A stretch of 49,086 nucleotides of DNA from an uncultured Bacilli bacterium (GCA_947628965.1 CANRBV010000006.1:1-49086), one strand, 5' to 3'. Shown: positions 1 to 49,086, counted from the stretch's first letter. Notes: a model not told the origin generated them from the sequence alone. Translations and numbers: made by a program.

Positions 1-323
1 TTAATTGATTTAATTAATCAGAATGCCAACAATTCATCTGTTTAAATTTTGACTTTCTTTGGGGTAAGGGGAAGTCTACCCTTTTTTAAGTATTTTTAAA
101 ATAAATTTTGTTTTTTTTCTTTTCAGACTAAAACCTCTATCCGTAATTATTTTTTCATTCTTTAAAAATGTATTAGGAAAACTCACCCTTGTATATAAGT
201 ATTTTTATTTCAGAAAAATAATTTCTCGATATTCAACATTGTTCTAAACTCAAAATTGATAAAGATAGTATAACATTTTTTCAATGAATTGTAAATTTTA
301 GCATCTATTATACTAAAAGGAAT
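1..323. other. Non-coding region at the window edge
   Basis: This AT-rich stretch carries no gene that I can support. Its only recognisable element is a small GC hairpin followed by a T run at 66-87, which probably ends a gene lying to the left of the window. A TATACT-like hexamer at 309-314 lies just before the first gene, but it has no convincing -35 partner. Confidence 0.5.
66..87 (+). terminator. Probable Rho-independent terminator of an upstream gene
   Basis: AAGGG at 66-70 pairs with CCCTT at 79-83 around an 8-nt loop, and a run of T follows. An alternative pairing, GGGTA/TACCC, uses the same bases. The stem is short but is the only GC-rich patch in the region and lies where a gene entering from the left would end. 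Confidence 0.45.
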
Positions 324-332
324 GTGAATGTT

Positions 333-1349
333 TTGAATACAATACAAGAATATTTAAAATGGCGCGGAGATATTTCATTTTTACAAGAGGGTTTAAATGA
401 AGTAGATAGTTTACTTTTTTGTACTTTTACGTACTTTGATTTAGAAAAAATAATAACGCATGAAGAAAAAATTTCAATTCTAAATCTATATGAACGATTC
501 TTAAAGTTTAAAAATAAAGATAAAAAAGAAGAAGTAGAACTTTTTAAAAACTTAAGTCAAAGCAAACGCTTTCAAGATGTTTTTGTAACACTCTATTTTA
601 ATGAAATCGATAAAGAAAAGGAAATGCAAATAAGTGGAATGACTTTTGTACTTCCAAATAATACTATATTTGTAGCTTTTAAAGGAACAGATAGCACCTT
701 AACAGGATGGAAAGAAGATTTTAATATTAGTTATTTGGATACAATACCAAGTCAAATAAAAGCAAAAGAATATTTAGATAAAATTCTAATGCATACAAAT
801 AAAAAAGTATATATAGGTGGACATTCTAAAGGGGGAAATCTGGCAATGTATGCAAGCATTTATTGCAAAGATTTTACTAAAGTTGTAAAAGTTTATAATT
901 TTGATGGTCCAGGTTTTGACAATAAAATTGTTCTTAGTGAGAATTATCAGAGTAGAAAAGAAAAAATGGTAACCTATCTTCCTAAAGCTGGCATTGTAGG
1001 CAATATTTTAAATAAGGATATGAAAACTATAATTATTAAAAGTACACAATTAGGCTTATTACAGCATGATCCTTATTCTTGGAAAGTGGAACAAAATCAT
1101 TTTATTTATGCACAAGTTTTAAATGAAGAAGCCAAAAAGATAAGCAATATTTTAGATGATTTAATAGAAAAGATTCCCAATAATCAAAAAGAGAAAATGA
1201 TTACATTTGTCTATGATGTTTTGGATTCTGTTCATTTAAGTGAATTAAATAAAAGTCTTAAAGGTTTGCTATCCAAGTATAAATTTAATTTAGATGAATT
1301 TACTATAATAAAAAAGATTTTACCTATACTATTAAAAATATGTCAATAA
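333..1349 (+). CDS. DUF2974/Mbeg1-like alpha/beta-hydrolase fold protein
   Basis: The protein of about 338 residues resembles the DUF2974 (Mbeg1-like) family, lipase-like alpha/beta hydrolases. The nucleophile elbow GGHSKGGNLA lies at about residues 162-171. An upstream FVAFKGTD strand and a GFDNK segment after the elbow fit the fold. The substrate is unknown in the family and no signal peptide is visible. A GTG at 324 would put the AAAAGG ribosome site (315-320) only 3 nt away. The TTG at 333 spaces better and gives the family-like start MNTIQEYLKWRGD, so I prefer it, though the start is not certain. It appears to be transcribed alone. Confidence 0.75.
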   Translation: MNTIQEYLKWRGDISFLQEGLNEVDSLLFCTFTYFDLEKIITHEEKISILNLYERFLKFKNKDKKEEVELFKNLSQSKRFQDVFVTLYFNEIDKEKEMQISGMTFVLPNNTIFVAFKGTDSTLTGWKEDFNISYLDTIPSQIKAKEYLDKILMHTNKKVYIGGHSKGGNLAMYASIYCKDFTKVVKVYNFDGPGFDNKIVLSENYQSRKEKMVTYLPKAGIVGNILNKDMKTIIIKSTQLGLLQHDPYSWKVEQNHFIYAQVLNEEAKKISNILDDLIEKIPNNQKEKMITFVYDVLDSVHLSELNKSLKGLLSKYKFNLDEFTIIKKILPILLKICQ

Positions 1350-1371
1350 GAATTTTTTTAATCTAAATTTC

Positions 1372-1399
1372 TTGCTTTTTATATAAAAAGATTTATAAT
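1372..1399 (+). promoter_or_regulatory. Sigma-A type promoter
   Basis: TTGCTT (1372-1377) and TATAAT (1394-1399) are separated by 16 nt, about 30 nt upstream of the start codon of the small gene at 1428. Confidence 0.6.
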
Positions 1400-1427
1400 A
1401 TTCATACAATTTGAAAGGAAAATAAAT

Positions 1428-1826
1428 ATGAATTTTGGATTAAAAAAGTATAGTATTGATAATTATTATTATGCTGAAATTAAAGTTATTGATGTCAAAA
1501 ATGAGAATAAAACAGCAATCTATCATACAATTCTTTTAAAAAAGGATAATGCTTTGATTGATTTACGTTATCCGTTTAAAAAAATAAAAGAAGAAAATAT
1601 CAATGTAAAAGAACATAATATTATATACTGGAAATATCCTATTATTGACTTTCTCTTTCAAACCAATTTTAATATGTCTGAAATTAAGGATTTTCGTCCA
1701 TTACACATGATGCTGTTTTTTTATAAATATAAAAATTTATTAATGTATTTAGCGAATTATCTTCAATCTGTACAATACTCTATTGAACAAAACGATGTGA
1801 TAAAAAAAGATAGAAAATTATTTTAA
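1428..1826 (+). CDS. Hypothetical protein, 132 aa
   Basis: I do not recognise this family. The protein is rich in Tyr, Ile and Lys, with a beta-rich first half and a hydrophobic, probably helical segment at about residues 93-115 (HMMLFFYKYKNLLMYLANYL). No signal peptide or catalytic motif is visible. A good ribosome site (AAAGGAAA) precedes the ATG and the gene has its own promoter at 1372-1399. It lies between two hydrolase genes in the same direction but is probably transcribed separately. It is probably a real gene because of the promoter and ribosome site. Confidence 0.6.
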   Translation: MNFGLKKYSIDNYYYAEIKVIDVKNENKTAIYHTILLKKDNALIDLRYPFKKIKEENINVKEHNIIYWKYPIIDFLFQTNFNMSEIKDFRPLHMMLFFYKYKNLLMYLANYLQSVQYSIEQNDVIKKDRKLF

Positions 1827-1904
1827 TAGCACGATATTAAATAAATATCATTTTCAAAACATATGATTTTATGATAAGATAATAATAGAAAAGAGGAAAT
1901 GGGG

Positions 1905-2633
1905 ATGTTTCAATACCAAAGCATTCATATTCATTATAAATACATTGATAATAATAATGAAAAAACTCTTATTTATTTACATGGTTGGGGTCAAAATATA
2001 GAAATGATGGAACCTATAGCTAAACCATTTATGAATGAATACAATATTTTGATTCTTGATCTTCCAGGATTTGGCAAATCAAATGAACCAAAGGATATTT
2101 GGAGTTTAGAAGATTATGCCACTATGTTGCATTCTTTAATAGATAAATTAAAAATCAAAAAAATTATTTTAATTGGCCATTCCTTTGGTGGAAAAATTGC
2201 TTTAATTTATGCTTCAATCTTTAAAGTAGAAAAATTGATACTTTTTGCTAGTCCTTATAAAGTAGCAATTCCAAACATCTCTTTAAAAGTAAAAATTTTA
2301 AAAAAATTAGCCAAACTTCCAATTTTAAATAAAGTTGCGGAAAAGATGAAAAAAAATATGGGTTCGACGGATTATAAAAACGCTAGTCCAAAAATGCGAG
2401 CTATTTTGGTAAAACATATTAATACCGATGCAACAGAAAATTGTAAAAAAATTAAATGTCCCACACTTATTATTTGGGGAACAAAAGATGCAGATGTCGC
2501 ATTAAATAATGCCTATGAATTAGAAGAATTAATCAAAAATTCTGCGGTAATAGAATATCCAAATTGTACTCATTATGCATATTTAGAAAATAAAAATCAA
2601 ACCATTAATATAATAAAGTCCTTTATTGAATAG
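1905..2633 (+). CDS. Alpha/beta hydrolase
   Basis: A classic alpha/beta-hydrolase of about 242 residues. The oxyanion strand YLHGWGQN is near residue 25, LDLPGFGKS follows, and the nucleophile elbow GHSFGGKIAL is near residue 90. The acid lies in WGTKDADV, and the catalytic His in NCTHYAYLE near the C-terminus. This resembles small esterases and C-C hydrolases; the substrate cannot be deduced. An ATG at 1899 would leave the AGAGG site only 2 nt away, so the ATG at 1905 with 8-nt spacing is the better start. The stop codon abuts the ribosome site of murF, so the two are probably cotranscribed. Confidence 0.85.
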   Translation: MFQYQSIHIHYKYIDNNNEKTLIYLHGWGQNIEMMEPIAKPFMNEYNILILDLPGFGKSNEPKDIWSLEDYATMLHSLIDKLKIKKIILIGHSFGGKIALIYASIFKVEKLILFASPYKVAIPNISLKVKILKKLAKLPILNKVAEKMKKNMGSTDYKNASPKMRAILVKHINTDATENCKKIKCPTLIIWGTKDADVALNNAYELEELIKNSAVIEYPNCTHYAYLENKNQTINIIKSFIE

Positions 2634-2644
2634 GAGGTATTTTT

Positions 2645-4231
2645 ATGAAATTTTATATAGGTAGTTTTATTTTTTATTCATTTTACTTTATATTAAAAAC
2701 AAATAAATCTTTACAGATGTTACAACAGAATCGTTATAATAGAGGAAATAAATATTTAAAATGGTTAAAAAGTTATTTTAAAAAGAATTTTATAACAATA
2801 GAATTATTCTTTTTATTACTTCCAGTTTTTGCTTTTTTAAATGTTTTTGGAAGACTTATTTTAATAAATATTTTTTATTGTATATGTTTTATTCATATCT
2901 ATTTAAAGCAAAAAAAAGAAACTACAAAAATTCCTTTAAAATTTACAGGAAGAATAAAAAGATTGTATACAACAACTATTCTTTTGTATCTCTTAGCTTG
3001 TGGTATTGGCTTTCTTTTTAAAGATTCCATTTGGGTTTATTTTTTCTTAGCAATGCTTTTATATTTCAATAATTTAGTTGTCGTATTGGCTAATATTTTA
3101 AATGCACCGATAGAGCATAGTATTAACAACCATTTTAAAAACAAAGCCATCCAAAAATTAAAGAATTTTAGCCATCTACAAGTAATTGGTATAACAGGAA
3201 GTTATGGAAAAACAAGTAGTAAAAATATTTTACATGATGTTTTAAATGTAAAATATAATGCTTTTGCTACCCCCAAAAACTATAATACTCCTACTGGGCT
3301 TATGATTACTATCAATGAATACTTAGATAAATTTAATGATTATTTTATTGCTGAGATGGGAGCATGTAAAAATAACGAAATCCAAGAACTTTGCGATTTC
3401 GTTCATCCTAAATATGGAATACTTACCAAAATTGGGGTTGCTCATTTAGAGACATTTGGATCGCAAGAAAATATAATCAAGACAAAATTTGAACTCATTG
3501 AATCTTTGCCAAAAGATGGAATAGGAATTTTAAATGCTGATGATCCTTTACAAGTCAATTATAATTTAAAAAATAAAGTAAGAATTATTTGGATTGGAAT
3601 TGAAAATATTGCCCAATCAACGATTTATGCCGATAATATTCATTTAAGTAAAGAGGGTACAACTTTCGATTGTCACTTTAAAGCAGAAAATGATAAAGTT
3701 TTAACGTTTACTACAAAATTATTAGGAAAAGCTAATATTTATAATATTTTGGCAGCTATTGCTTTAGGTCGTGCACTTGGATTAAATGATGAAGAATTAC
3801 TCTTAGGAGTCAAAAAAGTAAAACCTGTGGAGCATCGTTTGCAATTAAAAAAATATCATGATATGTATTTAATTGATGATGCTTATAATGCAAATCCCGA
3901 AGGATGCAAAATGGCTCTTGATGTTTTAAATTTAATGAAAGGAAAAAAAATAGTAATTACTTCTGGAATGATTGAACTTGGTGAAAAAAGTGATGAATTA
4001 AACCATGCTTTAGGAGAAAAAATAGCTGAAGTAGCGGATAAAGTGTTATTAATTGGTGAACAGCAAACAAAATCTATTCAAAATGGATTAAAACAGAAAA
4101 ATTTTAAAGAAAAAAATATTGTAATTTTTAATCATATCAAGGATGCTTTTGTTTATTTAGAAAAAAATCATGAAAAAGATGCATATATTTTACTACAAAG
4201 TGATTTACCAGATACATTTAACGAAAGATAG
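2645..4231 (+). CDS. murF: Membrane-anchored MurF-type Mur ligase
   Basis: Probable UDP-MurNAc-tripeptide:D-Ala-D-Ala ligase, the ATP-dependent last cytoplasmic step of peptidoglycan precursor synthesis. The Mur ligase centre begins with the P-loop GITGSYGKTSSKN near residue 180. It continues with the central domain (AEMGACKNNEI, LTKIGVAHLETFG, LNADDP) and the C-terminal domain (VEHRLQ, DDAYNANPEG). Instead of the usual uridine-binding N-terminal domain, the first 155 residues hold about five hydrophobic segments (roughly 3-19, 50-70, 71-88, 108-126, 128-152). The motif MLQQNRYN...YLKWL is shared, as I recall, with similar membrane MurF proteins of Firmicutes. The ribosome site AGGAGG overlaps the previous stop, and ddl follows after 12 nt. 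Confidence 0.87.
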   Translation: MKFYIGSFIFYSFYFILKTNKSLQMLQQNRYNRGNKYLKWLKSYFKKNFITIELFFLLLPVFAFLNVFGRLILINIFYCICFIHIYLKQKKETTKIPLKFTGRIKRLYTTTILLYLLACGIGFLFKDSIWVYFFLAMLLYFNNLVVVLANILNAPIEHSINNHFKNKAIQKLKNFSHLQVIGITGSYGKTSSKNILHDVLNVKYNAFATPKNYNTPTGLMITINEYLDKFNDYFIAEMGACKNNEIQELCDFVHPKYGILTKIGVAHLETFGSQENIIKTKFELIESLPKDGIGILNADDPLQVNYNLKNKVRIIWIGIENIAQSTIYADNIHLSKEGTTFDCHFKAENDKVLTFTTKLLGKANIYNILAAIALGRALGLNDEELLLGVKKVKPVEHRLQLKKYHDMYLIDDAYNANPEGCKMALDVLNLMKGKKIVITSGMIELGEKSDELNHALGEKIAEVADKVLLIGEQQTKSIQNGLKQKNFKEKNIVIFNHIKDAFVYLEKNHEKDAYILLQSDLPDTFNER

Positions 4232-4243
4232 GAGGAAAAGTGT

Positions 4244-5440
4244 ATGAAAATTAAAGTAGGAGTGATTTTTGGTGGAGATTCTGTAGAACATGAGATAAGT
4301 ATTATTACTGCTGTTCAAGCAATGCAATATTTAGATAAGGAAAAATATGAAGTAATTCCAATCTATATTGATAAAGAAAGAAATTGGTATACATCAGAAG
4401 AATTAAAAAAAATGGATACCTTTAAAGATATGGAATTATTAAAATCTACTTTACCTAAAGTTTGTTTAACCAAAAAAGATAATGAATTTGTTTTAATGAA
4501 AACAAAAGGTCTTTTTAATAAAGTATTAAATAGTATTGATATTGCATTCCCAATTGTACATGGAAAAGGGGTAGAGGATGGTTCTTTAGCTGGTTATTTA
4601 GATACATTGGGAATTCCTTATGTTGGTCCTAATATGTTAGGAGCAAGCATTGGACAAGATAAAGTCGTTCAAAAACAAATTTTACAAATGGAAGGAATAC
4701 CTGTTCCAAATTATGTTTGGTTTTATGAAAGCGACTATTTAACTCGAAAAGAAGAGATATTATCTAAAATAAATAAATTAGGTTATCCTGTTATTGTAAA
4801 ACCAGCACGTTTAGGAAGTAGCATTGGAATTAATTATGTAAAAAAAGCAAGAGATATTGAATCTGCTTTAGAAGAAGCTTTTACTTATGATGAAAAAGTA
4901 ATTGTTGAAGAAACTATAGAAAATTTATTAGAAGTTGATTGTGCAGTTTATGGAAATCATGAACTTATGGAAACGAGTTTTATCGGAGAAATGATGACTA
5001 AAAATGATTTTTTAACATTTGAAGATAAATATTTAAATGGAAAAAGTAAGAAAGTTTCTTCACTAAAAACTAGCAGTAAAACGTCTACGAATGGTTTTAA
5101 AATTCCTGCGAAATTTGATAAAAAATTAGAAACAGAGATTTATGATTATTCAAAAAGAGCTTTTAGAGCTTTAAATTTAAAAGGAGTAACCCGTTTTGAT
5201 TTCTTAATTAATTCTTTAACAAAACAAGTTTATTTAAATGAACCAAATACTATTCCTGGGTGTCTTGCATTCTTCTTCTTTACACCAAAAGATATTTCTT
5301 ATAAGCAACTTTTAGATACTTTAATTACTTTATCAATTAAGGACTATAAAGAAGAGAAGAAAAAGATTTCAAATTTTGAATCAAATGTATTAAGTACCTA
5401 TAACGGCAGTAAAGGCTCTAAAGGAAAAATGTCTTTTTAA
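4244..5440 (+). CDS. ddl: D-alanine--D-alanine ligase
   Basis: An ATP-grasp enzyme joining two D-alanines, the dipeptide used by the adjacent MurF. The N-terminal motif GVIFGGDSVEHEISI, the substrate-binding HGKGVEDGSLAG, the ATP-grasp core KPARLGSSIGI and the metal-binding end RFDFLI...YLNEPNTIPG are all present. The 398-residue length reflects an insertion before the last ATP-grasp motif and a C-terminal tail rich in Gly, Ser and Lys. The residue after NTIPG is Cys (about 340) where many family members have Ser. A strong AGGAGG site precedes the ATG. It ends the murF-ddl operon and is followed by a terminator. Confidence 0.96.
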   Translation: MKIKVGVIFGGDSVEHEISIITAVQAMQYLDKEKYEVIPIYIDKERNWYTSEELKKMDTFKDMELLKSTLPKVCLTKKDNEFVLMKTKGLFNKVLNSIDIAFPIVHGKGVEDGSLAGYLDTLGIPYVGPNMLGASIGQDKVVQKQILQMEGIPVPNYVWFYESDYLTRKEEILSKINKLGYPVIVKPARLGSSIGINYVKKARDIESALEEAFTYDEKVIVEETIENLLEVDCAVYGNHELMETSFIGEMMTKNDFLTFEDKYLNGKSKKVSSLKTSSKTSTNGFKIPAKFDKKLETEIYDYSKRAFRALNLKGVTRFDFLINSLTKQVYLNEPNTIPGCLAFFFFTPKDISYKQLLDTLITLSIKDYKEEKKKISNFESNVLSTYNGSKGSKGKMSF

Positions 5441-5447
5441 AGCCCAT

Positions 5448-5482
5448 AAAAAAACCCTTTCTATTTAAGAAAAGGTTTTTTT
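5448..5482. terminator. Bidirectional Rho-independent terminator
   Basis: An A-tract, the arms ACCCTTTCT and AGAAAAGGT with one mismatch, and a T-tract form a hairpin between the convergent ends of ddl and the minus-strand gene at 5499. Confidence 0.85.
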
Positions 5483-5498
5483 AAACTAGGAATCATTT

Positions 5499-6707
5499 TT
5501 AAGCTGGCAAATTATTGAAACTAGAAAATGTTTGAATTAAATCCATAATACCTTCTTGTTTTTGCAAATTTTCCATAATTATCATCATTTCATTTTCACT
5601 TAATTCATCTTCTCTAATTGTATTATTTGAATCAATTGGATCTATATTAATCGTATTGTATTCTTTAAAACTTATTTGAATAGAACCACTAACATCTTCT
5701 ACATTTAATAAAAGATTTAAATTCCATGAGTCTTTTTCTATAGTAATTGTACCACTTATATTTTGATTATCTTTATTTAAAATATAAGTATAGGTTGTAT
5801 CATTTTCTTTGGATAGAGTAAATGTATCTTTAGAAGTTTTAATTTCTAATTTAATAAATTCATTTTTCATTCCATGAGTATAAATACTAACATAGTAAGT
5901 TTCTGTAGATGTTGGATCTATTATTTCTTCAAAATTATTTTTTACCTCCTCTATACTTGTACCAGAAATACTTGCTAATGCATTCATAACATCATCGTTA
6001 TGCAATTCCCTTTGATAAGTTTCATTAATTTCTTTAATGTTTGTATTATCTAATAAAAGGGTATGTTTCGTAGCTTTTATTTCTTTATCATTAAGAATTA
6101 AGGTTTCTTTTTCTTTGGTAAAATATTCATCTTTTAATGAATGATTTGTTGCATTTTTAACATTTTCTAATAAGCAATTAAATTCTTCTGTTTTATTAAA
6201 AAGAGAGTAAAATTCATTAAAAACTTCATTATTTTCTTCAAAAGGTACGACAATTGTTTTGTCATAAATAGATTTTAAATCAAAATAAGCTGCATTATTT
6301 AAAACATTCATTTTGGCATTTAATAAATCTTTTTGATTGTAAGTAGAAGTTAAATTGGCTTCCATTTCTTCCTTTTCCGTATCCATTTTTAAATCAATAG
6401 CAATATTCATACTATTTAAAATATTAAGTATTTGTTCTATTTCTTTGTTTTGACTCTTCAAGTTAGTAGAAAGAGTAAGCATACCTCCAATTTTTCCAGA
6501 CTTTAATGTTTCGATTTCTTTTTTTTCGGCTTCATAAATTGTTTGAATAGCATTTGTAAAGACCTCTTTTGAACTTAGTGTTTGACTTTTTAAAACTAAA
6601 AAAGCCGTAATTGCAAGAACAACAATTAAGAGAATTAAGCTAATTTGCAATATCCAAGTTTTTTTGTTTTGCTTGGGTAATTTATTTTCCATATTTGTCT
6701 CATTCAT
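5499..6707 (-). CDS. Membrane-anchored extracytoplasmic protein of unknown function
   Basis: The 402-residue protein has a short charged cytoplasmic N-terminus, one transmembrane anchor at about residues 19-40 (ILQISLILLIVVLAITAFLVL), and a long hydrophilic outer domain. That domain is rich in Asn, Glu, Lys and Thr with beta-strand periodicity (TYYVSIYT, TYTYILN, SGTITIE). It reminds me of uncharacterised anchored families common in gut Firmicutes (DUF6583-like), but I am not sure of a family. The AGGAG site lies 8 nt before the ATG at 6707. It is divergent from the DNA glycosylase gene and stands alone between terminators. An alternative start is the Met at residue 6. Confidence 0.7.
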   Translation of the reverse strand: MNETNMENKLPKQNKKTWILQISLILLIVVLAITAFLVLKSQTLSSKEVFTNAIQTIYEAEKKEIETLKSGKIGGMLTLSTNLKSQNKEIEQILNILNSMNIAIDLKMDTEKEEMEANLTSTYNQKDLLNAKMNVLNNAAYFDLKSIYDKTIVVPFEENNEVFNEFYSLFNKTEEFNCLLENVKNATNHSLKDEYFTKEKETLILNDKEIKATKHTLLLDNTNIKEINETYQRELHNDDVMNALASISGTSIEEVKNNFEEIIDPTSTETYYVSIYTHGMKNEFIKLEIKTSKDTFTLSKENDTTYTYILNKDNQNISGTITIEKDSWNLNLLLNVEDVSGSIQISFKEYNTINIDPIDSNNTIREDELSENEMMIIMENLQKQEGIMDLIQTFSSFNNLPA

Positions 6708-6803
6708 ATTATCACACTCCTTTATTTTATGAATGACATATGATACTATAATTTTATCATATATTTATTTTTCTTTCTAGAAAAATAAAAAGGTGGGAGA
6801 AAA

Positions 6804-7286
6804 ATGACTTTAGTAAAACATCCTTTAAAACCAATTTATAATAAAAATTCTAAAATACTGATATTAGGAAGTATGCCAAGTGTAATATCTAGACAAATCG
6901 GTTTTTACTATGCTCATCCTAAAAATCGTTTTTGGCCTACATTGGAAGTGCTTTTTCACGAAAAGATAGAAAATAAAAAAACCTTCTTATTAAACAAAAA
7001 AATTGCATTATGGGATGTTTTATCTTCGTGTGAAATAAAAGAATCAAGTGATGCGAGTATTAAAAATGCCATACCAAATGATTTAGAAAAAATAATAAAA
7101 GAAAGCAACATCAAAGCAATTTTTACAACAGGAAAGACGGCCTATAAATATTATCAAAAGTTCTTTAAAGATAAAATAAATTTACCCGTTATTTATCTAC
7201 CAAGTTCTTCTCCTGCCAATTGCAAAATAACAAAGGAAGAGCTTGTAGAAAGTTATAAAATAATATTAAAATATTTAGAAAAATAA
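6804..7286 (+). CDS. DNA-deoxyinosine / uracil-DNA glycosylase (HDG-type)
   Basis: A 160-residue member of the uracil-DNA glycosylase superfamily, most like the family 6 (hypoxanthine/deoxyinosine-DNA glycosylase) group. The motif ILGSMPSVISRQIGFYYAHP with NRFWP spans about residues 22-45, WDVLSSCEIKESSDASI follows, and the second active-site motif YLPSSSPAN is near residue 133. Such enzymes remove deaminated bases in base-excision repair. The length is normal for the family. A GGTGGGAG ribosome site precedes the ATG, and the gene appears monocistronic with a terminator overlapping its stop. Confidence 0.88.
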   Translation: MTLVKHPLKPIYNKNSKILILGSMPSVISRQIGFYYAHPKNRFWPTLEVLFHEKIENKKTFLLNKKIALWDVLSSCEIKESSDASIKNAIPNDLEKIIKESNIKAIFTTGKTAYKYYQKFFKDKINLPVIYLPSSSPANCKITKEELVESYKIILKYLEK

Positions 7287-7317
7287 AAAAAGAAAAAATC
7301 CAGTTTTTTCCTTTTTT
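7285..7317. terminator. A/T hairpin terminator between convergent genes
   Basis: A tract of A with one G (7285-7298) pairs with a T tract containing CC (7304-7317) around a 5-nt loop. It lies between the convergent glycosylase and bL28-like genes and could act in both directions. Confidence 0.65.
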
Positions 7318-7340
7318 CGTTTTTATTAATCAAATAAATG

Positions 7341-7499
7341 TTAATTCATTTTCTTTGCTTCTCTTGCTGAAATTAATACAGTTTTTCCATTAATTTTTTT
7401 CTTTTGTAAATTTGGTTTTTGTTTACTTTTTACAGCATTACAAGCATTACTTCTTAAATTTACAGTTAAAGGTTTCTTTTTTGATATATTTTTAGCCAT
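7341..7499 (-). CDS. Short bL28-like ribosomal protein
   Basis: A 52-residue, very basic protein that reads MAKNISKKKP, then LRSNACNAVKSK, PNLQKKKINGKTVLISAREAKKM. The segment from NxxSxAxN to PNLQK and the end VxISARxxK match the core of large-subunit protein bL28 (NLQKVRI...VSARALK). The usual N-terminal zinc or TGK/CxxC segment is missing and the protein is about 10 residues short. It may be a divergent paralogue replacing or supplementing normal bL28. The gene is well supported by a GGAGG site 7 nt before the ATG and a consensus promoter. The bL28 assignment is less sure than the gene itself. Confidence 0.68.
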   Translation of the reverse strand: MAKNISKKKPLTVNLRSNACNAVKSKQKPNLQKKKINGKTVLISAREAKKMN

Positions 7500-7529
7500 T
7501 TTTATACCTCCAATTTCTTTTTCTATAAA

Positions 7530-7558
7530 ATCTTATCATTAAATATGCATTTAGTCAA
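7530..7558 (-). promoter_or_regulatory. Sigma-A promoter of the bL28-like gene
   Basis: On the minus strand TTGACT (7553-7558) and TAAGAT (7530-7535) are spaced by exactly 17 nt, about 30 nt before the start codon. Confidence 0.75.
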
Positions 7559-7651
7559 ACATTAATTCCTATATTAAAATATTTTTAATCTCTGTTAAAA
7601 AGAAAATTAATGTCAAAATTGTGACTTTTTATGTTCAAATAAGTAACGATT

Positions 7652-7660
7652 TGCTATAAT
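7652..7660 (+). promoter_or_regulatory. Extended -10 promoter of ftsK
   Basis: TGCTATAAT has the TGn extension directly before a perfect -10 hexamer, with only a weak -35. Transcription would start near 7667, leaving a leader of about 10 nt before the ATG at 7677. Confidence 0.5.
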
Positions 7661-7676
7661 GGTTATGGTGGATGTT

Positions 7677-9887
7677 ATGGCAAAGAAAAAAAAATCAAAG
7701 GAAGAAAGTGCAAATAAATTTGAATATAGTGTCGAACTTACTGGACTTATTTTAATTTTAATTGGTTTAATAGGATTTGGATTTGGTCCTGTTGGAGCCA
7801 TTATAAAAGAATTTGCCATGTTTTTACTTGGGGAATGGTGGTTTTGCGTTTTAATTTTGGTTTTAGTATTGGGAATCCATATGTTGATAAAACGAAAATT
7901 ACCAAATTTTATTTCCTCTAAATTGGTAGGCATTTATATTTTAATTGCGGTTATTTTAATTTTATCTCATATGACTTTTGTAAAAATGGCTGAAAAACCA
8001 ATAAATATTTTTGGTGAAACTATAAATAGTTATATGGACCGCATGGATTCAATTAATAAAGCAGAAATTTTAACAAGTTCTGGACAAACTTCTATTGTAA
8101 TAGGGGGAGGTATTTTAGGAGCTGCTTGTTCATTTTTAGTTTCTGTTTTATTTGGTATGACGGGGACATATATTGTAATTACGATATTAACGATTTTTGG
8201 TCTTATTATGATTTTTAATATTAATATAAGTGATATTTTAAGTCGTTTATTTAAGAGACATACTAAAACAAAAGAAGAGAAAAAAGAAAACGATATAGTA
8301 CCTATTACTGGAACGGAAACGGATGATGACAAAATTGTTATTACGAGTGTCGAAGAATTAAAGACCTATCCTTCTTCACATGAACCTAAATTGATTGAAA
8401 ACAAAGAAAGTATTGCTCCAGCAATCAATAACTATTACAAGTTGCCTCCATTAACTTTATTAGATGACCCAACTCGCAATAAAAAGGTGAATTCAACGGA
8501 ATTTATACGTAGCAATAAAGAATGTTTAGAACGAGTTTTAAATGACTTTCAAATACAAGGAAAAGTTGTTGAAATTCATGTAGGACCTGCAGTAACACAA
8601 TATGAAGTAGTAGTTCCAACAGGTACTAAATTGAGCCGTGTTAGTAGTATTAATAAAGAAATTGCTCTTGCTCTTGCTGCTAAAGATGTTCGTATTGAAG
8701 CACCTATTCCAGGTAAAAGTACTATTGGTGTAGAAATCCCTAATAAAGAGGTTAGTTCAGTTAAAATAAAAGAAGTAATTGGAGATGCCAATCCAGAAAA
8801 AATAAAAAAAGGACTATTGGTTACTTTAGGAAAAGATATTACAGGGCGTACTATTAATGCAGATTTAACCACCATGCCTCATCTATTAGTTGCTGGTTCA
8901 ACGGGTAGTGGTAAATCTGTTTGTATAAATAGCATTATTATTTCTCTTTTAATGCATTATCGTCCAGATGAAGTAAAACTTGTATTAGTGGACCCAAAAC
9001 AAGTCGAGTTATCAAATTATAATGGTATACCTCATTTACTTGCCCCAGTAGTTACTGATCCTAAAAAAGCTTCTTTAGTTTTACAAAAAGTTGTTGTCGA
9101 AATGGATAGACGTTATAAAGTTCTTGCTGAAAAGGGTGTTAAAAATATTGCCGATTACAATAAAAAAATTGAAATTGAAAATAACAACCATCCTAATAAT
9201 ATACAAGCGAAAATGAATTATTTAGTTGTCATTGTAGATGAAATGGCAGATTTAATGATTGTTGCTCGAAAAGAAGTGGAAGATTCGATCATGCGTATTA
9301 CTCAACTTGCTCGTGCAGCAGGAATCCATTTGATTGTTGCGACCCAAAGACCATCTACCGATATTATTACAGGTGTTATTAAAACCAATATTCCATCTCG
9401 TATTGCCTTTTCTGTTGCTAGTTACATAGATTCAAGAACAATTTTAGATGCTCCTGGAGCAGAAAAATTGCTTGGAAAAGGGGATATGCTTTATCAACCA
9501 ATGGGAGCACCTTTTCCAACTCGTATTCAAGGATGCTATATTTCTGATGATGAAATAGAGCGAATTATTAAGTTTGTTAGCAAACAACAAGAAGCCAATT
9601 ATGATGAGTCTATTATGAATGTAAGTGAAGATACAAACGATTCTGTAAGTGGTACGGCACCATTTAATGAGGATGTAGATGATCCTATTTATGATGAAGT
9701 TGTAAAATTTGCTATAGAAACAGGAAAGGTTAGTGCTTCTCTTTTACAAAGAAGATTCCGCCTTGGGTATAACCGAGCGGCAAGAATAGTAGATTTATTA
9801 GAAGAAAGAGGTATTATAGGGCCACAAAACGGATCGAAACCTCGCGAGGTATTAGTAAAATTAAAAGAGGAAAATGGGGAAGAGTAA
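7677..9887 (+). CDS. ftsK: FtsK/SpoIIIE DNA translocase
   Basis: A septal DNA pump of about 736 residues. An N-terminal membrane domain of four or five helices (through about residue 190) is followed by a linker and then the RecA-like motor. Walker A GSTGSGKS is at about 407-414 and Walker B VVIVDEMADL near 520. The C-terminal winged-helix gamma domain (FAIETGKVSASLLQRRFRLGYNRAARI) recognises oriented DNA sequences. In a spore former it could be the division FtsK or the sporulation SpoIIIE; sequence alone does not separate them. The ATG at 7677 is chosen because GGTGG lies 5 nt before it; an in-frame ATG at 7659 is inside the -10 box. The next gene overlaps or follows directly. Confidence 0.95.
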   Translation: MAKKKKSKEESANKFEYSVELTGLILILIGLIGFGFGPVGAIIKEFAMFLLGEWWFCVLILVLVLGIHMLIKRKLPNFISSKLVGIYILIAVILILSHMTFVKMAEKPINIFGETINSYMDRMDSINKAEILTSSGQTSIVIGGGILGAACSFLVSVLFGMTGTYIVITILTIFGLIMIFNINISDILSRLFKRHTKTKEEKKENDIVPITGTETDDDKIVITSVEELKTYPSSHEPKLIENKESIAPAINNYYKLPPLTLLDDPTRNKKVNSTEFIRSNKECLERVLNDFQIQGKVVEIHVGPAVTQYEVVVPTGTKLSRVSSINKEIALALAAKDVRIEAPIPGKSTIGVEIPNKEVSSVKIKEVIGDANPEKIKKGLLVTLGKDITGRTINADLTTMPHLLVAGSTGSGKSVCINSIIISLLMHYRPDEVKLVLVDPKQVELSNYNGIPHLLAPVVTDPKKASLVLQKVVVEMDRRYKVLAEKGVKNIADYNKKIEIENNNHPNNIQAKMNYLVVIVDEMADLMIVARKEVEDSIMRITQLARAAGIHLIVATQRPSTDIITGVIKTNIPSRIAFSVASYIDSRTILDAPGAEKLLGKGDMLYQPMGAPFPTRIQGCYISDDEIERIIKFVSKQQEANYDESIMNVSEDTNDSVSGTAPFNEDVDDPIYDEVVKFAIETGKVSASLLQRRFRLGYNRAARIVDLLEERGIIGPQNGSKPREVLVKLKEENGEE

Positions 9888-9903
9888 GAAAGAAGTTGAT
9901 TTA

Positions 9904-10986
9904 ATGTTATCTTCATATGCATGTAAAAATGAAGAAGCTATTCGTTTTAAAGAAGAAAAAAAAGATCCCTATCGAACGGATTTTTTTCGAGATATTGATC
10001 GTATTTTATACTCACTAAGTTATACAAGATATGCGGATAAAACGCAAGTGTTTAGTTTTAATGAAGATGATCATATTACAAAACGAATGGTTCATGTGCA
10101 ACTAGTGAGTAAAATTGCACGAACTATTGGAAGAAATTTACAATTAAACGAAGATTTAATTGAAGCAGCTGCTCTTGGTCATGACTTAGGACATGTACCT
10201 TTTGGACATATTGGAGAAAGAATATTAAATGAGATTAGTTTAGAAAATGAGGAAGGTTATTTTAACCATAATATTGAAAGTGTTCGGGTTCTTATGAATT
10301 TAGAACAAAAAGGGCAAGGTCGCAATTTAACTTTGCAAGTTTTAGATGCTATCATGTGTCACAATGGTGAACTTCCTTTAAATGAATATCGTCCTATAAA
10401 TAAAACAAAAGAGGAATTCTTAAAAGAATATTATACTTCTTATACAGATAAAGAACTTTTAAAAAAACTTAGACCCATGACTTTAGAGGGGTGCGTTGTA
10501 AGAGTAAGTGATATAATTGCTTATATTGGAAAAGATGTTGAAGATGCAATACGACTTGGTGTGATTAAAAAGGAACAACTTCCTAAAACAATTACTAAAT
10601 TACTTGGCGATAATAATAAAAATATTGTAAATACTTTTGTTAGTGATATTATCAAAAATAGTCAAGGTAAGCCATATATTAAAATGAGTAAACCTATATT
10701 TAATGCTTTGCAAGAATTAAAAAAATTTAATACTGAACATATCTATAAAAAAGCGAATACAAAAGAAGATATTCAGAAATATGAAACGATGTTTCGAACA
10801 CTATTTTTAAAATACAAAACGGATATTTTAACTAATAACCAAAAATCAGAAATTATAGAAAAATTTTTAAGCGAAATGACAGAAGAATACTTAAAAACAA
10901 CCACTATAAATCGTAAAATAATCGACTTTATAGCAGGCATGACAGATGATTACATGAAAAAGTGCTATTTAGATCTTTATAAGTAA
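9904..10986 (+). CDS. HD-domain dNTP triphosphohydrolase (dGTPase-like)
   Basis: A phosphohydrolase of the dGTPase family, predicted to cut dNTPs to nucleoside and triphosphate. The start YACKNEEAIR...PYRTDFFRDIDRILYS and the segment YTRYADKTQVF are typical. The HD metal site is formed by RMVHVQLVSKIARTIG, AAALGHDLGHVPFGHIGE, and later HNGE and CVVRVSDIIAYIGKD. The ATG at 9904 gives the family-like start MLSSYACK. An earlier ATG at 9874 overlaps ftsK and has AGAGG only 3 nt away, so either start is possible. It is very probably cotranscribed with ftsK. Its stop abuts that of the convergent XRE gene. Confidence 0.9.
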   Translation: MLSSYACKNEEAIRFKEEKKDPYRTDFFRDIDRILYSLSYTRYADKTQVFSFNEDDHITKRMVHVQLVSKIARTIGRNLQLNEDLIEAAALGHDLGHVPFGHIGERILNEISLENEEGYFNHNIESVRVLMNLEQKGQGRNLTLQVLDAIMCHNGELPLNEYRPINKTKEEFLKEYYTSYTDKELLKKLRPMTLEGCVVRVSDIIAYIGKDVEDAIRLGVIKKEQLPKTITKLLGDNNKNIVNTFVSDIIKNSQGKPYIKMSKPIFNALQELKKFNTEHIYKKANTKEDIQKYETMFRTLFLKYKTDILTNNQKSEIIEKFLSEMTEEYLKTTTINRKIIDFIAGMTDDYMKKCYLDLYK

Positions 10987-11226
10987 TTATTTATTTTCAT
11001 AGGTAATAATGTCTTCTATTTTACAATTTAAATAATTGCAAAGTCTTGCTAAAACATATATATCAATTCTTATAATATCGCCAGTTATTATTCTTTTTAT
11101 GACTTTAAAATCAGTTTCTGTTTCACGCATTAATCTATTAATACTAATGTTTTTTTCTTGTAATAATTTACCCAATTTAAAAAAATATTGCCCTTTTTCA
11201 ATTTCTATTTTTTTAATTTTTTCCAT
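10987..11226 (-). CDS. XRE-type small transcriptional regulator
   Basis: A 79-residue protein consisting of a Cro/C1-type helix-turn-helix. FKLGKLLQEKNISINRLMRETETDFKVIKRIITGDIIRIDIYVLARLCNYLNCKIEDII follows the usual five-helix pattern of stand-alone XRE regulators (HTH_26-like). No sensor domain is present. It is divergent from the anchored glycine-rich protein gene. The 97-bp gap holds a promoter in each direction and a TGGTT/AACCA inverted repeat inside the promoter facing away, so it plausibly controls that gene, itself, or both. AAGG lies about 9 nt before the ATG. Confidence 0.85.
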   Translation of the reverse strand: MEKIKKIEIEKGQYFFKLGKLLQEKNISINRLMRETETDFKVIKRIITGDIIRIDIYVLARLCNYLNCKIEDIITYENK

Positions 11227-11247
11227 AAAAATAGCCTTCTTTAAAAA

Positions 11248-11256
11248 ATTGTAGCA
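11248..11256 (-). promoter_or_regulatory. Extended -10 promoter of the XRE gene
   Basis: On the minus strand TGCTACAAT gives a TGn-extended -10 about 22 nt before the XRE start codon. The region matching -35 is poor. Confidence 0.45.
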
Positions 11257-11270
11257 AGAGCTTTGGTCAC

Positions 11271-11299
11271 TTGACTATTGGTTATACAACCAGTATAAT
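11271..11299 (+). promoter_or_regulatory. Consensus sigma-A promoter with an internal inverted repeat
   Basis: TTGACT (11271-11276) and TATAAT (11294-11299) are 17 nt apart. The spacer holds TGGTT-ATAC-AACCA (11279-11292), a perfect 5-bp inverted repeat in the ideal place for a repressor to block polymerase. The neighbouring XRE protein is the obvious candidate. Confidence 0.75.
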
Positions 11300-11323
11300 A
11301 GAAGTGAGAGAGTAGGTAATAAA

Positions 11324-12556
11324 ATGAAACTAAGAAGATTTACAAAGAATAAGAAACAAAAACAAATTATAATTGGTGCAATAATAGCAATTGTACTTGT
11401 AATTGGTGGAATAACTCTATATCGAAGTTTTGCATTTTATGAAGAACATGCTTCTTTTAATGTATTAAAAGGAAGGGTACCTGAATTTTATAATGATGTA
11501 ACTTTCGCTTTAGTGGTGGATGGCAAGACGGCTGAAGAAATACCTAAAAAAAGTGATAATTATGCTGTAGAAGTAAAATGTGATAAAGGAAATGGAATAT
11601 GGAAGCAAGATATATGGGGAGTAGAAGTAACAGAATTAGAAGAAAAAACGATAAAATGTAATATAGAATTTATAACATTAGAAGAAAATAAAGTAATTAA
11701 TTTTGATTATACAGGAAAAGAAGAAATCATTAGTTTACCTAAAGGAAAATATAGATTAGAAGTTTGGGGAGCTCAAGGAGCTACTAAGGGAGCTAACCAA
11801 ACCGAGAAAGAGCAACAAGGAGGTTTAGGAGGATACTCAGTTGGAGAGTATACTACCAATGAGGGCAAATTATTATATATTAACGTAGGAGGAAAAGGTT
11901 CAGAACATAAAGATAGTAACGGTAATGCCTTAGCTGGATATAATGGTGGAGGTACAGGTTCAACTCCAGAACTTTTACATGGTGGAGGAGCTACACATAT
12001 TGCTTTAGTTTCAGGTTTATTATCCACTTTAAAAGAAAAAAACAATGATATTTTAATTGTTGCTGGTGGTGGAGGAGCAAATGGTGAAAAAGGAATAAAT
12101 TCAGATACTAATAAATATCCATTTGGAGGTTCTGGTGGAGGAGCCCAAGGGGGTGACGGAATTAATAGTGATAAAGGATGGCCAACTAGATTTTATGGAA
12201 CTGGAGCTACTCAAGAGAGTGGTGGAAATAATACAGATAATACATCATATGGAAAAGGAGACTTTGGTTTAGGCTCAGATTTCTATAATAATGGATATAG
12301 TGGCGCTGGTGGAGGCGGTGGCTACTATGGTGGCGGAGGTTCCAACCGTAATCACGCTGGAGCTGGAGGAGGATCTGGATACATTGGAAATAGCCTTTTA
12401 ACTAGTAAAGAGATGTGGTGTTATAATTGTGAAAAAAATGAAGATGAAAATTCCAAAACCAACTCGACTACAAATGTAAGCAATGAAGCCAAAAGTCAAT
12501 ATGCTAAACAAGGTGATGGTTACGCCAAAATTACATATTTAGGCAATATAAATTGA
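11324..12556 (+). CDS. Anchored extracytoplasmic glycine-rich protein (PF12810-like)
   Basis: A 410-residue protein with a basic N-terminus, one anchor at about residues 14-34, and an outer region. Residues about 40-115 form a small beta domain (FNVLKGRVPEF..DVTFALVVDG) that I associate with gut Firmicutes surface proteins. From about 120 onward a Gly-rich region resembles the ALK/LTK-type glycine-rich domain. It starts YRLEVWGAQGA, continues with LYINVGGKG, AGYNGGGTG and GGGATHIA, and then has many GGGG clusters. One CYNC pair lies near the end. A role at the cell surface is inferred; no enzyme motif is seen. It ends with UGA and has its own consensus promoter beside a divergent regulator. 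Confidence 0.78.
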   Translation: MKLRRFTKNKKQKQIIIGAIIAIVLVIGGITLYRSFAFYEEHASFNVLKGRVPEFYNDVTFALVVDGKTAEEIPKKSDNYAVEVKCDKGNGIWKQDIWGVEVTELEEKTIKCNIEFITLEENKVINFDYTGKEEIISLPKGKYRLEVWGAQGATKGANQTEKEQQGGLGGYSVGEYTTNEGKLLYINVGGKGSEHKDSNGNALAGYNGGGTGSTPELLHGGGATHIALVSGLLSTLKEKNNDILIVAGGGGANGEKGINSDTNKYPFGGSGGGAQGGDGINSDKGWPTRFYGTGATQESGGNNTDNTSYGKGDFGLGSDFYNNGYSGAGGGGGYYGGGGSNRNHAGAGGGSGYIGNSLLTSKEMWCYNCEKNEDENSKTNSTTNVSNEAKSQYAKQGDGYAKITYLGNIN

Positions 12557-12588
12557 TAAAAATTCTAAACCAAAAACTAAAATTTATC

Positions 12589-12615
12589 AAAAAGGACTAA
12601 ATAAGTCTTTTTTTT
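12589..12615 (+). terminator. Rho-independent terminator
   Basis: AAAAAGGACT and AGTCTTTTTT form the stem around AAATA, with one G-U pair, and the T tract runs to 12615. It ends the glycine-rich protein transcript. Confidence 0.85.
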
Positions 12616-12623
12616 CATACAAT
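12616..12623 (+). promoter_or_regulatory. Possible mother-cell (sigma-E/K type) -10 element
   Basis: CATACAAT matches the sigma-E -10 consensus CATACAnT and lies 15 nt before the carboxypeptidase gene, in line with mother-cell expression of dacB-spmAB in Bacillus. No good -35 is visible because the preceding bases are the terminator T tract, so this is tentative. Confidence 0.35.
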
Positions 12624-12638
12624 TTTTTAGGTGAACGT

Positions 12639-13724
12639 ATGAAGAAAGTTTTCGTATTAATCTTAATTTTATTCTTTCCATTAAAAGTATCGGCAATATC
12701 GGCACGAAATATAATTGCCATGGATATGGATACGAAACGCGTTCTTTACGAAAAAAATGCGAATGATCCAGAATTAATTGCTAGTATTTCTAAAATTATG
12801 ACCTGTATTGTCGCTTTAGAACTAGCAGATATAGAAAGTAGTGTTACACCAACAAATACCATTTTAAAATCTTTTGGGAGTGGAATCTATATTGAAGTTG
12901 GAGAAACCATAAAATTAAAAGATTTACTTTATGGATTAATGTTAAGAAGCGGAAATGATGCAGCGCTTGCCATAGCCGAATATGTAGGAGGAAATGTTGA
13001 TAATTTTGTAAAACTTATGAATGAAAAAGCACAGAATCTTGGTATGAAAAATACGAAGTTTATAAATCCTCATGGTCTTGAAGATAGTAAAGGGCAAGGC
13101 AATCTTTCTACTGCGTATGATATGGCTTTACTTTCCAGTTATGCAATGCAAAATGAAACTTATAAAACTATTGTGAGTACTAAAAATTATATAGCAAAAA
13201 GCAGTACTAAAACTTATAGTTGGACCAATAAAAACAAAATGTTAAATCTATATGAATATGCAACGGGAGGAAAAACTGGCTTTACAGAAAAAGCTAGAAG
13301 AACACTTGTATCAACTGCCAGTAAGGATAATAAAAATATAACAATAGTTACCTTAAATGATCCTGATGATTGGAATGATCACAAAACTTTATATGAAACC
13401 TTATTTAAAGAGTACGATAGTGTGAAAATACTTAGTAAAGATAATTTCCAAATTGAAAACGAAACTTATTATAAAAAGGATAAACTATATATCCAAGATG
13501 ATATTTATTTGATGGTGAAAGAAAAAGAAAAAGATGATATTTCCATTGATTTTGAATTAAATAAACTAAAGAAATATGAAAATCAGGATGTTGTTGGTAA
13601 AGTAAAAATAAAATTAAGGGATCAAGTAGTTCGAGAAGAAAATATATATGTAGAAAAAAAGGAAATAAAAGAACCAAAAACTTCCTTTTGGCAAAAAATA
13701 ATAGGATGGTTTAAACATGATTAA
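12639..13724 (+). CDS. D-alanyl-D-alanine carboxypeptidase, sporulation type (DacB/DacF-like)
   Basis: A low-molecular-weight penicillin-binding protein that trims the terminal D-Ala from peptide stems. A signal peptide (MKKVFVLILILFFPLKVSA) leads to the three active-site motifs: S49-I-S-K52, S104-G-N106 and K212-T-G214. A beta-rich C-terminal domain and a last basic segment (FWQKIIGWFKHD) that could be an amphipathic membrane anchor follow. Its place directly before spmA-spmB, which it overlaps by 8 nt, matches the Bacillus dacB-spmA-spmB operon. There these genes lower spore-cortex cross-linking and help dehydrate the core. AGGTG precedes the ATG. DacF of other spore formers is equally close by sequence. 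Confidence 0.9.
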   Translation: MKKVFVLILILFFPLKVSAISARNIIAMDMDTKRVLYEKNANDPELIASISKIMTCIVALELADIESSVTPTNTILKSFGSGIYIEVGETIKLKDLLYGLMLRSGNDAALAIAEYVGGNVDNFVKLMNEKAQNLGMKNTKFINPHGLEDSKGQGNLSTAYDMALLSSYAMQNETYKTIVSTKNYIAKSSTKTYSWTNKNKMLNLYEYATGGKTGFTEKARRTLVSTASKDNKNITIVTLNDPDDWNDHKTLYETLFKEYDSVKILSKDNFQIENETYYKKDKLYIQDDIYLMVKEKEKDDISIDFELNKLKKYENQDVVGKVKIKLRDQVVREENIYVEKKEIKEPKTSFWQKIIGWFKHD

Positions 13725-14295
13725 TAAATTATGGGGGTTTTTTATCATTGTTGGAATTTTATTTACTCTTTTCATGGGAAATATTGAAAGTTTAAATGAT
13801 ACTATTCTAACAAGTGCTACAAATGGGGTAGAAATGGTTTTAGATTTACTACCTATTATCGTTTTATGGTCAGGAATTATGAAAATTGCTGAGAAAAGTG
13901 GTCTTTTATATAAAGTAGGTAATTTAGTAAAACCTCTTTTACATAAGTTATTTCCTTCTTTAAAAAAGGATAGTAAAGCTTTAGGATATATTACATCAAA
14001 TATTGTTGCAAATGCAATGGGACTTGGTAGTGCTGCAACACCATTTGGCTTAAAAGCAATGGAAGAAATGCAAAAAGAAAATGAAAAAAAAGAAGAAGCA
14101 AGTGATGCTATGATTACATTCTTAGTTTTAAACACGAGTGGAGTTACAATTGTACCAACAACAGTGATTGCTTTAAGAATGATGTATCATTCAGCTAATC
14201 CTGAAGAAATTATTATAACGGCTATACTTGCTACTATCTGTTCAAGTATAGCGGGACTTACTTTAGATTATTTTAGAAGGAGAAAAAATAGATGA
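13717..14295 (+). CDS. spmA: Spore maturation protein A
   Basis: A polytopic membrane protein of 192 residues with the nucleoside-recognition (Gate) domain of SpmA. ATNGVEMVLDLLPIIVLWSGIMKIAEKSGL, LGYITSNIVANAMGLGSAATPFGLKAMEEM and FLVLNTSGVTIVPTTVIALRM are characteristic stretches. In Bacillus SpmA acts with SpmB and DacB in dehydrating the spore core. Four or five hydrophobic helices are seen. It overlaps the carboxypeptidase gene by 8 nt and spmB by 4 nt, so translation is coupled. Confidence 0.95.
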   Translation: MINKLWGFFIIVGILFTLFMGNIESLNDTILTSATNGVEMVLDLLPIIVLWSGIMKIAEKSGLLYKVGNLVKPLLHKLFPSLKKDSKALGYITSNIVANAMGLGSAATPFGLKAMEEMQKENEKKEEASDAMITFLVLNTSGVTIVPTTVIALRMMYHSANPEEIIITAILATICSSIAGLTLDYFRRRKNR

Positions 14296-14810
14296 ATTTA
14301 ATTTCTAAAATGATAATTCCTTTATTTGTACTTTTTGTTGTCTTTTATGGATATAAGAAAAAAATTATGATTTATGATACCTTTTTAGAGGGTGCAAAAG
14401 AGGGACTAATTACTGTTTTTCATATTTTTCCAGCTATTTTGGCAATGGTATTTGCTATCAATATTTTTTTAAATAGTCACATATTAGAAATTTTATTTAG
14501 CACTTTTACACCTTTTTTTGAAAAAATAAATTTACCTATACAGATATTACCTATGGCTTTTGTTAGACCTATTTCAGGAACAGCATCTTTAGCTATTATG
14601 AATGATATTTTTGCTAATTTTGGTCCTGATTCTTTTGTTGGAAGACTTGCTTCAACTCTTCAAGGATGTACCGATACAACAATTTATGTACTGGCTCTTT
14701 ATTTTGGAAGTATTAAAATTAATAAAACACGCTATGCACTTTCTACTGGTTTATTTGCTGATTTAATAGGAATAATTGCTAGTTTTATTATTGTTCATCT
14801 TATTTTCTAA
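14292..14810 (+). CDS. spmB: Spore maturation protein B
   Basis: The 172-residue partner of SpmA, with the second Gate half: FLEGAKEGLITVFHIFPAILAMVFAINIF, MAFVRPISGTASLAIMNDIF and STLQGCTDTTIYVLALYFGSI. It starts with an ATGA overlap with spmA. Membrane helices cover most of its length. SpmA and SpmB are thought to act together, probably in transport across the forespore envelope. No clear terminator follows; the next operon has its own promoter 24 nt downstream. Confidence 0.95.
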   Translation: MNLISKMIIPLFVLFVVFYGYKKKIMIYDTFLEGAKEGLITVFHIFPAILAMVFAINIFLNSHILEILFSTFTPFFEKINLPIQILPMAFVRPISGTASLAIMNDIFANFGPDSFVGRLASTLQGCTDTTIYVLALYFGSIKINKTRYALSTGLFADLIGIIASFIIVHLIF

Positions 14811-14833
14811 AATACCCCAAAATTGCGTAAAAC

Positions 14834-14861
14834 TTGACTTTTAAGTAAAGAGTGATATTAT
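14834..14861 (+). promoter_or_regulatory. Sigma-A promoter of the amidoligase operon
   Basis: TTGACT (14834-14839), a 16-nt spacer and TATTAT (14856-14861) precede the four-gene operon. The implied leader is about 55 nt long. Confidence 0.65.
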
Positions 14862-14882
14862 ATTACTCACGAAAACCTATCC

Positions 14883-14899
14883 CAAAGTAATGTACTTTG
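14883..14899 (+). promoter_or_regulatory. Inverted repeat in the leader of the amidoligase operon
   Basis: CAAAGTA and TACTTTG form a perfect 7-bp inverted repeat around ATG, between the promoter and the AGGGGG ribosome site. It could be an operator or a leader hairpin. No T run follows, so it is not a simple terminator. Confidence 0.5.
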
Positions 14900-14921
14900 A
14901 AAATAATTAGGGGGATAAAAA

Positions 14922-15794
14922 ATGAGTCATAGAAAAACAAAAAAAGAAAAGATATTGGCACAACAAAGAGGTAAAAATCGCAATCAACAAATAAAAGAAT
15001 TAAAACAATTAAAATATGATTTGGAATTAAAAATTGCTGAACGAAAAAGAGAAGATTTTAAACAGTTAAATATAAGAAATTTAAAAGTATTTACTAATAC
15101 ATGTAATTTTCTAGCTCCATTTGTTATTTCAGCTGGTGTTACAGTTGGAGCATTCAGTCTATGTGGTGGAGGATTTCCATTTCTTTCTGATGAGATAATA
15201 AAATATAAAACATATAATCTTGATTTTGAAACAAAAGGTTATGTAACAATGTATGAAGAATATAGAACAAATAGCTGGTTTGATGAATCTTTGCCTGAAA
15301 ATAGTTTAACTATATATAGTCCATGGGAGAAAAAAGATAATCAATATGTAAGATTTAAAAGAGAATATAATATAGATTCATTAACAACTTTAGATTTATA
15401 TAATGCAGTATTAGATGAAGATTATGAATATATTGCACAAAATTTAAAAGATTATCAAGAAGAAAAACAAGTAGTTAGTGAAATTGATTCTAAAATACCA
15501 AACGATTATTTTTTTGAAGCAAGCTTACACATGTTAGATAAAGAAGATATATTAAAATATAATGAAACAGATTTAAAAAACATAGTAATTACTATTATAG
15601 AATTAGTATTAGGATTAGTACTTGGTGGAGCAGTAGCTTATTTTAGAAATTATAAATATTTATATTCTTTAGAAAGAATAAATGATAGTTATCGTTGTAA
15701 GATAGAAGCTACAAAATTAATGCAACAAAAACTTTATGAAACAAATGAAAAAATTTTATCTCTTACTAAAAGTAAGGGGGGTAAAATCAAGTGA
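14922..15794 (+). CDS. Two-TM membrane protein, first of a paralogous pair
   Basis: I do not recognise a named family. The 290 residues comprise a very basic, coiled-coil-like N-terminus (about 1-58), TM1 at 62-82, an outer domain of about 135 residues, TM2 at 220-240 and a charged helical tail. It is a diverged paralogue of the next product. Shared features are a PF[VI]I..G segment at TM1, then PF..DE just outside the membrane, a W-K-D-Y-R....Y pattern in the outer domain, TM2 and a basic tail. The outer domain suggests sensing or presentation at the envelope. It heads the amidoligase operon and overlaps the next gene by 4 nt. Confidence 0.8.
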   Translation: MSHRKTKKEKILAQQRGKNRNQQIKELKQLKYDLELKIAERKREDFKQLNIRNLKVFTNTCNFLAPFVISAGVTVGAFSLCGGGFPFLSDEIIKYKTYNLDFETKGYVTMYEEYRTNSWFDESLPENSLTIYSPWEKKDNQYVRFKREYNIDSLTTLDLYNAVLDEDYEYIAQNLKDYQEEKQVVSEIDSKIPNDYFFEASLHMLDKEDILKYNETDLKNIVITIIELVLGLVLGGAVAYFRNYKYLYSLERINDSYRCKIEATKLMQQKLYETNEKILSLTKSKGGKIK

Positions 15795-16636
15795 ACAAAA
15801 CTAAGTTAGTAAAAAAGTTAACTAATGATGTAAAAAATTTAGAAAATAAAATAGAGCATAGAAAATTATATAATATTAGAAATTACATAATAAAAGCTTT
15901 GATTAAAAGTGGAATAGCAGTAGATTACGCACTTCCTTTTATTATAATGGCAATTATATTAGCATATGGTGCAGCTGAAACAGGCGATTTACCATTTCAT
16001 ATTGATGAAATGGTAGAGAAAGCACATATAGAAAGTATTGATACATCAAATGGTACACATATAGAGCATATTTCTAATGATTTTGATTGTGATGAAGAAA
16101 TTATTGAACATTCTACTGGCTGGATCAAAAACGATAAAAATCTATATGAAAGAACTGTAACTTCTTATAGATTGAGTGATGAAATTGATTTATCTGATAC
16201 TGAAAGAATATTATCTATGACAAAAGAAGAAATTGAAAAAATATTAGTAGTAACTAATGTGAAAACAATATCTAAAAATACTTTAACTCCTGAAGATGAA
16301 ATGTATGTTGATGATGCTCTTATTATTATCAACCATAAAGTATCAGAAGATGATACGATTACAAGACGAGAAACTACTGGAGAAAATGTATTACATTCTA
16401 TATTATATATCGTTTCATCTGTTTATTTAGGGGCTTCTTTAAGAGGCATAGGGAAAGTTTTTATTAAAACAAATTTTAGAGATATATTGAGAGAATATGA
16501 ACCATCATTTGGACCTATAAATAAAGATGAACTAGAGGCTATGAAGAGAATGTTAGAAGTAAAAAAAGAAAATTTATCTATGATTAGTGAAACTAAAAAT
16601 AATAGCAATTATTCTTATAAATTAAGAAAACTATAA
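15791..16636 (+). CDS. Two-TM membrane protein, second of a paralogous pair
   Basis: A 281-residue protein with the same plan as its upstream neighbour: basic helical N-terminus, TM1 at about 41-61, acidic outer domain 65-198, TM2 about 200-219 and a charged helical tail. LPFIIMAIILAYGAAETGDLPFHIDE lines up with APFVISAGVTVGAFSLCGGGFPFLSDE of the first protein, and GWIKNDKNLYERTVTSYRLSD with PWEKKDNQYVRFKREYNID. The GTG start at 15791 overlaps the previous UGA and is supported by AAGGGGGG. The pair may form a hetero-oligomer; that is an inference from paralogy and coupling. No family name is known to me. Confidence 0.8.
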   Translation: MNKTKLVKKLTNDVKNLENKIEHRKLYNIRNYIIKALIKSGIAVDYALPFIIMAIILAYGAAETGDLPFHIDEMVEKAHIESIDTSNGTHIEHISNDFDCDEEIIEHSTGWIKNDKNLYERTVTSYRLSDEIDLSDTERILSMTKEEIEKILVVTNVKTISKNTLTPEDEMYVDDALIIINHKVSEDDTITRRETTGENVLHSILYIVSSVYLGASLRGIGKVFIKTNFRDILREYEPSFGPINKDELEAMKRMLEVKKENLSMISETKNNSNYSYKLRKL

Positions 16637-16650
16637 AGGAGTGTACTATA

Positions 16651-17658
16651 ATGGAGAAAAAAATTGTCGCTTTAGATAGTAATGACTTGTTTACACTTTT
16701 TAGAGGTATAGATTTGCAAGAACTAATAGTGCAAATTGAAAATTATTTTTTAGAATATAGAGAACAGTTAGATTTACCTAATAACTTAACATTTGGAGTA
16801 GAATTAGAATATGAAAAAGTTTCAAGAAAAACTATTAGTAATTATGTAGAGAAAAATTTGTATGATTGGAATTCCAAAAAAGATGGTTCATTAGAATCTG
16901 GTGGTGAAGTTATATCACCAGTAATGACAGATCAAAAAAAATATTGGCAAGAATTAAAAAAAATATGTGATTTTTTATCTAAGAAAAAAGCTGACACCAT
17001 GCATAATGCAGGTGGACATATTCATTTAGGAGTATGTATTTTAGGTGATGATGTAGAAGCTTGGAGACAATTTCTAAAATTATATATGATCTATGAAAGT
17101 GTAATATTTAGATTTATATATGGCGATAAAATTGGTGGTAGAAAAAAACTTTATAAATATGCACCTCCAATATCTGATAAATTATATAATTATTTATCTT
17201 TGATAAATCAAGCTAAAAATATAATGGAAATTAGATATTCATTACCAACTGATGATAGATATTATGCATTAAATTTTTGCAATGTTGACTTTTATGATCC
17301 TAAAACTTCAACTCATAAAAATACTTTAGAGTTTAGAAGTCCAAATGCTTCAACTAATGCTGTTATTTGGCAAAATAATATAAATACATTTGCAAAAATG
17401 CTTATAGCTTCAAAGACAAAAGTAATGGATGAAGAATTTTTAGATTATAAATTAAAAAATGAATATTTTACTTATTCTGGAAATGAACAATTATATAATA
17501 ATATATGTTTAAAAAATGCTCTAGAATTTTCAGATTTAGTATTTGATAATAATTTGGATAAAATTTATTTTTTAAGACAATATTTAAAAGATTTTCAAGA
17601 TAATTATGGAATAAAAACAATAGTTAAAGCCAAAAAAGCCAAAAAATTTATTAAGTAG
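16651..17658 (+). CDS. Amidoligase_2-type (glutamine-synthetase-fold) ligase
   Basis: A 335-residue predicted ATP-dependent amidoligase of the PF12224 type, enzymes expected to form amide bonds between amino groups and carboxylates. Core motifs occur in family order: FGVELEYE (48-55), KDGSLESGGEVISP (77-90), GGHIHLG (121-127), RYYALNF (203-209) and the Mg/ATP-site-like NTLEFRSPN (224-232). The N-terminal 45 residues and the C-terminal about 80 are helical extensions. The substrate is unknown. AAGGAGTG precedes the ATG 14 nt after the membrane-protein pair, and a cyclotransferase-like gene follows at once. This points to a matched make-and-remove chemistry for gamma-glutamyl or similar amides. 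Confidence 0.85.
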   Translation: MEKKIVALDSNDLFTLFRGIDLQELIVQIENYFLEYREQLDLPNNLTFGVELEYEKVSRKTISNYVEKNLYDWNSKKDGSLESGGEVISPVMTDQKKYWQELKKICDFLSKKKADTMHNAGGHIHLGVCILGDDVEAWRQFLKLYMIYESVIFRFIYGDKIGGRKKLYKYAPPISDKLYNYLSLINQAKNIMEIRYSLPTDDRYYALNFCNVDFYDPKTSTHKNTLEFRSPNASTNAVIWQNNINTFAKMLIASKTKVMDEEFLDYKLKNEYFTYSGNEQLYNNICLKNALEFSDLVFDNNLDKIYFLRQYLKDFQDNYGIKTIVKAKKAKKFIK

Positions 17659-17668
17659 GTGATTGATT

Positions 17669-18142
17669 TTGAAAAAATATTATTTGGCCTATGGTAGTAA
17701 TTTAAATTTATATCAAATGGCATATAGATGTAGGTCTGCTAAACCGATAGGAAGTATAAATATAAAAGATTATAGATTAGTTTATAAGGGTAGTGCAGAT
17801 CAATATTCTTATTTAACTTTAGAACAAAGTAAGAATTCGATAGTTCCACTTGGATTGTTTGAGGTATCTTATAGTGACATTTTATCATTAGATGTATATG
17901 AAGGTTATCCAACATTTTATTCAAAATACTATATTCCTATCAAAATAAATGGAAAGGTTAAAAAAGCAATTATTTATATAATGAATAAAAATTTCGATTA
18001 TTATTTGCCATCAGAAGAATATATAGATATATGTAACAAAGGATATGAACATTTTGGCTTTGATAAAAATATACTTAAACAGGCATTAGAAGATACAAAA
18101 GAGAATATGCCTAAAAAGAAAATAAAAAAATCTCAAAGTTAA
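17669..18142 (+). CDS. Gamma-glutamylcyclotransferase-like (GGCT/AIG2 fold) protein
   Basis: A GGCT-fold protein of about 157 residues. The nucleotide-like loop YLAYGSNLN is at 5-13, the middle strand IKDYRLVYKGSADQY follows, and the catalytic Glu falls in LDVYEGYPTFYSKYY at about E78. Family enzymes release gamma-glutamyl amines as 5-oxoproline. The TTG at 17669 is the best start: AGGTG lies 7 nt before it and the product begins MKKYYLAYGSN as the family does. An in-frame TTG at 17663 is too near the ribosome site. The lysine-rich C-terminal tail is probably disordered. It is the last gene of the operon, next to the amidoligase. Confidence 0.87.
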   Translation: MKKYYLAYGSNLNLYQMAYRCRSAKPIGSINIKDYRLVYKGSADQYSYLTLEQSKNSIVPLGLFEVSYSDILSLDVYEGYPTFYSKYYIPIKINGKVKKAIIYIMNKNFDYYLPSEEYIDICNKGYEHFGFDKNILKQALEDTKENMPKKKIKKSQS

Positions 18143-18169
18143 AAAACTATAAGAAATTTAAAATTTCAC

Positions 18170-18198
18170 TAATCTAATTTAATAAAAGATTATTTTTT
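18170..18198 (+). terminator. Weak terminator of the amidoligase operon
   Basis: TAATCT (18170-18175) pairs with AGATTA (18187-18192), followed by six T. The stem is all but one pair A-T, so termination may be incomplete. Confidence 0.4.
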
Positions 18199-18244
18199 AG
18201 AGAATTATCGTAAAATAATAATATAGTAATTAAACGTCCACAAT

Positions 18245-18273
18245 TTGACATTATATTAAGAATATGATATAGT
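18245..18273 (+). promoter_or_regulatory. Consensus sigma-A promoter
   Basis: TTGACA (18245-18250) and TATAGT (18268-18273) are exactly 17 nt apart, about 36 nt before the glucosaminidase start codon. Confidence 0.85.
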
Positions 18274-18309
18274 AGATATCGTTCCGCAATAAAAAAGAGG
18301 TAGAGAAAA

Positions 18310-18993
18310 ATGAAAAAATTACCGTCGGTTAAGGCCATAATGGCCATAACCACGATTCTAGTTGTTAACATCTGTAGTGTAAAAACTTTAGATGGTACAA
18401 AAAGTGTGAATGATAGCCTAGCTGTTGTTCCAAATAAATCTGTATTGATAAGTAAAATTAGTAATACAAATTTAATTAGTAATCTAGAGGCTAATAAAAA
18501 AATATTAGCTATCAATGAATACACAAATAAAAATAAAGAAAAAGAAGTCATAGAAGAAAAAGTGGAAAAAGAAATTGTCTATGATGGAATGACTTTAGAA
18601 GAATTAGCAAATAAGTTAGACAAAAACTTAAAATCAACTTTAAAAGGGTATGGTATGGTTTTTGCCCAAAATTCAATAAAATATGGAGTTGATCCTTATC
18701 TTGCTTTAGCAATTGTATTGCATGAAACGGGTTGTGCATCTGGCACATGCAGTACGTTAGCTAAAAAATGTAATAATATTGGCGGTATGAAAGGAAGCAA
18801 TCATTGTGGAAATACTTCCTATGCTAAATTTAGTTCATTAAATAGTGGTATAGAGGCTTTCTTTAAAAATTTATCGAAAAATTATTATAAGAAAGGTTTG
18901 ACAACTCCTGAATTAATAGGGAAAAAATATGCGGAAAGTAAAACTTGGGCATCAAGAGTAAATTACTATATCAAAGTGATAAAAAATAGTTAA
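18310..18993 (+). CDS. Exported glucosaminidase-domain peptidoglycan hydrolase
   Basis: A 227-residue protein with an N-terminal hydrophobic segment (about 8-24), an acidic/lysine-rich linker (60-95), and a C-terminal lysozyme-like glucosaminidase domain (about 108-226). The domain contains SIKYGVDPYLALAIVLHETGC with the probable catalytic Glu139, CNNIGGMKG, YAKFSSLNSGIEAFFKNL and TWASRVNYYIKVI. Cys142, 147, 154 and 166 could form disulfides. Such enzymes cut the glycan strand of peptidoglycan. It has its own promoter and a strong terminator, so it is monocistronic. A GAGGTAGAG site precedes the ATG. Confidence 0.85.
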   Translation: MKKLPSVKAIMAITTILVVNICSVKTLDGTKSVNDSLAVVPNKSVLISKISNTNLISNLEANKKILAINEYTNKNKEKEVIEEKVEKEIVYDGMTLEELANKLDKNLKSTLKGYGMVFAQNSIKYGVDPYLALAIVLHETGCASGTCSTLAKKCNNIGGMKGSNHCGNTSYAKFSSLNSGIEAFFKNLSKNYYKKGLTTPELIGKKYAESKTWASRVNYYIKVIKNS

Positions 18994-19032
18994 TGTTTAA
19001 CGAAAAAGAAATATAGTGGTATATTTCAATTT

Positions 19033-19065
19033 AAGAAGTGAAAAATAAAAATCACTTCTTTTTTT
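19033..19065 (+). terminator. Strong Rho-independent terminator
   Basis: AAGAAGTGA (19033-19041) pairs perfectly with TCACTTCTT (19052-19060) and is followed by more T. It ends the glucosaminidase transcript. Confidence 0.92.
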
Positions 19066-19083
19066 GGCTCGGTTTCATTTTTC

Positions 19084-19112
19084 TTGCAATTCTTCTCCAA
19101 AAAAGTTATAAT
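19084..19112 (+). promoter_or_regulatory. Sigma-A promoter
   Basis: TTGCAA (19084-19089), a 17-nt spacer and TATAAT (19107-19112) precede the ATG at 19143. It shows that upstream in-frame codons are not translated. Confidence 0.8.
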
Positions 19113-19142
19113 ATTAAATATATGATAAAGGGGATTGATATT

Positions 19143-20864
19143 ATGAATCAAGAACAAAATGAACTAAATGGAAATAGTGTAGAGCAAAATACAAATTCAA
19201 CAACTATACCTAGCCCTGAATTAAACGAAAGTTTAGTACAACCAGAAGAATCAAATTCTTCTCCAATAGAAAATGTTGAAGTTGTTAAACCCTCATTGGA
19301 TTCGATATTAAATGGGGATGGAATATCTTCTACTGTGGATGCAAAACCCGTAGATTCTTTAGAAGAGGATTTAGTTAATCCAGTAAGTAATGAAATTCCA
19401 ACAGAAAATATTAGTTTAAATAATAATATTCCAACAAATTTAGAAAGTAGTTTAAATGAAGAAAAAATAGATGAAACTATTCCAACAATACCAAATGTTC
19501 AAAGTGATGCAATCGCATCTAATATAGGAAATACTTCTGTTAATTCAGAGCCTTTAAATATAAATGGACAAGAAACTAAAATACCAACAATTGAAACTAT
19601 TGATAGTACGCCTGAAATACCAAATGTTGAAAATTCTGTTGCATCTACTACCGATACTTTAAATGAACCACCAATAGCTCCAACAATTGAAACTATTGAT
19701 GATTCTTTAGTGACAAATAATACAGAAAATGCTGTACAATCCAATTTAAATCAAGAAACAATTGTTTCTCCAACTATAGAGACAATAGAAAATACACCTA
19801 CAAATGTAACAAGTACGAATACTATAGAAAGTACAACCGATTCTTCAAATGGAAATACAACAGTTAATACAGAACCTTCTCCTGTTCAAACCCCAGTAGA
19901 CGATTTTAATGCTGTGCCTGTTCCACCAGTATTGGAAAATGAAGGAAAGAGAAAAAAGAATCAAGAAGGAAGTAAAAAAGTACTTATTGTTTTATTGCTT
20001 TTCATTTTAGTAGGCTTAGTAGGTTTTGGTGTATACACTTTGTTAACGATGGCTAAAAAAACGAGTGTTTCAAAATCTATTGTAACAAAAGAGTTAAAAC
20101 TAGAATTAGGTAGCGATTTAATAACGGATATAGATTCTTATGCGACAATTAGTGGTTATAATAAAGAAAATTGTACCATTGATTTGACAAATATAAATAT
20201 GGAAAAAGTAAGTACATATAAATATGTCGTAACTTGTGATAAAGCAAGTGAAGAAGGCTTAGTGATTGTAGATGATTCTACTAAACCAGAAGTAGTAACA
20301 ACAGATTTAATTCTTTTACCGAATGCTACTGTAAAACCAGAAGATTTCATAGAAGAATGCATAGATGCTTCAAACTGTTCTTATGAATTTGAAGAAGTAG
20401 TAAATACGGAAACATTAGGAGAGCAAACAGTTACGATTATTGTAAGTGATGAGTATAATAATAAGAATACTGTAACGGCAAGTTTAACAATATCAAATAC
20501 AGCTCCTGCAAGATATCTCACTTGTACTAAAAAGGACGAAACTTTAAGTGATATTTCAGCTACTTTAAAAGATAGTTATAAAATTGGAATAGATGCAAGT
20601 GATAATTTTTATAACGCAATGCGTATTTCTGAATTTATATTCGATAATACAAATGCTTATGATACTATTATTGATCAATATAAAGATACCGAAGGTATCC
20701 ATGAGATAATTGGCAAGGCAACATTTAATACTGAGAGTCATAAAGTAATATTAAAAGCAAATAAGACTCTAGAAGAATTGCAAACGGAATTAAATGGAAA
20801 TATACCTCAAAATTCAAATATATTAAGAGCATTTTTATCCAGTCTTGGTTATATTTGTAATTAA
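19143..20864 (+). CDS. Single-pass membrane protein with a long disordered cytoplasmic domain
   Basis: A 573-residue protein in three parts. Residues 1-275 are disordered, rich in Asn, Thr, Ser, Pro and Glu, and carry three PTIETI repeats (near 140, 166 and 196). One transmembrane helix follows at about 278-300. The outer region of about 270 residues looks like an Ig-like/DUF5011-type strand domain (TIIVSDEYNNKNTVTASLTISN) with CTID, YVVTCD, EEC..ASNCSYE and a final C-terminal domain ending GYICN. The function is unknown; a role at the cell envelope is inferred. The frame is open back to 19038, but that part spans the terminator and promoter, so the ATG at 19143 behind AAAGGGG is the start. 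Confidence 0.75.
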   Translation: MNQEQNELNGNSVEQNTNSTTIPSPELNESLVQPEESNSSPIENVEVVKPSLDSILNGDGISSTVDAKPVDSLEEDLVNPVSNEIPTENISLNNNIPTNLESSLNEEKIDETIPTIPNVQSDAIASNIGNTSVNSEPLNINGQETKIPTIETIDSTPEIPNVENSVASTTDTLNEPPIAPTIETIDDSLVTNNTENAVQSNLNQETIVSPTIETIENTPTNVTSTNTIESTTDSSNGNTTVNTEPSPVQTPVDDFNAVPVPPVLENEGKRKKNQEGSKKVLIVLLLFILVGLVGFGVYTLLTMAKKTSVSKSIVTKELKLELGSDLITDIDSYATISGYNKENCTIDLTNINMEKVSTYKYVVTCDKASEEGLVIVDDSTKPEVVTTDLILLPNATVKPEDFIEECIDASNCSYEFEEVVNTETLGEQTVTIIVSDEYNNKNTVTASLTISNTAPARYLTCTKKDETLSDISATLKDSYKIGIDASDNFYNAMRISEFIFDNTNAYDTIIDQYKDTEGIHEIIGKATFNTESHKVILKANKTLEELQTELNGNIPQNSNILRAFLSSLGYICN

Positions 20865-20889
20865 AAAACTGCTTGTTAGCAGTTTTTTT
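20863..20889 (+). terminator. Strong Rho-independent terminator
   Basis: AAAAAACTGC and GCAGTTTTTT form a perfect 10-bp stem around TTGTTA, starting in the stop codon of the preceding gene, with a T tract. Confidence 0.93.
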
Positions 20890-20945
20890 GTATTTTTATA
20901 ATATTTGCATTTTTTTAAAACACATATACTATATAGAGGTGTATT

Positions 20946-22040
20946 ATGAACAAACTAAAAATATACGTCTATGCTATTTGTAAAAATGAGGGGAAATTCG
21001 TTCATGATTATGTAGAAAGTATGAGTGAAGCCGATGGTATTTATGTTTTAGATACGGGTTCTACGGATGATACGGTAGAACAATTAAAAAAATATCCCAA
21101 TGTAACGATAAAAGTAGAAAAAATAGATCCTTTTCGTTTCGATGTTGCCAGAAATCAATCTTTAGAAATGGTACCAAAAGATGCGGATATTTGTGTGTGT
21201 ACGGATTTTGATGAAGTATTTGATCCAGGTTGGCGAAAAAAATTAGAAGACATTTGGTTAAAGGAAAATCCCACAAGAGTAGAATATTTGTACAATTGGA
21301 GTTTTGATGAATATGGGAATCCTGCTACAACATTCTATATGTCAAAAATCCATAAAAGAGATGCCTATATTTGGCATCACCCTGTACATGAAGTTTTAAA
21401 ATGTCTAATTGATAAAGAAAAAAGTGTCATAGTTGAAGGCATGGTTTTAAATCATCATCAAGATTTTACCAAAGAAAGAAATAGTTATTTGCCACTTTTA
21501 GAGTTAAGTGTAGAAGAAGAACCAGAAAATGATCGTAACATGCATTACTTAGGAAGAGAATATATGTATCACGAGCGTTGGAATGAGGCTATTGATACAT
21601 TAATTAAACATTTAAATTTAAAATCGAGTACTTGGAAAGATGAAAGAGCTGCCTCCATGCGTTTTATCGCCCGTTCCTATATAGAATTAAAACGTCCTCT
21701 TGAAGCTAAGATGTGGTATGAAAAAGCTATTTTAGAAGCACCTTACTTAAGAGAAGGTTATGTAGAATTAGCTCAACTTTATTATAATGAACACAATTAT
21801 GAGAAAAGTTATTATTATTTAAAAGAAGCAAGTAAAATTACTAATAAACCAAAAACTTATATTAATGAAGCTTTTTGTTGGAATGCTTTCTTTTATGATT
21901 TATTAAGTGTCGTTGCCTATAATACGGGACACATCGAAGAAGCAATCGAAAATGTAAAAAAAGCAATAGAATTAGATGCAAAAAATGATCGATTAAAAAC
22001 GAATCTAGATTTTATGGAAAAAGCTAATTTAAACGATTAA
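20946..22040 (+). CDS. Glycosyltransferase family 2 with C-terminal TPR repeats
   Basis: A 364-residue enzyme. Residues 1-200 form a GT-A (family 2) domain beginning IYVYAICKNEGKFVHDYVESM, with LDTGSTDDTVEQL and the metal-binding region CVCTDFDEVFDPGW. WHHPVHEVL is near 150. Residues about 200-355 carry helical TPR-like repeats (NMHYLGREYMYHERWNEAIDTL, ASMRFIARSYIELKRPLEAKMWYEKAI, IEEAIENVKKAIELD). This combination is common in enzymes that modify proteins or surface glycans; the acceptor is unknown. No membrane segment is seen, so it is cytoplasmic. Its last 12 nt overlap the 3' end of the convergent sortase gene. Confidence 0.88.
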   Translation: MNKLKIYVYAICKNEGKFVHDYVESMSEADGIYVLDTGSTDDTVEQLKKYPNVTIKVEKIDPFRFDVARNQSLEMVPKDADICVCTDFDEVFDPGWRKKLEDIWLKENPTRVEYLYNWSFDEYGNPATTFYMSKIHKRDAYIWHHPVHEVLKCLIDKEKSVIVEGMVLNHHQDFTKERNSYLPLLELSVEEEPENDRNMHYLGREYMYHERWNEAIDTLIKHLNLKSSTWKDERAASMRFIARSYIELKRPLEAKMWYEKAILEAPYLREGYVELAQLYYNEHNYEKSYYYLKEASKITNKPKTYINEAFCWNAFFYDLLSVVAYNTGHIEEAIENVKKAIELDAKNDRLKTNLDFMEKANLND

Positions 22041-23576
22041 TTTTGCATGTACAACCAATCTTTCTGTGTAAGTAGAGCAGGTGGATAAAGTTAAAATTTT
22101 ATCTCCAGGTTTTATTGAAACATCAAAATCTTCAATACTTCTTCCTTTGATTAAATCTATAAATTCCATAAATTCTTCATCGGTAGCAAAATAATTTTGT
22201 AAATAATCGGTTGTTTTTGGAATCTTGTAAATAGAAAAAATTTGGTAAGTATGACTTTCATAAATAGTGTCAAAAGTAATCTTTAAGTTATCAGGATTAC
22301 TATACCATGTTTTTTTATAAGTATTTGCAAGAGTTCCAAACATAACACCACTATAATACATTGTGTGCCCAAAGATAATAGTATTTGCATCTAATTCATA
22401 ACTATCATTACGATAATCCATAAAAACCCAACCATTTTTATCTTCTTCGCTATATAAATTATGATTTAAATAATAATCGTTATCTTTAGCTTGAACAACA
22501 GGGTAGTCAATATTGGTTTCATTTACTTTAAGCCAACCTACAACATCTGGATTAATTGTTAAAATAGAAGCAATATAATTATTTTTGATTTCTCGATCAC
22601 TATCTTTATCTGAAGTATAGGTTTTTCCTGCGCCTTCCTTTATTGTTTCTCTAATATTTTCTTGAATTGCGTTTACATCTTGTAAGGATTTATAATTAGA
22701 AAATGCAATATAGCTAATGATACTAAAAACTAAGAGTATTAGAATTAATCCAATAATTTTTAAAGTATTCATCATAATTTGAATAAAAAGATTATTATTT
22801 AAATATTCTTTTGAATAAACAAGTTCAATTTTAATTTTATTTTTTATACTTTTTTTATTTATTTTTTTCAAATATTCTATTGTTCTAGAATCTCTTATAT
22901 TGGCGTAAATCAAAATTTTTACATTGCGTATTCTATTTTCACTTAAAATTTCAATAATTGTTTCTAAATCTTGTTTATTATAAATATCTAAGTGAATTGT
23001 TGTTAAATATTTATTGATATTGCAAAAAGCTAAAAAATCATCTTTATCTTCTTCATCAAAGATCGAATCAATGTGAATATTCATTTTATAAAAAATTTTT
23101 GAAAAACTTGTTAGATTATTGCTTTGCATAAAATGACTAATATAAAAAACTTCCGTTCTTGATTCAGAATGGATTCCTTTTTTATCTAACATTTCGACCA
23201 TATAGGATTGGATACTTTCAGCTTCAATATAAGTAATATTTTTATTTTCCATTACTTTTTCATACAATTCATAAGATAAAGTTGCCTTATCTCGTATACA
23301 AATAGCTGTAATATATGGATTTTTTCTTAATATGTCCATCATAAAGATAGCTAAATCATTATCTTCAAAAGTGGCGCGATACACATTTTTTTCTTCACAA
23401 ATTTCATTAATAAATAAAGAAACTAATTTTTCGTTTTCTAATATATAATTTGGTGTAAAAACAAGCTCACTATCATTGATAATATTAGTATTAGATAAAT
23501 TTTGTTTACTTGTTGGGGTGTTTTTATATGCAAAAATAATTGAATCATTGTAAATACTTATTTGAATTTTTTGCAT
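22029..23576 (-). CDS. Class B sortase with an N-terminal cytoplasmic domain
   Basis: A 515-residue membrane transpeptidase. Residues about 340-515 are a class B sortase: NPDVVGWLKVNETNIDYPVVQ, YYLNHN, IIFGHTMYYSGVMFG with His404, LTLSTC with Cys500, and Arg506 in ERLVVHAKL. One TM helix lies at about 271-291. Ahead of it is an unusual alpha/beta domain of about 265 residues, expected in the cytoplasm; ordinary SrtB has only a short tail there. The open frame extends to 23621, but the ATG at 23576 has AAGGTGGTGA at the right distance. The divergent neighbour encodes a probable substrate with an NPQTG signal. Confidence 0.92.
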   Translation of the reverse strand: MQKIQISIYNDSIIFAYKNTPTSKQNLSNTNIINDSELVFTPNYILENEKLVSLFINEICEEKNVYRATFEDNDLAIFMMDILRKNPYITAICIRDKATLSYELYEKVMENKNITYIEAESIQSYMVEMLDKKGIHSESRTEVFYISHFMQSNNLTSFSKIFYKMNIHIDSIFDEEDKDDFLAFCNINKYLTTIHLDIYNKQDLETIIEILSENRIRNVKILIYANIRDSRTIEYLKKINKKSIKNKIKIELVYSKEYLNNNLFIQIMMNTLKIIGLILILLVFSIISYIAFSNYKSLQDVNAIQENIRETIKEGAGKTYTSDKDSDREIKNNYIASILTINPDVVGWLKVNETNIDYPVVQAKDNDYYLNHNLYSEEDKNGWVFMDYRNDSYELDANTIIFGHTMYYSGVMFGTLANTYKKTWYSNPDNLKITFDTIYESHTYQIFSIYKIPKTTDYLQNYFATDEEFMEFIDLIKGRSIEDFDVSIKPGDKILTLSTCSTYTERLVVHAKLIV

Positions 23577-23665
23577 AAAATCACCACCTTTTTTTATTCC
23601 TACACTATTATAATAACACAAATTTACACTTTTTTATAAAAAAATGTAGCATTTGGGTATTTTTA

Positions 23666-23674
23666 TGTTATAAT
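23666..23674 (+). promoter_or_regulatory. Extended -10 promoter of the sortase substrate gene
   Basis: TGTTATAAT is a TGn-extended perfect -10 hexamer, 41 nt before the ATG at 23716. The -35 region is poor. Confidence 0.6.
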
Positions 23675-23715
23675 TAAGACATAATAAAAGTATAAGAAGA
23701 AAGAGGTAAAAAAAA

Positions 23716-24345
23716 ATGAAAAAAGTTTTAAGCTTATTTGTTTTAGCAATGATGGTAATATTACCAATGAAAGTTAACGCTGCATTAGATTTTTCAGGAT
23801 TCTATTGTGATGATAAAGTTGAGGCAGCCGATGGTACAGTTACAAAAACATGTTATATTGTAGGAAAGGCAACGAATGGAAGTTCAATTAATAAATTTAC
23901 TGGAACTTTGACATTACAAAATATGTCAATAAAATCTATCACAGCAAGTAATCCTTGGACAGACAACTCTACTGGTACTAACTTAGATTTTACAGCTTCT
24001 CAAAGCGTATCAAGTTCAAGCTTTACAATTGCAACTATAGTATTTACTGTTAATAATAAAGCTGAAAAATGTGCTGTACAATTAATTCCATGCTATACAG
24101 AAGATGGAAAAAATGGATGTGGTAATTCAGTACAAGTTACTGAAGAACATATTTGTAAAGTAGTTGATGGAACTTACTATGGTGAAGATGGTAGTGAAGT
24201 TACTGCAGAAGAATATGCTGCACAATGTGTAAGTAACCCTCAAACTGGTAATTTTGTACCTTATATTGTAATCATTGCTGGAATTGCTTTAGCTGTAGGT
24301 GTGTTCACAATTTCAAGAAAAAATACAAAATTATATAAAATATAA
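23716..24345 (+). CDS. Secreted surface protein with NPQTG sorting signal
   Basis: A 209-residue protein with a signal peptide (about 1-22, cleaved near VNA-A), a beta-rich outer domain with several Cys residues, and a C-terminal sorting signal. The signal is NPQTG at 174-178, a hydrophobic stretch at about 181-199 and the basic end RKNTKLYK. NPQTN-like motifs are read by class B sortases, and such a sortase is encoded divergently next door. The outer domain, ending around residue 150, has alternating strands that could be cohesin-like, but this is only an impression. The peptide before the signal (YYGEDGSEVTAEEYAAQC) looks like a small folded unit. Confidence 0.87.
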   Translation: MKKVLSLFVLAMMVILPMKVNAALDFSGFYCDDKVEAADGTVTKTCYIVGKATNGSSINKFTGTLTLQNMSIKSITASNPWTDNSTGTNLDFTASQSVSSSSFTIATIVFTVNNKAEKCAVQLIPCYTEDGKNGCGNSVQVTEEHICKVVDGTYYGEDGSEVTAEEYAAQCVSNPQTGNFVPYIVIIAGIALAVGVFTISRKNTKLYKI

Positions 24346-24350
24346 TAAAT

Positions 24351-24377
24351 AAAAAGCTTCCTTGGGAAGTTTTTTTT
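24351..24377 (+). terminator. Rho-independent terminator
   Basis: CTTCC-TTG-GGAAG extended by A and T tracts (one G-T pair), with a long T run, just after the sortase-substrate gene. Confidence 0.88.
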
Positions 24378-24442
24378 GTTGGATTATTATTTTTATAAAA
24401 ACGAAATAATAGATAATTTATTTTGGAAACAAAAAAATTTTT

Positions 24443-24473
24443 AAAAAGAAAGTTCTAGAACGCTTTCTTTTTT
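24443..24473 (+). terminator. Second terminator hairpin, upstream of spoIVA
   Basis: AAAAAGAAAG (24443-24452) pairs with CTTTCTTTTT (24463-24472) around a loop containing TTCTAGAA. No gene lies between this hairpin and the terminator at 24351-24377. It may insulate spoIVA from read-through or end a short unannotated transcript. Confidence 0.75.
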
Positions 24474-24481
24474 CATAATTT
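24474..24481 (+). promoter_or_regulatory. Possible mother-cell -10 element of spoIVA
   Basis: CATAATTT fits the general CATAnnnT -10 of sigma-E/sigma-K promoters and lies 30 nt before the spoIVA start codon. spoIVA is sigma-E controlled in Bacillus. No convincing -35 was found. Confidence 0.3.
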
Positions 24482-24511
24482 TAAATAGAATAAATGGAAA
24501 GGATTAGTAAT

Positions 24512-25990
24512 ATGGAAAAAAGTGAAATTATAAAGTCAATTGCAACCCGCGGCAATGGTGAAATATATTTAGGTGTAGTAGGGGCAGTCCGTTGTGGTAA
24601 AAGTACTTTTATTAAACGTTTTATTGAAAATTTAGTAGTTCCTAATATTGAAGATGAATATGAAAAAAGAAAATGTCTTGATGAAATTCCCCAAAGTGCT
24701 GAAGGAAAAACCATCATGACTACAGAGCCTAAATTCGTTCCATCGAGTGGAGCAACGATTAAAATTGATGAATTTGAAACTAATATTAAATTAGTTGATT
24801 GTGTTGGATATATTATCAAAGGAGCCAATGGGCATGTGGATGAAGATGGTAATCCTAGAATGGTAAAAACACCATGGTTTGAAGAATCTGTGCCTTTTTA
24901 TGAAGCCGCAGAAATTGGAACGGAAAAAGTAATTAAAGACCATGCTACCATAGGTATTGTAATGACTACAGATGGTTCTTTTGGAGAAATACCAAGAGAA
25001 AATTATGTTGAAGCTGAAGAAAAAGTCATTACAGAATTACAAAGTTTAGGGAAACCTTTTATTGTCGTTTTAAATACGAAAAATAAAGAAAGTAGTAGTG
25101 CAATTACTTTAACAAATGAATTAAGAAATGCCTATAATGTTCCAGTTGTTCCATTAAATGCGACAGAAATGACCGAGCAAGAAATATTAAACGTATTAAA
25201 AGAAGCTTTATATGAATTTCCTGTTTTAGATATTAAAGTCGAAATACCAAAATGGGTTCATGTATTGGATAATCAACATCCTATAAAAAAGCATTATCTT
25301 GAAAAAATGAAAGAAAGTGTTATTTCAGTCAATAAAATACGTGATGTAGACAATATTTTAAATTCTTTTAACGATTCCGAGTATATATCTAAAAGTTATA
25401 TAAGTAATGTGGATACTTCTACGGGAAATGTAACAATTTCTTTAGAAAGTAGTGATGAATTATATAATAATGTGTTAAAAGAATTAATGGGAGATATGGT
25501 TACAACAAAAGCTGGATTATTGAAAATATTTACAACTTACAAAGAAGGAAAAGAAGAAATGGATGGCATTAAAGATGCACTTAAAATGGCCAAAAGTACG
25601 GGATATGGTATTGTATATCCAAATTTAAAAGATATGACACTTTCTACTCCTGAAATCATTAAGCAAGGTTCACGTTATGGAATAAAATTAAAAGCTGTTG
25701 CTTCAAGCATTCATTTAATGAAAGTCAATGTCGAATCTACTTTTGAACCTATTATAGGAACTGAAATGCAAAGTAAAGAATTAATAAATTATATTATGAA
25801 GGATTATGAAACGGATCCAAGTAGTATCTGGAAAAGTGAAATTTTTGGTCGAAGTTTAGATGTTATTGTAAAAGAAGGAATTCAAGCAAAACTTTCCGTA
25901 ATGCCAGAAAATATGCGCTATAAGTTAAGTCAAACGGTTACTAAGATAGTAAATAAAGGTTCGAATAATTTAATTACAATTGTCTTATAA
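24512..25990 (+). CDS. spoIVA: Stage IV sporulation protein A (coat morphogenetic ATPase)
   Basis: SpoIVA polymerises with ATP hydrolysis on the forespore surface to form the base of the spore coat. From the ATG at 24512 the protein is 492 residues, the same length I recall for Bacillus SpoIVA. The Walker A region is GVVGAVRCGKST (21-32), with Cys where Bacillus has Thr. Then come DEIPQSAEGKTIMTTEPKFVP, LVDCVGY (94-100), the middle domain, and the conserved C-terminal region DPSSIWKSEIFGRSL, VKEGIQAKLSVMPENMRYKL and LITIVL. GGAAAGGA lies 8 nt before this ATG; an ATG at 24494 is unsupported. An insertion sequence begins right after the stop. Confidence 0.98.
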   Translation: MEKSEIIKSIATRGNGEIYLGVVGAVRCGKSTFIKRFIENLVVPNIEDEYEKRKCLDEIPQSAEGKTIMTTEPKFVPSSGATIKIDEFETNIKLVDCVGYIIKGANGHVDEDGNPRMVKTPWFEESVPFYEAAEIGTEKVIKDHATIGIVMTTDGSFGEIPRENYVEAEEKVITELQSLGKPFIVVLNTKNKESSSAITLTNELRNAYNVPVVPLNATEMTEQEILNVLKEALYEFPVLDIKVEIPKWVHVLDNQHPIKKHYLEKMKESVISVNKIRDVDNILNSFNDSEYISKSYISNVDTSTGNVTISLESSDELYNNVLKELMGDMVTTKAGLLKIFTTYKEGKEEMDGIKDALKMAKSTGYGIVYPNLKDMTLSTPEIIKQGSRYGIKLKAVASSIHLMKVNVESTFEPIIGTEMQSKELINYIMKDYETDPSSIWKSEIFGRSLDVIVKEGIQAKLSVMPENMRYKLSQTVTKIVNKGSNNLITIVL

Positions 25991-26009
25991 GTAAGTTAAT
26001 TAACTTACT
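25990..26009. repeat. 20-bp palindromic direct repeat, left copy flanking the IS
   Basis: AGTAAGTTAATTAACTTACT is a perfect palindrome that overlaps the last base of the spoIVA stop codon. The same 20 bases occur at 27609-27628, just outside the other end of the IS. It reads as a target duplication of the stem of the spoIVA terminator. This copy is followed by CAGAG instead of T residues. Confidence 0.9.
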
Positions 26010-26035
26010 CAGAGTGTTGACAAAGAGCAATACTC

Positions 26036-26064
26036 TTTTCATTTAAAAAAATATATAGTATAAT
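26036..26064 (+). promoter_or_regulatory. Possible outer promoter of the IS
   Basis: TTTTCA (26036-26041), 17 nt, then TATAAT (26059-26064). Transcripts from it would run straight into the hairpin at 26071-26124. Confidence 0.4.
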
Positions 26065-26070
26065 AAAAAC

Positions 26071-26124
26071 AAGTAAGGTTGCTTATTGTATCCAAAAATA
26101 TAAGCTTACGAACCTTACTTTTTT
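26071..26124 (+). terminator. Hairpin terminator in the IS leader
   Basis: AAGTAAGGTT (26071-26080) pairs perfectly with AACCTTACTT (26111-26120), with an inner GCTTAT/ATAAGC stem and a following T run. It lies between two promoter-like sequences, before the transposase gene. It may block outside transcription or be an attenuator. Confidence 0.75.
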
Positions 26125-26134
26125 AATGCAAATT

Positions 26135-26143
26135 TGATATAAT
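26135..26143 (+). promoter_or_regulatory. Extended -10 promoter of the transposase
   Basis: TGATATAAT, a TGn-extended perfect -10, follows the internal terminator and lies 35 nt before the transposase ATG. Confidence 0.55.
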
Positions 26144-26178
26144 AAAAAATGGATACAGTAAGAAAGTAAGTGATAAAG

Positions 26179-27567
26179 ATGATAACAATAAATAAAAATA
26201 TCCAAAGTGAAATCGTATTTATGCCAATGGAAGAAATGGTACCAAAAGATAGTTTATTCCGAAAGATAAATAAATATATAGATTTCACTTTTATTTATGA
26301 AAAAGTAAAAGACTTATATTGTGAAGACAATGGAAGACCAAGTGTAGATCCAGTCGTATTATTTAAAATCGTATTTATACAAGCAATAGATGGAATAAAA
26401 TCAATGAGACAAACGTGCAAAAAAATAAAAGTGGATGCAGAATATAGATGGTTTCTAGGAATACCATTTGGTCAAGATACACCCCATTTTTCAACATTTA
26501 GTAAAAATTATGAAAGAAGATTTAAGAATACAAAAATATTTGAAGAAATTTTTATAGAAATAGTAAACCAAGCAATAAAATATAACTTAGTAGATGGAAC
26601 AACATTCTATACAGATTCAACGCATAAGAAAGCAAATGCGAATAAAAATAAATATGATGATGAAATAGAAAGAAATGTTAAAGAAAGAAGAAAATGGTTA
26701 GAAGAAGAAATAAATGAAGAAAGAAAAAAACAAGGAAAGAAACCATTTGAATATAAAGAAAAAATGGAAGAAAAACATATAAAAGTAAGTAAAACAGATC
26801 CAGAAAGTGGATATTACCATAGAGATAATAAAGAGAAAGGATTTATGTATTTAGATCATAGAACGGTGGATGATAAATGTAATATAATTGTAGATGCTTA
26901 TATAACCAAAGGAAATGTCCATGATTCTGGACCATTTATAAAAAGAGCAGAATATATCAAAAGAACATTTGGATTTAAAATACAAAGATATGGAGTAGAT
27001 TCAGGATATGTAACATTAGATATAAAGAAATATTTTATAGAAAATAATATATTTGGAGTATTTGGATATAGAAGATATGGAACACCAGAATCAAGAAAAG
27101 AAAAAAGTAAATATCAATATGTAAAAGAACGAGATATCTATTATGATAAAAAAGATGGAGAAGTACTAGAATATAAAGGATTAATAGATAAACTAGGATA
27201 CAAAAAATATGAAAATACAGATAAAACAAAAGTAATACGAAGACATATTCATGAAGAATGGAATGAGATATTTAGAGAAAATAGATTATCCAAAGAAGGA
27301 AAAGAACTATATCAAAGAAGAAAAGAACATGTAGAAAGAAGTTTTGCAGATTCAAAACAAAATCATGGATATCGATATGCTATGTATAAAGGAGTATTAA
27401 AAAATCAACATTATACATGGCTGATTTGTGCTGCACAAAATATGAAAAATATAGCAATAAAAAATGATAATGTAGGAAAGAAATCCAATACATTATCATT
27501 AATAGAATGTATTTTCACTAAAATACAACAAAAATTTATAAATTATAGTAAAAAAATTCATACATAA
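26179..27567 (+). CDS. IS1182-family transposase
   Basis: A DDE transposase of 462 residues. The N-terminal DUF772-like domain reads FMPMEEMVPKDSLFRKINKYIDF, then DNGRPSVDPVVLFKIVFIQ and RWFLG...PHFSTFSKNY. The RNase-H-like catalytic core follows, with TFYTDSTHKKA (first Asp), YGVDSGYVT (second Asp) and RRKEHVERSFADSKQNHGYRYA carrying the Glu. The frame is intact with no premature stops, so it may be active. The ATG at 26179 is preferred over the GTG at 26170; the ribosome site is weak (AAGTGA), as is common for transposases. Confidence 0.93.
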   Translation: MITINKNIQSEIVFMPMEEMVPKDSLFRKINKYIDFTFIYEKVKDLYCEDNGRPSVDPVVLFKIVFIQAIDGIKSMRQTCKKIKVDAEYRWFLGIPFGQDTPHFSTFSKNYERRFKNTKIFEEIFIEIVNQAIKYNLVDGTTFYTDSTHKKANANKNKYDDEIERNVKERRKWLEEEINEERKKQGKKPFEYKEKMEEKHIKVSKTDPESGYYHRDNKEKGFMYLDHRTVDDKCNIIVDAYITKGNVHDSGPFIKRAEYIKRTFGFKIQRYGVDSGYVTLDIKKYFIENNIFGVFGYRRYGTPESRKEKSKYQYVKERDIYYDKKDGEVLEYKGLIDKLGYKKYENTDKTKVIRRHIHEEWNEIFRENRLSKEGKELYQRRKEHVERSFADSKQNHGYRYAMYKGVLKNQHYTWLICAAQNMKNIAIKNDNVGKKSNTLSLIECIFTKIQQKFINYSKKIHT

Positions 27568-27569
27568 GA

Positions 27570-27596
27570 AAACCCTTAGAAAAAATCTAGGGGTTT
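27570..27596 (+). terminator. Hairpin after the transposase gene
   Basis: AAACCCTTAGA (27570-27580) pairs with TCTAGGGGTTT (27586-27596) with one G-T pair. Only a short T run is present because the IS end follows. It probably ends the transposase transcript. Confidence 0.6.
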
Positions 27597-27608
27597 GTCT
27601 ACACTCTG

Positions 27609-27634
27609 AGTAAGTTAATTAACTTACTTTTTTT
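27609..27634 (+). terminator. Right palindrome copy with T tract: displaced spoIVA terminator
   Basis: The 20-bp palindrome AGTAAGTTAATTAACTTACT (27609-27628) is followed by T residues to 27634, which makes a full Rho-independent terminator. Removing the IS and one copy would put this hairpin directly at the spoIVA stop codon, so it was almost certainly the original spoIVA terminator. Confidence 0.85.
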
Positions 27635-27789
27635 GTAAAATAAAGGTAAAAAGAAAGGCTATTTTATGTCTAATCTATTAAAAATTTCATAAAATATTGA
27701 TTTTTTCTTGCTTTTATAAAATATTTTTGTTATTTTTAGTATGTAAGGATAGACAGCCTTATGAAAAAATATATTGGAGGTAAGAAAAA

Positions 27790-28062
27790 ATGTCAAAACA
27801 AGATTTAGTAGAAATTATTGCTACAAAAGCTGGTTTAACTAAAGCTGATGCAACTCGTGCTTTGGACGCAACTTTAGAAGGAATTACAGAAGGACTTAAA
27901 AAGAAAGGAAAAGTTACATTTGTTGGTTTTGGTACTTTCAGTGCTAAAAAAAGACCTGCACGTAATGGTATCAACCCATTAACAAAACAAGCAATTTCAA
28001 TTCCTGCAAAAACTGTTGCATCATTTAAAGCTGGAAGCAAATTAAAAGACGCTCTTAACTAA
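27790..28062 (+). CDS. hup: HU-type DNA-binding protein
   Basis: A 90-residue nucleoid protein of the HU/IHF family. MSKQDLVEIIATKAGLTKADATRALDATLEGI forms the helical base. KVTFVGFGTFSAKKRPARNGINPLTKQAISIPAKTVASFKAG carries the beta saddle and the DNA-inserting arm with the conserved RNP-like turn (RNGINP). The length is exactly typical. A strong TTGGAGG site precedes the ATG and a TTCG-loop terminator follows, so it is a single-gene transcript. Its codons look more biased than its neighbours', fitting high expression. Confidence 0.97.
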   Translation: MSKQDLVEIIATKAGLTKADATRALDATLEGITEGLKKKGKVTFVGFGTFSAKKRPARNGINPLTKQAISIPAKTVASFKAGSKLKDALN

Positions 28063-28080
28063 TTTAAAATAGGTTAGTTT

Positions 28081-28110
28081 AAAAGTTAACATTTCGATGT
28101 TAACTTTTTT
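28081..28110 (+). terminator. Strong terminator of hup
   Basis: AAAAGTTAACAT and ATGTTAACTTTT form a perfect 12-bp stem capped by the stable tetraloop TTCG, with a T run. Confidence 0.95.
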
Positions 28111-28179
28111 GTTGTTAAAATTTTAATATTAGAATACATTTAAATAGAGGATACTTTACATAAAAGGGGATAGAACGAA

Positions 28180-28208
28180 TTGACATTTAATAAAGAAAAA
28201 ATTATACT
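28180..28208 (+). promoter_or_regulatory. Consensus sigma-A promoter of cdsA
   Basis: TTGACA (28180-28185), 17 nt, TATACT (28203-28208). It lies inside an open frame upstream of cdsA and so rules out a longer CdsA start. Confidence 0.85.
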
Positions 28209-28227
28209 TAGTATGAGGTATAATGAT

Positions 28228-29022
28228 ATGAAAAAACGTATTATTGGAGCTGTTTTAGTACTTTTAATAGGAATCCCTCTAGTAATTGTAGGAGATAAGA
28301 TTTTTATTTTAGCTTGTGGTATTTTAGGATCATTAGCTTTAAAAGAAATTGTTGAATTAAAAGAACACCATCATCAAATACCAGATTTTATATTTTTTGT
28401 TTGTATTTTGGATTTATTACTTTTATTATTTTCATCATTACAGACAGAAAACTTGTATTTAGAATTACCTTATAAATATTTAACTTTTACATTAATTTCT
28501 TTATTTATTCCAACACTATTTTATAAGGACGGAAAGTATAGTGCAAAAGATGCTATGTATTTATTAGGAAGTATATTATTTTTGGCCCTCTCTTTTTATA
28601 GTATCTTATTTGTACGAAATTATAATGTTCATATTCTAGTTTATTTAATTTTGATTTCCATCTTTACGGATAGTTTTGCTCTTTTTGTGGGAAAACTAAT
28701 AGGGAAGCATAAATGTAGTAAAACAATAAGTCCTGGAAAAACTTGGGAAGGTTGTATTGGTGGTTCTATTTTTGGTATTGCTCTTTCTCTTGTTTACTAT
28801 TTTTATTTTGTTGGAAAAGAAAATATATTCCTAGTTGTTTTGTTGACAAGTCTTTTATCTGTAATTGGTCAACTTGGAGATTTAGTTTTTAGTAAAATAA
28901 AAAGGGAAAATAAAATAAAAGATTTTAGCAAATTGATACCAGGACATGGCGGTATTTTAGATCGTTTGGATAGTTTAATCTTTATTGTATTAACTTATAT
29001 ACTGTTTATGGGAATCATTTAA
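28228..29022 (+). CDS. cdsA: Phosphatidate cytidylyltransferase
   Basis: An integral membrane enzyme that makes CDP-diacylglycerol from phosphatidic acid and CTP, the entry to anionic phospholipids. The 264-residue protein has about eight hydrophobic segments and the family signature near the end: SPGKTWEGCIGGS, then GQLGDLVFSKIKRENKIKDFSKLIPGHGGILDRLDSL. The ATG at 28228 is chosen because GAGG lies 9 nt before it and the promoter precedes it directly. rseP follows after 12 nt behind AAGGAGG; the cdsA-rseP pair is common in Firmicutes. Confidence 0.95.
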   Translation: MKKRIIGAVLVLLIGIPLVIVGDKIFILACGILGSLALKEIVELKEHHHQIPDFIFFVCILDLLLLLFSSLQTENLYLELPYKYLTFTLISLFIPTLFYKDGKYSAKDAMYLLGSILFLALSFYSILFVRNYNVHILVYLILISIFTDSFALFVGKLIGKHKCSKTISPGKTWEGCIGGSIFGIALSLVYYFYFVGKENIFLVVLLTSLLSVIGQLGDLVFSKIKRENKIKDFSKLIPGHGGILDRLDSLIFIVLTYILFMGII

Positions 29023-29034
29023 GGAGGAATTTTT

Positions 29035-30084
29035 ATGTGGATCGTTACATTATTAGTTTTAATTTTAATTTTAGGAATTATAATTCTGGTTCATGAGTTT
29101 GGTCATTTTATTTGGGCAAAAACATTTGGCGTTCATATATATGAATTTTCAATTGGTATGGGGCCAATTTTACATACGCATAAAGGAAAAGATGGTATTC
29201 TTTATAATATAAGGACTTTTCCTATTGGTGGATTTGTGTCAATGGCAGGGGAAGTCTATGACGATGATGAAAAAATACCTAAAGAAAAATTAATGTGTAA
29301 TAAACCTTGGTTACAAAGATTAATTATTTTAGTTGCAGGGGTTATGAACAATTTTATTTTAGCCATTATCATTTTATTCTTTATGGGACTCTTTATGGGT
29401 TCTACTACTACAAAACCAATTGTAGGTACGGTTTTAGAAAATTCTGCAATAGAAGAAGCAGGAATCGAAGTAGGAGACCAAATTTTAGCTATTAATGATA
29501 TTAAAGCTACCTCATGGGATAAGTTACAAATTGCTTTATATCGTAAAAATGAAAGTGGAGTGTATACATTTAAAGTAAAGAAAATAAGTGGAGAAGAAAA
29601 AATAGTAGAAGTTACACCAAAAAAGATAACTAATGAGGATGGCTCTGAAACTATGCAATTTGGGTTGGGTATTGATACAACAAAACACTATGGATTTCTT
29701 CCTAGTATTCAGTATGCTTTTTCTAAATTTGGAAGTATAGTTTCTTCTATGTTCCTTACAATTACGAGTTTATTTACAGGCAAAATTTCTTTAAATGCTT
29801 TATCTGGTCCTGTAGGTATCTATGGTGTTATTGGTGAGTCTTTAAGTATTGGTCTTTCACAAATTATCTATATTATTGCATTTTTAAGTATTAATGTTGG
29901 TTTTATTAATATTTTGCCATTTCCAGCTTTTGATGGAGGAAGAGTATTATTTATGTTGATTGAAAAAATAAAAGGTAGTCCCGTTAATGCAAAAATAGAA
30001 AATACTTTTCATACCATCGGCTTTATTTTATTAATGATTTTGATGATTTATATTACTTTTCAAGATATAATTAAATTATTTTAA
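29035..30084 (+). CDS. rseP: Site-2 intramembrane metalloprotease RseP
   Basis: A 349-residue zinc protease that cuts transmembrane segments of anti-sigma factors and signal peptides. The zinc motif H20-E-F-G-H24 sits in the first TM helix, GFVSMAGE follows, and a PDZ domain lies near 125-200 (GTVLENSAIEEAGIEVGDQILAIND). The third zinc ligand is in LPFPAFDGGR near residue 300, with three or four TM helices overall. It is probably cotranscribed with cdsA. In spore formers this class can also act on envelope-stress regulators; the target here is unknown. Confidence 0.95.
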   Translation: MWIVTLLVLILILGIIILVHEFGHFIWAKTFGVHIYEFSIGMGPILHTHKGKDGILYNIRTFPIGGFVSMAGEVYDDDEKIPKEKLMCNKPWLQRLIILVAGVMNNFILAIIILFFMGLFMGSTTTKPIVGTVLENSAIEEAGIEVGDQILAINDIKATSWDKLQIALYRKNESGVYTFKVKKISGEEKIVEVTPKKITNEDGSETMQFGLGIDTTKHYGFLPSIQYAFSKFGSIVSSMFLTITSLFTGKISLNALSGPVGIYGVIGESLSIGLSQIIYIIAFLSINVGFINILPFPAFDGGRVLFMLIEKIKGSPVNAKIENTFHTIGFILLMILMIYITFQDIIKLF

Positions 30085-30169
30085 ATAGACAATTTTATAT
30101 ATTTTTACTATTTTTCCCAAAAGTATAAAAATTTGTGATAAAATAAAAGAGTATAGGGATAGTGATAGT

Positions 30170-31882
30170 ATGTCTAGGACAACTTTTATATTAATTGGGA
30201 TTACGTATTATATAATAGCTATAGTTTTAATTATTGTTGTTTTAAATATCATAAATAAAAAAGAACGTAAAAAATACGCCGATATGATCGTAAACTTAGA
30301 AAGAGAAAAAAATTTAATAATTTCGGCTTCTATTTTATCAGAATTAAATAAAGTAGAACCATTAGTGAGCAATTCTGATTCTAAAGATTTATATGAGAAT
30401 TGGCAAAAAAGATTTAAAGAAATTAAAGATATTGAAATACCTAAAATAACAGACGCTATTTTAGAAATTGAAGAATTATTTAATGAAAAAAATTTTAAAG
30501 AATTAAAAAAACACATTGCAGATGTGGAAATAGAGATCTGTTTTGTTAAAACAAAAGCTAATTTTTTATTAGATGAGATTAAAGGAATAACATTAAGTGA
30601 AGAACGCAATCGTGATACAATTACTAAATTAAAAGCTTCCTATCGCGAAATTTTAAATTGCTATAATACCCGTCGAGAAGAATATAAAATAGTTTCTTCT
30701 CCAATTGAATTACAATTTGAAAATGTGGATAAACTTTTTAGTGCTTTTGAAATGGCTATGGATAAAAATGCTTATCAAGAGGTAGGTAAAATTGTAAAGG
30801 CAATAGATGATATTATTGGGAATTTAAAAATTGTTATGGAAGAAGCTCCAAGTATTATTTTAATGGGAAAAAAATTAATACCTAATAAAATAAATTCAGT
30901 TTTAAAAACGAAAGAAAGAATGGAAAAAGAAGGTTTTAATTTAGAGTATTTAAATATTGATTATAATGTTGCTGAAGCAAATAAGAAAATTGTTGATGTT
31001 TTTCAAAGATTAAATGTATTAAATTTAGAAGACTCCATTTTTGAATTAAAAACGATTTTAGATTTTTTTGAGTCTAGCGATAATGATTTTGATAAAGAAA
31101 GATTAGCTAAAAAAATATATGAAGATTTGGCAAGAACCATTTTAATTAAAGTAACAAAATTAAATAAAATTAATAATGAGTTGTATAAAAAAATAGATGA
31201 TATTAAATTTAGCTATGACTTAACGAATGAGGATGTGGCTGTAATTGGGGAAATAGCAGAAGAACTAACTTCTATTCATAATAAATATGATGAAATTATA
31301 GAGCTTCAACGCAGCAAAAAATCTTACTATGCTAAACTGGGAAAAGAGATGGAAAATTTAAATCTTCGTCTTACTAAAACAGAAGAAAAATTAGAGCGGG
31401 CTTTAAGAAATATTGGTTCTTTAAAAGAAGATGAACTTCGAGCACGTGAACAATTAGATGAAATTAAAGATATTTTAAATAAAGCGAAATGTCAAATTCG
31501 AGGATATAAACTTCCTGTCGTTCCAGAAAATTATTTTGTAGAACTTGCAGAAGCAAGTGAAGGAATTGAAGAAATCATAAAAGTATTAGAAAAAACACCT
31601 ATTTCTATAAAAGAATTAAATACTCGTGTGGATACAGCAAGAGATTTGGTATTTAAAGTATATAATACATCTAAAGAAATTGTTAAAACAGCAAAAATGG
31701 CTGAAACAGCAATTGTTTATGGAAACCGATATCGCATTAATAAAGATGTTGATGTAGGGCTTACAAAGGCAGAAAATGCTTTTTATAAAGGAAATTTTAA
31801 AAATGCTTTAGAAAATGCAATTGTAGCAATTAATATTGTAGAACCTGATATTCATAAACGATTAATGGAAGAATATCAATAA
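30170..31882 (+). CDS. ezrA: Septation ring formation regulator EzrA
   Basis: A 570-residue protein with one N-terminal TM helix (about 5-27) and a long cytoplasmic series of spectrin-like helical bundles. EzrA restrains FtsZ ring formation and links the divisome to wall synthesis. The C-terminal segment AETAIVYGNRYRINKDVDVGLTKAENAFYKGNFKNALENAI is typical of the family. The order ezrA - cysteine desulfurase - thiI matches Bacillus. An extended -10 (TGATAAAAT) about 25 nt before the ATG may be its promoter. Confidence 0.93.
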   Translation: MSRTTFILIGITYYIIAIVLIIVVLNIINKKERKKYADMIVNLEREKNLIISASILSELNKVEPLVSNSDSKDLYENWQKRFKEIKDIEIPKITDAILEIEELFNEKNFKELKKHIADVEIEICFVKTKANFLLDEIKGITLSEERNRDTITKLKASYREILNCYNTRREEYKIVSSPIELQFENVDKLFSAFEMAMDKNAYQEVGKIVKAIDDIIGNLKIVMEEAPSIILMGKKLIPNKINSVLKTKERMEKEGFNLEYLNIDYNVAEANKKIVDVFQRLNVLNLEDSIFELKTILDFFESSDNDFDKERLAKKIYEDLARTILIKVTKLNKINNELYKKIDDIKFSYDLTNEDVAVIGEIAEELTSIHNKYDEIIELQRSKKSYYAKLGKEMENLNLRLTKTEEKLERALRNIGSLKEDELRAREQLDEIKDILNKAKCQIRGYKLPVVPENYFVELAEASEGIEEIIKVLEKTPISIKELNTRVDTARDLVFKVYNTSKEIVKTAKMAETAIVYGNRYRINKDVDVGLTKAENAFYKGNFKNALENAIVAINIVEPDIHKRLMEEYQ

Positions 31883-31909
31883 AAAAGTTAAGTAAATAGA
31901 GGTGAAAAA

Positions 31910-33040
31910 ATGATTTATTTGGATTATAGTGCAACAACTCCTATTTCTTTTGATGTTTTAGATTCTTATAACAAAGCAAGTAAAGATTTTTTTGCAAATC
32001 CAAACTCTTTACATGGTTTAGGAGTAAAAGCAAGAGAATTAATAAATAGTGCAACTAAGCAAATTAGTGAACTATTTGGTGTAAATGAAACAGAAATCTT
32101 TTATACAAGTGGAGCAACAGAATCAAATAATTTAGCATTGATAGGAACTGTTTTTGCCAATCAAAAAAGAGGAAATCATATCATCGTTTCTAAATTAGAA
32201 CATCCATCAATTTATGGAATTTGTTCTTATTTAGAAAAACTTGGTTTTGAAATCAGCTATGTGAATCATACAGAAGATGGATTGGTTGATTTTGAAGATT
32301 TAAGACAAAAAATGCGTAGTACAACTATATTAGTAAGCATTTGTGCCGTAAATAGTGAACTTGGGGTAAGACAACCAATTAAATCTATTCGTCAAATTAT
32401 TAAAAAAGAAAATCCGAATGTTATATTTCATAGTGATATGACGCAAGCGTTAGGGAAAATATCTATTAATTTAAAAGATGTTGATTTGGCCAGTTTTTCT
32501 ATTCATAAAATTTATGGCCCAAAAGGCATCGGTATTTTATATAAAAATGTAGCGGTTAAAATGACACCGATTATTTATGGAAGTAACAAAGAAAATTTAA
32601 TCCCTGGAACTCCTGCTGTTCCATTAATTGCTGCCGCTGCAAAAGCAATTCGTTTAGGAATACAAGATCTCGATCGAAAAGAAACTTTTATTCGTAAATT
32701 AAACGAAAGAATTGTAGAAGAGTTAAGTTTACAACCTGATATTTTGATTAATAGCACTAAGTATGCTATTCCACATATTTTAAATATAAGCTTATTAAAT
32801 ATTCGTCCTGAAACCTTTATTCATGCTATGGAAGAATATGAAATTTATTTAGGAACAAATACGGCTTGCTCTAGTGGTGAAATCTCTTCTTCTGTTATGG
32901 CTCTTTACGACGATAAAAAACGTGCTTCAACAACAATTCGAATTAGTCTTTCTTATCTTACAACTACTGAAGAAATTACAAGATTTTTAAATTGTTTCCA
33001 AATTGTTTATAAAAGATTAAATAGTTTAATGGAAGATTAA
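31910..33040 (+). CDS. Cysteine desulfurase (NifS/IscS type)
   Basis: A PLP enzyme of 376 residues that takes sulfur from cysteine as a persulfide. The start MIYLDYSATTPI, FYTSGATESNNLAL, the PLP-binding Lys200 in FSIHKIYGPKG and the catalytic Cys320 in GTNTACSSGE are all in place; the longer active-site loop is of the NifS/IscS type and not SufS. Its position directly before thiI indicates that it supplies sulfur for 4-thiouridine in tRNA. A terminator-like palindrome separates the two genes, so coupling may be partial. GAGGTG precedes the ATG. Confidence 0.95.
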   Translation: MIYLDYSATTPISFDVLDSYNKASKDFFANPNSLHGLGVKARELINSATKQISELFGVNETEIFYTSGATESNNLALIGTVFANQKRGNHIIVSKLEHPSIYGICSYLEKLGFEISYVNHTEDGLVDFEDLRQKMRSTTILVSICAVNSELGVRQPIKSIRQIIKKENPNVIFHSDMTQALGKISINLKDVDLASFSIHKIYGPKGIGILYKNVAVKMTPIIYGSNKENLIPGTPAVPLIAAAAKAIRLGIQDLDRKETFIRKLNERIVEELSLQPDILINSTKYAIPHILNISLLNIRPETFIHAMEEYEIYLGTNTACSSGEISSSVMALYDDKKRASTTIRISLSYLTTTEEITRFLNCFQIVYKRLNSLMED

Positions 33041-33044
33041 ATAT

Positions 33045-33069
33045 CTATTATTATAATAATAGTTTTTTT
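33045..33069 (+). terminator. AT-rich terminator between the desulfurase gene and thiI
   Basis: CTATTATTATAATAATAG is a perfect palindrome followed by seven T. The A-T stem is weak, so partial read-through is likely. Confidence 0.6.
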
Positions 33070-33107
33070 AAATAGTATAGTATATAATACTTGAAAGGTG
33101 ATTACTC

Positions 33108-34298
33108 ATGGAAAAACTTATATTAATTAAATATGGGGAATTAACAACAAAAAAAGAAAATATAAATTTATTTCTCCATACTTTAAAAGAAAATATCCAA
33201 TTTAAATTAAAAGAAGAAAAAGTAGAAATTAAGTATGATAAAGGTCGAATGTTTATAAAAGGATTAAAAGATAATTATGACCAAGTTCTTTTAAAATTAA
33301 AGGAAATTTTTGGTATTCATGAAATAGTTGTAGGTTATGAATTAAAATCTTTAAATTTAGAAGACATAAAAAAAGAAGTTTTTTCTTTATTAAAAGATAA
33401 AGATTTTACTACATTTAAAGTTGAAACTAAAAGAAGTAATAAAAGTATCGAAAAGACAAGTATTGAAATAAGTAGTGAAATAGGGGCATTTTTATTAAAA
33501 AATAAAAAAGGTATTCGCGTGGATGTTCATAATCCATCTTTAACCATTTATATAGAAATACGTACAAATGGATCCTATATTTATTTTGAAACAGAACCTG
33601 GTTTAGGTGGATACCCTGTTGGAACGCTTGGCAAAGGAATATTAATGCTTAGTGGTGGAATTGATTCTCCTGTAGCTGGATATATGACTATTAAACGTGG
33701 TGTAAAATTAGAAGCTTTATATTTTGAAAGTCCACCTCATACTAGCCTAGAGGCAAAAAACAAAGTAATTGCATTAGCTAAAATCTTAAGTAAATATAAT
33801 AATGATATTAAATTGCATATTATTAACTTTACAGAAATTCAGGAAGCTATTTATAAAAATATTCCTCATGAATATTTAATTACCATCATGCGAAGAATGA
33901 TGTATCGTATTGCGCAGATTATCGCCAATAAAAGTAACGCAAAAATACTTGTAAATGGAGAATCCATTGGTCAGGTAGCAAGTCAAACCTTAACAAGTAT
34001 GAAAACCATTAATGAAGTTGTTAATCTTCCTGTTATAAGACCAGTTGCTTGTTTTGATAAACTTGAAATTATAGAGATTGCTAAAAAAATAGCAACGTAT
34101 GAAACAAGCATTTTGCCTTTTGAAGATTGTTGTACTATTTTTGTTCCAGATCATCCTGTTATAAATCCCGATTCTAAACTTTGTGAAGAATATGAAAAAT
34201 GTATTCCTTATAAAGATTTGATCTATACGGCCATTAAAAATCACGAAATTTTGAAAATTACAGAAAATGATAAAAAAAATTTTGAAGAATTACTATAA
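33108..34298 (+). CDS. thiI: tRNA 4-thiouridine synthase ThiI
   Basis: A 396-residue enzyme that uses persulfide sulfur and ATP to make s4U at position 8 of tRNA. An N-terminal ferredoxin-like domain and THUMP domain (through about 165) precede the PP-loop pyrophosphatase domain with LMLSGGIDSPVAGY at about 178-191. ESPPHTS, RRMMYRIAQ, NGESIGQVASQT and PFEDCCTIFVPDHP follow. There is no rhodanese extension, as in Bacillus. The neighbouring desulfurase is its sulfur donor. A TATAAT at 33083-33088 lies 20 nt before the ATG. Confidence 0.97.
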   Translation: MEKLILIKYGELTTKKENINLFLHTLKENIQFKLKEEKVEIKYDKGRMFIKGLKDNYDQVLLKLKEIFGIHEIVVGYELKSLNLEDIKKEVFSLLKDKDFTTFKVETKRSNKSIEKTSIEISSEIGAFLLKNKKGIRVDVHNPSLTIYIEIRTNGSYIYFETEPGLGGYPVGTLGKGILMLSGGIDSPVAGYMTIKRGVKLEALYFESPPHTSLEAKNKVIALAKILSKYNNDIKLHIINFTEIQEAIYKNIPHEYLITIMRRMMYRIAQIIANKSNAKILVNGESIGQVASQTLTSMKTINEVVNLPVIRPVACFDKLEIIEIAKKIATYETSILPFEDCCTIFVPDHPVINPDSKLCEEYEKCIPYKDLIYTAIKNHEILKITENDKKNFEELL

Positions 34299-34299
34299 T

Positions 34300-34452
34300 T
34301 TAGTTTTTTTCTTTAAAACTTGCACACTTTGTTTTTTCTTTCGTTTCATTTGCTACAAGAATTTTACCTAATGTGCAAAAATTTTCTTGATTGTGATATA
34401 AACAATTTTTTACTGTACAAGCAATACATTGATTAAAATAAATTTCATTCAT
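34300..34452 (-). CDS. Small cysteine-rich DUF1540-type protein
   Basis: A 50-residue protein with the DUF1540 pattern: CIACTVKNCLYHNQENFCTLGKILVAN, then TKCASFK, where Cys and one His are spaced as in this probable metal-binding family. Proteins of this type are frequent in spore-forming Firmicutes; the function is unknown. An open frame continues upstream to 34599 but encodes an unlikely hydrophobic tract. The ATG at 34452 has GGTGA at 5 nt and begins at the domain. It is convergent with thiI. Confidence 0.78.
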   Translation of the reverse strand: MNEIYFNQCIACTVKNCLYHNQENFCTLGKILVANETKEKTKCASFKEKN

Positions 34453-34518
34453 AACGATCACCATTATTAATATACATAATTTTGCTTTTTTTATACATAC
34501 TACTACTAGGTGAAAAAA

Positions 34519-34719
34519 ATGCGTAAACATATTATGGATTATTATAAATGCTATGATGGAAAATACGAAAATGGAATTGAAAAAATTATACGAGAACAAT
34601 TTAATGAATATGGCTATAACTTTGATGTAAATAGAAAAAGAGAAATTAATTATGATGCTTTAGCATCCAAAACCGATTATAAAAATGTCAAAAAAACGTT
34701 AGAAACAAAAGAAAGATAG
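34519..34719 (+). CDS. Hypothetical protein, 66 aa
   Basis: A short, very hydrophilic, basic protein (MRKHIMDYYKCYDGKYENGIEKIIREQFNEYGYNFDVNRK...). No domain is recognised. A good AGGTGA ribosome site lies 5 nt before the ATG; an in-frame GTG upstream overlaps that site and is less likely. It is followed by a small hairpin with a long T run and then ackA. It starts divergently from the DUF1540 gene. Confidence 0.55.
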   Translation: MRKHIMDYYKCYDGKYENGIEKIIREQFNEYGYNFDVNRKREINYDALASKTDYKNVKKTLETKER

Positions 34720-34739
34720 CAAAATCATCTTTTTTTTTG
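34712..34739 (+). terminator. Terminator before ackA
   Basis: AAAGAT (34712-34717) pairs with ATCTTT (34727-34732), overlapping the stop codon of the small gene and followed by seven more T. The stem is short. Confidence 0.55.
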
Positions 34740-34766
34740 TATAATATTTAATGAGGTGTAAAGAAA

Positions 34767-35963
34767 ATGAAAATATTAACAGTCAATGCTGGAAGTTCCT
34801 CATTAAAATTTAATTGTATTGAGCTTCCTAGTGAAAAAGAATTAATTAGTGGGTATTTTGAAAAAATAGGAATGAGTGGTAGTTTTTATAATATTAAAAT
34901 AGATGGGGTAAAAACCAAGACAGAAGTTGAATTAAAGGATCATAATGATGCCGTATCTTTTCTAAAAGAAGAATTAATAAAAAATAATATTGTTTCTTCT
35001 TTAGATGAAATTGATGGAGTAGGACATCGTTTAGTACATGGTGGAGATCGTTTTAAAGAATCCGTTTTAATTACAGATGAAGTCTTAAAGGAATGTGAAA
35101 AGTTTAATGATTTAGCTCCTCTTCATAATCCTGCTATGTTATCTTGTATTCGCGCCTTTAAAAGTGCTTTACCAAATACACCAATGGTAGGTGTTTTTGA
35201 TACATCGTTTCATCAAACAATTCCAGAATTAAAATTTTTGTATTCTGTTCCTTATGATTGGTATCAAAATTATGGAATTCGTAAATATGGATTTCATGGA
35301 ACAAGTCATAAATATATTACAAAAACAATGCAAAAAATGTTAAATAAAGAGGATATTAATATGATTTGTTGTCATATTGGTAGTGGAGGATCTATTTGTT
35401 GTGTAAAAGAAGGCAAAAGTTATGATACAACAATGGGCTTTAGTCCAAATGCAGGATTAATGATGGGAACTCGTTCTGGAGATATCGATTATTCTATCAT
35501 TCCATATTATATGGATAAAACGGGTAAAAGTATTACAGAAGTAGATCATATTTTAAATAAAGAAAGTGGTTTACTTGGAATTAGTGGAGAGTATTCGGAT
35601 CATCGCGATATTGAAACAGGTATGAACGAAGGCAATATTAGATGTATACTTGCAAACGATATGTATATCGACCGAATTGTTGGTTACATTGCTAAGTATT
35701 TTGTCGAATTAGATGGAAAAGTAGATGCTTTAGTCTTTACAGCAGGGTTAGGAGAAAATGCCCGTGAATTTAGAGAAAATATTATTAATAAACTTTCTAG
35801 CTTAGGTATTTTTATTGATAAGGAAGAAAATAATAAAATTGCTAGTTATTTAGATAAAAATGAAGGAATAATTTCTTCAAGTGCATCAAAAGTACCAGTA
35901 TACGTTATTCCAACCAATGAAGAATTAATGATAGCACTTGATACTTATAATATTATAAAGTAG
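34767..35963 (+). CDS. ackA: Acetate kinase
   Basis: The 398-residue ASKHA-fold kinase that makes ATP and acetate from acetyl phosphate, the ATP-yielding end of mixed-acid fermentation. MKILTVNAGSSSLKF, GHRLVHGGDRF, VFDTSFHQTIPE, YGIRKYGFHGTSHKY, CHIGSGGSICCVKEGKS, DTTMGFSPNAGLMMGTRSGDID and TAGLGENAREFRENI are family signatures with the catalytic Arg, His and Asp residues in place. GAGGTG precedes the ATG, and TATAAT at 34741-34746 gives a very short leader. No phosphotransacetylase gene is adjacent. A DHH phosphoesterase gene follows after 11 nt. Confidence 0.98.
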   Translation: MKILTVNAGSSSLKFNCIELPSEKELISGYFEKIGMSGSFYNIKIDGVKTKTEVELKDHNDAVSFLKEELIKNNIVSSLDEIDGVGHRLVHGGDRFKESVLITDEVLKECEKFNDLAPLHNPAMLSCIRAFKSALPNTPMVGVFDTSFHQTIPELKFLYSVPYDWYQNYGIRKYGFHGTSHKYITKTMQKMLNKEDINMICCHIGSGGSICCVKEGKSYDTTMGFSPNAGLMMGTRSGDIDYSIIPYYMDKTGKSITEVDHILNKESGLLGISGEYSDHRDIETGMNEGNIRCILANDMYIDRIVGYIAKYFVELDGKVDALVFTAGLGENAREFRENIINKLSSLGIFIDKEENNKIASYLDKNEGIISSSASKVPVYVIPTNEELMIALDTYNIIK

Positions 35964-35974
35964 GAGGTATAAAA

Positions 35975-36940
35975 ATGGCTATGGATACCAACAAAGAAAT
36001 CGTAAAAAAAATAAAAAAATATAATTCTATTGTTATTGCAAGACATGTTGGTCCTGATCCAGATGCCGTTGCTAGTCAGATTGCTTTAAGAGATTCTCTA
36101 CGTCTTACATATCCTCGCAAGAAAATATTAGCTGTAGGAGCAAGTGTTACAAAATTTAAATACTTTGGAGCATTAGATCGAGAAGAATATCAAGAAATAA
36201 ATGATGCACTGTTAATTATTTTAGATGTACCAACCCTTGATCGAGTAGATGGAATAATTGGTTTAAATTATAAAGAAGTAATTAAAATAGATCATCATCC
36301 TTGTGATGAAAAAATTGGAAATATTGAAATAATGGATGATACAGCTTCTTCTACTTGTCAATTGATTGCAGAACTTATTTTTAAAACGAATTTAAAAATG
36401 AACAAAGCAATTGCTAGTAATCTCTTTTTAGGAATAGTATCCGATAGTGATCGTTTTTTGCTTTCTTATACCACATCGAAAACATTTCAAATTGTATCTA
36501 AATTAATTGATAATTACGATTTAGATTTTACCAATCTTTATCCAAAATTGTATGAAAGACCGATGAATGAAATTCGTTTTTATGGCTATATAGCTGAACA
36601 TTTAACCTTAACAGAAAATGGCTTTGCTTATGTAAAAATTACTCCAGAAATTTTAAAAGAATATGATGTTGATAATGCAACTCCATCCAATATGATTAAT
36701 GATTTTAATTATATTAAAGAAGTTTTCGTTTGGACATTTGTGACGTATGATGATAAAAATGAAATTTACAAAGTAAATATTCGTAGTCGAGGCCCAGTTA
36801 TTAATATGATAGCAGAACAGTATAATGGGGGTGGACATAAATTTGCTAGTGGAGCAAGATGTAAAACAGAAGCTGAAATTGATGCCTTACTAAAAGATTT
36901 AGATCTAGAATGTAAAAAATATAATGAAAATAAAAAATAA
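35975..36940 (+). CDS. nrnA: DHH/DHHA1 phosphoesterase (NrnA-like nanoRNase/pAp phosphatase)
   Basis: A 321-residue enzyme of the DHH superfamily. ARHVGPDPDAVASQ (first metal motif), LLIILDVPTLDRVDG, the DHH motif KIDHHPCDEKIGN, LFLGIVSDSDRF and the C-terminal DHHA1 motif GGGHKFASGA are seen in order. NrnA in Bacillus degrades 2-5 nt RNAs and 3'-phosphoadenosine 5'-phosphate; here the same activity is inferred. It lies 11 nt after ackA behind AGGAGG, so the two are probably cotranscribed. Confidence 0.9.
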   Translation: MAMDTNKEIVKKIKKYNSIVIARHVGPDPDAVASQIALRDSLRLTYPRKKILAVGASVTKFKYFGALDREEYQEINDALLIILDVPTLDRVDGIIGLNYKEVIKIDHHPCDEKIGNIEIMDDTASSTCQLIAELIFKTNLKMNKAIASNLFLGIVSDSDRFLLSYTTSKTFQIVSKLIDNYDLDFTNLYPKLYERPMNEIRFYGYIAEHLTLTENGFAYVKITPEILKEYDVDNATPSNMINDFNYIKEVFVWTFVTYDDKNEIYKVNIRSRGPVINMIAEQYNGGGHKFASGARCKTEAEIDALLKDLDLECKKYNENKK

Positions 36941-36950
36941 ATTATATATA

Positions 36951-36985
36951 AAAAAATATCCCATTTGATAATGAGATATTTTTTT
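36951..36985. terminator. Bidirectional terminator
   Basis: AAAAAATATC and GATATTTTTT form the base, and CATT/AATG extend the hairpin around TGAT. It separates the convergent nrnA-like and gerKB-like genes, with T tracts on both strands. Confidence 0.88.
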
Positions 36986-36987
36986 AA

Positions 36988-38025
36988 TTAAGATGTTTTA
37001 TTTTTTTTCTTTTCTATTTTAAAATAATACAATAAAGTTGAAATAATAATAAATATAGCAATAAATGTAAAAATAGGAAAGAAATAATAGATTGTCAATT
37101 CATTTTTATAATATTTTCCAATAAATAAAAAGGCGATAAAGAATGTTAATATTATTAAAAGAGGATGAAAAAGATTCTTTTTTTTCGGAATCATTTCTTT
37201 AACAAGTAAAGAGGCCATCGATAAATAAATAAATTCGTCAAATATCCAAGATAAGGCAACGACATTTTCAATTTTTTCAATAAAATTTAAAATTTTTATT
37301 TCTTTTAAAATGATATATTCAGGAAAACGATAGATACTCGCCAATATTGGACCTAAAATAGCTATAATTAAAAACATTTTAGTAATGAGTGTAATACTTC
37401 CTAAAAGATATGAACCAATACTATTGCTTTTTTCTGTAATTAACATTAAAAGAGAAGGTGAAGCAGATAGTGTTGTATAGTAAAATACCGATTTAAAAAA
37501 ATCAAAGTAAGAAGTTATAAAAAAGGGAGTCACATTATCCACTTTTGCATAACCACCTAAAGCACATAAAGAAACAAAAGTTAATAAAAAAGATATGGGA
37601 AATAAACAGGCAGCTACCCGAAAAGTGGCTATTTTTCCATTTTTACATATACGTATTAAAAGGAAAACCAAAGGTAAAGAAATAAACCAAATAGGAGTAT
37701 GAATCAAGAAAAAGGAACTAGCAAACAATTGAATAAAAGTTAAACCTTCACATAATAAGGCAAGACCATAAAATAAAAAGATAATTCTTAGAAATATTCC
37801 AAGTCCTTTCATTTCACTTAAAAGTTCATTCAACGTTTTATTTCCTTTCATTTTTTGAATTTTATTTATAAGAAGAATAAGAATGAGTCCAAGTAATGTA
37901 CCTATAATAAAAGAAAAAATACTATCTTGTCTTGCTAACCCTATGATAATAGAAAAACCAATTCCTAAAAATAAAGCTCTTGTTAAAAAGTAATTGACAG
38001 AAAAATTTTCTAATTTGCTTGTCAT
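36988..38025 (-). CDS. gerKB: GerB-type spore germination permease
   Basis: A 345-residue polytopic membrane protein of the endospore germination permease family (APC superfamily fold) with about ten hydrophobic helices. It is the likely germinant-binding subunit of a nutrient receptor in the inner spore membrane. Family-like stretches include ENFSVNYFLTRALFLGIGFSI and the basic loop after the last helix. It is the third gene of a GerA-GerC-GerB operon, the order of Bacillus gerK, and overlaps the C gene by 4 nt. It is somewhat divergent; the assignment rests on topology plus context. Confidence 0.88.
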   Translation of the reverse strand: MTSKLENFSVNYFLTRALFLGIGFSIIIGLARQDSIFSFIIGTLLGLILILLINKIQKMKGNKTLNELLSEMKGLGIFLRIIFLFYGLALLCEGLTFIQLFASSFFLIHTPIWFISLPLVFLLIRICKNGKIATFRVAACLFPISFLLTFVSLCALGGYAKVDNVTPFFITSYFDFFKSVFYYTTLSASPSLLMLITEKSNSIGSYLLGSITLITKMFLIIAILGPILASIYRFPEYIILKEIKILNFIEKIENVVALSWIFDEFIYLSMASLLVKEMIPKKKNLFHPLLIILTFFIAFLFIGKYYKNELTIYYFFPIFTFIAIFIIISTLLYYFKIEKKKNKTS

Positions 38026-39104
38026 GATTTCACCTCAAATATTAATCCATTTCGATTGATAATGGCATTCGCATCAAAATAATAATTTAATTTTGTAAAA
38101 TCTACTTCTTTTTTATATTTTTGATAATAGATTTGTTCAATACGTAAAATATCGCTTTCATTTTGTAAGCTTTTTTCCATAACATTTTGCATATCTTTTA
38201 TTAATTTTTCTTTTATTTTTTCTTGTATGCGTTCATAAGTACTAACTTCTTTAAAGTCTAATTCACAATGATTCTCAACAACCCGTGTTTCTACTTCAGC
38301 TTTTAATGTAACATTATTTCCTTCAATTTTTGTTTCGGTTTTAGGTTTATTAAATGTAGTTAATACAATAAAATTATTTTCATTATTCGGACAATTTACT
38401 TTAAAATGAATTTCTTTAGATTCTCCATTCATTACATTAAAAGTTGCAGATTCTTCTTCTGTTAAAAAGTTTTGCATATTATAGTTTTTAAAAATTGCTA
38501 TAGGTCCTAATTTTAAAATATCATCTTGAATTTCAATGGAGGAAACATAAGTATCTTTTCTTGGATCAATAATATTCATGACAAATTGCTCAAAATTTAA
38601 TTCTGCTGCAATATGGTTGGAATAAATATCACTATCAATTAAATTAGAAACGGCGGTACTTACTACAGGGTTATTTTTATCAGTATGGCTTAATACTAGA
38701 TAGGCACTCGTATCTTTGGCAATTGTCAAATAAAAAATATTACGAATGTGATTATCGCGAATTAAAAAGTCAATAATTTCTTCTACATGTTCTTTTGCTA
38801 CATCTTCACTAATTATAATTGTTTTTAAATGGGCCATGTAGGGTAAATCAGCAATTTCTAAAGCAGCGTTTGAAAAAGCTTCTGAAATAGAAGAACCACT
38901 TCCATTTGCTAAAAAAACTTTTTCGTTGGTTTCTACATTTTCTTTATTTTGGGTATTTAATATTTCAAAAGCCACTTTATATAAATTTTCTTCATAATCA
39001 ATAGAAATTCCTGAAATAATTGCCATATCATTTAATTCAGTATAATCAAAACAACCTGTACCAAAAATTAGAATAAAACTTAGTAAAATAAACCATTTTT
39101 TCAT
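38022..39104 (-). CDS. gerKC: Ger(x)C spore germination lipoprotein
   Basis: A 360-residue lipoprotein of the GerC family. The signal peptide MKKWFILLSFILIFGTGC ends at Cys18, the lipidation site. FDYTELNDMAIISGISIDYEEN is the typical start of mature GerC proteins (C-W/F-D-x-x-E-L-N-D). ANGSGSSISEAFSNAALEIADLPYMAHLKTIIISEDVA and a long Lys/Glu-rich C-terminal domain follow. It sits on the outer face of the inner spore membrane with the A and B subunits. It overlaps both neighbouring ger genes by 4 nt. Confidence 0.95.
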   Translation of the reverse strand: MKKWFILLSFILIFGTGCFDYTELNDMAIISGISIDYEENLYKVAFEILNTQNKENVETNEKVFLANGSGSSISEAFSNAALEIADLPYMAHLKTIIISEDVAKEHVEEIIDFLIRDNHIRNIFYLTIAKDTSAYLVLSHTDKNNPVVSTAVSNLIDSDIYSNHIAAELNFEQFVMNIIDPRKDTYVSSIEIQDDILKLGPIAIFKNYNMQNFLTEEESATFNVMNGESKEIHFKVNCPNNENNFIVLTTFNKPKTETKIEGNNVTLKAEVETRVVENHCELDFKEVSTYERIQEKIKEKLIKDMQNVMEKSLQNESDILRIEQIYYQKYKKEVDFTKLNYYFDANAIINRNGLIFEVKS

Positions 39105-40540
39105 GCCTTTTTCACCTTTTTCTTTATTTGATTTTTACGTGCTAGTAATCGACTGCGTTTTGTATCATTCACATATTTCACTTTAAATAATGTTTTTTTA
39201 ATGTAGGTAAAGTCGAATGGTACAATAGGATAATAATATGGCTTTCCTGCGGTTTTAACACTGGTTATATGAATACAAAAATAAATAAGTCCTAAAGCTA
39301 TTCCATAAAGTCCATACATGGCAGCAAGAATTAGAAAAACAAAACGAAAATAGCGAATTGCATTTATAACTTCAAGTTCTGTAAAAATTAAACTGGTAAT
39401 AAATGTAAAAGCAATGATAATAATCATAATGGGACTTACCACTCCTGCCGAAACGGCTGCTTCTCCTAAAACTAAAGCTCCTAATATGGATATAGCACTT
39501 CCATAACTGCTAGGAAAACGTAAATCACTTTCCCGTAAAATTTCGCATATAACAATCATAACAATAGCTTCTATAATGGTGGGAAAGGGAACTTCGGCAT
39601 TTTGCATTGCAAAGTTTACAAGTAAACTTGTGGGTATTGTTTCCATATTAAAATTGACAAGAGAAATATAGACGCCTGGAATCATCATCGTTAAAAAAAA
39701 TGAAGCAAAACGTAAAACTTTTAGAAAGTTAACATTGATATTTCGATTATAATTATCGACAACAGGATTTATAAAATCGGCAAAAAAGGCGGGCAAGATT
39801 AAAACAAAGGGGGAAGTATCTACCATGATACAAACTTTTCCTTCCAAAAGTGCTGTTGCAATAACATCAGGTCTTTCGCTTTGGGAAACGGTGGGAAAGG
39901 GAGTTGTTTCATCTTCTGAAAGAATATTGGCAATATTACCTGCATCGATAATACCATCTATATCAATTTTATTTAATTTTTCTTTAATACTATTTACTAT
40001 TTCCATATCGGTAATATCGTCAAAATATAAAATTTGAACTTTGGTATTGGTTTTTCTTCCCATATTTAAATCATCACTTTTTAAATGACTCGATTTAATA
40101 CGACGTTTTAAGAGTCCCAAATTAATTTGAATATTTTCTGTAAAAGCATCACTTGGACCATAGATGGATTTTTGAACCTCGGGGACACTCACACTTCTAT
40201 TAATATCCGCTTTGGTTTCAAAAGCAAGAATTTCATTTTCGGTTAAAACTAAAGTAAAACCATTGGTTAAGTAATATTCCATTTGATCTGGTTCATTTAT
40301 TTTCACTGTATTTGGTCCAGGAATAATACTGGCAATATCTTTTTTCTTAACATTTTTTAAATTATTAATTTTTGTTAATCCTTTTAAGATATAATCATTT
40401 ACTTTGTCACTACCTGTTACTGTTTCTAAATAAACAACATAAATATCATGAAAATGCTTGGTACTTATTTTTTTTACAATAAAATCAGTATTTTTAGAAA
40501 ATTCTCTTTTTAAACGTTTAAGAAGTTCTTCTTGAGGCAT
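39101..40540 (-). CDS. gerKA: GerA-family spore germination protein
   Basis: The 479-residue A subunit of a germinant receptor. A cytoplasmic N-terminal domain of about 240 residues (FSKNTDFIVKKI, DYILKGL, SVPEVQKSIYGPSDAFTENIQINLGLLKRRIKSSHL) precedes a GPYxxx-like ligand/ion-channel region and the membrane part. The latter contains FVLILPAFFADFINPVVDNYNRNINVNFLKVLRF, PGVYISLVNF and SYGSAISILGALVLGEAAVSAGVVSP. The ATG at 40540 has GGTGA at 5 nt; an upstream frame extension to 40552 is unsupported. It is the first gene of the operon, directly behind a sigma-G type promoter. Confidence 0.95.
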   Translation of the reverse strand: MPQEELLKRLKREFSKNTDFIVKKISTKHFHDIYVVYLETVTGSDKVNDYILKGLTKINNLKNVKKKDIASIIPGPNTVKINEPDQMEYYLTNGFTLVLTENEILAFETKADINRSVSVPEVQKSIYGPSDAFTENIQINLGLLKRRIKSSHLKSDDLNMGRKTNTKVQILYFDDITDMEIVNSIKEKLNKIDIDGIIDAGNIANILSEDETTPFPTVSQSERPDVIATALLEGKVCIMVDTSPFVLILPAFFADFINPVVDNYNRNINVNFLKVLRFASFFLTMMIPGVYISLVNFNMETIPTSLLVNFAMQNAEVPFPTIIEAIVMIVICEILRESDLRFPSSYGSAISILGALVLGEAAVSAGVVSPIMIIIIAFTFITSLIFTELEVINAIRYFRFVFLILAAMYGLYGIALGLIYFCIHITSVKTAGKPYYYPIVPFDFTYIKKTLFKVKYVNDTKRSRLLARKNQIKKKVKKA

Positions 40541-40555
40541 ATGAATCACCATTTT

Positions 40556-40585
40556 TAGTATGAACGAAAAAATACCCTATATACC
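40556..40585 (-). promoter_or_regulatory. Probable sigma-G (forespore) promoter of the ger operon
   Basis: On the minus strand GGTATA (40580-40585), a 17-nt spacer and CATACTA (40556-40562) match the sigma-G consensus: -35 TGNATA-like, -10 CATWMTA. Nutrient-receptor operons are sigma-G controlled in Bacillus. Transcription would start only about 9-10 nt before the ATG, close to the ribosome site, which is the main reservation. Confidence 0.65.
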
Positions 40586-40618
40586 TAAAGTTCGTGTATA
40601 ATAAAGAGGGTGTTTACA

Positions 40619-41818
40619 ATGTATGAAGTAGAAATTAAACGTTTAGATGATCAAGGAAGAGGTATTGCTTTTATAGAAAATAAGATAACTTTTATTAAAA
40701 ATGCTTTGCCTCATGAAGTTGTTGAATGTAAAATTACCAAGAAAACCAAAAAATATAATTTAGGAGAAGTTATCGAATATAAGAAGAAAAATCAAAAAAG
40801 GGTCGATGCCAAGTGTCCTTATTTTTCTATTTGTGGTGGGTGTAGTTTAGAACATTTAGAATATCTAGATACATTAGAATTTAAAAAGGAGAAAGAAAAG
40901 CGTATTTTAGAAAAAGAACACATCCATTATCCCGAAATACAAGTGATAGAAAATGAAAATCCATATTTTTATCGTAATAAGCTTTCTTTGAAAATTATGA
41001 ATGGCGCTATTGGTTTTTATGAAGAAAATAGTCATACCCTTATTTCTATTGAACAATGTTTTCTAGCTCGTCCTTGTTTAAATGAAGCTATAAATGTTTT
41101 AAAAACATTTAGGATTACAAATGGGGAAGTGATTTTGCGTTGTAATACAAATGATGAAATTTTAATTGCTATTAAAACAAAAGATTCGTTAATAGTAAAT
41201 GAAGAAAACTTTGCAAGCGTTAAAATAGTAGGAATTGTTTTAAATGATCAATGTATTTATGGCCAACCTTATTTTTATGAACGAATTCATCATTTATTAT
41301 TTAAAATTAGTTATGATGCATTTTTTCAAGTCAATCCATTTATTGCCAGTCACTTATTTGAAGAAGTAGAAAAAAATATAAGTTCAACAAACACTGTACT
41401 CGATTTATATTCTGGTGTTGGTGTTCTTGGTCTTGTTGCTTCCAAGAAAGCAAAAAAAGTTATAAGCATTGAAATTATTAAAAATGCTGTTTTAGATAAT
41501 ATTGAAAATTGTAAATTAAATAAATGTAATAATATCTATCCTGTACTTGGCGATGCTAAAACAACCCTACCTAAAATAAAAGAAGATTTTGATACAATTT
41601 TTGTAGATCCTCCAAGAAAAGGATTGGATAAAAATTCTTTACAACTTTTATTGCAAAGCAAAACCAAAAAAATTATCTATATTTCCTGTGATCCATTTAC
41701 GCTTGCCAGAGATTTAAAAGAGTTACAAAGTGTTTATGAAATAAAAAAATTTATGCTATTTGATATGTTTAGTTATACGTATCATGTGGAAAGTTTATGT
41801 GTGTTAAAATTAAAATAA
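40619..41818 (+). CDS. rlmCD: 23S rRNA (uracil-5-)-methyltransferase, RumA/RlmCD type
   Basis: A 399-residue SAM-dependent m5U methyltransferase. An N-terminal TRAM domain (about 1-55) is followed by the Fe-S cysteine set C66-x5-C72-x2-C75 (CPYFSICGGC) with a fourth Cys in EQCFLARPC. The Rossmann domain follows with FFQVNPF, VLDLYSGVGVLGL, DPPRKGL and the catalytic ISCDPFTLARDL. In Bacillus one such enzyme modifies both U747 and U1939. The ATG at 40619 lies 6 nt after GAGGGTG. It diverges from the ger operon and a TATAAT (40597-40602) sits 16 nt upstream. Confidence 0.93.
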   Translation: MYEVEIKRLDDQGRGIAFIENKITFIKNALPHEVVECKITKKTKKYNLGEVIEYKKKNQKRVDAKCPYFSICGGCSLEHLEYLDTLEFKKEKEKRILEKEHIHYPEIQVIENENPYFYRNKLSLKIMNGAIGFYEENSHTLISIEQCFLARPCLNEAINVLKTFRITNGEVILRCNTNDEILIAIKTKDSLIVNEENFASVKIVGIVLNDQCIYGQPYFYERIHHLLFKISYDAFFQVNPFIASHLFEEVEKNISSTNTVLDLYSGVGVLGLVASKKAKKVISIEIIKNAVLDNIENCKLNKCNNIYPVLGDAKTTLPKIKEDFDTIFVDPPRKGLDKNSLQLLLQSKTKKIIYISCDPFTLARDLKELQSVYEIKKFMLFDMFSYTYHVESLCVLKLK

Positions 41819-41906
41819 ATCCTTACAAATAAAGGGAAAAAATCAACTATTTAGTTGTGTTAAAAAATAATCTTTATACATAATAAATTTCTAAAAAATT
41901 GTACTA

Positions 41907-41940
41907 AATGCTCACATAGTTATTGACTAATGTGAGTATT
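41907..41940. repeat. Long hairpin-forming inverted repeat
   Basis: CTCACAT-AGT (41911-41920) pairs with ACT-a-ATGTGAG (41926-41936) around TATTG, and flanking AATG/TATT extend the stem to about 14 bp with one bulge. No T run follows. Confidence 0.6.
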
Positions 41941-42124
41941 TAAGTTAAAAATAAAGTGAGTGATAAAAATGTTATATACACATAAAGCATTGTAAATGAA
42001 TATAAGTCAAATTATTAAGTAAAAAAAGCAGTAAAAGAGCAAAAAATTTTTAAGAGGTTGTCTGTCTAGGATATGTTTGAGTTTACCTTAAGTACTATGG
42101 TCTTTATTGATGAAATATAACATA

Positions 42125-42155
42125 ATGAACAGATTTATTTTTATTTTATGTTCAT
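42125..42155 (+). promoter_or_regulatory. Inverted repeat upstream of the nuclease gene
   Basis: ATGAACA (42125-42131) and TGTTCAT (42149-42155) are a perfect 7-bp inverted repeat about 24 nt centre to centre, ending 26 nt before the start codon at 42182. It may be an operator; no regulator is adjacent. Confidence 0.4.
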
Positions 42156-42181
42156 AATAAAACTTAGAAAGAGAGGAAATA

Positions 42182-43201
42182 ATGCGTAATTTAATAAAAA
42201 AAGATGAACGTTATGATGATTTTTCAATAGTTATTGAAATGATAGAAACCAGAAGAAATAATGCTTATAGAAAAGTAAATGAAGAATTGATATCTTTATA
42301 CTGGGATGTAGGGCGTTTTGTTAGTGAACAAATAGAGAGTAATAAATGGGGAAATAAGGTTGTTGATAATTTAGCAATGTTTATTAAAAATAAATACCCA
42401 ACTTTACAGGGCTTTAGCCGAAGAGGAATTTATAGAATGGTTCAATTCTACGAAACTTATAAAAATGATGAAATTGTGTCACCACTGGTGACACAATTAA
42501 GCTGGACTAATAATTTACTAATATTATCAAGCACTAAAACTAAAGAAGAAAGAGAATTTTATATTAAAATGGCTATTAAAAATAATTATTCCAAGGCTGA
42601 ATTAAATCGTCAACTTTCTACTGCATACTACGAAAGGTATATGTTATCCGATGGAAAAGCATTACCATCAACTACAAAAACTATTGACGAAGATGATTAT
42701 CCAAATACTAAATTATTAGATTTATATTCTTTAGAATTTTTAGATTTGCCAAATGAATATTCTGAAGCTGATTTAAGAAAAGCTATTATTAAAAATATGA
42801 AAAACTTTATTTTAGAAATAGGGAAATCTTTTACTTTTGTTGGAGAAGAATATAGAGTCCAAGTAGGCAATGAAGATTTTTTTATCGACTTGTTATTTTA
42901 TAACCGAGATTTATCTTGTTTAGTAGCTTTTGAATTAAAAGTTGGAAAATTTAAACCTGAATATGTTTCCAAAATGGATTTTTATTTAGAAGCTTTAGAT
43001 AGACAAGAAAAGAAAATTAATGAAAATCCAAGTGTAGGAATAATATTATGCGCTGATAAAGATGAAAAAGTAGTAGAATACGCTATGAGTAGAACAATGT
43101 CTCCAACAATGATTGCAGAATATAAATTAAAATTAATAGATAAGAAACTATTAGAAAATAAATTAAAAGAAATATCTATTTTAGTAGAAGGAACAAAATA
43201 G
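42182..43201 (+). CDS. DUF1016/YhcG-type PDDEXK nuclease
   Basis: A 339-residue protein of the YhcG family. The N-terminal DUF1016 helical domain (about 15-165) contains YRKVNEELISLYWDVGRFVSEQI, GFSRRGIYRMVQFYETY and QLSWTNNLLILSS. The C-terminal PDDEXK nuclease fold has VGNEDFFIDLLFYNRDLSCLVAFELKVGKFKPEYVSKMDFYL, where the Asp in FFID and ELK are the expected metal and catalytic residues. Family members are scattered by horizontal transfer, often near restriction or other defence genes; no such partner is present here. AGAGAGG precedes the ATG. Confidence 0.92.
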   Translation: MRNLIKKDERYDDFSIVIEMIETRRNNAYRKVNEELISLYWDVGRFVSEQIESNKWGNKVVDNLAMFIKNKYPTLQGFSRRGIYRMVQFYETYKNDEIVSPLVTQLSWTNNLLILSSTKTKEEREFYIKMAIKNNYSKAELNRQLSTAYYERYMLSDGKALPSTTKTIDEDDYPNTKLLDLYSLEFLDLPNEYSEADLRKAIIKNMKNFILEIGKSFTFVGEEYRVQVGNEDFFIDLLFYNRDLSCLVAFELKVGKFKPEYVSKMDFYLEALDRQEKKINENPSVGIILCADKDEKVVEYAMSRTMSPTMIAEYKLKLIDKKLLENKLKEISILVEGTK

Positions 43202-43296
43202 ATTAAATTCTATTTTATGATATAGTCAGTTATGATCAAACATATAAAATTCAATTATTCATAATGTATGAACTAGCCATTTAGAAAGCAGGGTTG

Positions 43297-43305
43297 TGTT
43301 ATAAA
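43297..43305 (+). promoter_or_regulatory. Extended -10 promoter
   Basis: TGTTATAAA, a TGn-extended -10-like element, is about 105 nt before the gene at 43412 and would put the long hairpin at 43325-43372 in its leader. Confidence 0.4.
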
Positions 43306-43324
43306 AAAATTAATATTAAAATCC

Positions 43325-43372
43325 ATTCCCTTTTGAACTAAAAAATATTAAAATTTTAGTTAGAAAGGGAAT
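43325..43372 (+). promoter_or_regulatory. Long leader hairpin
   Basis: The 19-nt arms ATTCCCTTTTGAACTAAAA (43325-43343) and TTTTAGTTAGAAAGGGAAT (43354-43372) pair at 17 of 19 positions around a 10-nt AT loop. No T run follows, so it is not a standard terminator. It could be a structured leader, an operator or the remnant of a small mobile repeat. Confidence 0.6.
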
Positions 43373-43411
43373 ACCTTACAAATATTTTAATAAAAAATAG
43401 GTGATAAACAT

Positions 43412-44176
43412 ATGAAAAATTATAATCTTTTATTTCAAGAAGAATTTTGTAATTCTCAAAATATTGATGAAACATTTGCTGAACTTTGTGATAAGAAAGG
43501 TCTAAAAGAGGGACTTGAGTATTTAAAAAAAATTGGTGCTACTTGGTATGATAAAGAGAATTATGAAATTTTGTATACAATTGCTACTTTTACAAAAAAG
43601 GATATAGATGAAAATGTTTTTCAAAGTTTAATAGAAAGAATTAAAAGTCAAAATGATACAAAAGAGGTAAAAATAGAGAAGGTAAATGATAAAAATGTTT
43701 CTCAACTTATTATTAATAAAGAAAATATTTCTATTATAGCAACTCCTTTATCAAAACTATTACCTGTTTCTTTAGAAATTTGTCCAGATTTAGAGGATGA
43801 TACAAGAGTGGGTACTTGCTTTACAAAGGCTCTAACCGTAGCAAGACATTTAGGACAAGATAATACGATTGTTACTGGATATTGTTATGGTTATAGTGAT
43901 AAATCTAGATTTTTACATAGTTTTGTAGAAACAACACTAAATGGAGAAGAGGTCGTTATTGATGGAACATTAAACGCCATTATCAATAAAGATGGTTACT
44001 ATACATTTCGTCATATAAAACCTTTAACTAAAATTTTAAATCAAACATTACAGGAAGATATGGAAAAATATTTGTATAAAATTAAAGAGTTTTCTCCAGA
44101 AGTATATTTTGTATTTCGTGATGAAATTATTAGAGACTTTGAAAAAAACGATGAATTATTCGATATAAAAAGATAG
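43412..44176 (+). CDS. Predicted papain/transglutaminase-like protein (Cys-His-Asp)
   Basis: A 254-residue protein of no family I can name. The second half has a probable cysteine triad in the order of transglutaminase-like folds: C136 in RVGTCFTKALTVARHL, H169 in FLHSFVET, and D184 in VVIDGTLNAI, separated by GYCYGYS strands. The spacing (33 and 15 residues) suits this fold. The first 120 residues are helical and acidic. No signal peptide or TM is present, so it is cytoplasmic. AGGTGAT precedes the ATG. It lies in the accessory patch after the nuclease gene but seems to have its own promoter and a long leader hairpin. Confidence 0.65.
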   Translation: MKNYNLLFQEEFCNSQNIDETFAELCDKKGLKEGLEYLKKIGATWYDKENYEILYTIATFTKKDIDENVFQSLIERIKSQNDTKEVKIEKVNDKNVSQLIINKENISIIATPLSKLLPVSLEICPDLEDDTRVGTCFTKALTVARHLGQDNTIVTGYCYGYSDKSRFLHSFVETTLNGEEVVIDGTLNAIINKDGYYTFRHIKPLTKILNQTLQEDMEKYLYKIKEFSPEVYFVFRDEIIRDFEKNDELFDIKR

Positions 44177-44178
44177 AC

Positions 44179-44325
44179 GTAAAGTATGATAGAAAAATAG
44201 CAGCCCTATTACCAATATTAGCTGGGATTTGTTTTTTTGTAAGTAGTTTCTTAAAAAAAGAAATATTTTATGTAGTCTTAGGTTTTTTATGGATCTTTAT
44301 TGGTATAAAAATAATAAAAAAATAA
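44179..44325 (+). pseudogene. Small two-TM membrane ORF without a normal start codon
   Basis: The frame reads VKYDRKIAALLPILAGICFFVSSFLKKEIFYVVLGFLWIFIGIKIIKK: a short basic start and two hydrophobic helices with a KK turn, like common small membrane proteins of Firmicutes. There is no ATG, GTG or TTG in frame at its beginning; the nearest candidate is an ATA at 44173 overlapping the previous stop. It is either a gene whose start was mutated or one translated from a non-standard start by coupling. A perfect terminator begins at its stop codon, which supports a real transcript end here. Confidence 0.45.
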
Positions 44326-44350
44326 TTCTTGTTGATTACAAGAATTTTTT
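44324..44350. terminator. Bidirectional Rho-independent terminator
   Basis: AATTCTTGT (44324-44332) pairs perfectly with ACAAGAATT (44338-44346) around TGATT, with a T run on the plus strand and an A/T-rich tail on the other. It lies between the convergent small ORF and the ZIP gene. Confidence 0.88.
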
Positions 44351-45149
44351 AACCTAGAGCAACATCTAATATCATCATGACGGAAAATCCAATTAAAGTA
44401 AATAAAGCCATTACATCTTTTTTCTTATTTGTTTGACTTTCTGGAATTAACTCTTCTACAACTACATAGATCATGGCACCTGCTGCAAAAGCAAGTAGAT
44501 AGGGTAGTAAAATACGTATTTTTATAACAAGGATTGCGCCAATAATACCAGAGATAGGTTCAACAATACCACTTAATTGTCCTAGAAAGAAAGCTTTATT
44601 ACGGCTCATTCCTTCACGGCGAAGTGGCATACTAACGGCAGTTCCTTCAGGAAAATTTTGAAGTCCAATTCCTAAAGCTAAAGTCCAAGCTGCAGCAAGT
44701 GTAGCTCCATCTAATCCATAAACAACTGAACCAAAGGCAACTCCGACGGCCATTCCTTCAGGAATATTGTGCAGGGTGATAGAAGAAATAAGCATAAAGC
44801 AACGTTTAAAACTACTTTTTCTTTCTTTTTTGTGGTGTATTTCAAAGACATCATAGATTTTATCTCCAACGAATAAAAGTAATCCTCCCAAGAAAAAACC
44901 AATGAACACAACAAGCCAAGCGGTTAAATTTAAATTTTGGGCCATGGTTATTGCAGGTGCTATTAAAGAAAAGAAAGAAGCCGCAATCATAACCCCACCA
45001 GCAAAACCAAGCATGCCATCCATTATATTTTTATTGATTTTCTTAAAAAAATAAACTAAAGCTGCCCCAATGGCTGTTATACTCCACGTAAATAAAGTGG
45101 CAATTCCAGCCTGAATTATAGGATGAAGATTTAGAAAAAAATTAATCAT
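44349..45149 (-). CDS. ZIP-family metal transporter
   Basis: A 266-residue membrane protein with about eight TM helices, related to ZupT/GufA zinc importers. TM4 has the metal site HNIPEGMAVGVAFG and TM5 has LQNFPEGTAVSMPLRREGMS, where the usual His of the second motif is replaced by Asn as in some family members. GQLSGIVEPISGIIGA follows. A short loop with HHKKE is between TM3 and TM4. It probably brings zinc or other divalent cations into the cytoplasm. AAGGAGTG lies 7 nt before the ATG. The gene is monocistronic. Confidence 0.93.
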   Translation of the reverse strand: MINFFLNLHPIIQAGIATLFTWSITAIGAALVYFFKKINKNIMDGMLGFAGGVMIAASFFSLIAPAITMAQNLNLTAWLVVFIGFFLGGLLLFVGDKIYDVFEIHHKKERKSSFKRCFMLISSITLHNIPEGMAVGVAFGSVVYGLDGATLAAAWTLALGIGLQNFPEGTAVSMPLRREGMSRNKAFFLGQLSGIVEPISGIIGAILVIKIRILLPYLLAFAAGAMIYVVVEELIPESQTNKKKDVMALFTLIGFSVMMILDVALG

Positions 45150-45205
45150 AGATTCACTCCTTACTTTTATAATCTATGAATTATTTTTAATTCGTCATGG
45201 GCTTA

Positions 45206-45214
45206 TGGTATAAT
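45206..45214 (+). promoter_or_regulatory. Extended -10 promoter of trmL
   Basis: TGGTATAAT, a TGn-extended perfect -10, ends 25 nt before the ATG at 45239; the -35 is weak. Confidence 0.55.
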
Positions 45215-45238
45215 AAAATAAGTTTAGGAGTGATTCGT

Positions 45239-45748
45239 ATGCTCAATGTTGTTTTATTTGAACCAGAAATACCAGGAAATACGGGAAATATTATGCGAAC
45301 TTGTGTCGCTACAAACACACACCTTCATTTAATAAAACCCCTCGGTTTTTCACTTGAAGATAAATATATTAAACGTAGTGGAGTAAATTATATTGAAAAT
45401 TGCCATTATACGGTGTATGAAAATATAGAAGATTTTTTTGCAAAAAATGAAGGAACTTATTACTTTTTAACTCGCTATGGACATAAACCACATACTAGTT
45501 TTGATTATAGCAATAAAAACGAAAACATTTATTTTTTCTTTGGTAAAGAAAGTACAGGAATTCCTCCTAAAATTTTAAAACCATACATTGACCATTGCAT
45601 GCGTATTCCGATGACTGATAAAGTACGTGCTCTAAATCTTTCCAATACCGTTGCCATTATGCTATATGAAGCCTTAAGACAACAAGATTATCGAGATTTA
45701 TTAAGAGAAGAACCTCATAAAAGTAAAAATTTTATTGAAGAATCTTAG
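45239..45748 (+). CDS. trmL: tRNA (cytidine/uridine-34-2'-O)-methyltransferase TrmL
   Basis: A SPOUT-class methyltransferase of 169 residues that methylates the wobble ribose of certain leucine tRNAs. The trefoil knot contains VVLFEPEIPGNTGNIMRTC, then HLIKPLGFSLEDKYIKRSGVNY, FFGKESTGIPPKIL and the SAM-binding IPMTDKVRALNLSNTVAIMLYEALRQ. The ATG at 45239 lies 8 nt after AGGAG; an open frame upstream (to 45197) spans the -10 box and is rejected. It is divergent from the ZIP gene. Confidence 0.95.
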   Translation: MLNVVLFEPEIPGNTGNIMRTCVATNTHLHLIKPLGFSLEDKYIKRSGVNYIENCHYTVYENIEDFFAKNEGTYYFLTRYGHKPHTSFDYSNKNENIYFFFGKESTGIPPKILKPYIDHCMRIPMTDKVRALNLSNTVAIMLYEALRQQDYRDLLREEPHKSKNFIEES

Positions 45749-45802
45749 TCTTTTTTTCCAAAAAAATACATATAGTTTACTAAAGTATTTGAAGGAGGAA
45801 AT

Positions 45803-46063
45803 ATGGAAATATTAAAAGTATCATCAAAATCAAATCCTAGTAAGGTAGCAGGAGCGATTGCAAATATTTATCGCGAAAGTAAAAGTGTTGAAATCCAAAC
45901 CATTGGGGCAGGAAGCTTAAACCAAGCTATAAAAGCTATTGCAATTGCAAGAGGATTTGTTGCTCCAAGTGGAGAAAATTTAGTCGTCATTCCCGCATTT
46001 AGTGATATTGTAATTAATGGAGAACAAAAAACTGCCATTAAATTAATTGTAGAAGCCAAATAG
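45803..46063 (+). CDS. spoVS: Stage V sporulation protein S
   Basis: An 86-residue Alba-like protein, the full family length. MEILKVSSKSNPSKVAGAIANI, VEIQTIGAGSLNQAIKAIAIARGFVAPSG and FSDIVINGEQKTAIKLIVEA are highly conserved stretches. In Bacillus SpoVS affects septum formation and later coat assembly; the mechanism is unclear. GAAGGAGG precedes the ATG and a terminator overlaps the stop, so it is monocistronic. A CATATAGT sequence upstream resembles a mother-cell -10, but no -35 was seen. Confidence 0.97.
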   Translation: MEILKVSSKSNPSKVAGAIANIYRESKSVEIQTIGAGSLNQAIKAIAIARGFVAPSGENLVVIPAFSDIVINGEQKTAIKLIVEAK

Positions 46064-46074
46064 AGCTTCTTTTT
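46051..46074 (+). terminator. Terminator overlapping the spoVS stop
   Basis: AGAAGC (46051-46056) pairs with GCTTCT (46065-46070) followed by a T run; the loop holds the UAG stop codon. Confidence 0.75.
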
Positions 46075-46131
46075 ATTTGACATTTTATTTTCCTTTTATT
46101 AAAATAGAACAAAAATGAATGAGGTGAAAAA

Positions 46132-46815
46132 ATGAAAAATTATACAACAAATGTAAAAGACGCTAAAACATTTATTAAAAACTATACAATTAAAGATAAT
46201 CTTATAACGATTCAATTAGCATTAGGAGAGGAAGAACATATACCTTATACAAAAGAAAATGAGCAAAAAATACTTGAAAGAATGGAAGAACAAGTAAGGA
46301 ATGCAGGAGAAAATATAGACAAGCTAAAAAAGGACGCTAAGGAAGCAAAAATAGAGCTTATTTATTTTGGAAAAATAGGTATTCTTTTTTTGGGTTTGGT
46401 TATTCTAACTCAATTGCTTTTTATTGGTCCTTTTGCTGCATTTACTATACCATTAAAATTGGCGCTTGTATGCAGTATATTTGCTCTTGTTTTAAATTCA
46501 TATGTTTTCTATGATGCTAAAAGTAAAGTAAAAGATTTTGAAAAAAATAAGCTTTATTTAGAGAGCAAAGAACAAATAGAAGAAAGTGATTTTAGCAAAA
46601 ATGGAAATCTTTTGAAAGAAATAAATGAGAAAACCAAGACAATGATGCAAGTTTCACCAAAAGAAAATATCAATATTAATACAATGAATAAAATAAAATA
46701 TAGGGAATTAAAACAAATTTTAGAAAATATCAAAAGAGAAAGAAATTTTGGATTTGACTATTCTCAAGTAGAAAAAAAAGAAGATAAAAAATTAGGAGAA
46801 CAAAAATTGAAATAG
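46132..46815 (+). CDS. Hypothetical two-TM membrane protein, 227 aa
   Basis: No family is recognised. The protein has a hydrophilic N-terminal domain with a coiled-coil-like stretch (about 43-75, KENEQKILERMEEQVRNAGENIDKLKKDAKE). Two adjacent TM helices follow at about 79-99 and 102-127, then a long charged cytoplasmic tail with helical segments. The short connection between the TM helices places both ends on the same side, probably inside. GAGGTG precedes the ATG. It lies between spoVS and a convergent pair of small unknown genes. Confidence 0.65.
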   Translation: MKNYTTNVKDAKTFIKNYTIKDNLITIQLALGEEEHIPYTKENEQKILERMEEQVRNAGENIDKLKKDAKEAKIELIYFGKIGILFLGLVILTQLLFIGPFAAFTIPLKLALVCSIFALVLNSYVFYDAKSKVKDFEKNKLYLESKEQIEESDFSKNGNLLKEINEKTKTMMQVSPKENININTMNKIKYRELKQILENIKRERNFGFDYSQVEKKEDKKLGEQKLK

Positions 46816-46873
46816 CCGCAGAAAAAATGTTAGAATTAGAAATAAGTTTAAAAAGAAATTTAAAATAAATAAA

Positions 46874-46900
46874 AAAGCATTCTATTATTTAGGATGCTTT
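46874..46900. terminator. Bidirectional terminator
   Basis: AAAGCAT (46874-46880) and ATGCTTT (46894-46900), extended inward by CTA/TAG with a mismatch. The minus strand has a clear T6 run. It overlaps the stop codon of the minus-strand gene at 46899. Confidence 0.75.
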
Positions 46901-47288
46901 ATTTAAGTAATGCCATCGCAATGATAAATCCAATATTTAAAAGCATGACTAGTATAATAATGGCACTTGCATAGCCAGCTTTATCTAATTTTCTTGTATA
47001 CACATTTTCTTCTTCATTATTTTTTTTCATCTTTTCTTGAAATTCTGTAAGTAATGCACTTTCTTGAGAAGATGGATTTTCTTTTACAGCTAAACTTGCT
47101 AATTTTCTCTTATAATTTGCATAAATACTCTCTGTAGCTGGTGAAATAAAAGAAGCATTTTCCTCACATCTCTTAATGAAATCTTCAAAAGTCTTTTTTT
47201 GATATATTTCTTTAGAAGTTAATTCTTCTAATTTTTCAAGAATAGCAAAATACTCATCGACCGTAATTAATTTATTTGATTCATTCAT
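46899..47288 (-). CDS. Hypothetical tail-anchored protein, 129 aa
   Basis: No family is recognised. Residues 1-100 are charged and helical (KLITVDEYFAILEKLEELTSKEIYQKKTFEDFIKRCEENASF...). One hydrophobic helix at about 106-128 (YASAIIILVMLLNIGFIIAMALL) ends the protein, giving the layout of a C-terminally anchored cytoplasmic protein. It overlaps the upstream 97-aa gene by 4 nt, so the two are translationally coupled and may interact. Confidence 0.65.
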   Translation of the reverse strand: MNESNKLITVDEYFAILEKLEELTSKEIYQKKTFEDFIKRCEENASFISPATESIYANYKRKLASLAVKENPSSQESALLTEFQEKMKKNNEEENVYTRKLDKAGYASAIIILVMLLNIGFIIAMALLK

Positions 47289-47578
47289 ATATTTTGAAGC
47301 CTCCTTGTTTTAATTTCTAATTCTTTTTCTTTTATTTCCATTGCTTCTACATGTAAACGTATTACTTCAAATAAGTCTTTGGCATCAATTTGATTCATAT
47401 TTTGAAAAAGAACGGGATTTAATAAAATATCTTGCATATAGATTTCACCAATATTAATCTTTTGATTTTGGTATGTAAGATAATTTCCATCTATATTTAA
47501 TAAGGCTAGTTTAGGATTATTTTCTTTCCAAGATGCTACATAAGCAGCATTAATCTCTATATTTGTTGTGCTACTCAT
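47285..47578 (-). CDS. Hypothetical protein, 97 aa
   Basis: A small soluble protein of no known family to me. The first half seems beta-rich (LALLNIDGNYLTYQNQKINIGEIYMQDILL) and the second half is a helix rich in Glu and Lys that may form a coiled coil (LFEVIRLHVEAMEIKEKELEIKTRRL). AAGGAGG precedes the ATG at good distance. It is the first gene of a two-gene unit with the tail-anchored protein and diverges from sufB. Confidence 0.65.
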   Translation of the reverse strand: MSSTTNIEINAAYVASWKENNPKLALLNIDGNYLTYQNQKINIGEIYMQDILLNPVLFQNMNQIDAKDLFEVIRLHVEAMEIKEKELEIKTRRLQNI

Positions 47579-47635
47579 ATTACATCCTCCTTATTATTAC
47601 AAAATTATTATAGCAAAATAACTTTTGAATTTCAA

Positions 47636-47664
47636 TTGTTTAAAGAAAGGTTTTGTTGTATAAT
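47636..47664 (+). promoter_or_regulatory. Sigma-A promoter of sufB
   Basis: TTGTTT (47636-47641), 17 nt, TATAAT (47659-47664). The leader to the ATG at 47680 is about 9 nt. Confidence 0.6.
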
Positions 47665-47679
47665 CGATTTGTGATGTTT

Positions 47680-48972
47680 ATGGAAAAAAGATTATCCAAA
47701 AAATTTATCATTAATTTATCAAAAGCAAAAAAAGAACCAGAATGGATGCTTGAGTTTCGTTTAAAATCTTATGAAAAGTTTTTAGAACTTGATAATCCAA
47801 CATTTGGACCTTTAATTGACTTTTCTTTTGATGAAATTTTATATTATAAAAATGAACATGAAAAATATAAGGATGACTGGGAAAAGGTTGATAAAAATAT
47901 AAAAAATACATTCTGTAATTTGGGAGTCATTGAAGCAGAAGAAAAATATTTAGATGGAGTTTCCAATCAGTATGAAAGTGAAGTAGTTTATCATAAACAA
48001 AAAACAGATAAAGAAATTATTTTTTTAAGTACAGATGAAGCTTTACAACAATATCCTGAACTTTTTAAAGAATATTTTAATCATTTAGTTAAATACGATG
48101 AAAATAAATATACAGCTTTAAATGGTGCGGTATGGAGTGGTGGAACTTTTATTTATATACCGAAAAATACCACTTTAGATCGTCCTTTACAAAGTTATTT
48201 TCGTATTGATACAGAAAGTTTAGGTCAATTTGAAAGAACTATAATTATTGTCGATGAAGGTGCAAATTTAGAATATATTGAAGGATGTACTGCGAGAAGT
48301 TATTCAAAAAATTCTTTACATGCTGGAGTTGTAGAAATCTATGTTAAGAAGAATGCCACTATGCGCTATTCTACCATTCAAAATTGGAGCACTGATGTTT
48401 ATAATTTGGTTACCAAAAGAGCAATTGTAGAGGACTATGGAAAAATGGAATGGATCGATGGAAATATTGGTAGTAAAGTTACCATGAAATATCCTTGTTG
48501 TATTTTAAAAGGGGATTATGCCGTTGGAAACTCAATCAGTGTTGCTTATGCAAAAAAGGGACAAAGATTAGATGCAGGAGCAAAAATGATTCATCTTGGC
48601 TCTCATACTAAAAGTAATATTTTAAGCAAATCTATTGCAGAAAGTGGCGGTACTTGTAATTATCGTGGAACAACAAAAATAACAAAATCGGCAGCAAATA
48701 GTATAGCTGAAGTAAAATGCGATACTATTTTAATAGATGAATTGTCAATAAGTGATACGTATCCAACGAATATTGTAGAAAATAATACGTCTAAAATAGC
48801 CCATGAAGCAACAGTATCCAAAGTTGATGAAGAAAAACTTTTTTATTTAATGAGTAATGGATTAACAGAAGATAGAGCAAAAGAGTTAATTATTACTGGA
48901 TTTATTTCAGATTTTAAAAAAGAACTTCCTATGGAATATGCAGTAGAATTAAATCGTTTATTAAAAGAATAA
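47680..48972 (+). CDS. sufB: Fe-S cluster assembly scaffold SufB
   Basis: A 430-residue member of the SufB/SufD family. WMLEFRLKSYEKFLE begins the conserved part, then YTALNGAVWSGGTFIYIPKN, IVDEGANLEYIEGCTA, LHAGVVEIYVKKNATMRYSTIQNWS, WIDGNIGSKVTMKYPCCIL, and SANSIAEVKCDTILIDELS-like text near the end. Extra Cys residues fit SufB and not SufD. SufB forms the scaffold with SufC and SufD; those partners, SufS and SufU are not in the window, though they may lie beyond either edge. The start is uncertain: ATG 47680 or 47674. GTGAT nearby is a weak ribosome site. Confidence 0.95.
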   Translation: MEKRLSKKFIINLSKAKKEPEWMLEFRLKSYEKFLELDNPTFGPLIDFSFDEILYYKNEHEKYKDDWEKVDKNIKNTFCNLGVIEAEEKYLDGVSNQYESEVVYHKQKTDKEIIFLSTDEALQQYPELFKEYFNHLVKYDENKYTALNGAVWSGGTFIYIPKNTTLDRPLQSYFRIDTESLGQFERTIIIVDEGANLEYIEGCTARSYSKNSLHAGVVEIYVKKNATMRYSTIQNWSTDVYNLVTKRAIVEDYGKMEWIDGNIGSKVTMKYPCCILKGDYAVGNSISVAYAKKGQRLDAGAKMIHLGSHTKSNILSKSIAESGGTCNYRGTTKITKSAANSIAEVKCDTILIDELSISDTYPTNIVENNTSKIAHEATVSKVDEEKLFYLMSNGLTEDRAKELIITGFISDFKKELPMEYAVELNRLLKE

Positions 48973-49048
48973 GATTGCACTTAAAAAATATTAGGTCAAA
49001 GTTTTTAAATGTATATTTGTAAATGATGTGAAACAAAAATTATATAAA

Positions 49049-49081
49049 AATTAATTCAAGAAAATTGAGTTAATTTTTTTT
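49049..49081 (+). terminator. Terminator downstream of sufB
   Basis: AATTAATTCAA (49049-49059) pairs with TTGAGTTAATT (49065-49075), with one G-T pair, followed by T residues. The 76 bases between sufB and it hold no gene that I can see. Confidence 0.7.
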
Positions 49082-49086
49082 GTTCT

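Follow-up and report, generated by a model that had tools for sequence, protein, structure and literature searches.

Four abutting genes on the plus strand at 14922–18142 of the window (the whole 49,086-nucleotide stretch of uncultured Bacilli DNA that was analysed) encode two related two-TM membrane proteins (A and B), an Amidoligase_2 enzyme and a GGACT-type gamma-glutamyl cyclotransferase (GGCT), and comparison with related genomes indicates that this operon is a recent horizontal insertion. We read it as a horizontally mobile, membrane-tethered amidoligase module; with the substrate and switch proposed below included, our confidence in this reading is about evenly balanced. As far as our searches go, four things are new: the family of two-TM partners, the fusion of such a partner with the ligase, the mobile form on the chromosome, and the connection with promoter inversion. 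The features of the locus are as follows.

~14817 to ~18228, + strand: insertion separating spmB from the glucosaminidase gene, with bounds from the empty site of locus L137 that are good to a few nucleotides
14834–14861, + strand: predicted sigma-70 type promoter TTGACT-16-TATTAT, directed toward the operon, with boxes that recur in L014, L201 and L025
14881–14901, + strand: right inverted-repeat site CCCAAAGTAATGTACTTTGAA, palindromic, 21 bp, in the leader of A; consensus CTCAAAGT-N5-ACTTTGAG
14922–15794, + strand: two-TM protein A, 290 residues, hydrophobic segments near residues 63–81 and 221–239 with an acidic domain between them
15791–16636, + strand: two-TM protein B, 281 residues, GTG start, hydrophobic segments near residues 40–58 and 199–217
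16651–17658, + strand: Amidoligase_2 (glutamine-synthetase-like) enzyme, 335 residues, assigned from Pfam, motifs and fold
17663–18142 (likely start 17669), + strand: GGACT/AIG2-type gamma-glutamyl cyclotransferase, TTG starts, assigned from Pfam and PHROG
18132–18153, + strand: repeat-like site CTCAAAGTTAAAAAACTATAAG of degenerate sequence, overlapping the cyclotransferase gene at its 3' end

The genes are closely packed, with a 4 nt overlap between A and B, a gap of 14 nt between B and the ligase and a gap of 4 nt between the ligase and the cyclotransferase, and they look like one transcription unit. The open reading frames, strand, spacing and conserved motifs confirm the four-gene operon proposed in a preliminary description of this DNA. 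The genes are genuine and conserved: dN/dS between the two closest copies (G000 and G119) is 0.43, 0.37, 0.26 and 0.36 across the four genes, which indicates purifying selection on all of them. The single promoter at 14834–14861 is one of 34 promoter-like sites, with 39 expected by chance; that it drives the operon, as first suggested, is supported by its conservation in L014, L201 and L025 and in a block common to a different genus, which begins at 14831. Rfam gave no match within 14000–19000. Gene calls at the related loci are mechanical open reading frames.

The insertion was delimited by comparison within the genus, where spmB was detected in 22 of 22 genomes and 19 loci besides that of the window were compared. 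In 16 of the 18 readable congeners spmB is followed immediately by the glucosaminidase gene; L141 and L145 have a different gene at this position, and the L150 locus is truncated at a contig end. At L137 the empty-site junction reads ...TAAAATACCC joined directly to ATAAACGTCCACAATTTGACA, and by this comparison the inserted DNA falls between TAAAATACCC and TAAACGTCC. The DNA block common to the window and the G119 locus spans 14831–18139, so that the extent of 14834–18198 given earlier required correction at its end. Between the window's genome and G119, which belongs to another genus, the operon has a dS of 0.20–0.26 versus 0.69 for rplM, 0.89 for rpsI and 1.13 for spmA; this low divergence relative to the core genes, together with the empty site in congeners, points to recent horizontal acquisition. 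The empty-site and transfer results assume correct assembly; the related genomes are titled as metagenome assemblies, and that of the window is spread over 57 contigs, with the insert well inside its 49-kb contig. Attachment sites of an integrative element were considered and rejected: a search gave no convincing direct repeats (matches of 14–16 nt were judged to be chance in AT-rich DNA), and a tRNA was located near the recombinase in L071 only.

The membrane proteins and the ligase are associated well beyond the window. Matches to A were found in 10 of 193 family genomes, the window's own included; one of the other nine lies inside an unrelated gene, and of the eight that are left, the two-TM gene has the ligase as its immediate neighbor in seven, one of which (G025) has a broken ligase frame. 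A scan of public genomes with a ligase profile yielded 80 loci, nearly all titled as metagenome-assembled genomes of uncultured Bacilli, Tenericutes, Mollicutes, Erysipelotrichaceae or similar. Counts were made within L024–L103 plus the window, which guards against double counting; the same genome appears under two locus names in L014/L024, L015/L050, L016/L071 and L029/L124. One or two two-TM genes lie directly upstream of the ligase at about half of the 80 loci (gut Bacilli), with a median of 4.5 nt from the two-TM stop to the ligase start (36 loci). All four genes are found in the window and in L024, L025, L028, L030, L034 and L035 (n = 7; L034 and L035 are near-identical), in L029 a two-TM/ligase fusion gene precedes GGCT, and many of the remaining loci combine the ligase with a single two-TM gene. 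The co-occurrence in other genomes that the preliminary description proposed as a check is thus borne out, with the cyclotransferase confined to one clade. The distance matrices of the two-TM proteins and the ligases agree closely (Mantel r = 0.93, with 0 of 2000 permutations as high), though some correlation is expected from shared ancestry alone. A two-TM gene was not detected upstream in 33 of 81 rows of the ligase tree, in six of which the contig ends there, suggesting that some ligases act without a two-TM protein or with an undetected partner.

The best functional evidence tying the membrane protein to the ligase comes from two fusions. The L029 fusion (609 residues) contains a complete two-TM protein (profile positions 9–272) with the ligase in frame after it. 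In the L084 fusion (514 residues), profile positions 10–74 are joined directly to 191–276, ahead of the ligase; the two TM segments and the cytosolic portions are kept and the outer domain is missing. On the ligase tree the two fusions occupy separate regions; this is a quick tree in which many branches are weakly supported. The loss in L084 suggests that the outer domain is not essential to the module, and the constant part would be a membrane anchor with a cytosolic ligase. The membrane link suggested previously is therefore upheld by two separately placed fusions, and its association with acidic outer domains does not extend to L084. The constant anchor and the fusions indicate the probable reaction site, and the fusions are small self-contained constructs for testing.

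A and B are paralogs, as had been proposed (BLASTP E = 2e-7, 24% identity), and each has an acidic middle domain with K+R/D+E counts of 15/30 in A and 13/34 in B. In the two-TM family, the median net charge is +7.5 for the N-terminal part, −12 for the middle and +4 for the C-terminal part. The positive flanks and acidic middle, together with the position of the ligase C-terminal to TM2 in the fusions, argue for an N-in/C-in anchor and a cytosolic ligase; A and B would accordingly expose an acidic, beta-rich domain on the outside of the membrane. The family has no match in Pfam or NCBIfam and no sequence match in the PDB. An AlphaFold2 model of B (mean pLDDT 88.4) gave no PDB fold match at E ≤ 0.001 and nothing confident; a hit to a viral adsorption protein of 1223 residues (E = 4e-4) was discounted, with TM-scores of 0.22/0.09. 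In the order and phylum draws, convincing matches to the two-TM profile were confined to the window's family. Two-TM genes without a ligase are also known, at L156, L157, L160 and L161; one of these ligase-free genes belongs to the window's own genome.

The ligase matches Pfam Amidoligase_2 (PF12224) with E = 3.8e-15 and 56.9 bits (curated cut-off 22). Its model has a pLDDT of 92.5, with glutamine synthetase and YbdK as the top Foldseek matches; the sequence profile found no true relative in the PDB. The active-site pattern ExE, E, HxH, ExR is conserved, with E51, E53, E86, H125, E227 and R229 invariant and H123 present in at least 90% of 60 aligned ligase sequences. We take these residues to be catalytic from knowledge of the glutamine synthetase family, and the enzyme is predicted to perform ATP-dependent amide ligation. 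Amidoligase_2 enzymes as a group have varied substrates. A C-terminal motif (D295, N301, D303, K304, F307, L308, Q310, Y311 and K313) is also invariant in the ligase subfamily (60 sequences). The window ligase shares its predicted fold and acidic/His/Arg active-site pattern with YbdK, glutamine synthetase and PafA/Dop, but differs from them in this motif and in its coupling to a membrane protein. A phage origin of the ligase was rejected, as its phage matches are only 22–26% identical and a pattern scan of IMG/VR found no ligase relative.

The cyclotransferase matches Pfam GGACT (PF06094; E = 3.4e-9, 37.7 bits, cut-off 22.8) and PHROG 2520 (E = 2.7e-41). Its AYGSN and YE[GC]YP motifs are present in all 11 of the ligase-linked GGCT copies, and the glutamate of the latter is presumably the catalytic residue. 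Both enzymes thus keep conserved active-site motifs, in line with the preliminary description. GGCT is restricted to one part of the ligase tree and is absent at most ligase loci, which makes it an accessory rather than a core component; a writer/eraser pair is likewise not the core of the module.

The leader of the operon resembles one half of an invertible element. In L014, L201 and L025 the promoter is located between two inverted repeats, and G322 (L201) and G119 (L014) have the same leader as the window with both repeats retained. The left repeat was not found in the window, where the best upstream candidate has 6 mismatches in 16 positions; its absence is explained by an insertion that starts inside the element. 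With one repeat left and the promoter facing the operon, the window promoter is, judged from these leaders, the remnant of an invertible promoter and should be locked ON. Sites similar to 18132–18153 directly follow GGCT in L014 (10776) and L025 (9501), and the window site is possibly the remnant of a downstream element. Neither the recent insertion nor this apparent descent from an invertible switch had been noticed in the earlier account, whose interpretation as a whole is partly supported.

At related loci the sites come in pairs with ~135–178 bp between them. Such pairs precede several ligase operons as well as other genes and often stand just behind a tyrosine recombinase gene; the recombinases beside them belong to one family with the expected motifs. 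The members of a pair are inverted copies including their spacers, which on our reading match in 12 of 13 exact-core pairs from 385 order genomes. Exact-core pairs occur in 10 of these 385 genomes (the reversed control pattern in 1), and the same check on the phylum draw matched the window's own genome only, out of 149; IMG/VR gave 17 pattern matches, with matching spacers in only one. Paired repeats with reverse-complementary spacers surround the promoter in L014 (4 of 5 spacer letters), L201 and L025, and likewise in L045, L048, L050, L061 and L071, which have one two-TM gene. The promoter usually lies between the paired sites and is directed toward the cargo in some loci and away from it in others; a simple orientation score was ambiguous or contradictory for L014, L192, L193 and L201, loci in which a spurious −35 box arises from the repeat. 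L207 and L208 come from two close genomes that share the recombinase and the gene downstream; their elements are 95% identical when one is inverted and 52% identical directly, with colinear flanks that are 97–98% identical. These opposite orientations are direct evidence of inversion in a sister element with cargo other than amidoligase; both orientations were seen for this pair only and for no amidoligase-linked copy. An integron-like reading of the paired palindromes, which resemble attC sites, was rejected because each pair forms an inverted repeat flanking a promoter, with spacers that are reverse complements of each other, and because of the L207/L208 inversion.

With inverted repeats around a promoter, an adjacent tyrosine recombinase and one element in both orientations, the relatives' copies resemble invertons, from which the window copy differs in retaining only one repeat. 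Invertible promoters served by tyrosine recombinases are a familiar feature of gut bacteria, often near cell-surface genes (PMC11892184), and the RecV switch of C. difficile is one example (PMC7446863). The chromosomal version of the module ties the amidoligase family to promoter inversion, and none among the papers listed in a literature search joins 'amidoligase' with 'inverton' or 'phase variation'.

The statement in the preliminary description that amidoligase and GGCT genes are neighbors is correct for phages, for which amidoligase–GGCT (peptidoglycan-modification) cassettes were reportedly described by Iyer et al. in 2009. We know of no settled substrate for these phage pairs since then. 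Here we located the pair in two gut Heliusvirales phages. As in the phage cassettes, the Amidoligase_2 gene of the window is directly upstream of the GGCT gene, and the window GGCT is up to ~48% identical to those of gut phages. The window operon differs in being chromosomal (between spmB and the glucosaminidase gene) with no adjoining phage structural genes, in the added two-TM family with its fusions in relatives, in the absence of an ATP-grasp ligase and a glutamine amidotransferase from its four genes, and in the low identity of its ligase to the phage enzymes noted above.

In the proposed mechanism, A and B would be embedded in the cytoplasmic membrane, N and C termini both on the cytosolic side, and would hold the ligase at the inner face, where it would join a carboxylate to an amine using ATP. 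The product would most likely be an amide of gamma-glutamyl type, formed on a membrane-proximal target such as an envelope precursor, a lipid or a protein. In the one clade that has it, the cyclotransferase may remove or recycle gamma-glutamyl amides as 5-oxoproline, and in relatives promoter inversion by the tyrosine recombinase would switch the module. Against this proposal count the varied substrates of Amidoligase_2 enzymes, the tree rows lacking a two-TM gene, the two-TM genes lacking a ligase, the absence of GGCT from most loci, and an inversion seen directly only in an element with other cargo. The fuller version, in which the anchored ligase writes gamma-glutamyl amides and the cyclotransferase erases them in a phase-variable, mobile envelope modification of a class not described before, which varies the surface against phages or host factors, we regard as doubtful, at about one chance in four. 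A soluble route, in which the ligase makes a free gamma-glutamyl amide that GGCT later salvages, with the two-TM proteins serving in sensing or export, is improbable: YbdK and glutamine synthetase, the fold neighbors, act on small molecules, as GGCT enzymes by family knowledge do on soluble gamma-glutamyl compounds, but the membrane proteins have two TM helices and showed no fold like that of a transporter, and a ligase fused to an anchor without an outer domain fits tethering better than sensing or export.

A role in phage conflict, in which the membrane-held ligase alters the surface or a phage-entry component and so brings about superinfection exclusion or phage exclusion, is somewhat unlikely. 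Switching and mobility are typical of phage-conflict genes, and the operon is patchily distributed and horizontally transferred. The Heliusvirales amidoligase is just upstream of a GGCT related to that of the window, and for phage cassettes of this kind, changes to the cell wall or host surface and a block on superinfection by other phages have been suggested, in each case on the basis of Iyer and colleagues (PMC5498523, PMC11253131, PMC11318856). At four loci the gene adjoining the ligase module, itself under the same kind of promoter element, encodes a Tad4 (Thoeris inhibitor) domain by Pfam; one of the two matches tested is below the Pfam cut-off. Against this, none of the four window proteins matched any PADLOC family, clustering of flanking genes gave no recurrent defence neighbors and the IMG/VR scan found no ligase relative. 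That four unrelated genes are adjacent by chance in one genome could be entertained while the single window was all that was known; it is scarcely credible given the same order at the six other four-gene loci listed above, and at L029 with its first part fused, and the membrane–ligase pair at 36 loci.

The amidoligase gene is split over two frames at several related loci (L038, L040, L062 and L020/L093), which reflects either real decay or assembly errors. Variant layouts are seen at L079 (3021–5071), with a tandem pair of ligases, and at L059 (2550–3443), with an additional two-TM gene 3′ of the ligase. Members of the two-TM family also occur without an amidoligase, at G000:C2:7665–8453 in the window's genome (L156) and at L157, L160 and L161; the position of these genes is conserved among congeners and some form tandem pairs. 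The window's genome has a second, distant amidoligase (G000:C13:5232–6143; L023), which has no two-TM gene as a neighbour. It lies between an FtsW/RodA-like gene on one side and, one gene further out on the other, a MurG-like gene, as we take these to be from reading their sequences. In two Heliusvirales gut phages (L134, 3025–4468; L135, 2929–4471) a GGCT gene is located just 3′ of the amidoligase, with portal or terminase genes nearby.

The window's genome contains a further element of the promoter-flanking repeat family (G000:C17:17697–18013, equivalent to L191 9698–10014), which adjoins an intact tyrosine recombinase and whose cargo encodes two proteins, one AAA_5 and one DUF7192. A similar gene pair likewise follows an element of this family in another genome (G142:C7; L192). 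Proteins of ∼380 residues are encoded 3′ of repeat-family promoter elements at L025 (10372–11523), L045, L050, L061 and L195 and, where tested, display C-terminal similarity to the Thoeris inhibitor Tad4 family. Elsewhere in the window, the protein encoded at 11324–12556 matches the ALK/LTK glycine-rich domain (E = 1.2e-35) and its gene adjoins that of a D-Ala-D-Ala carboxypeptidase.
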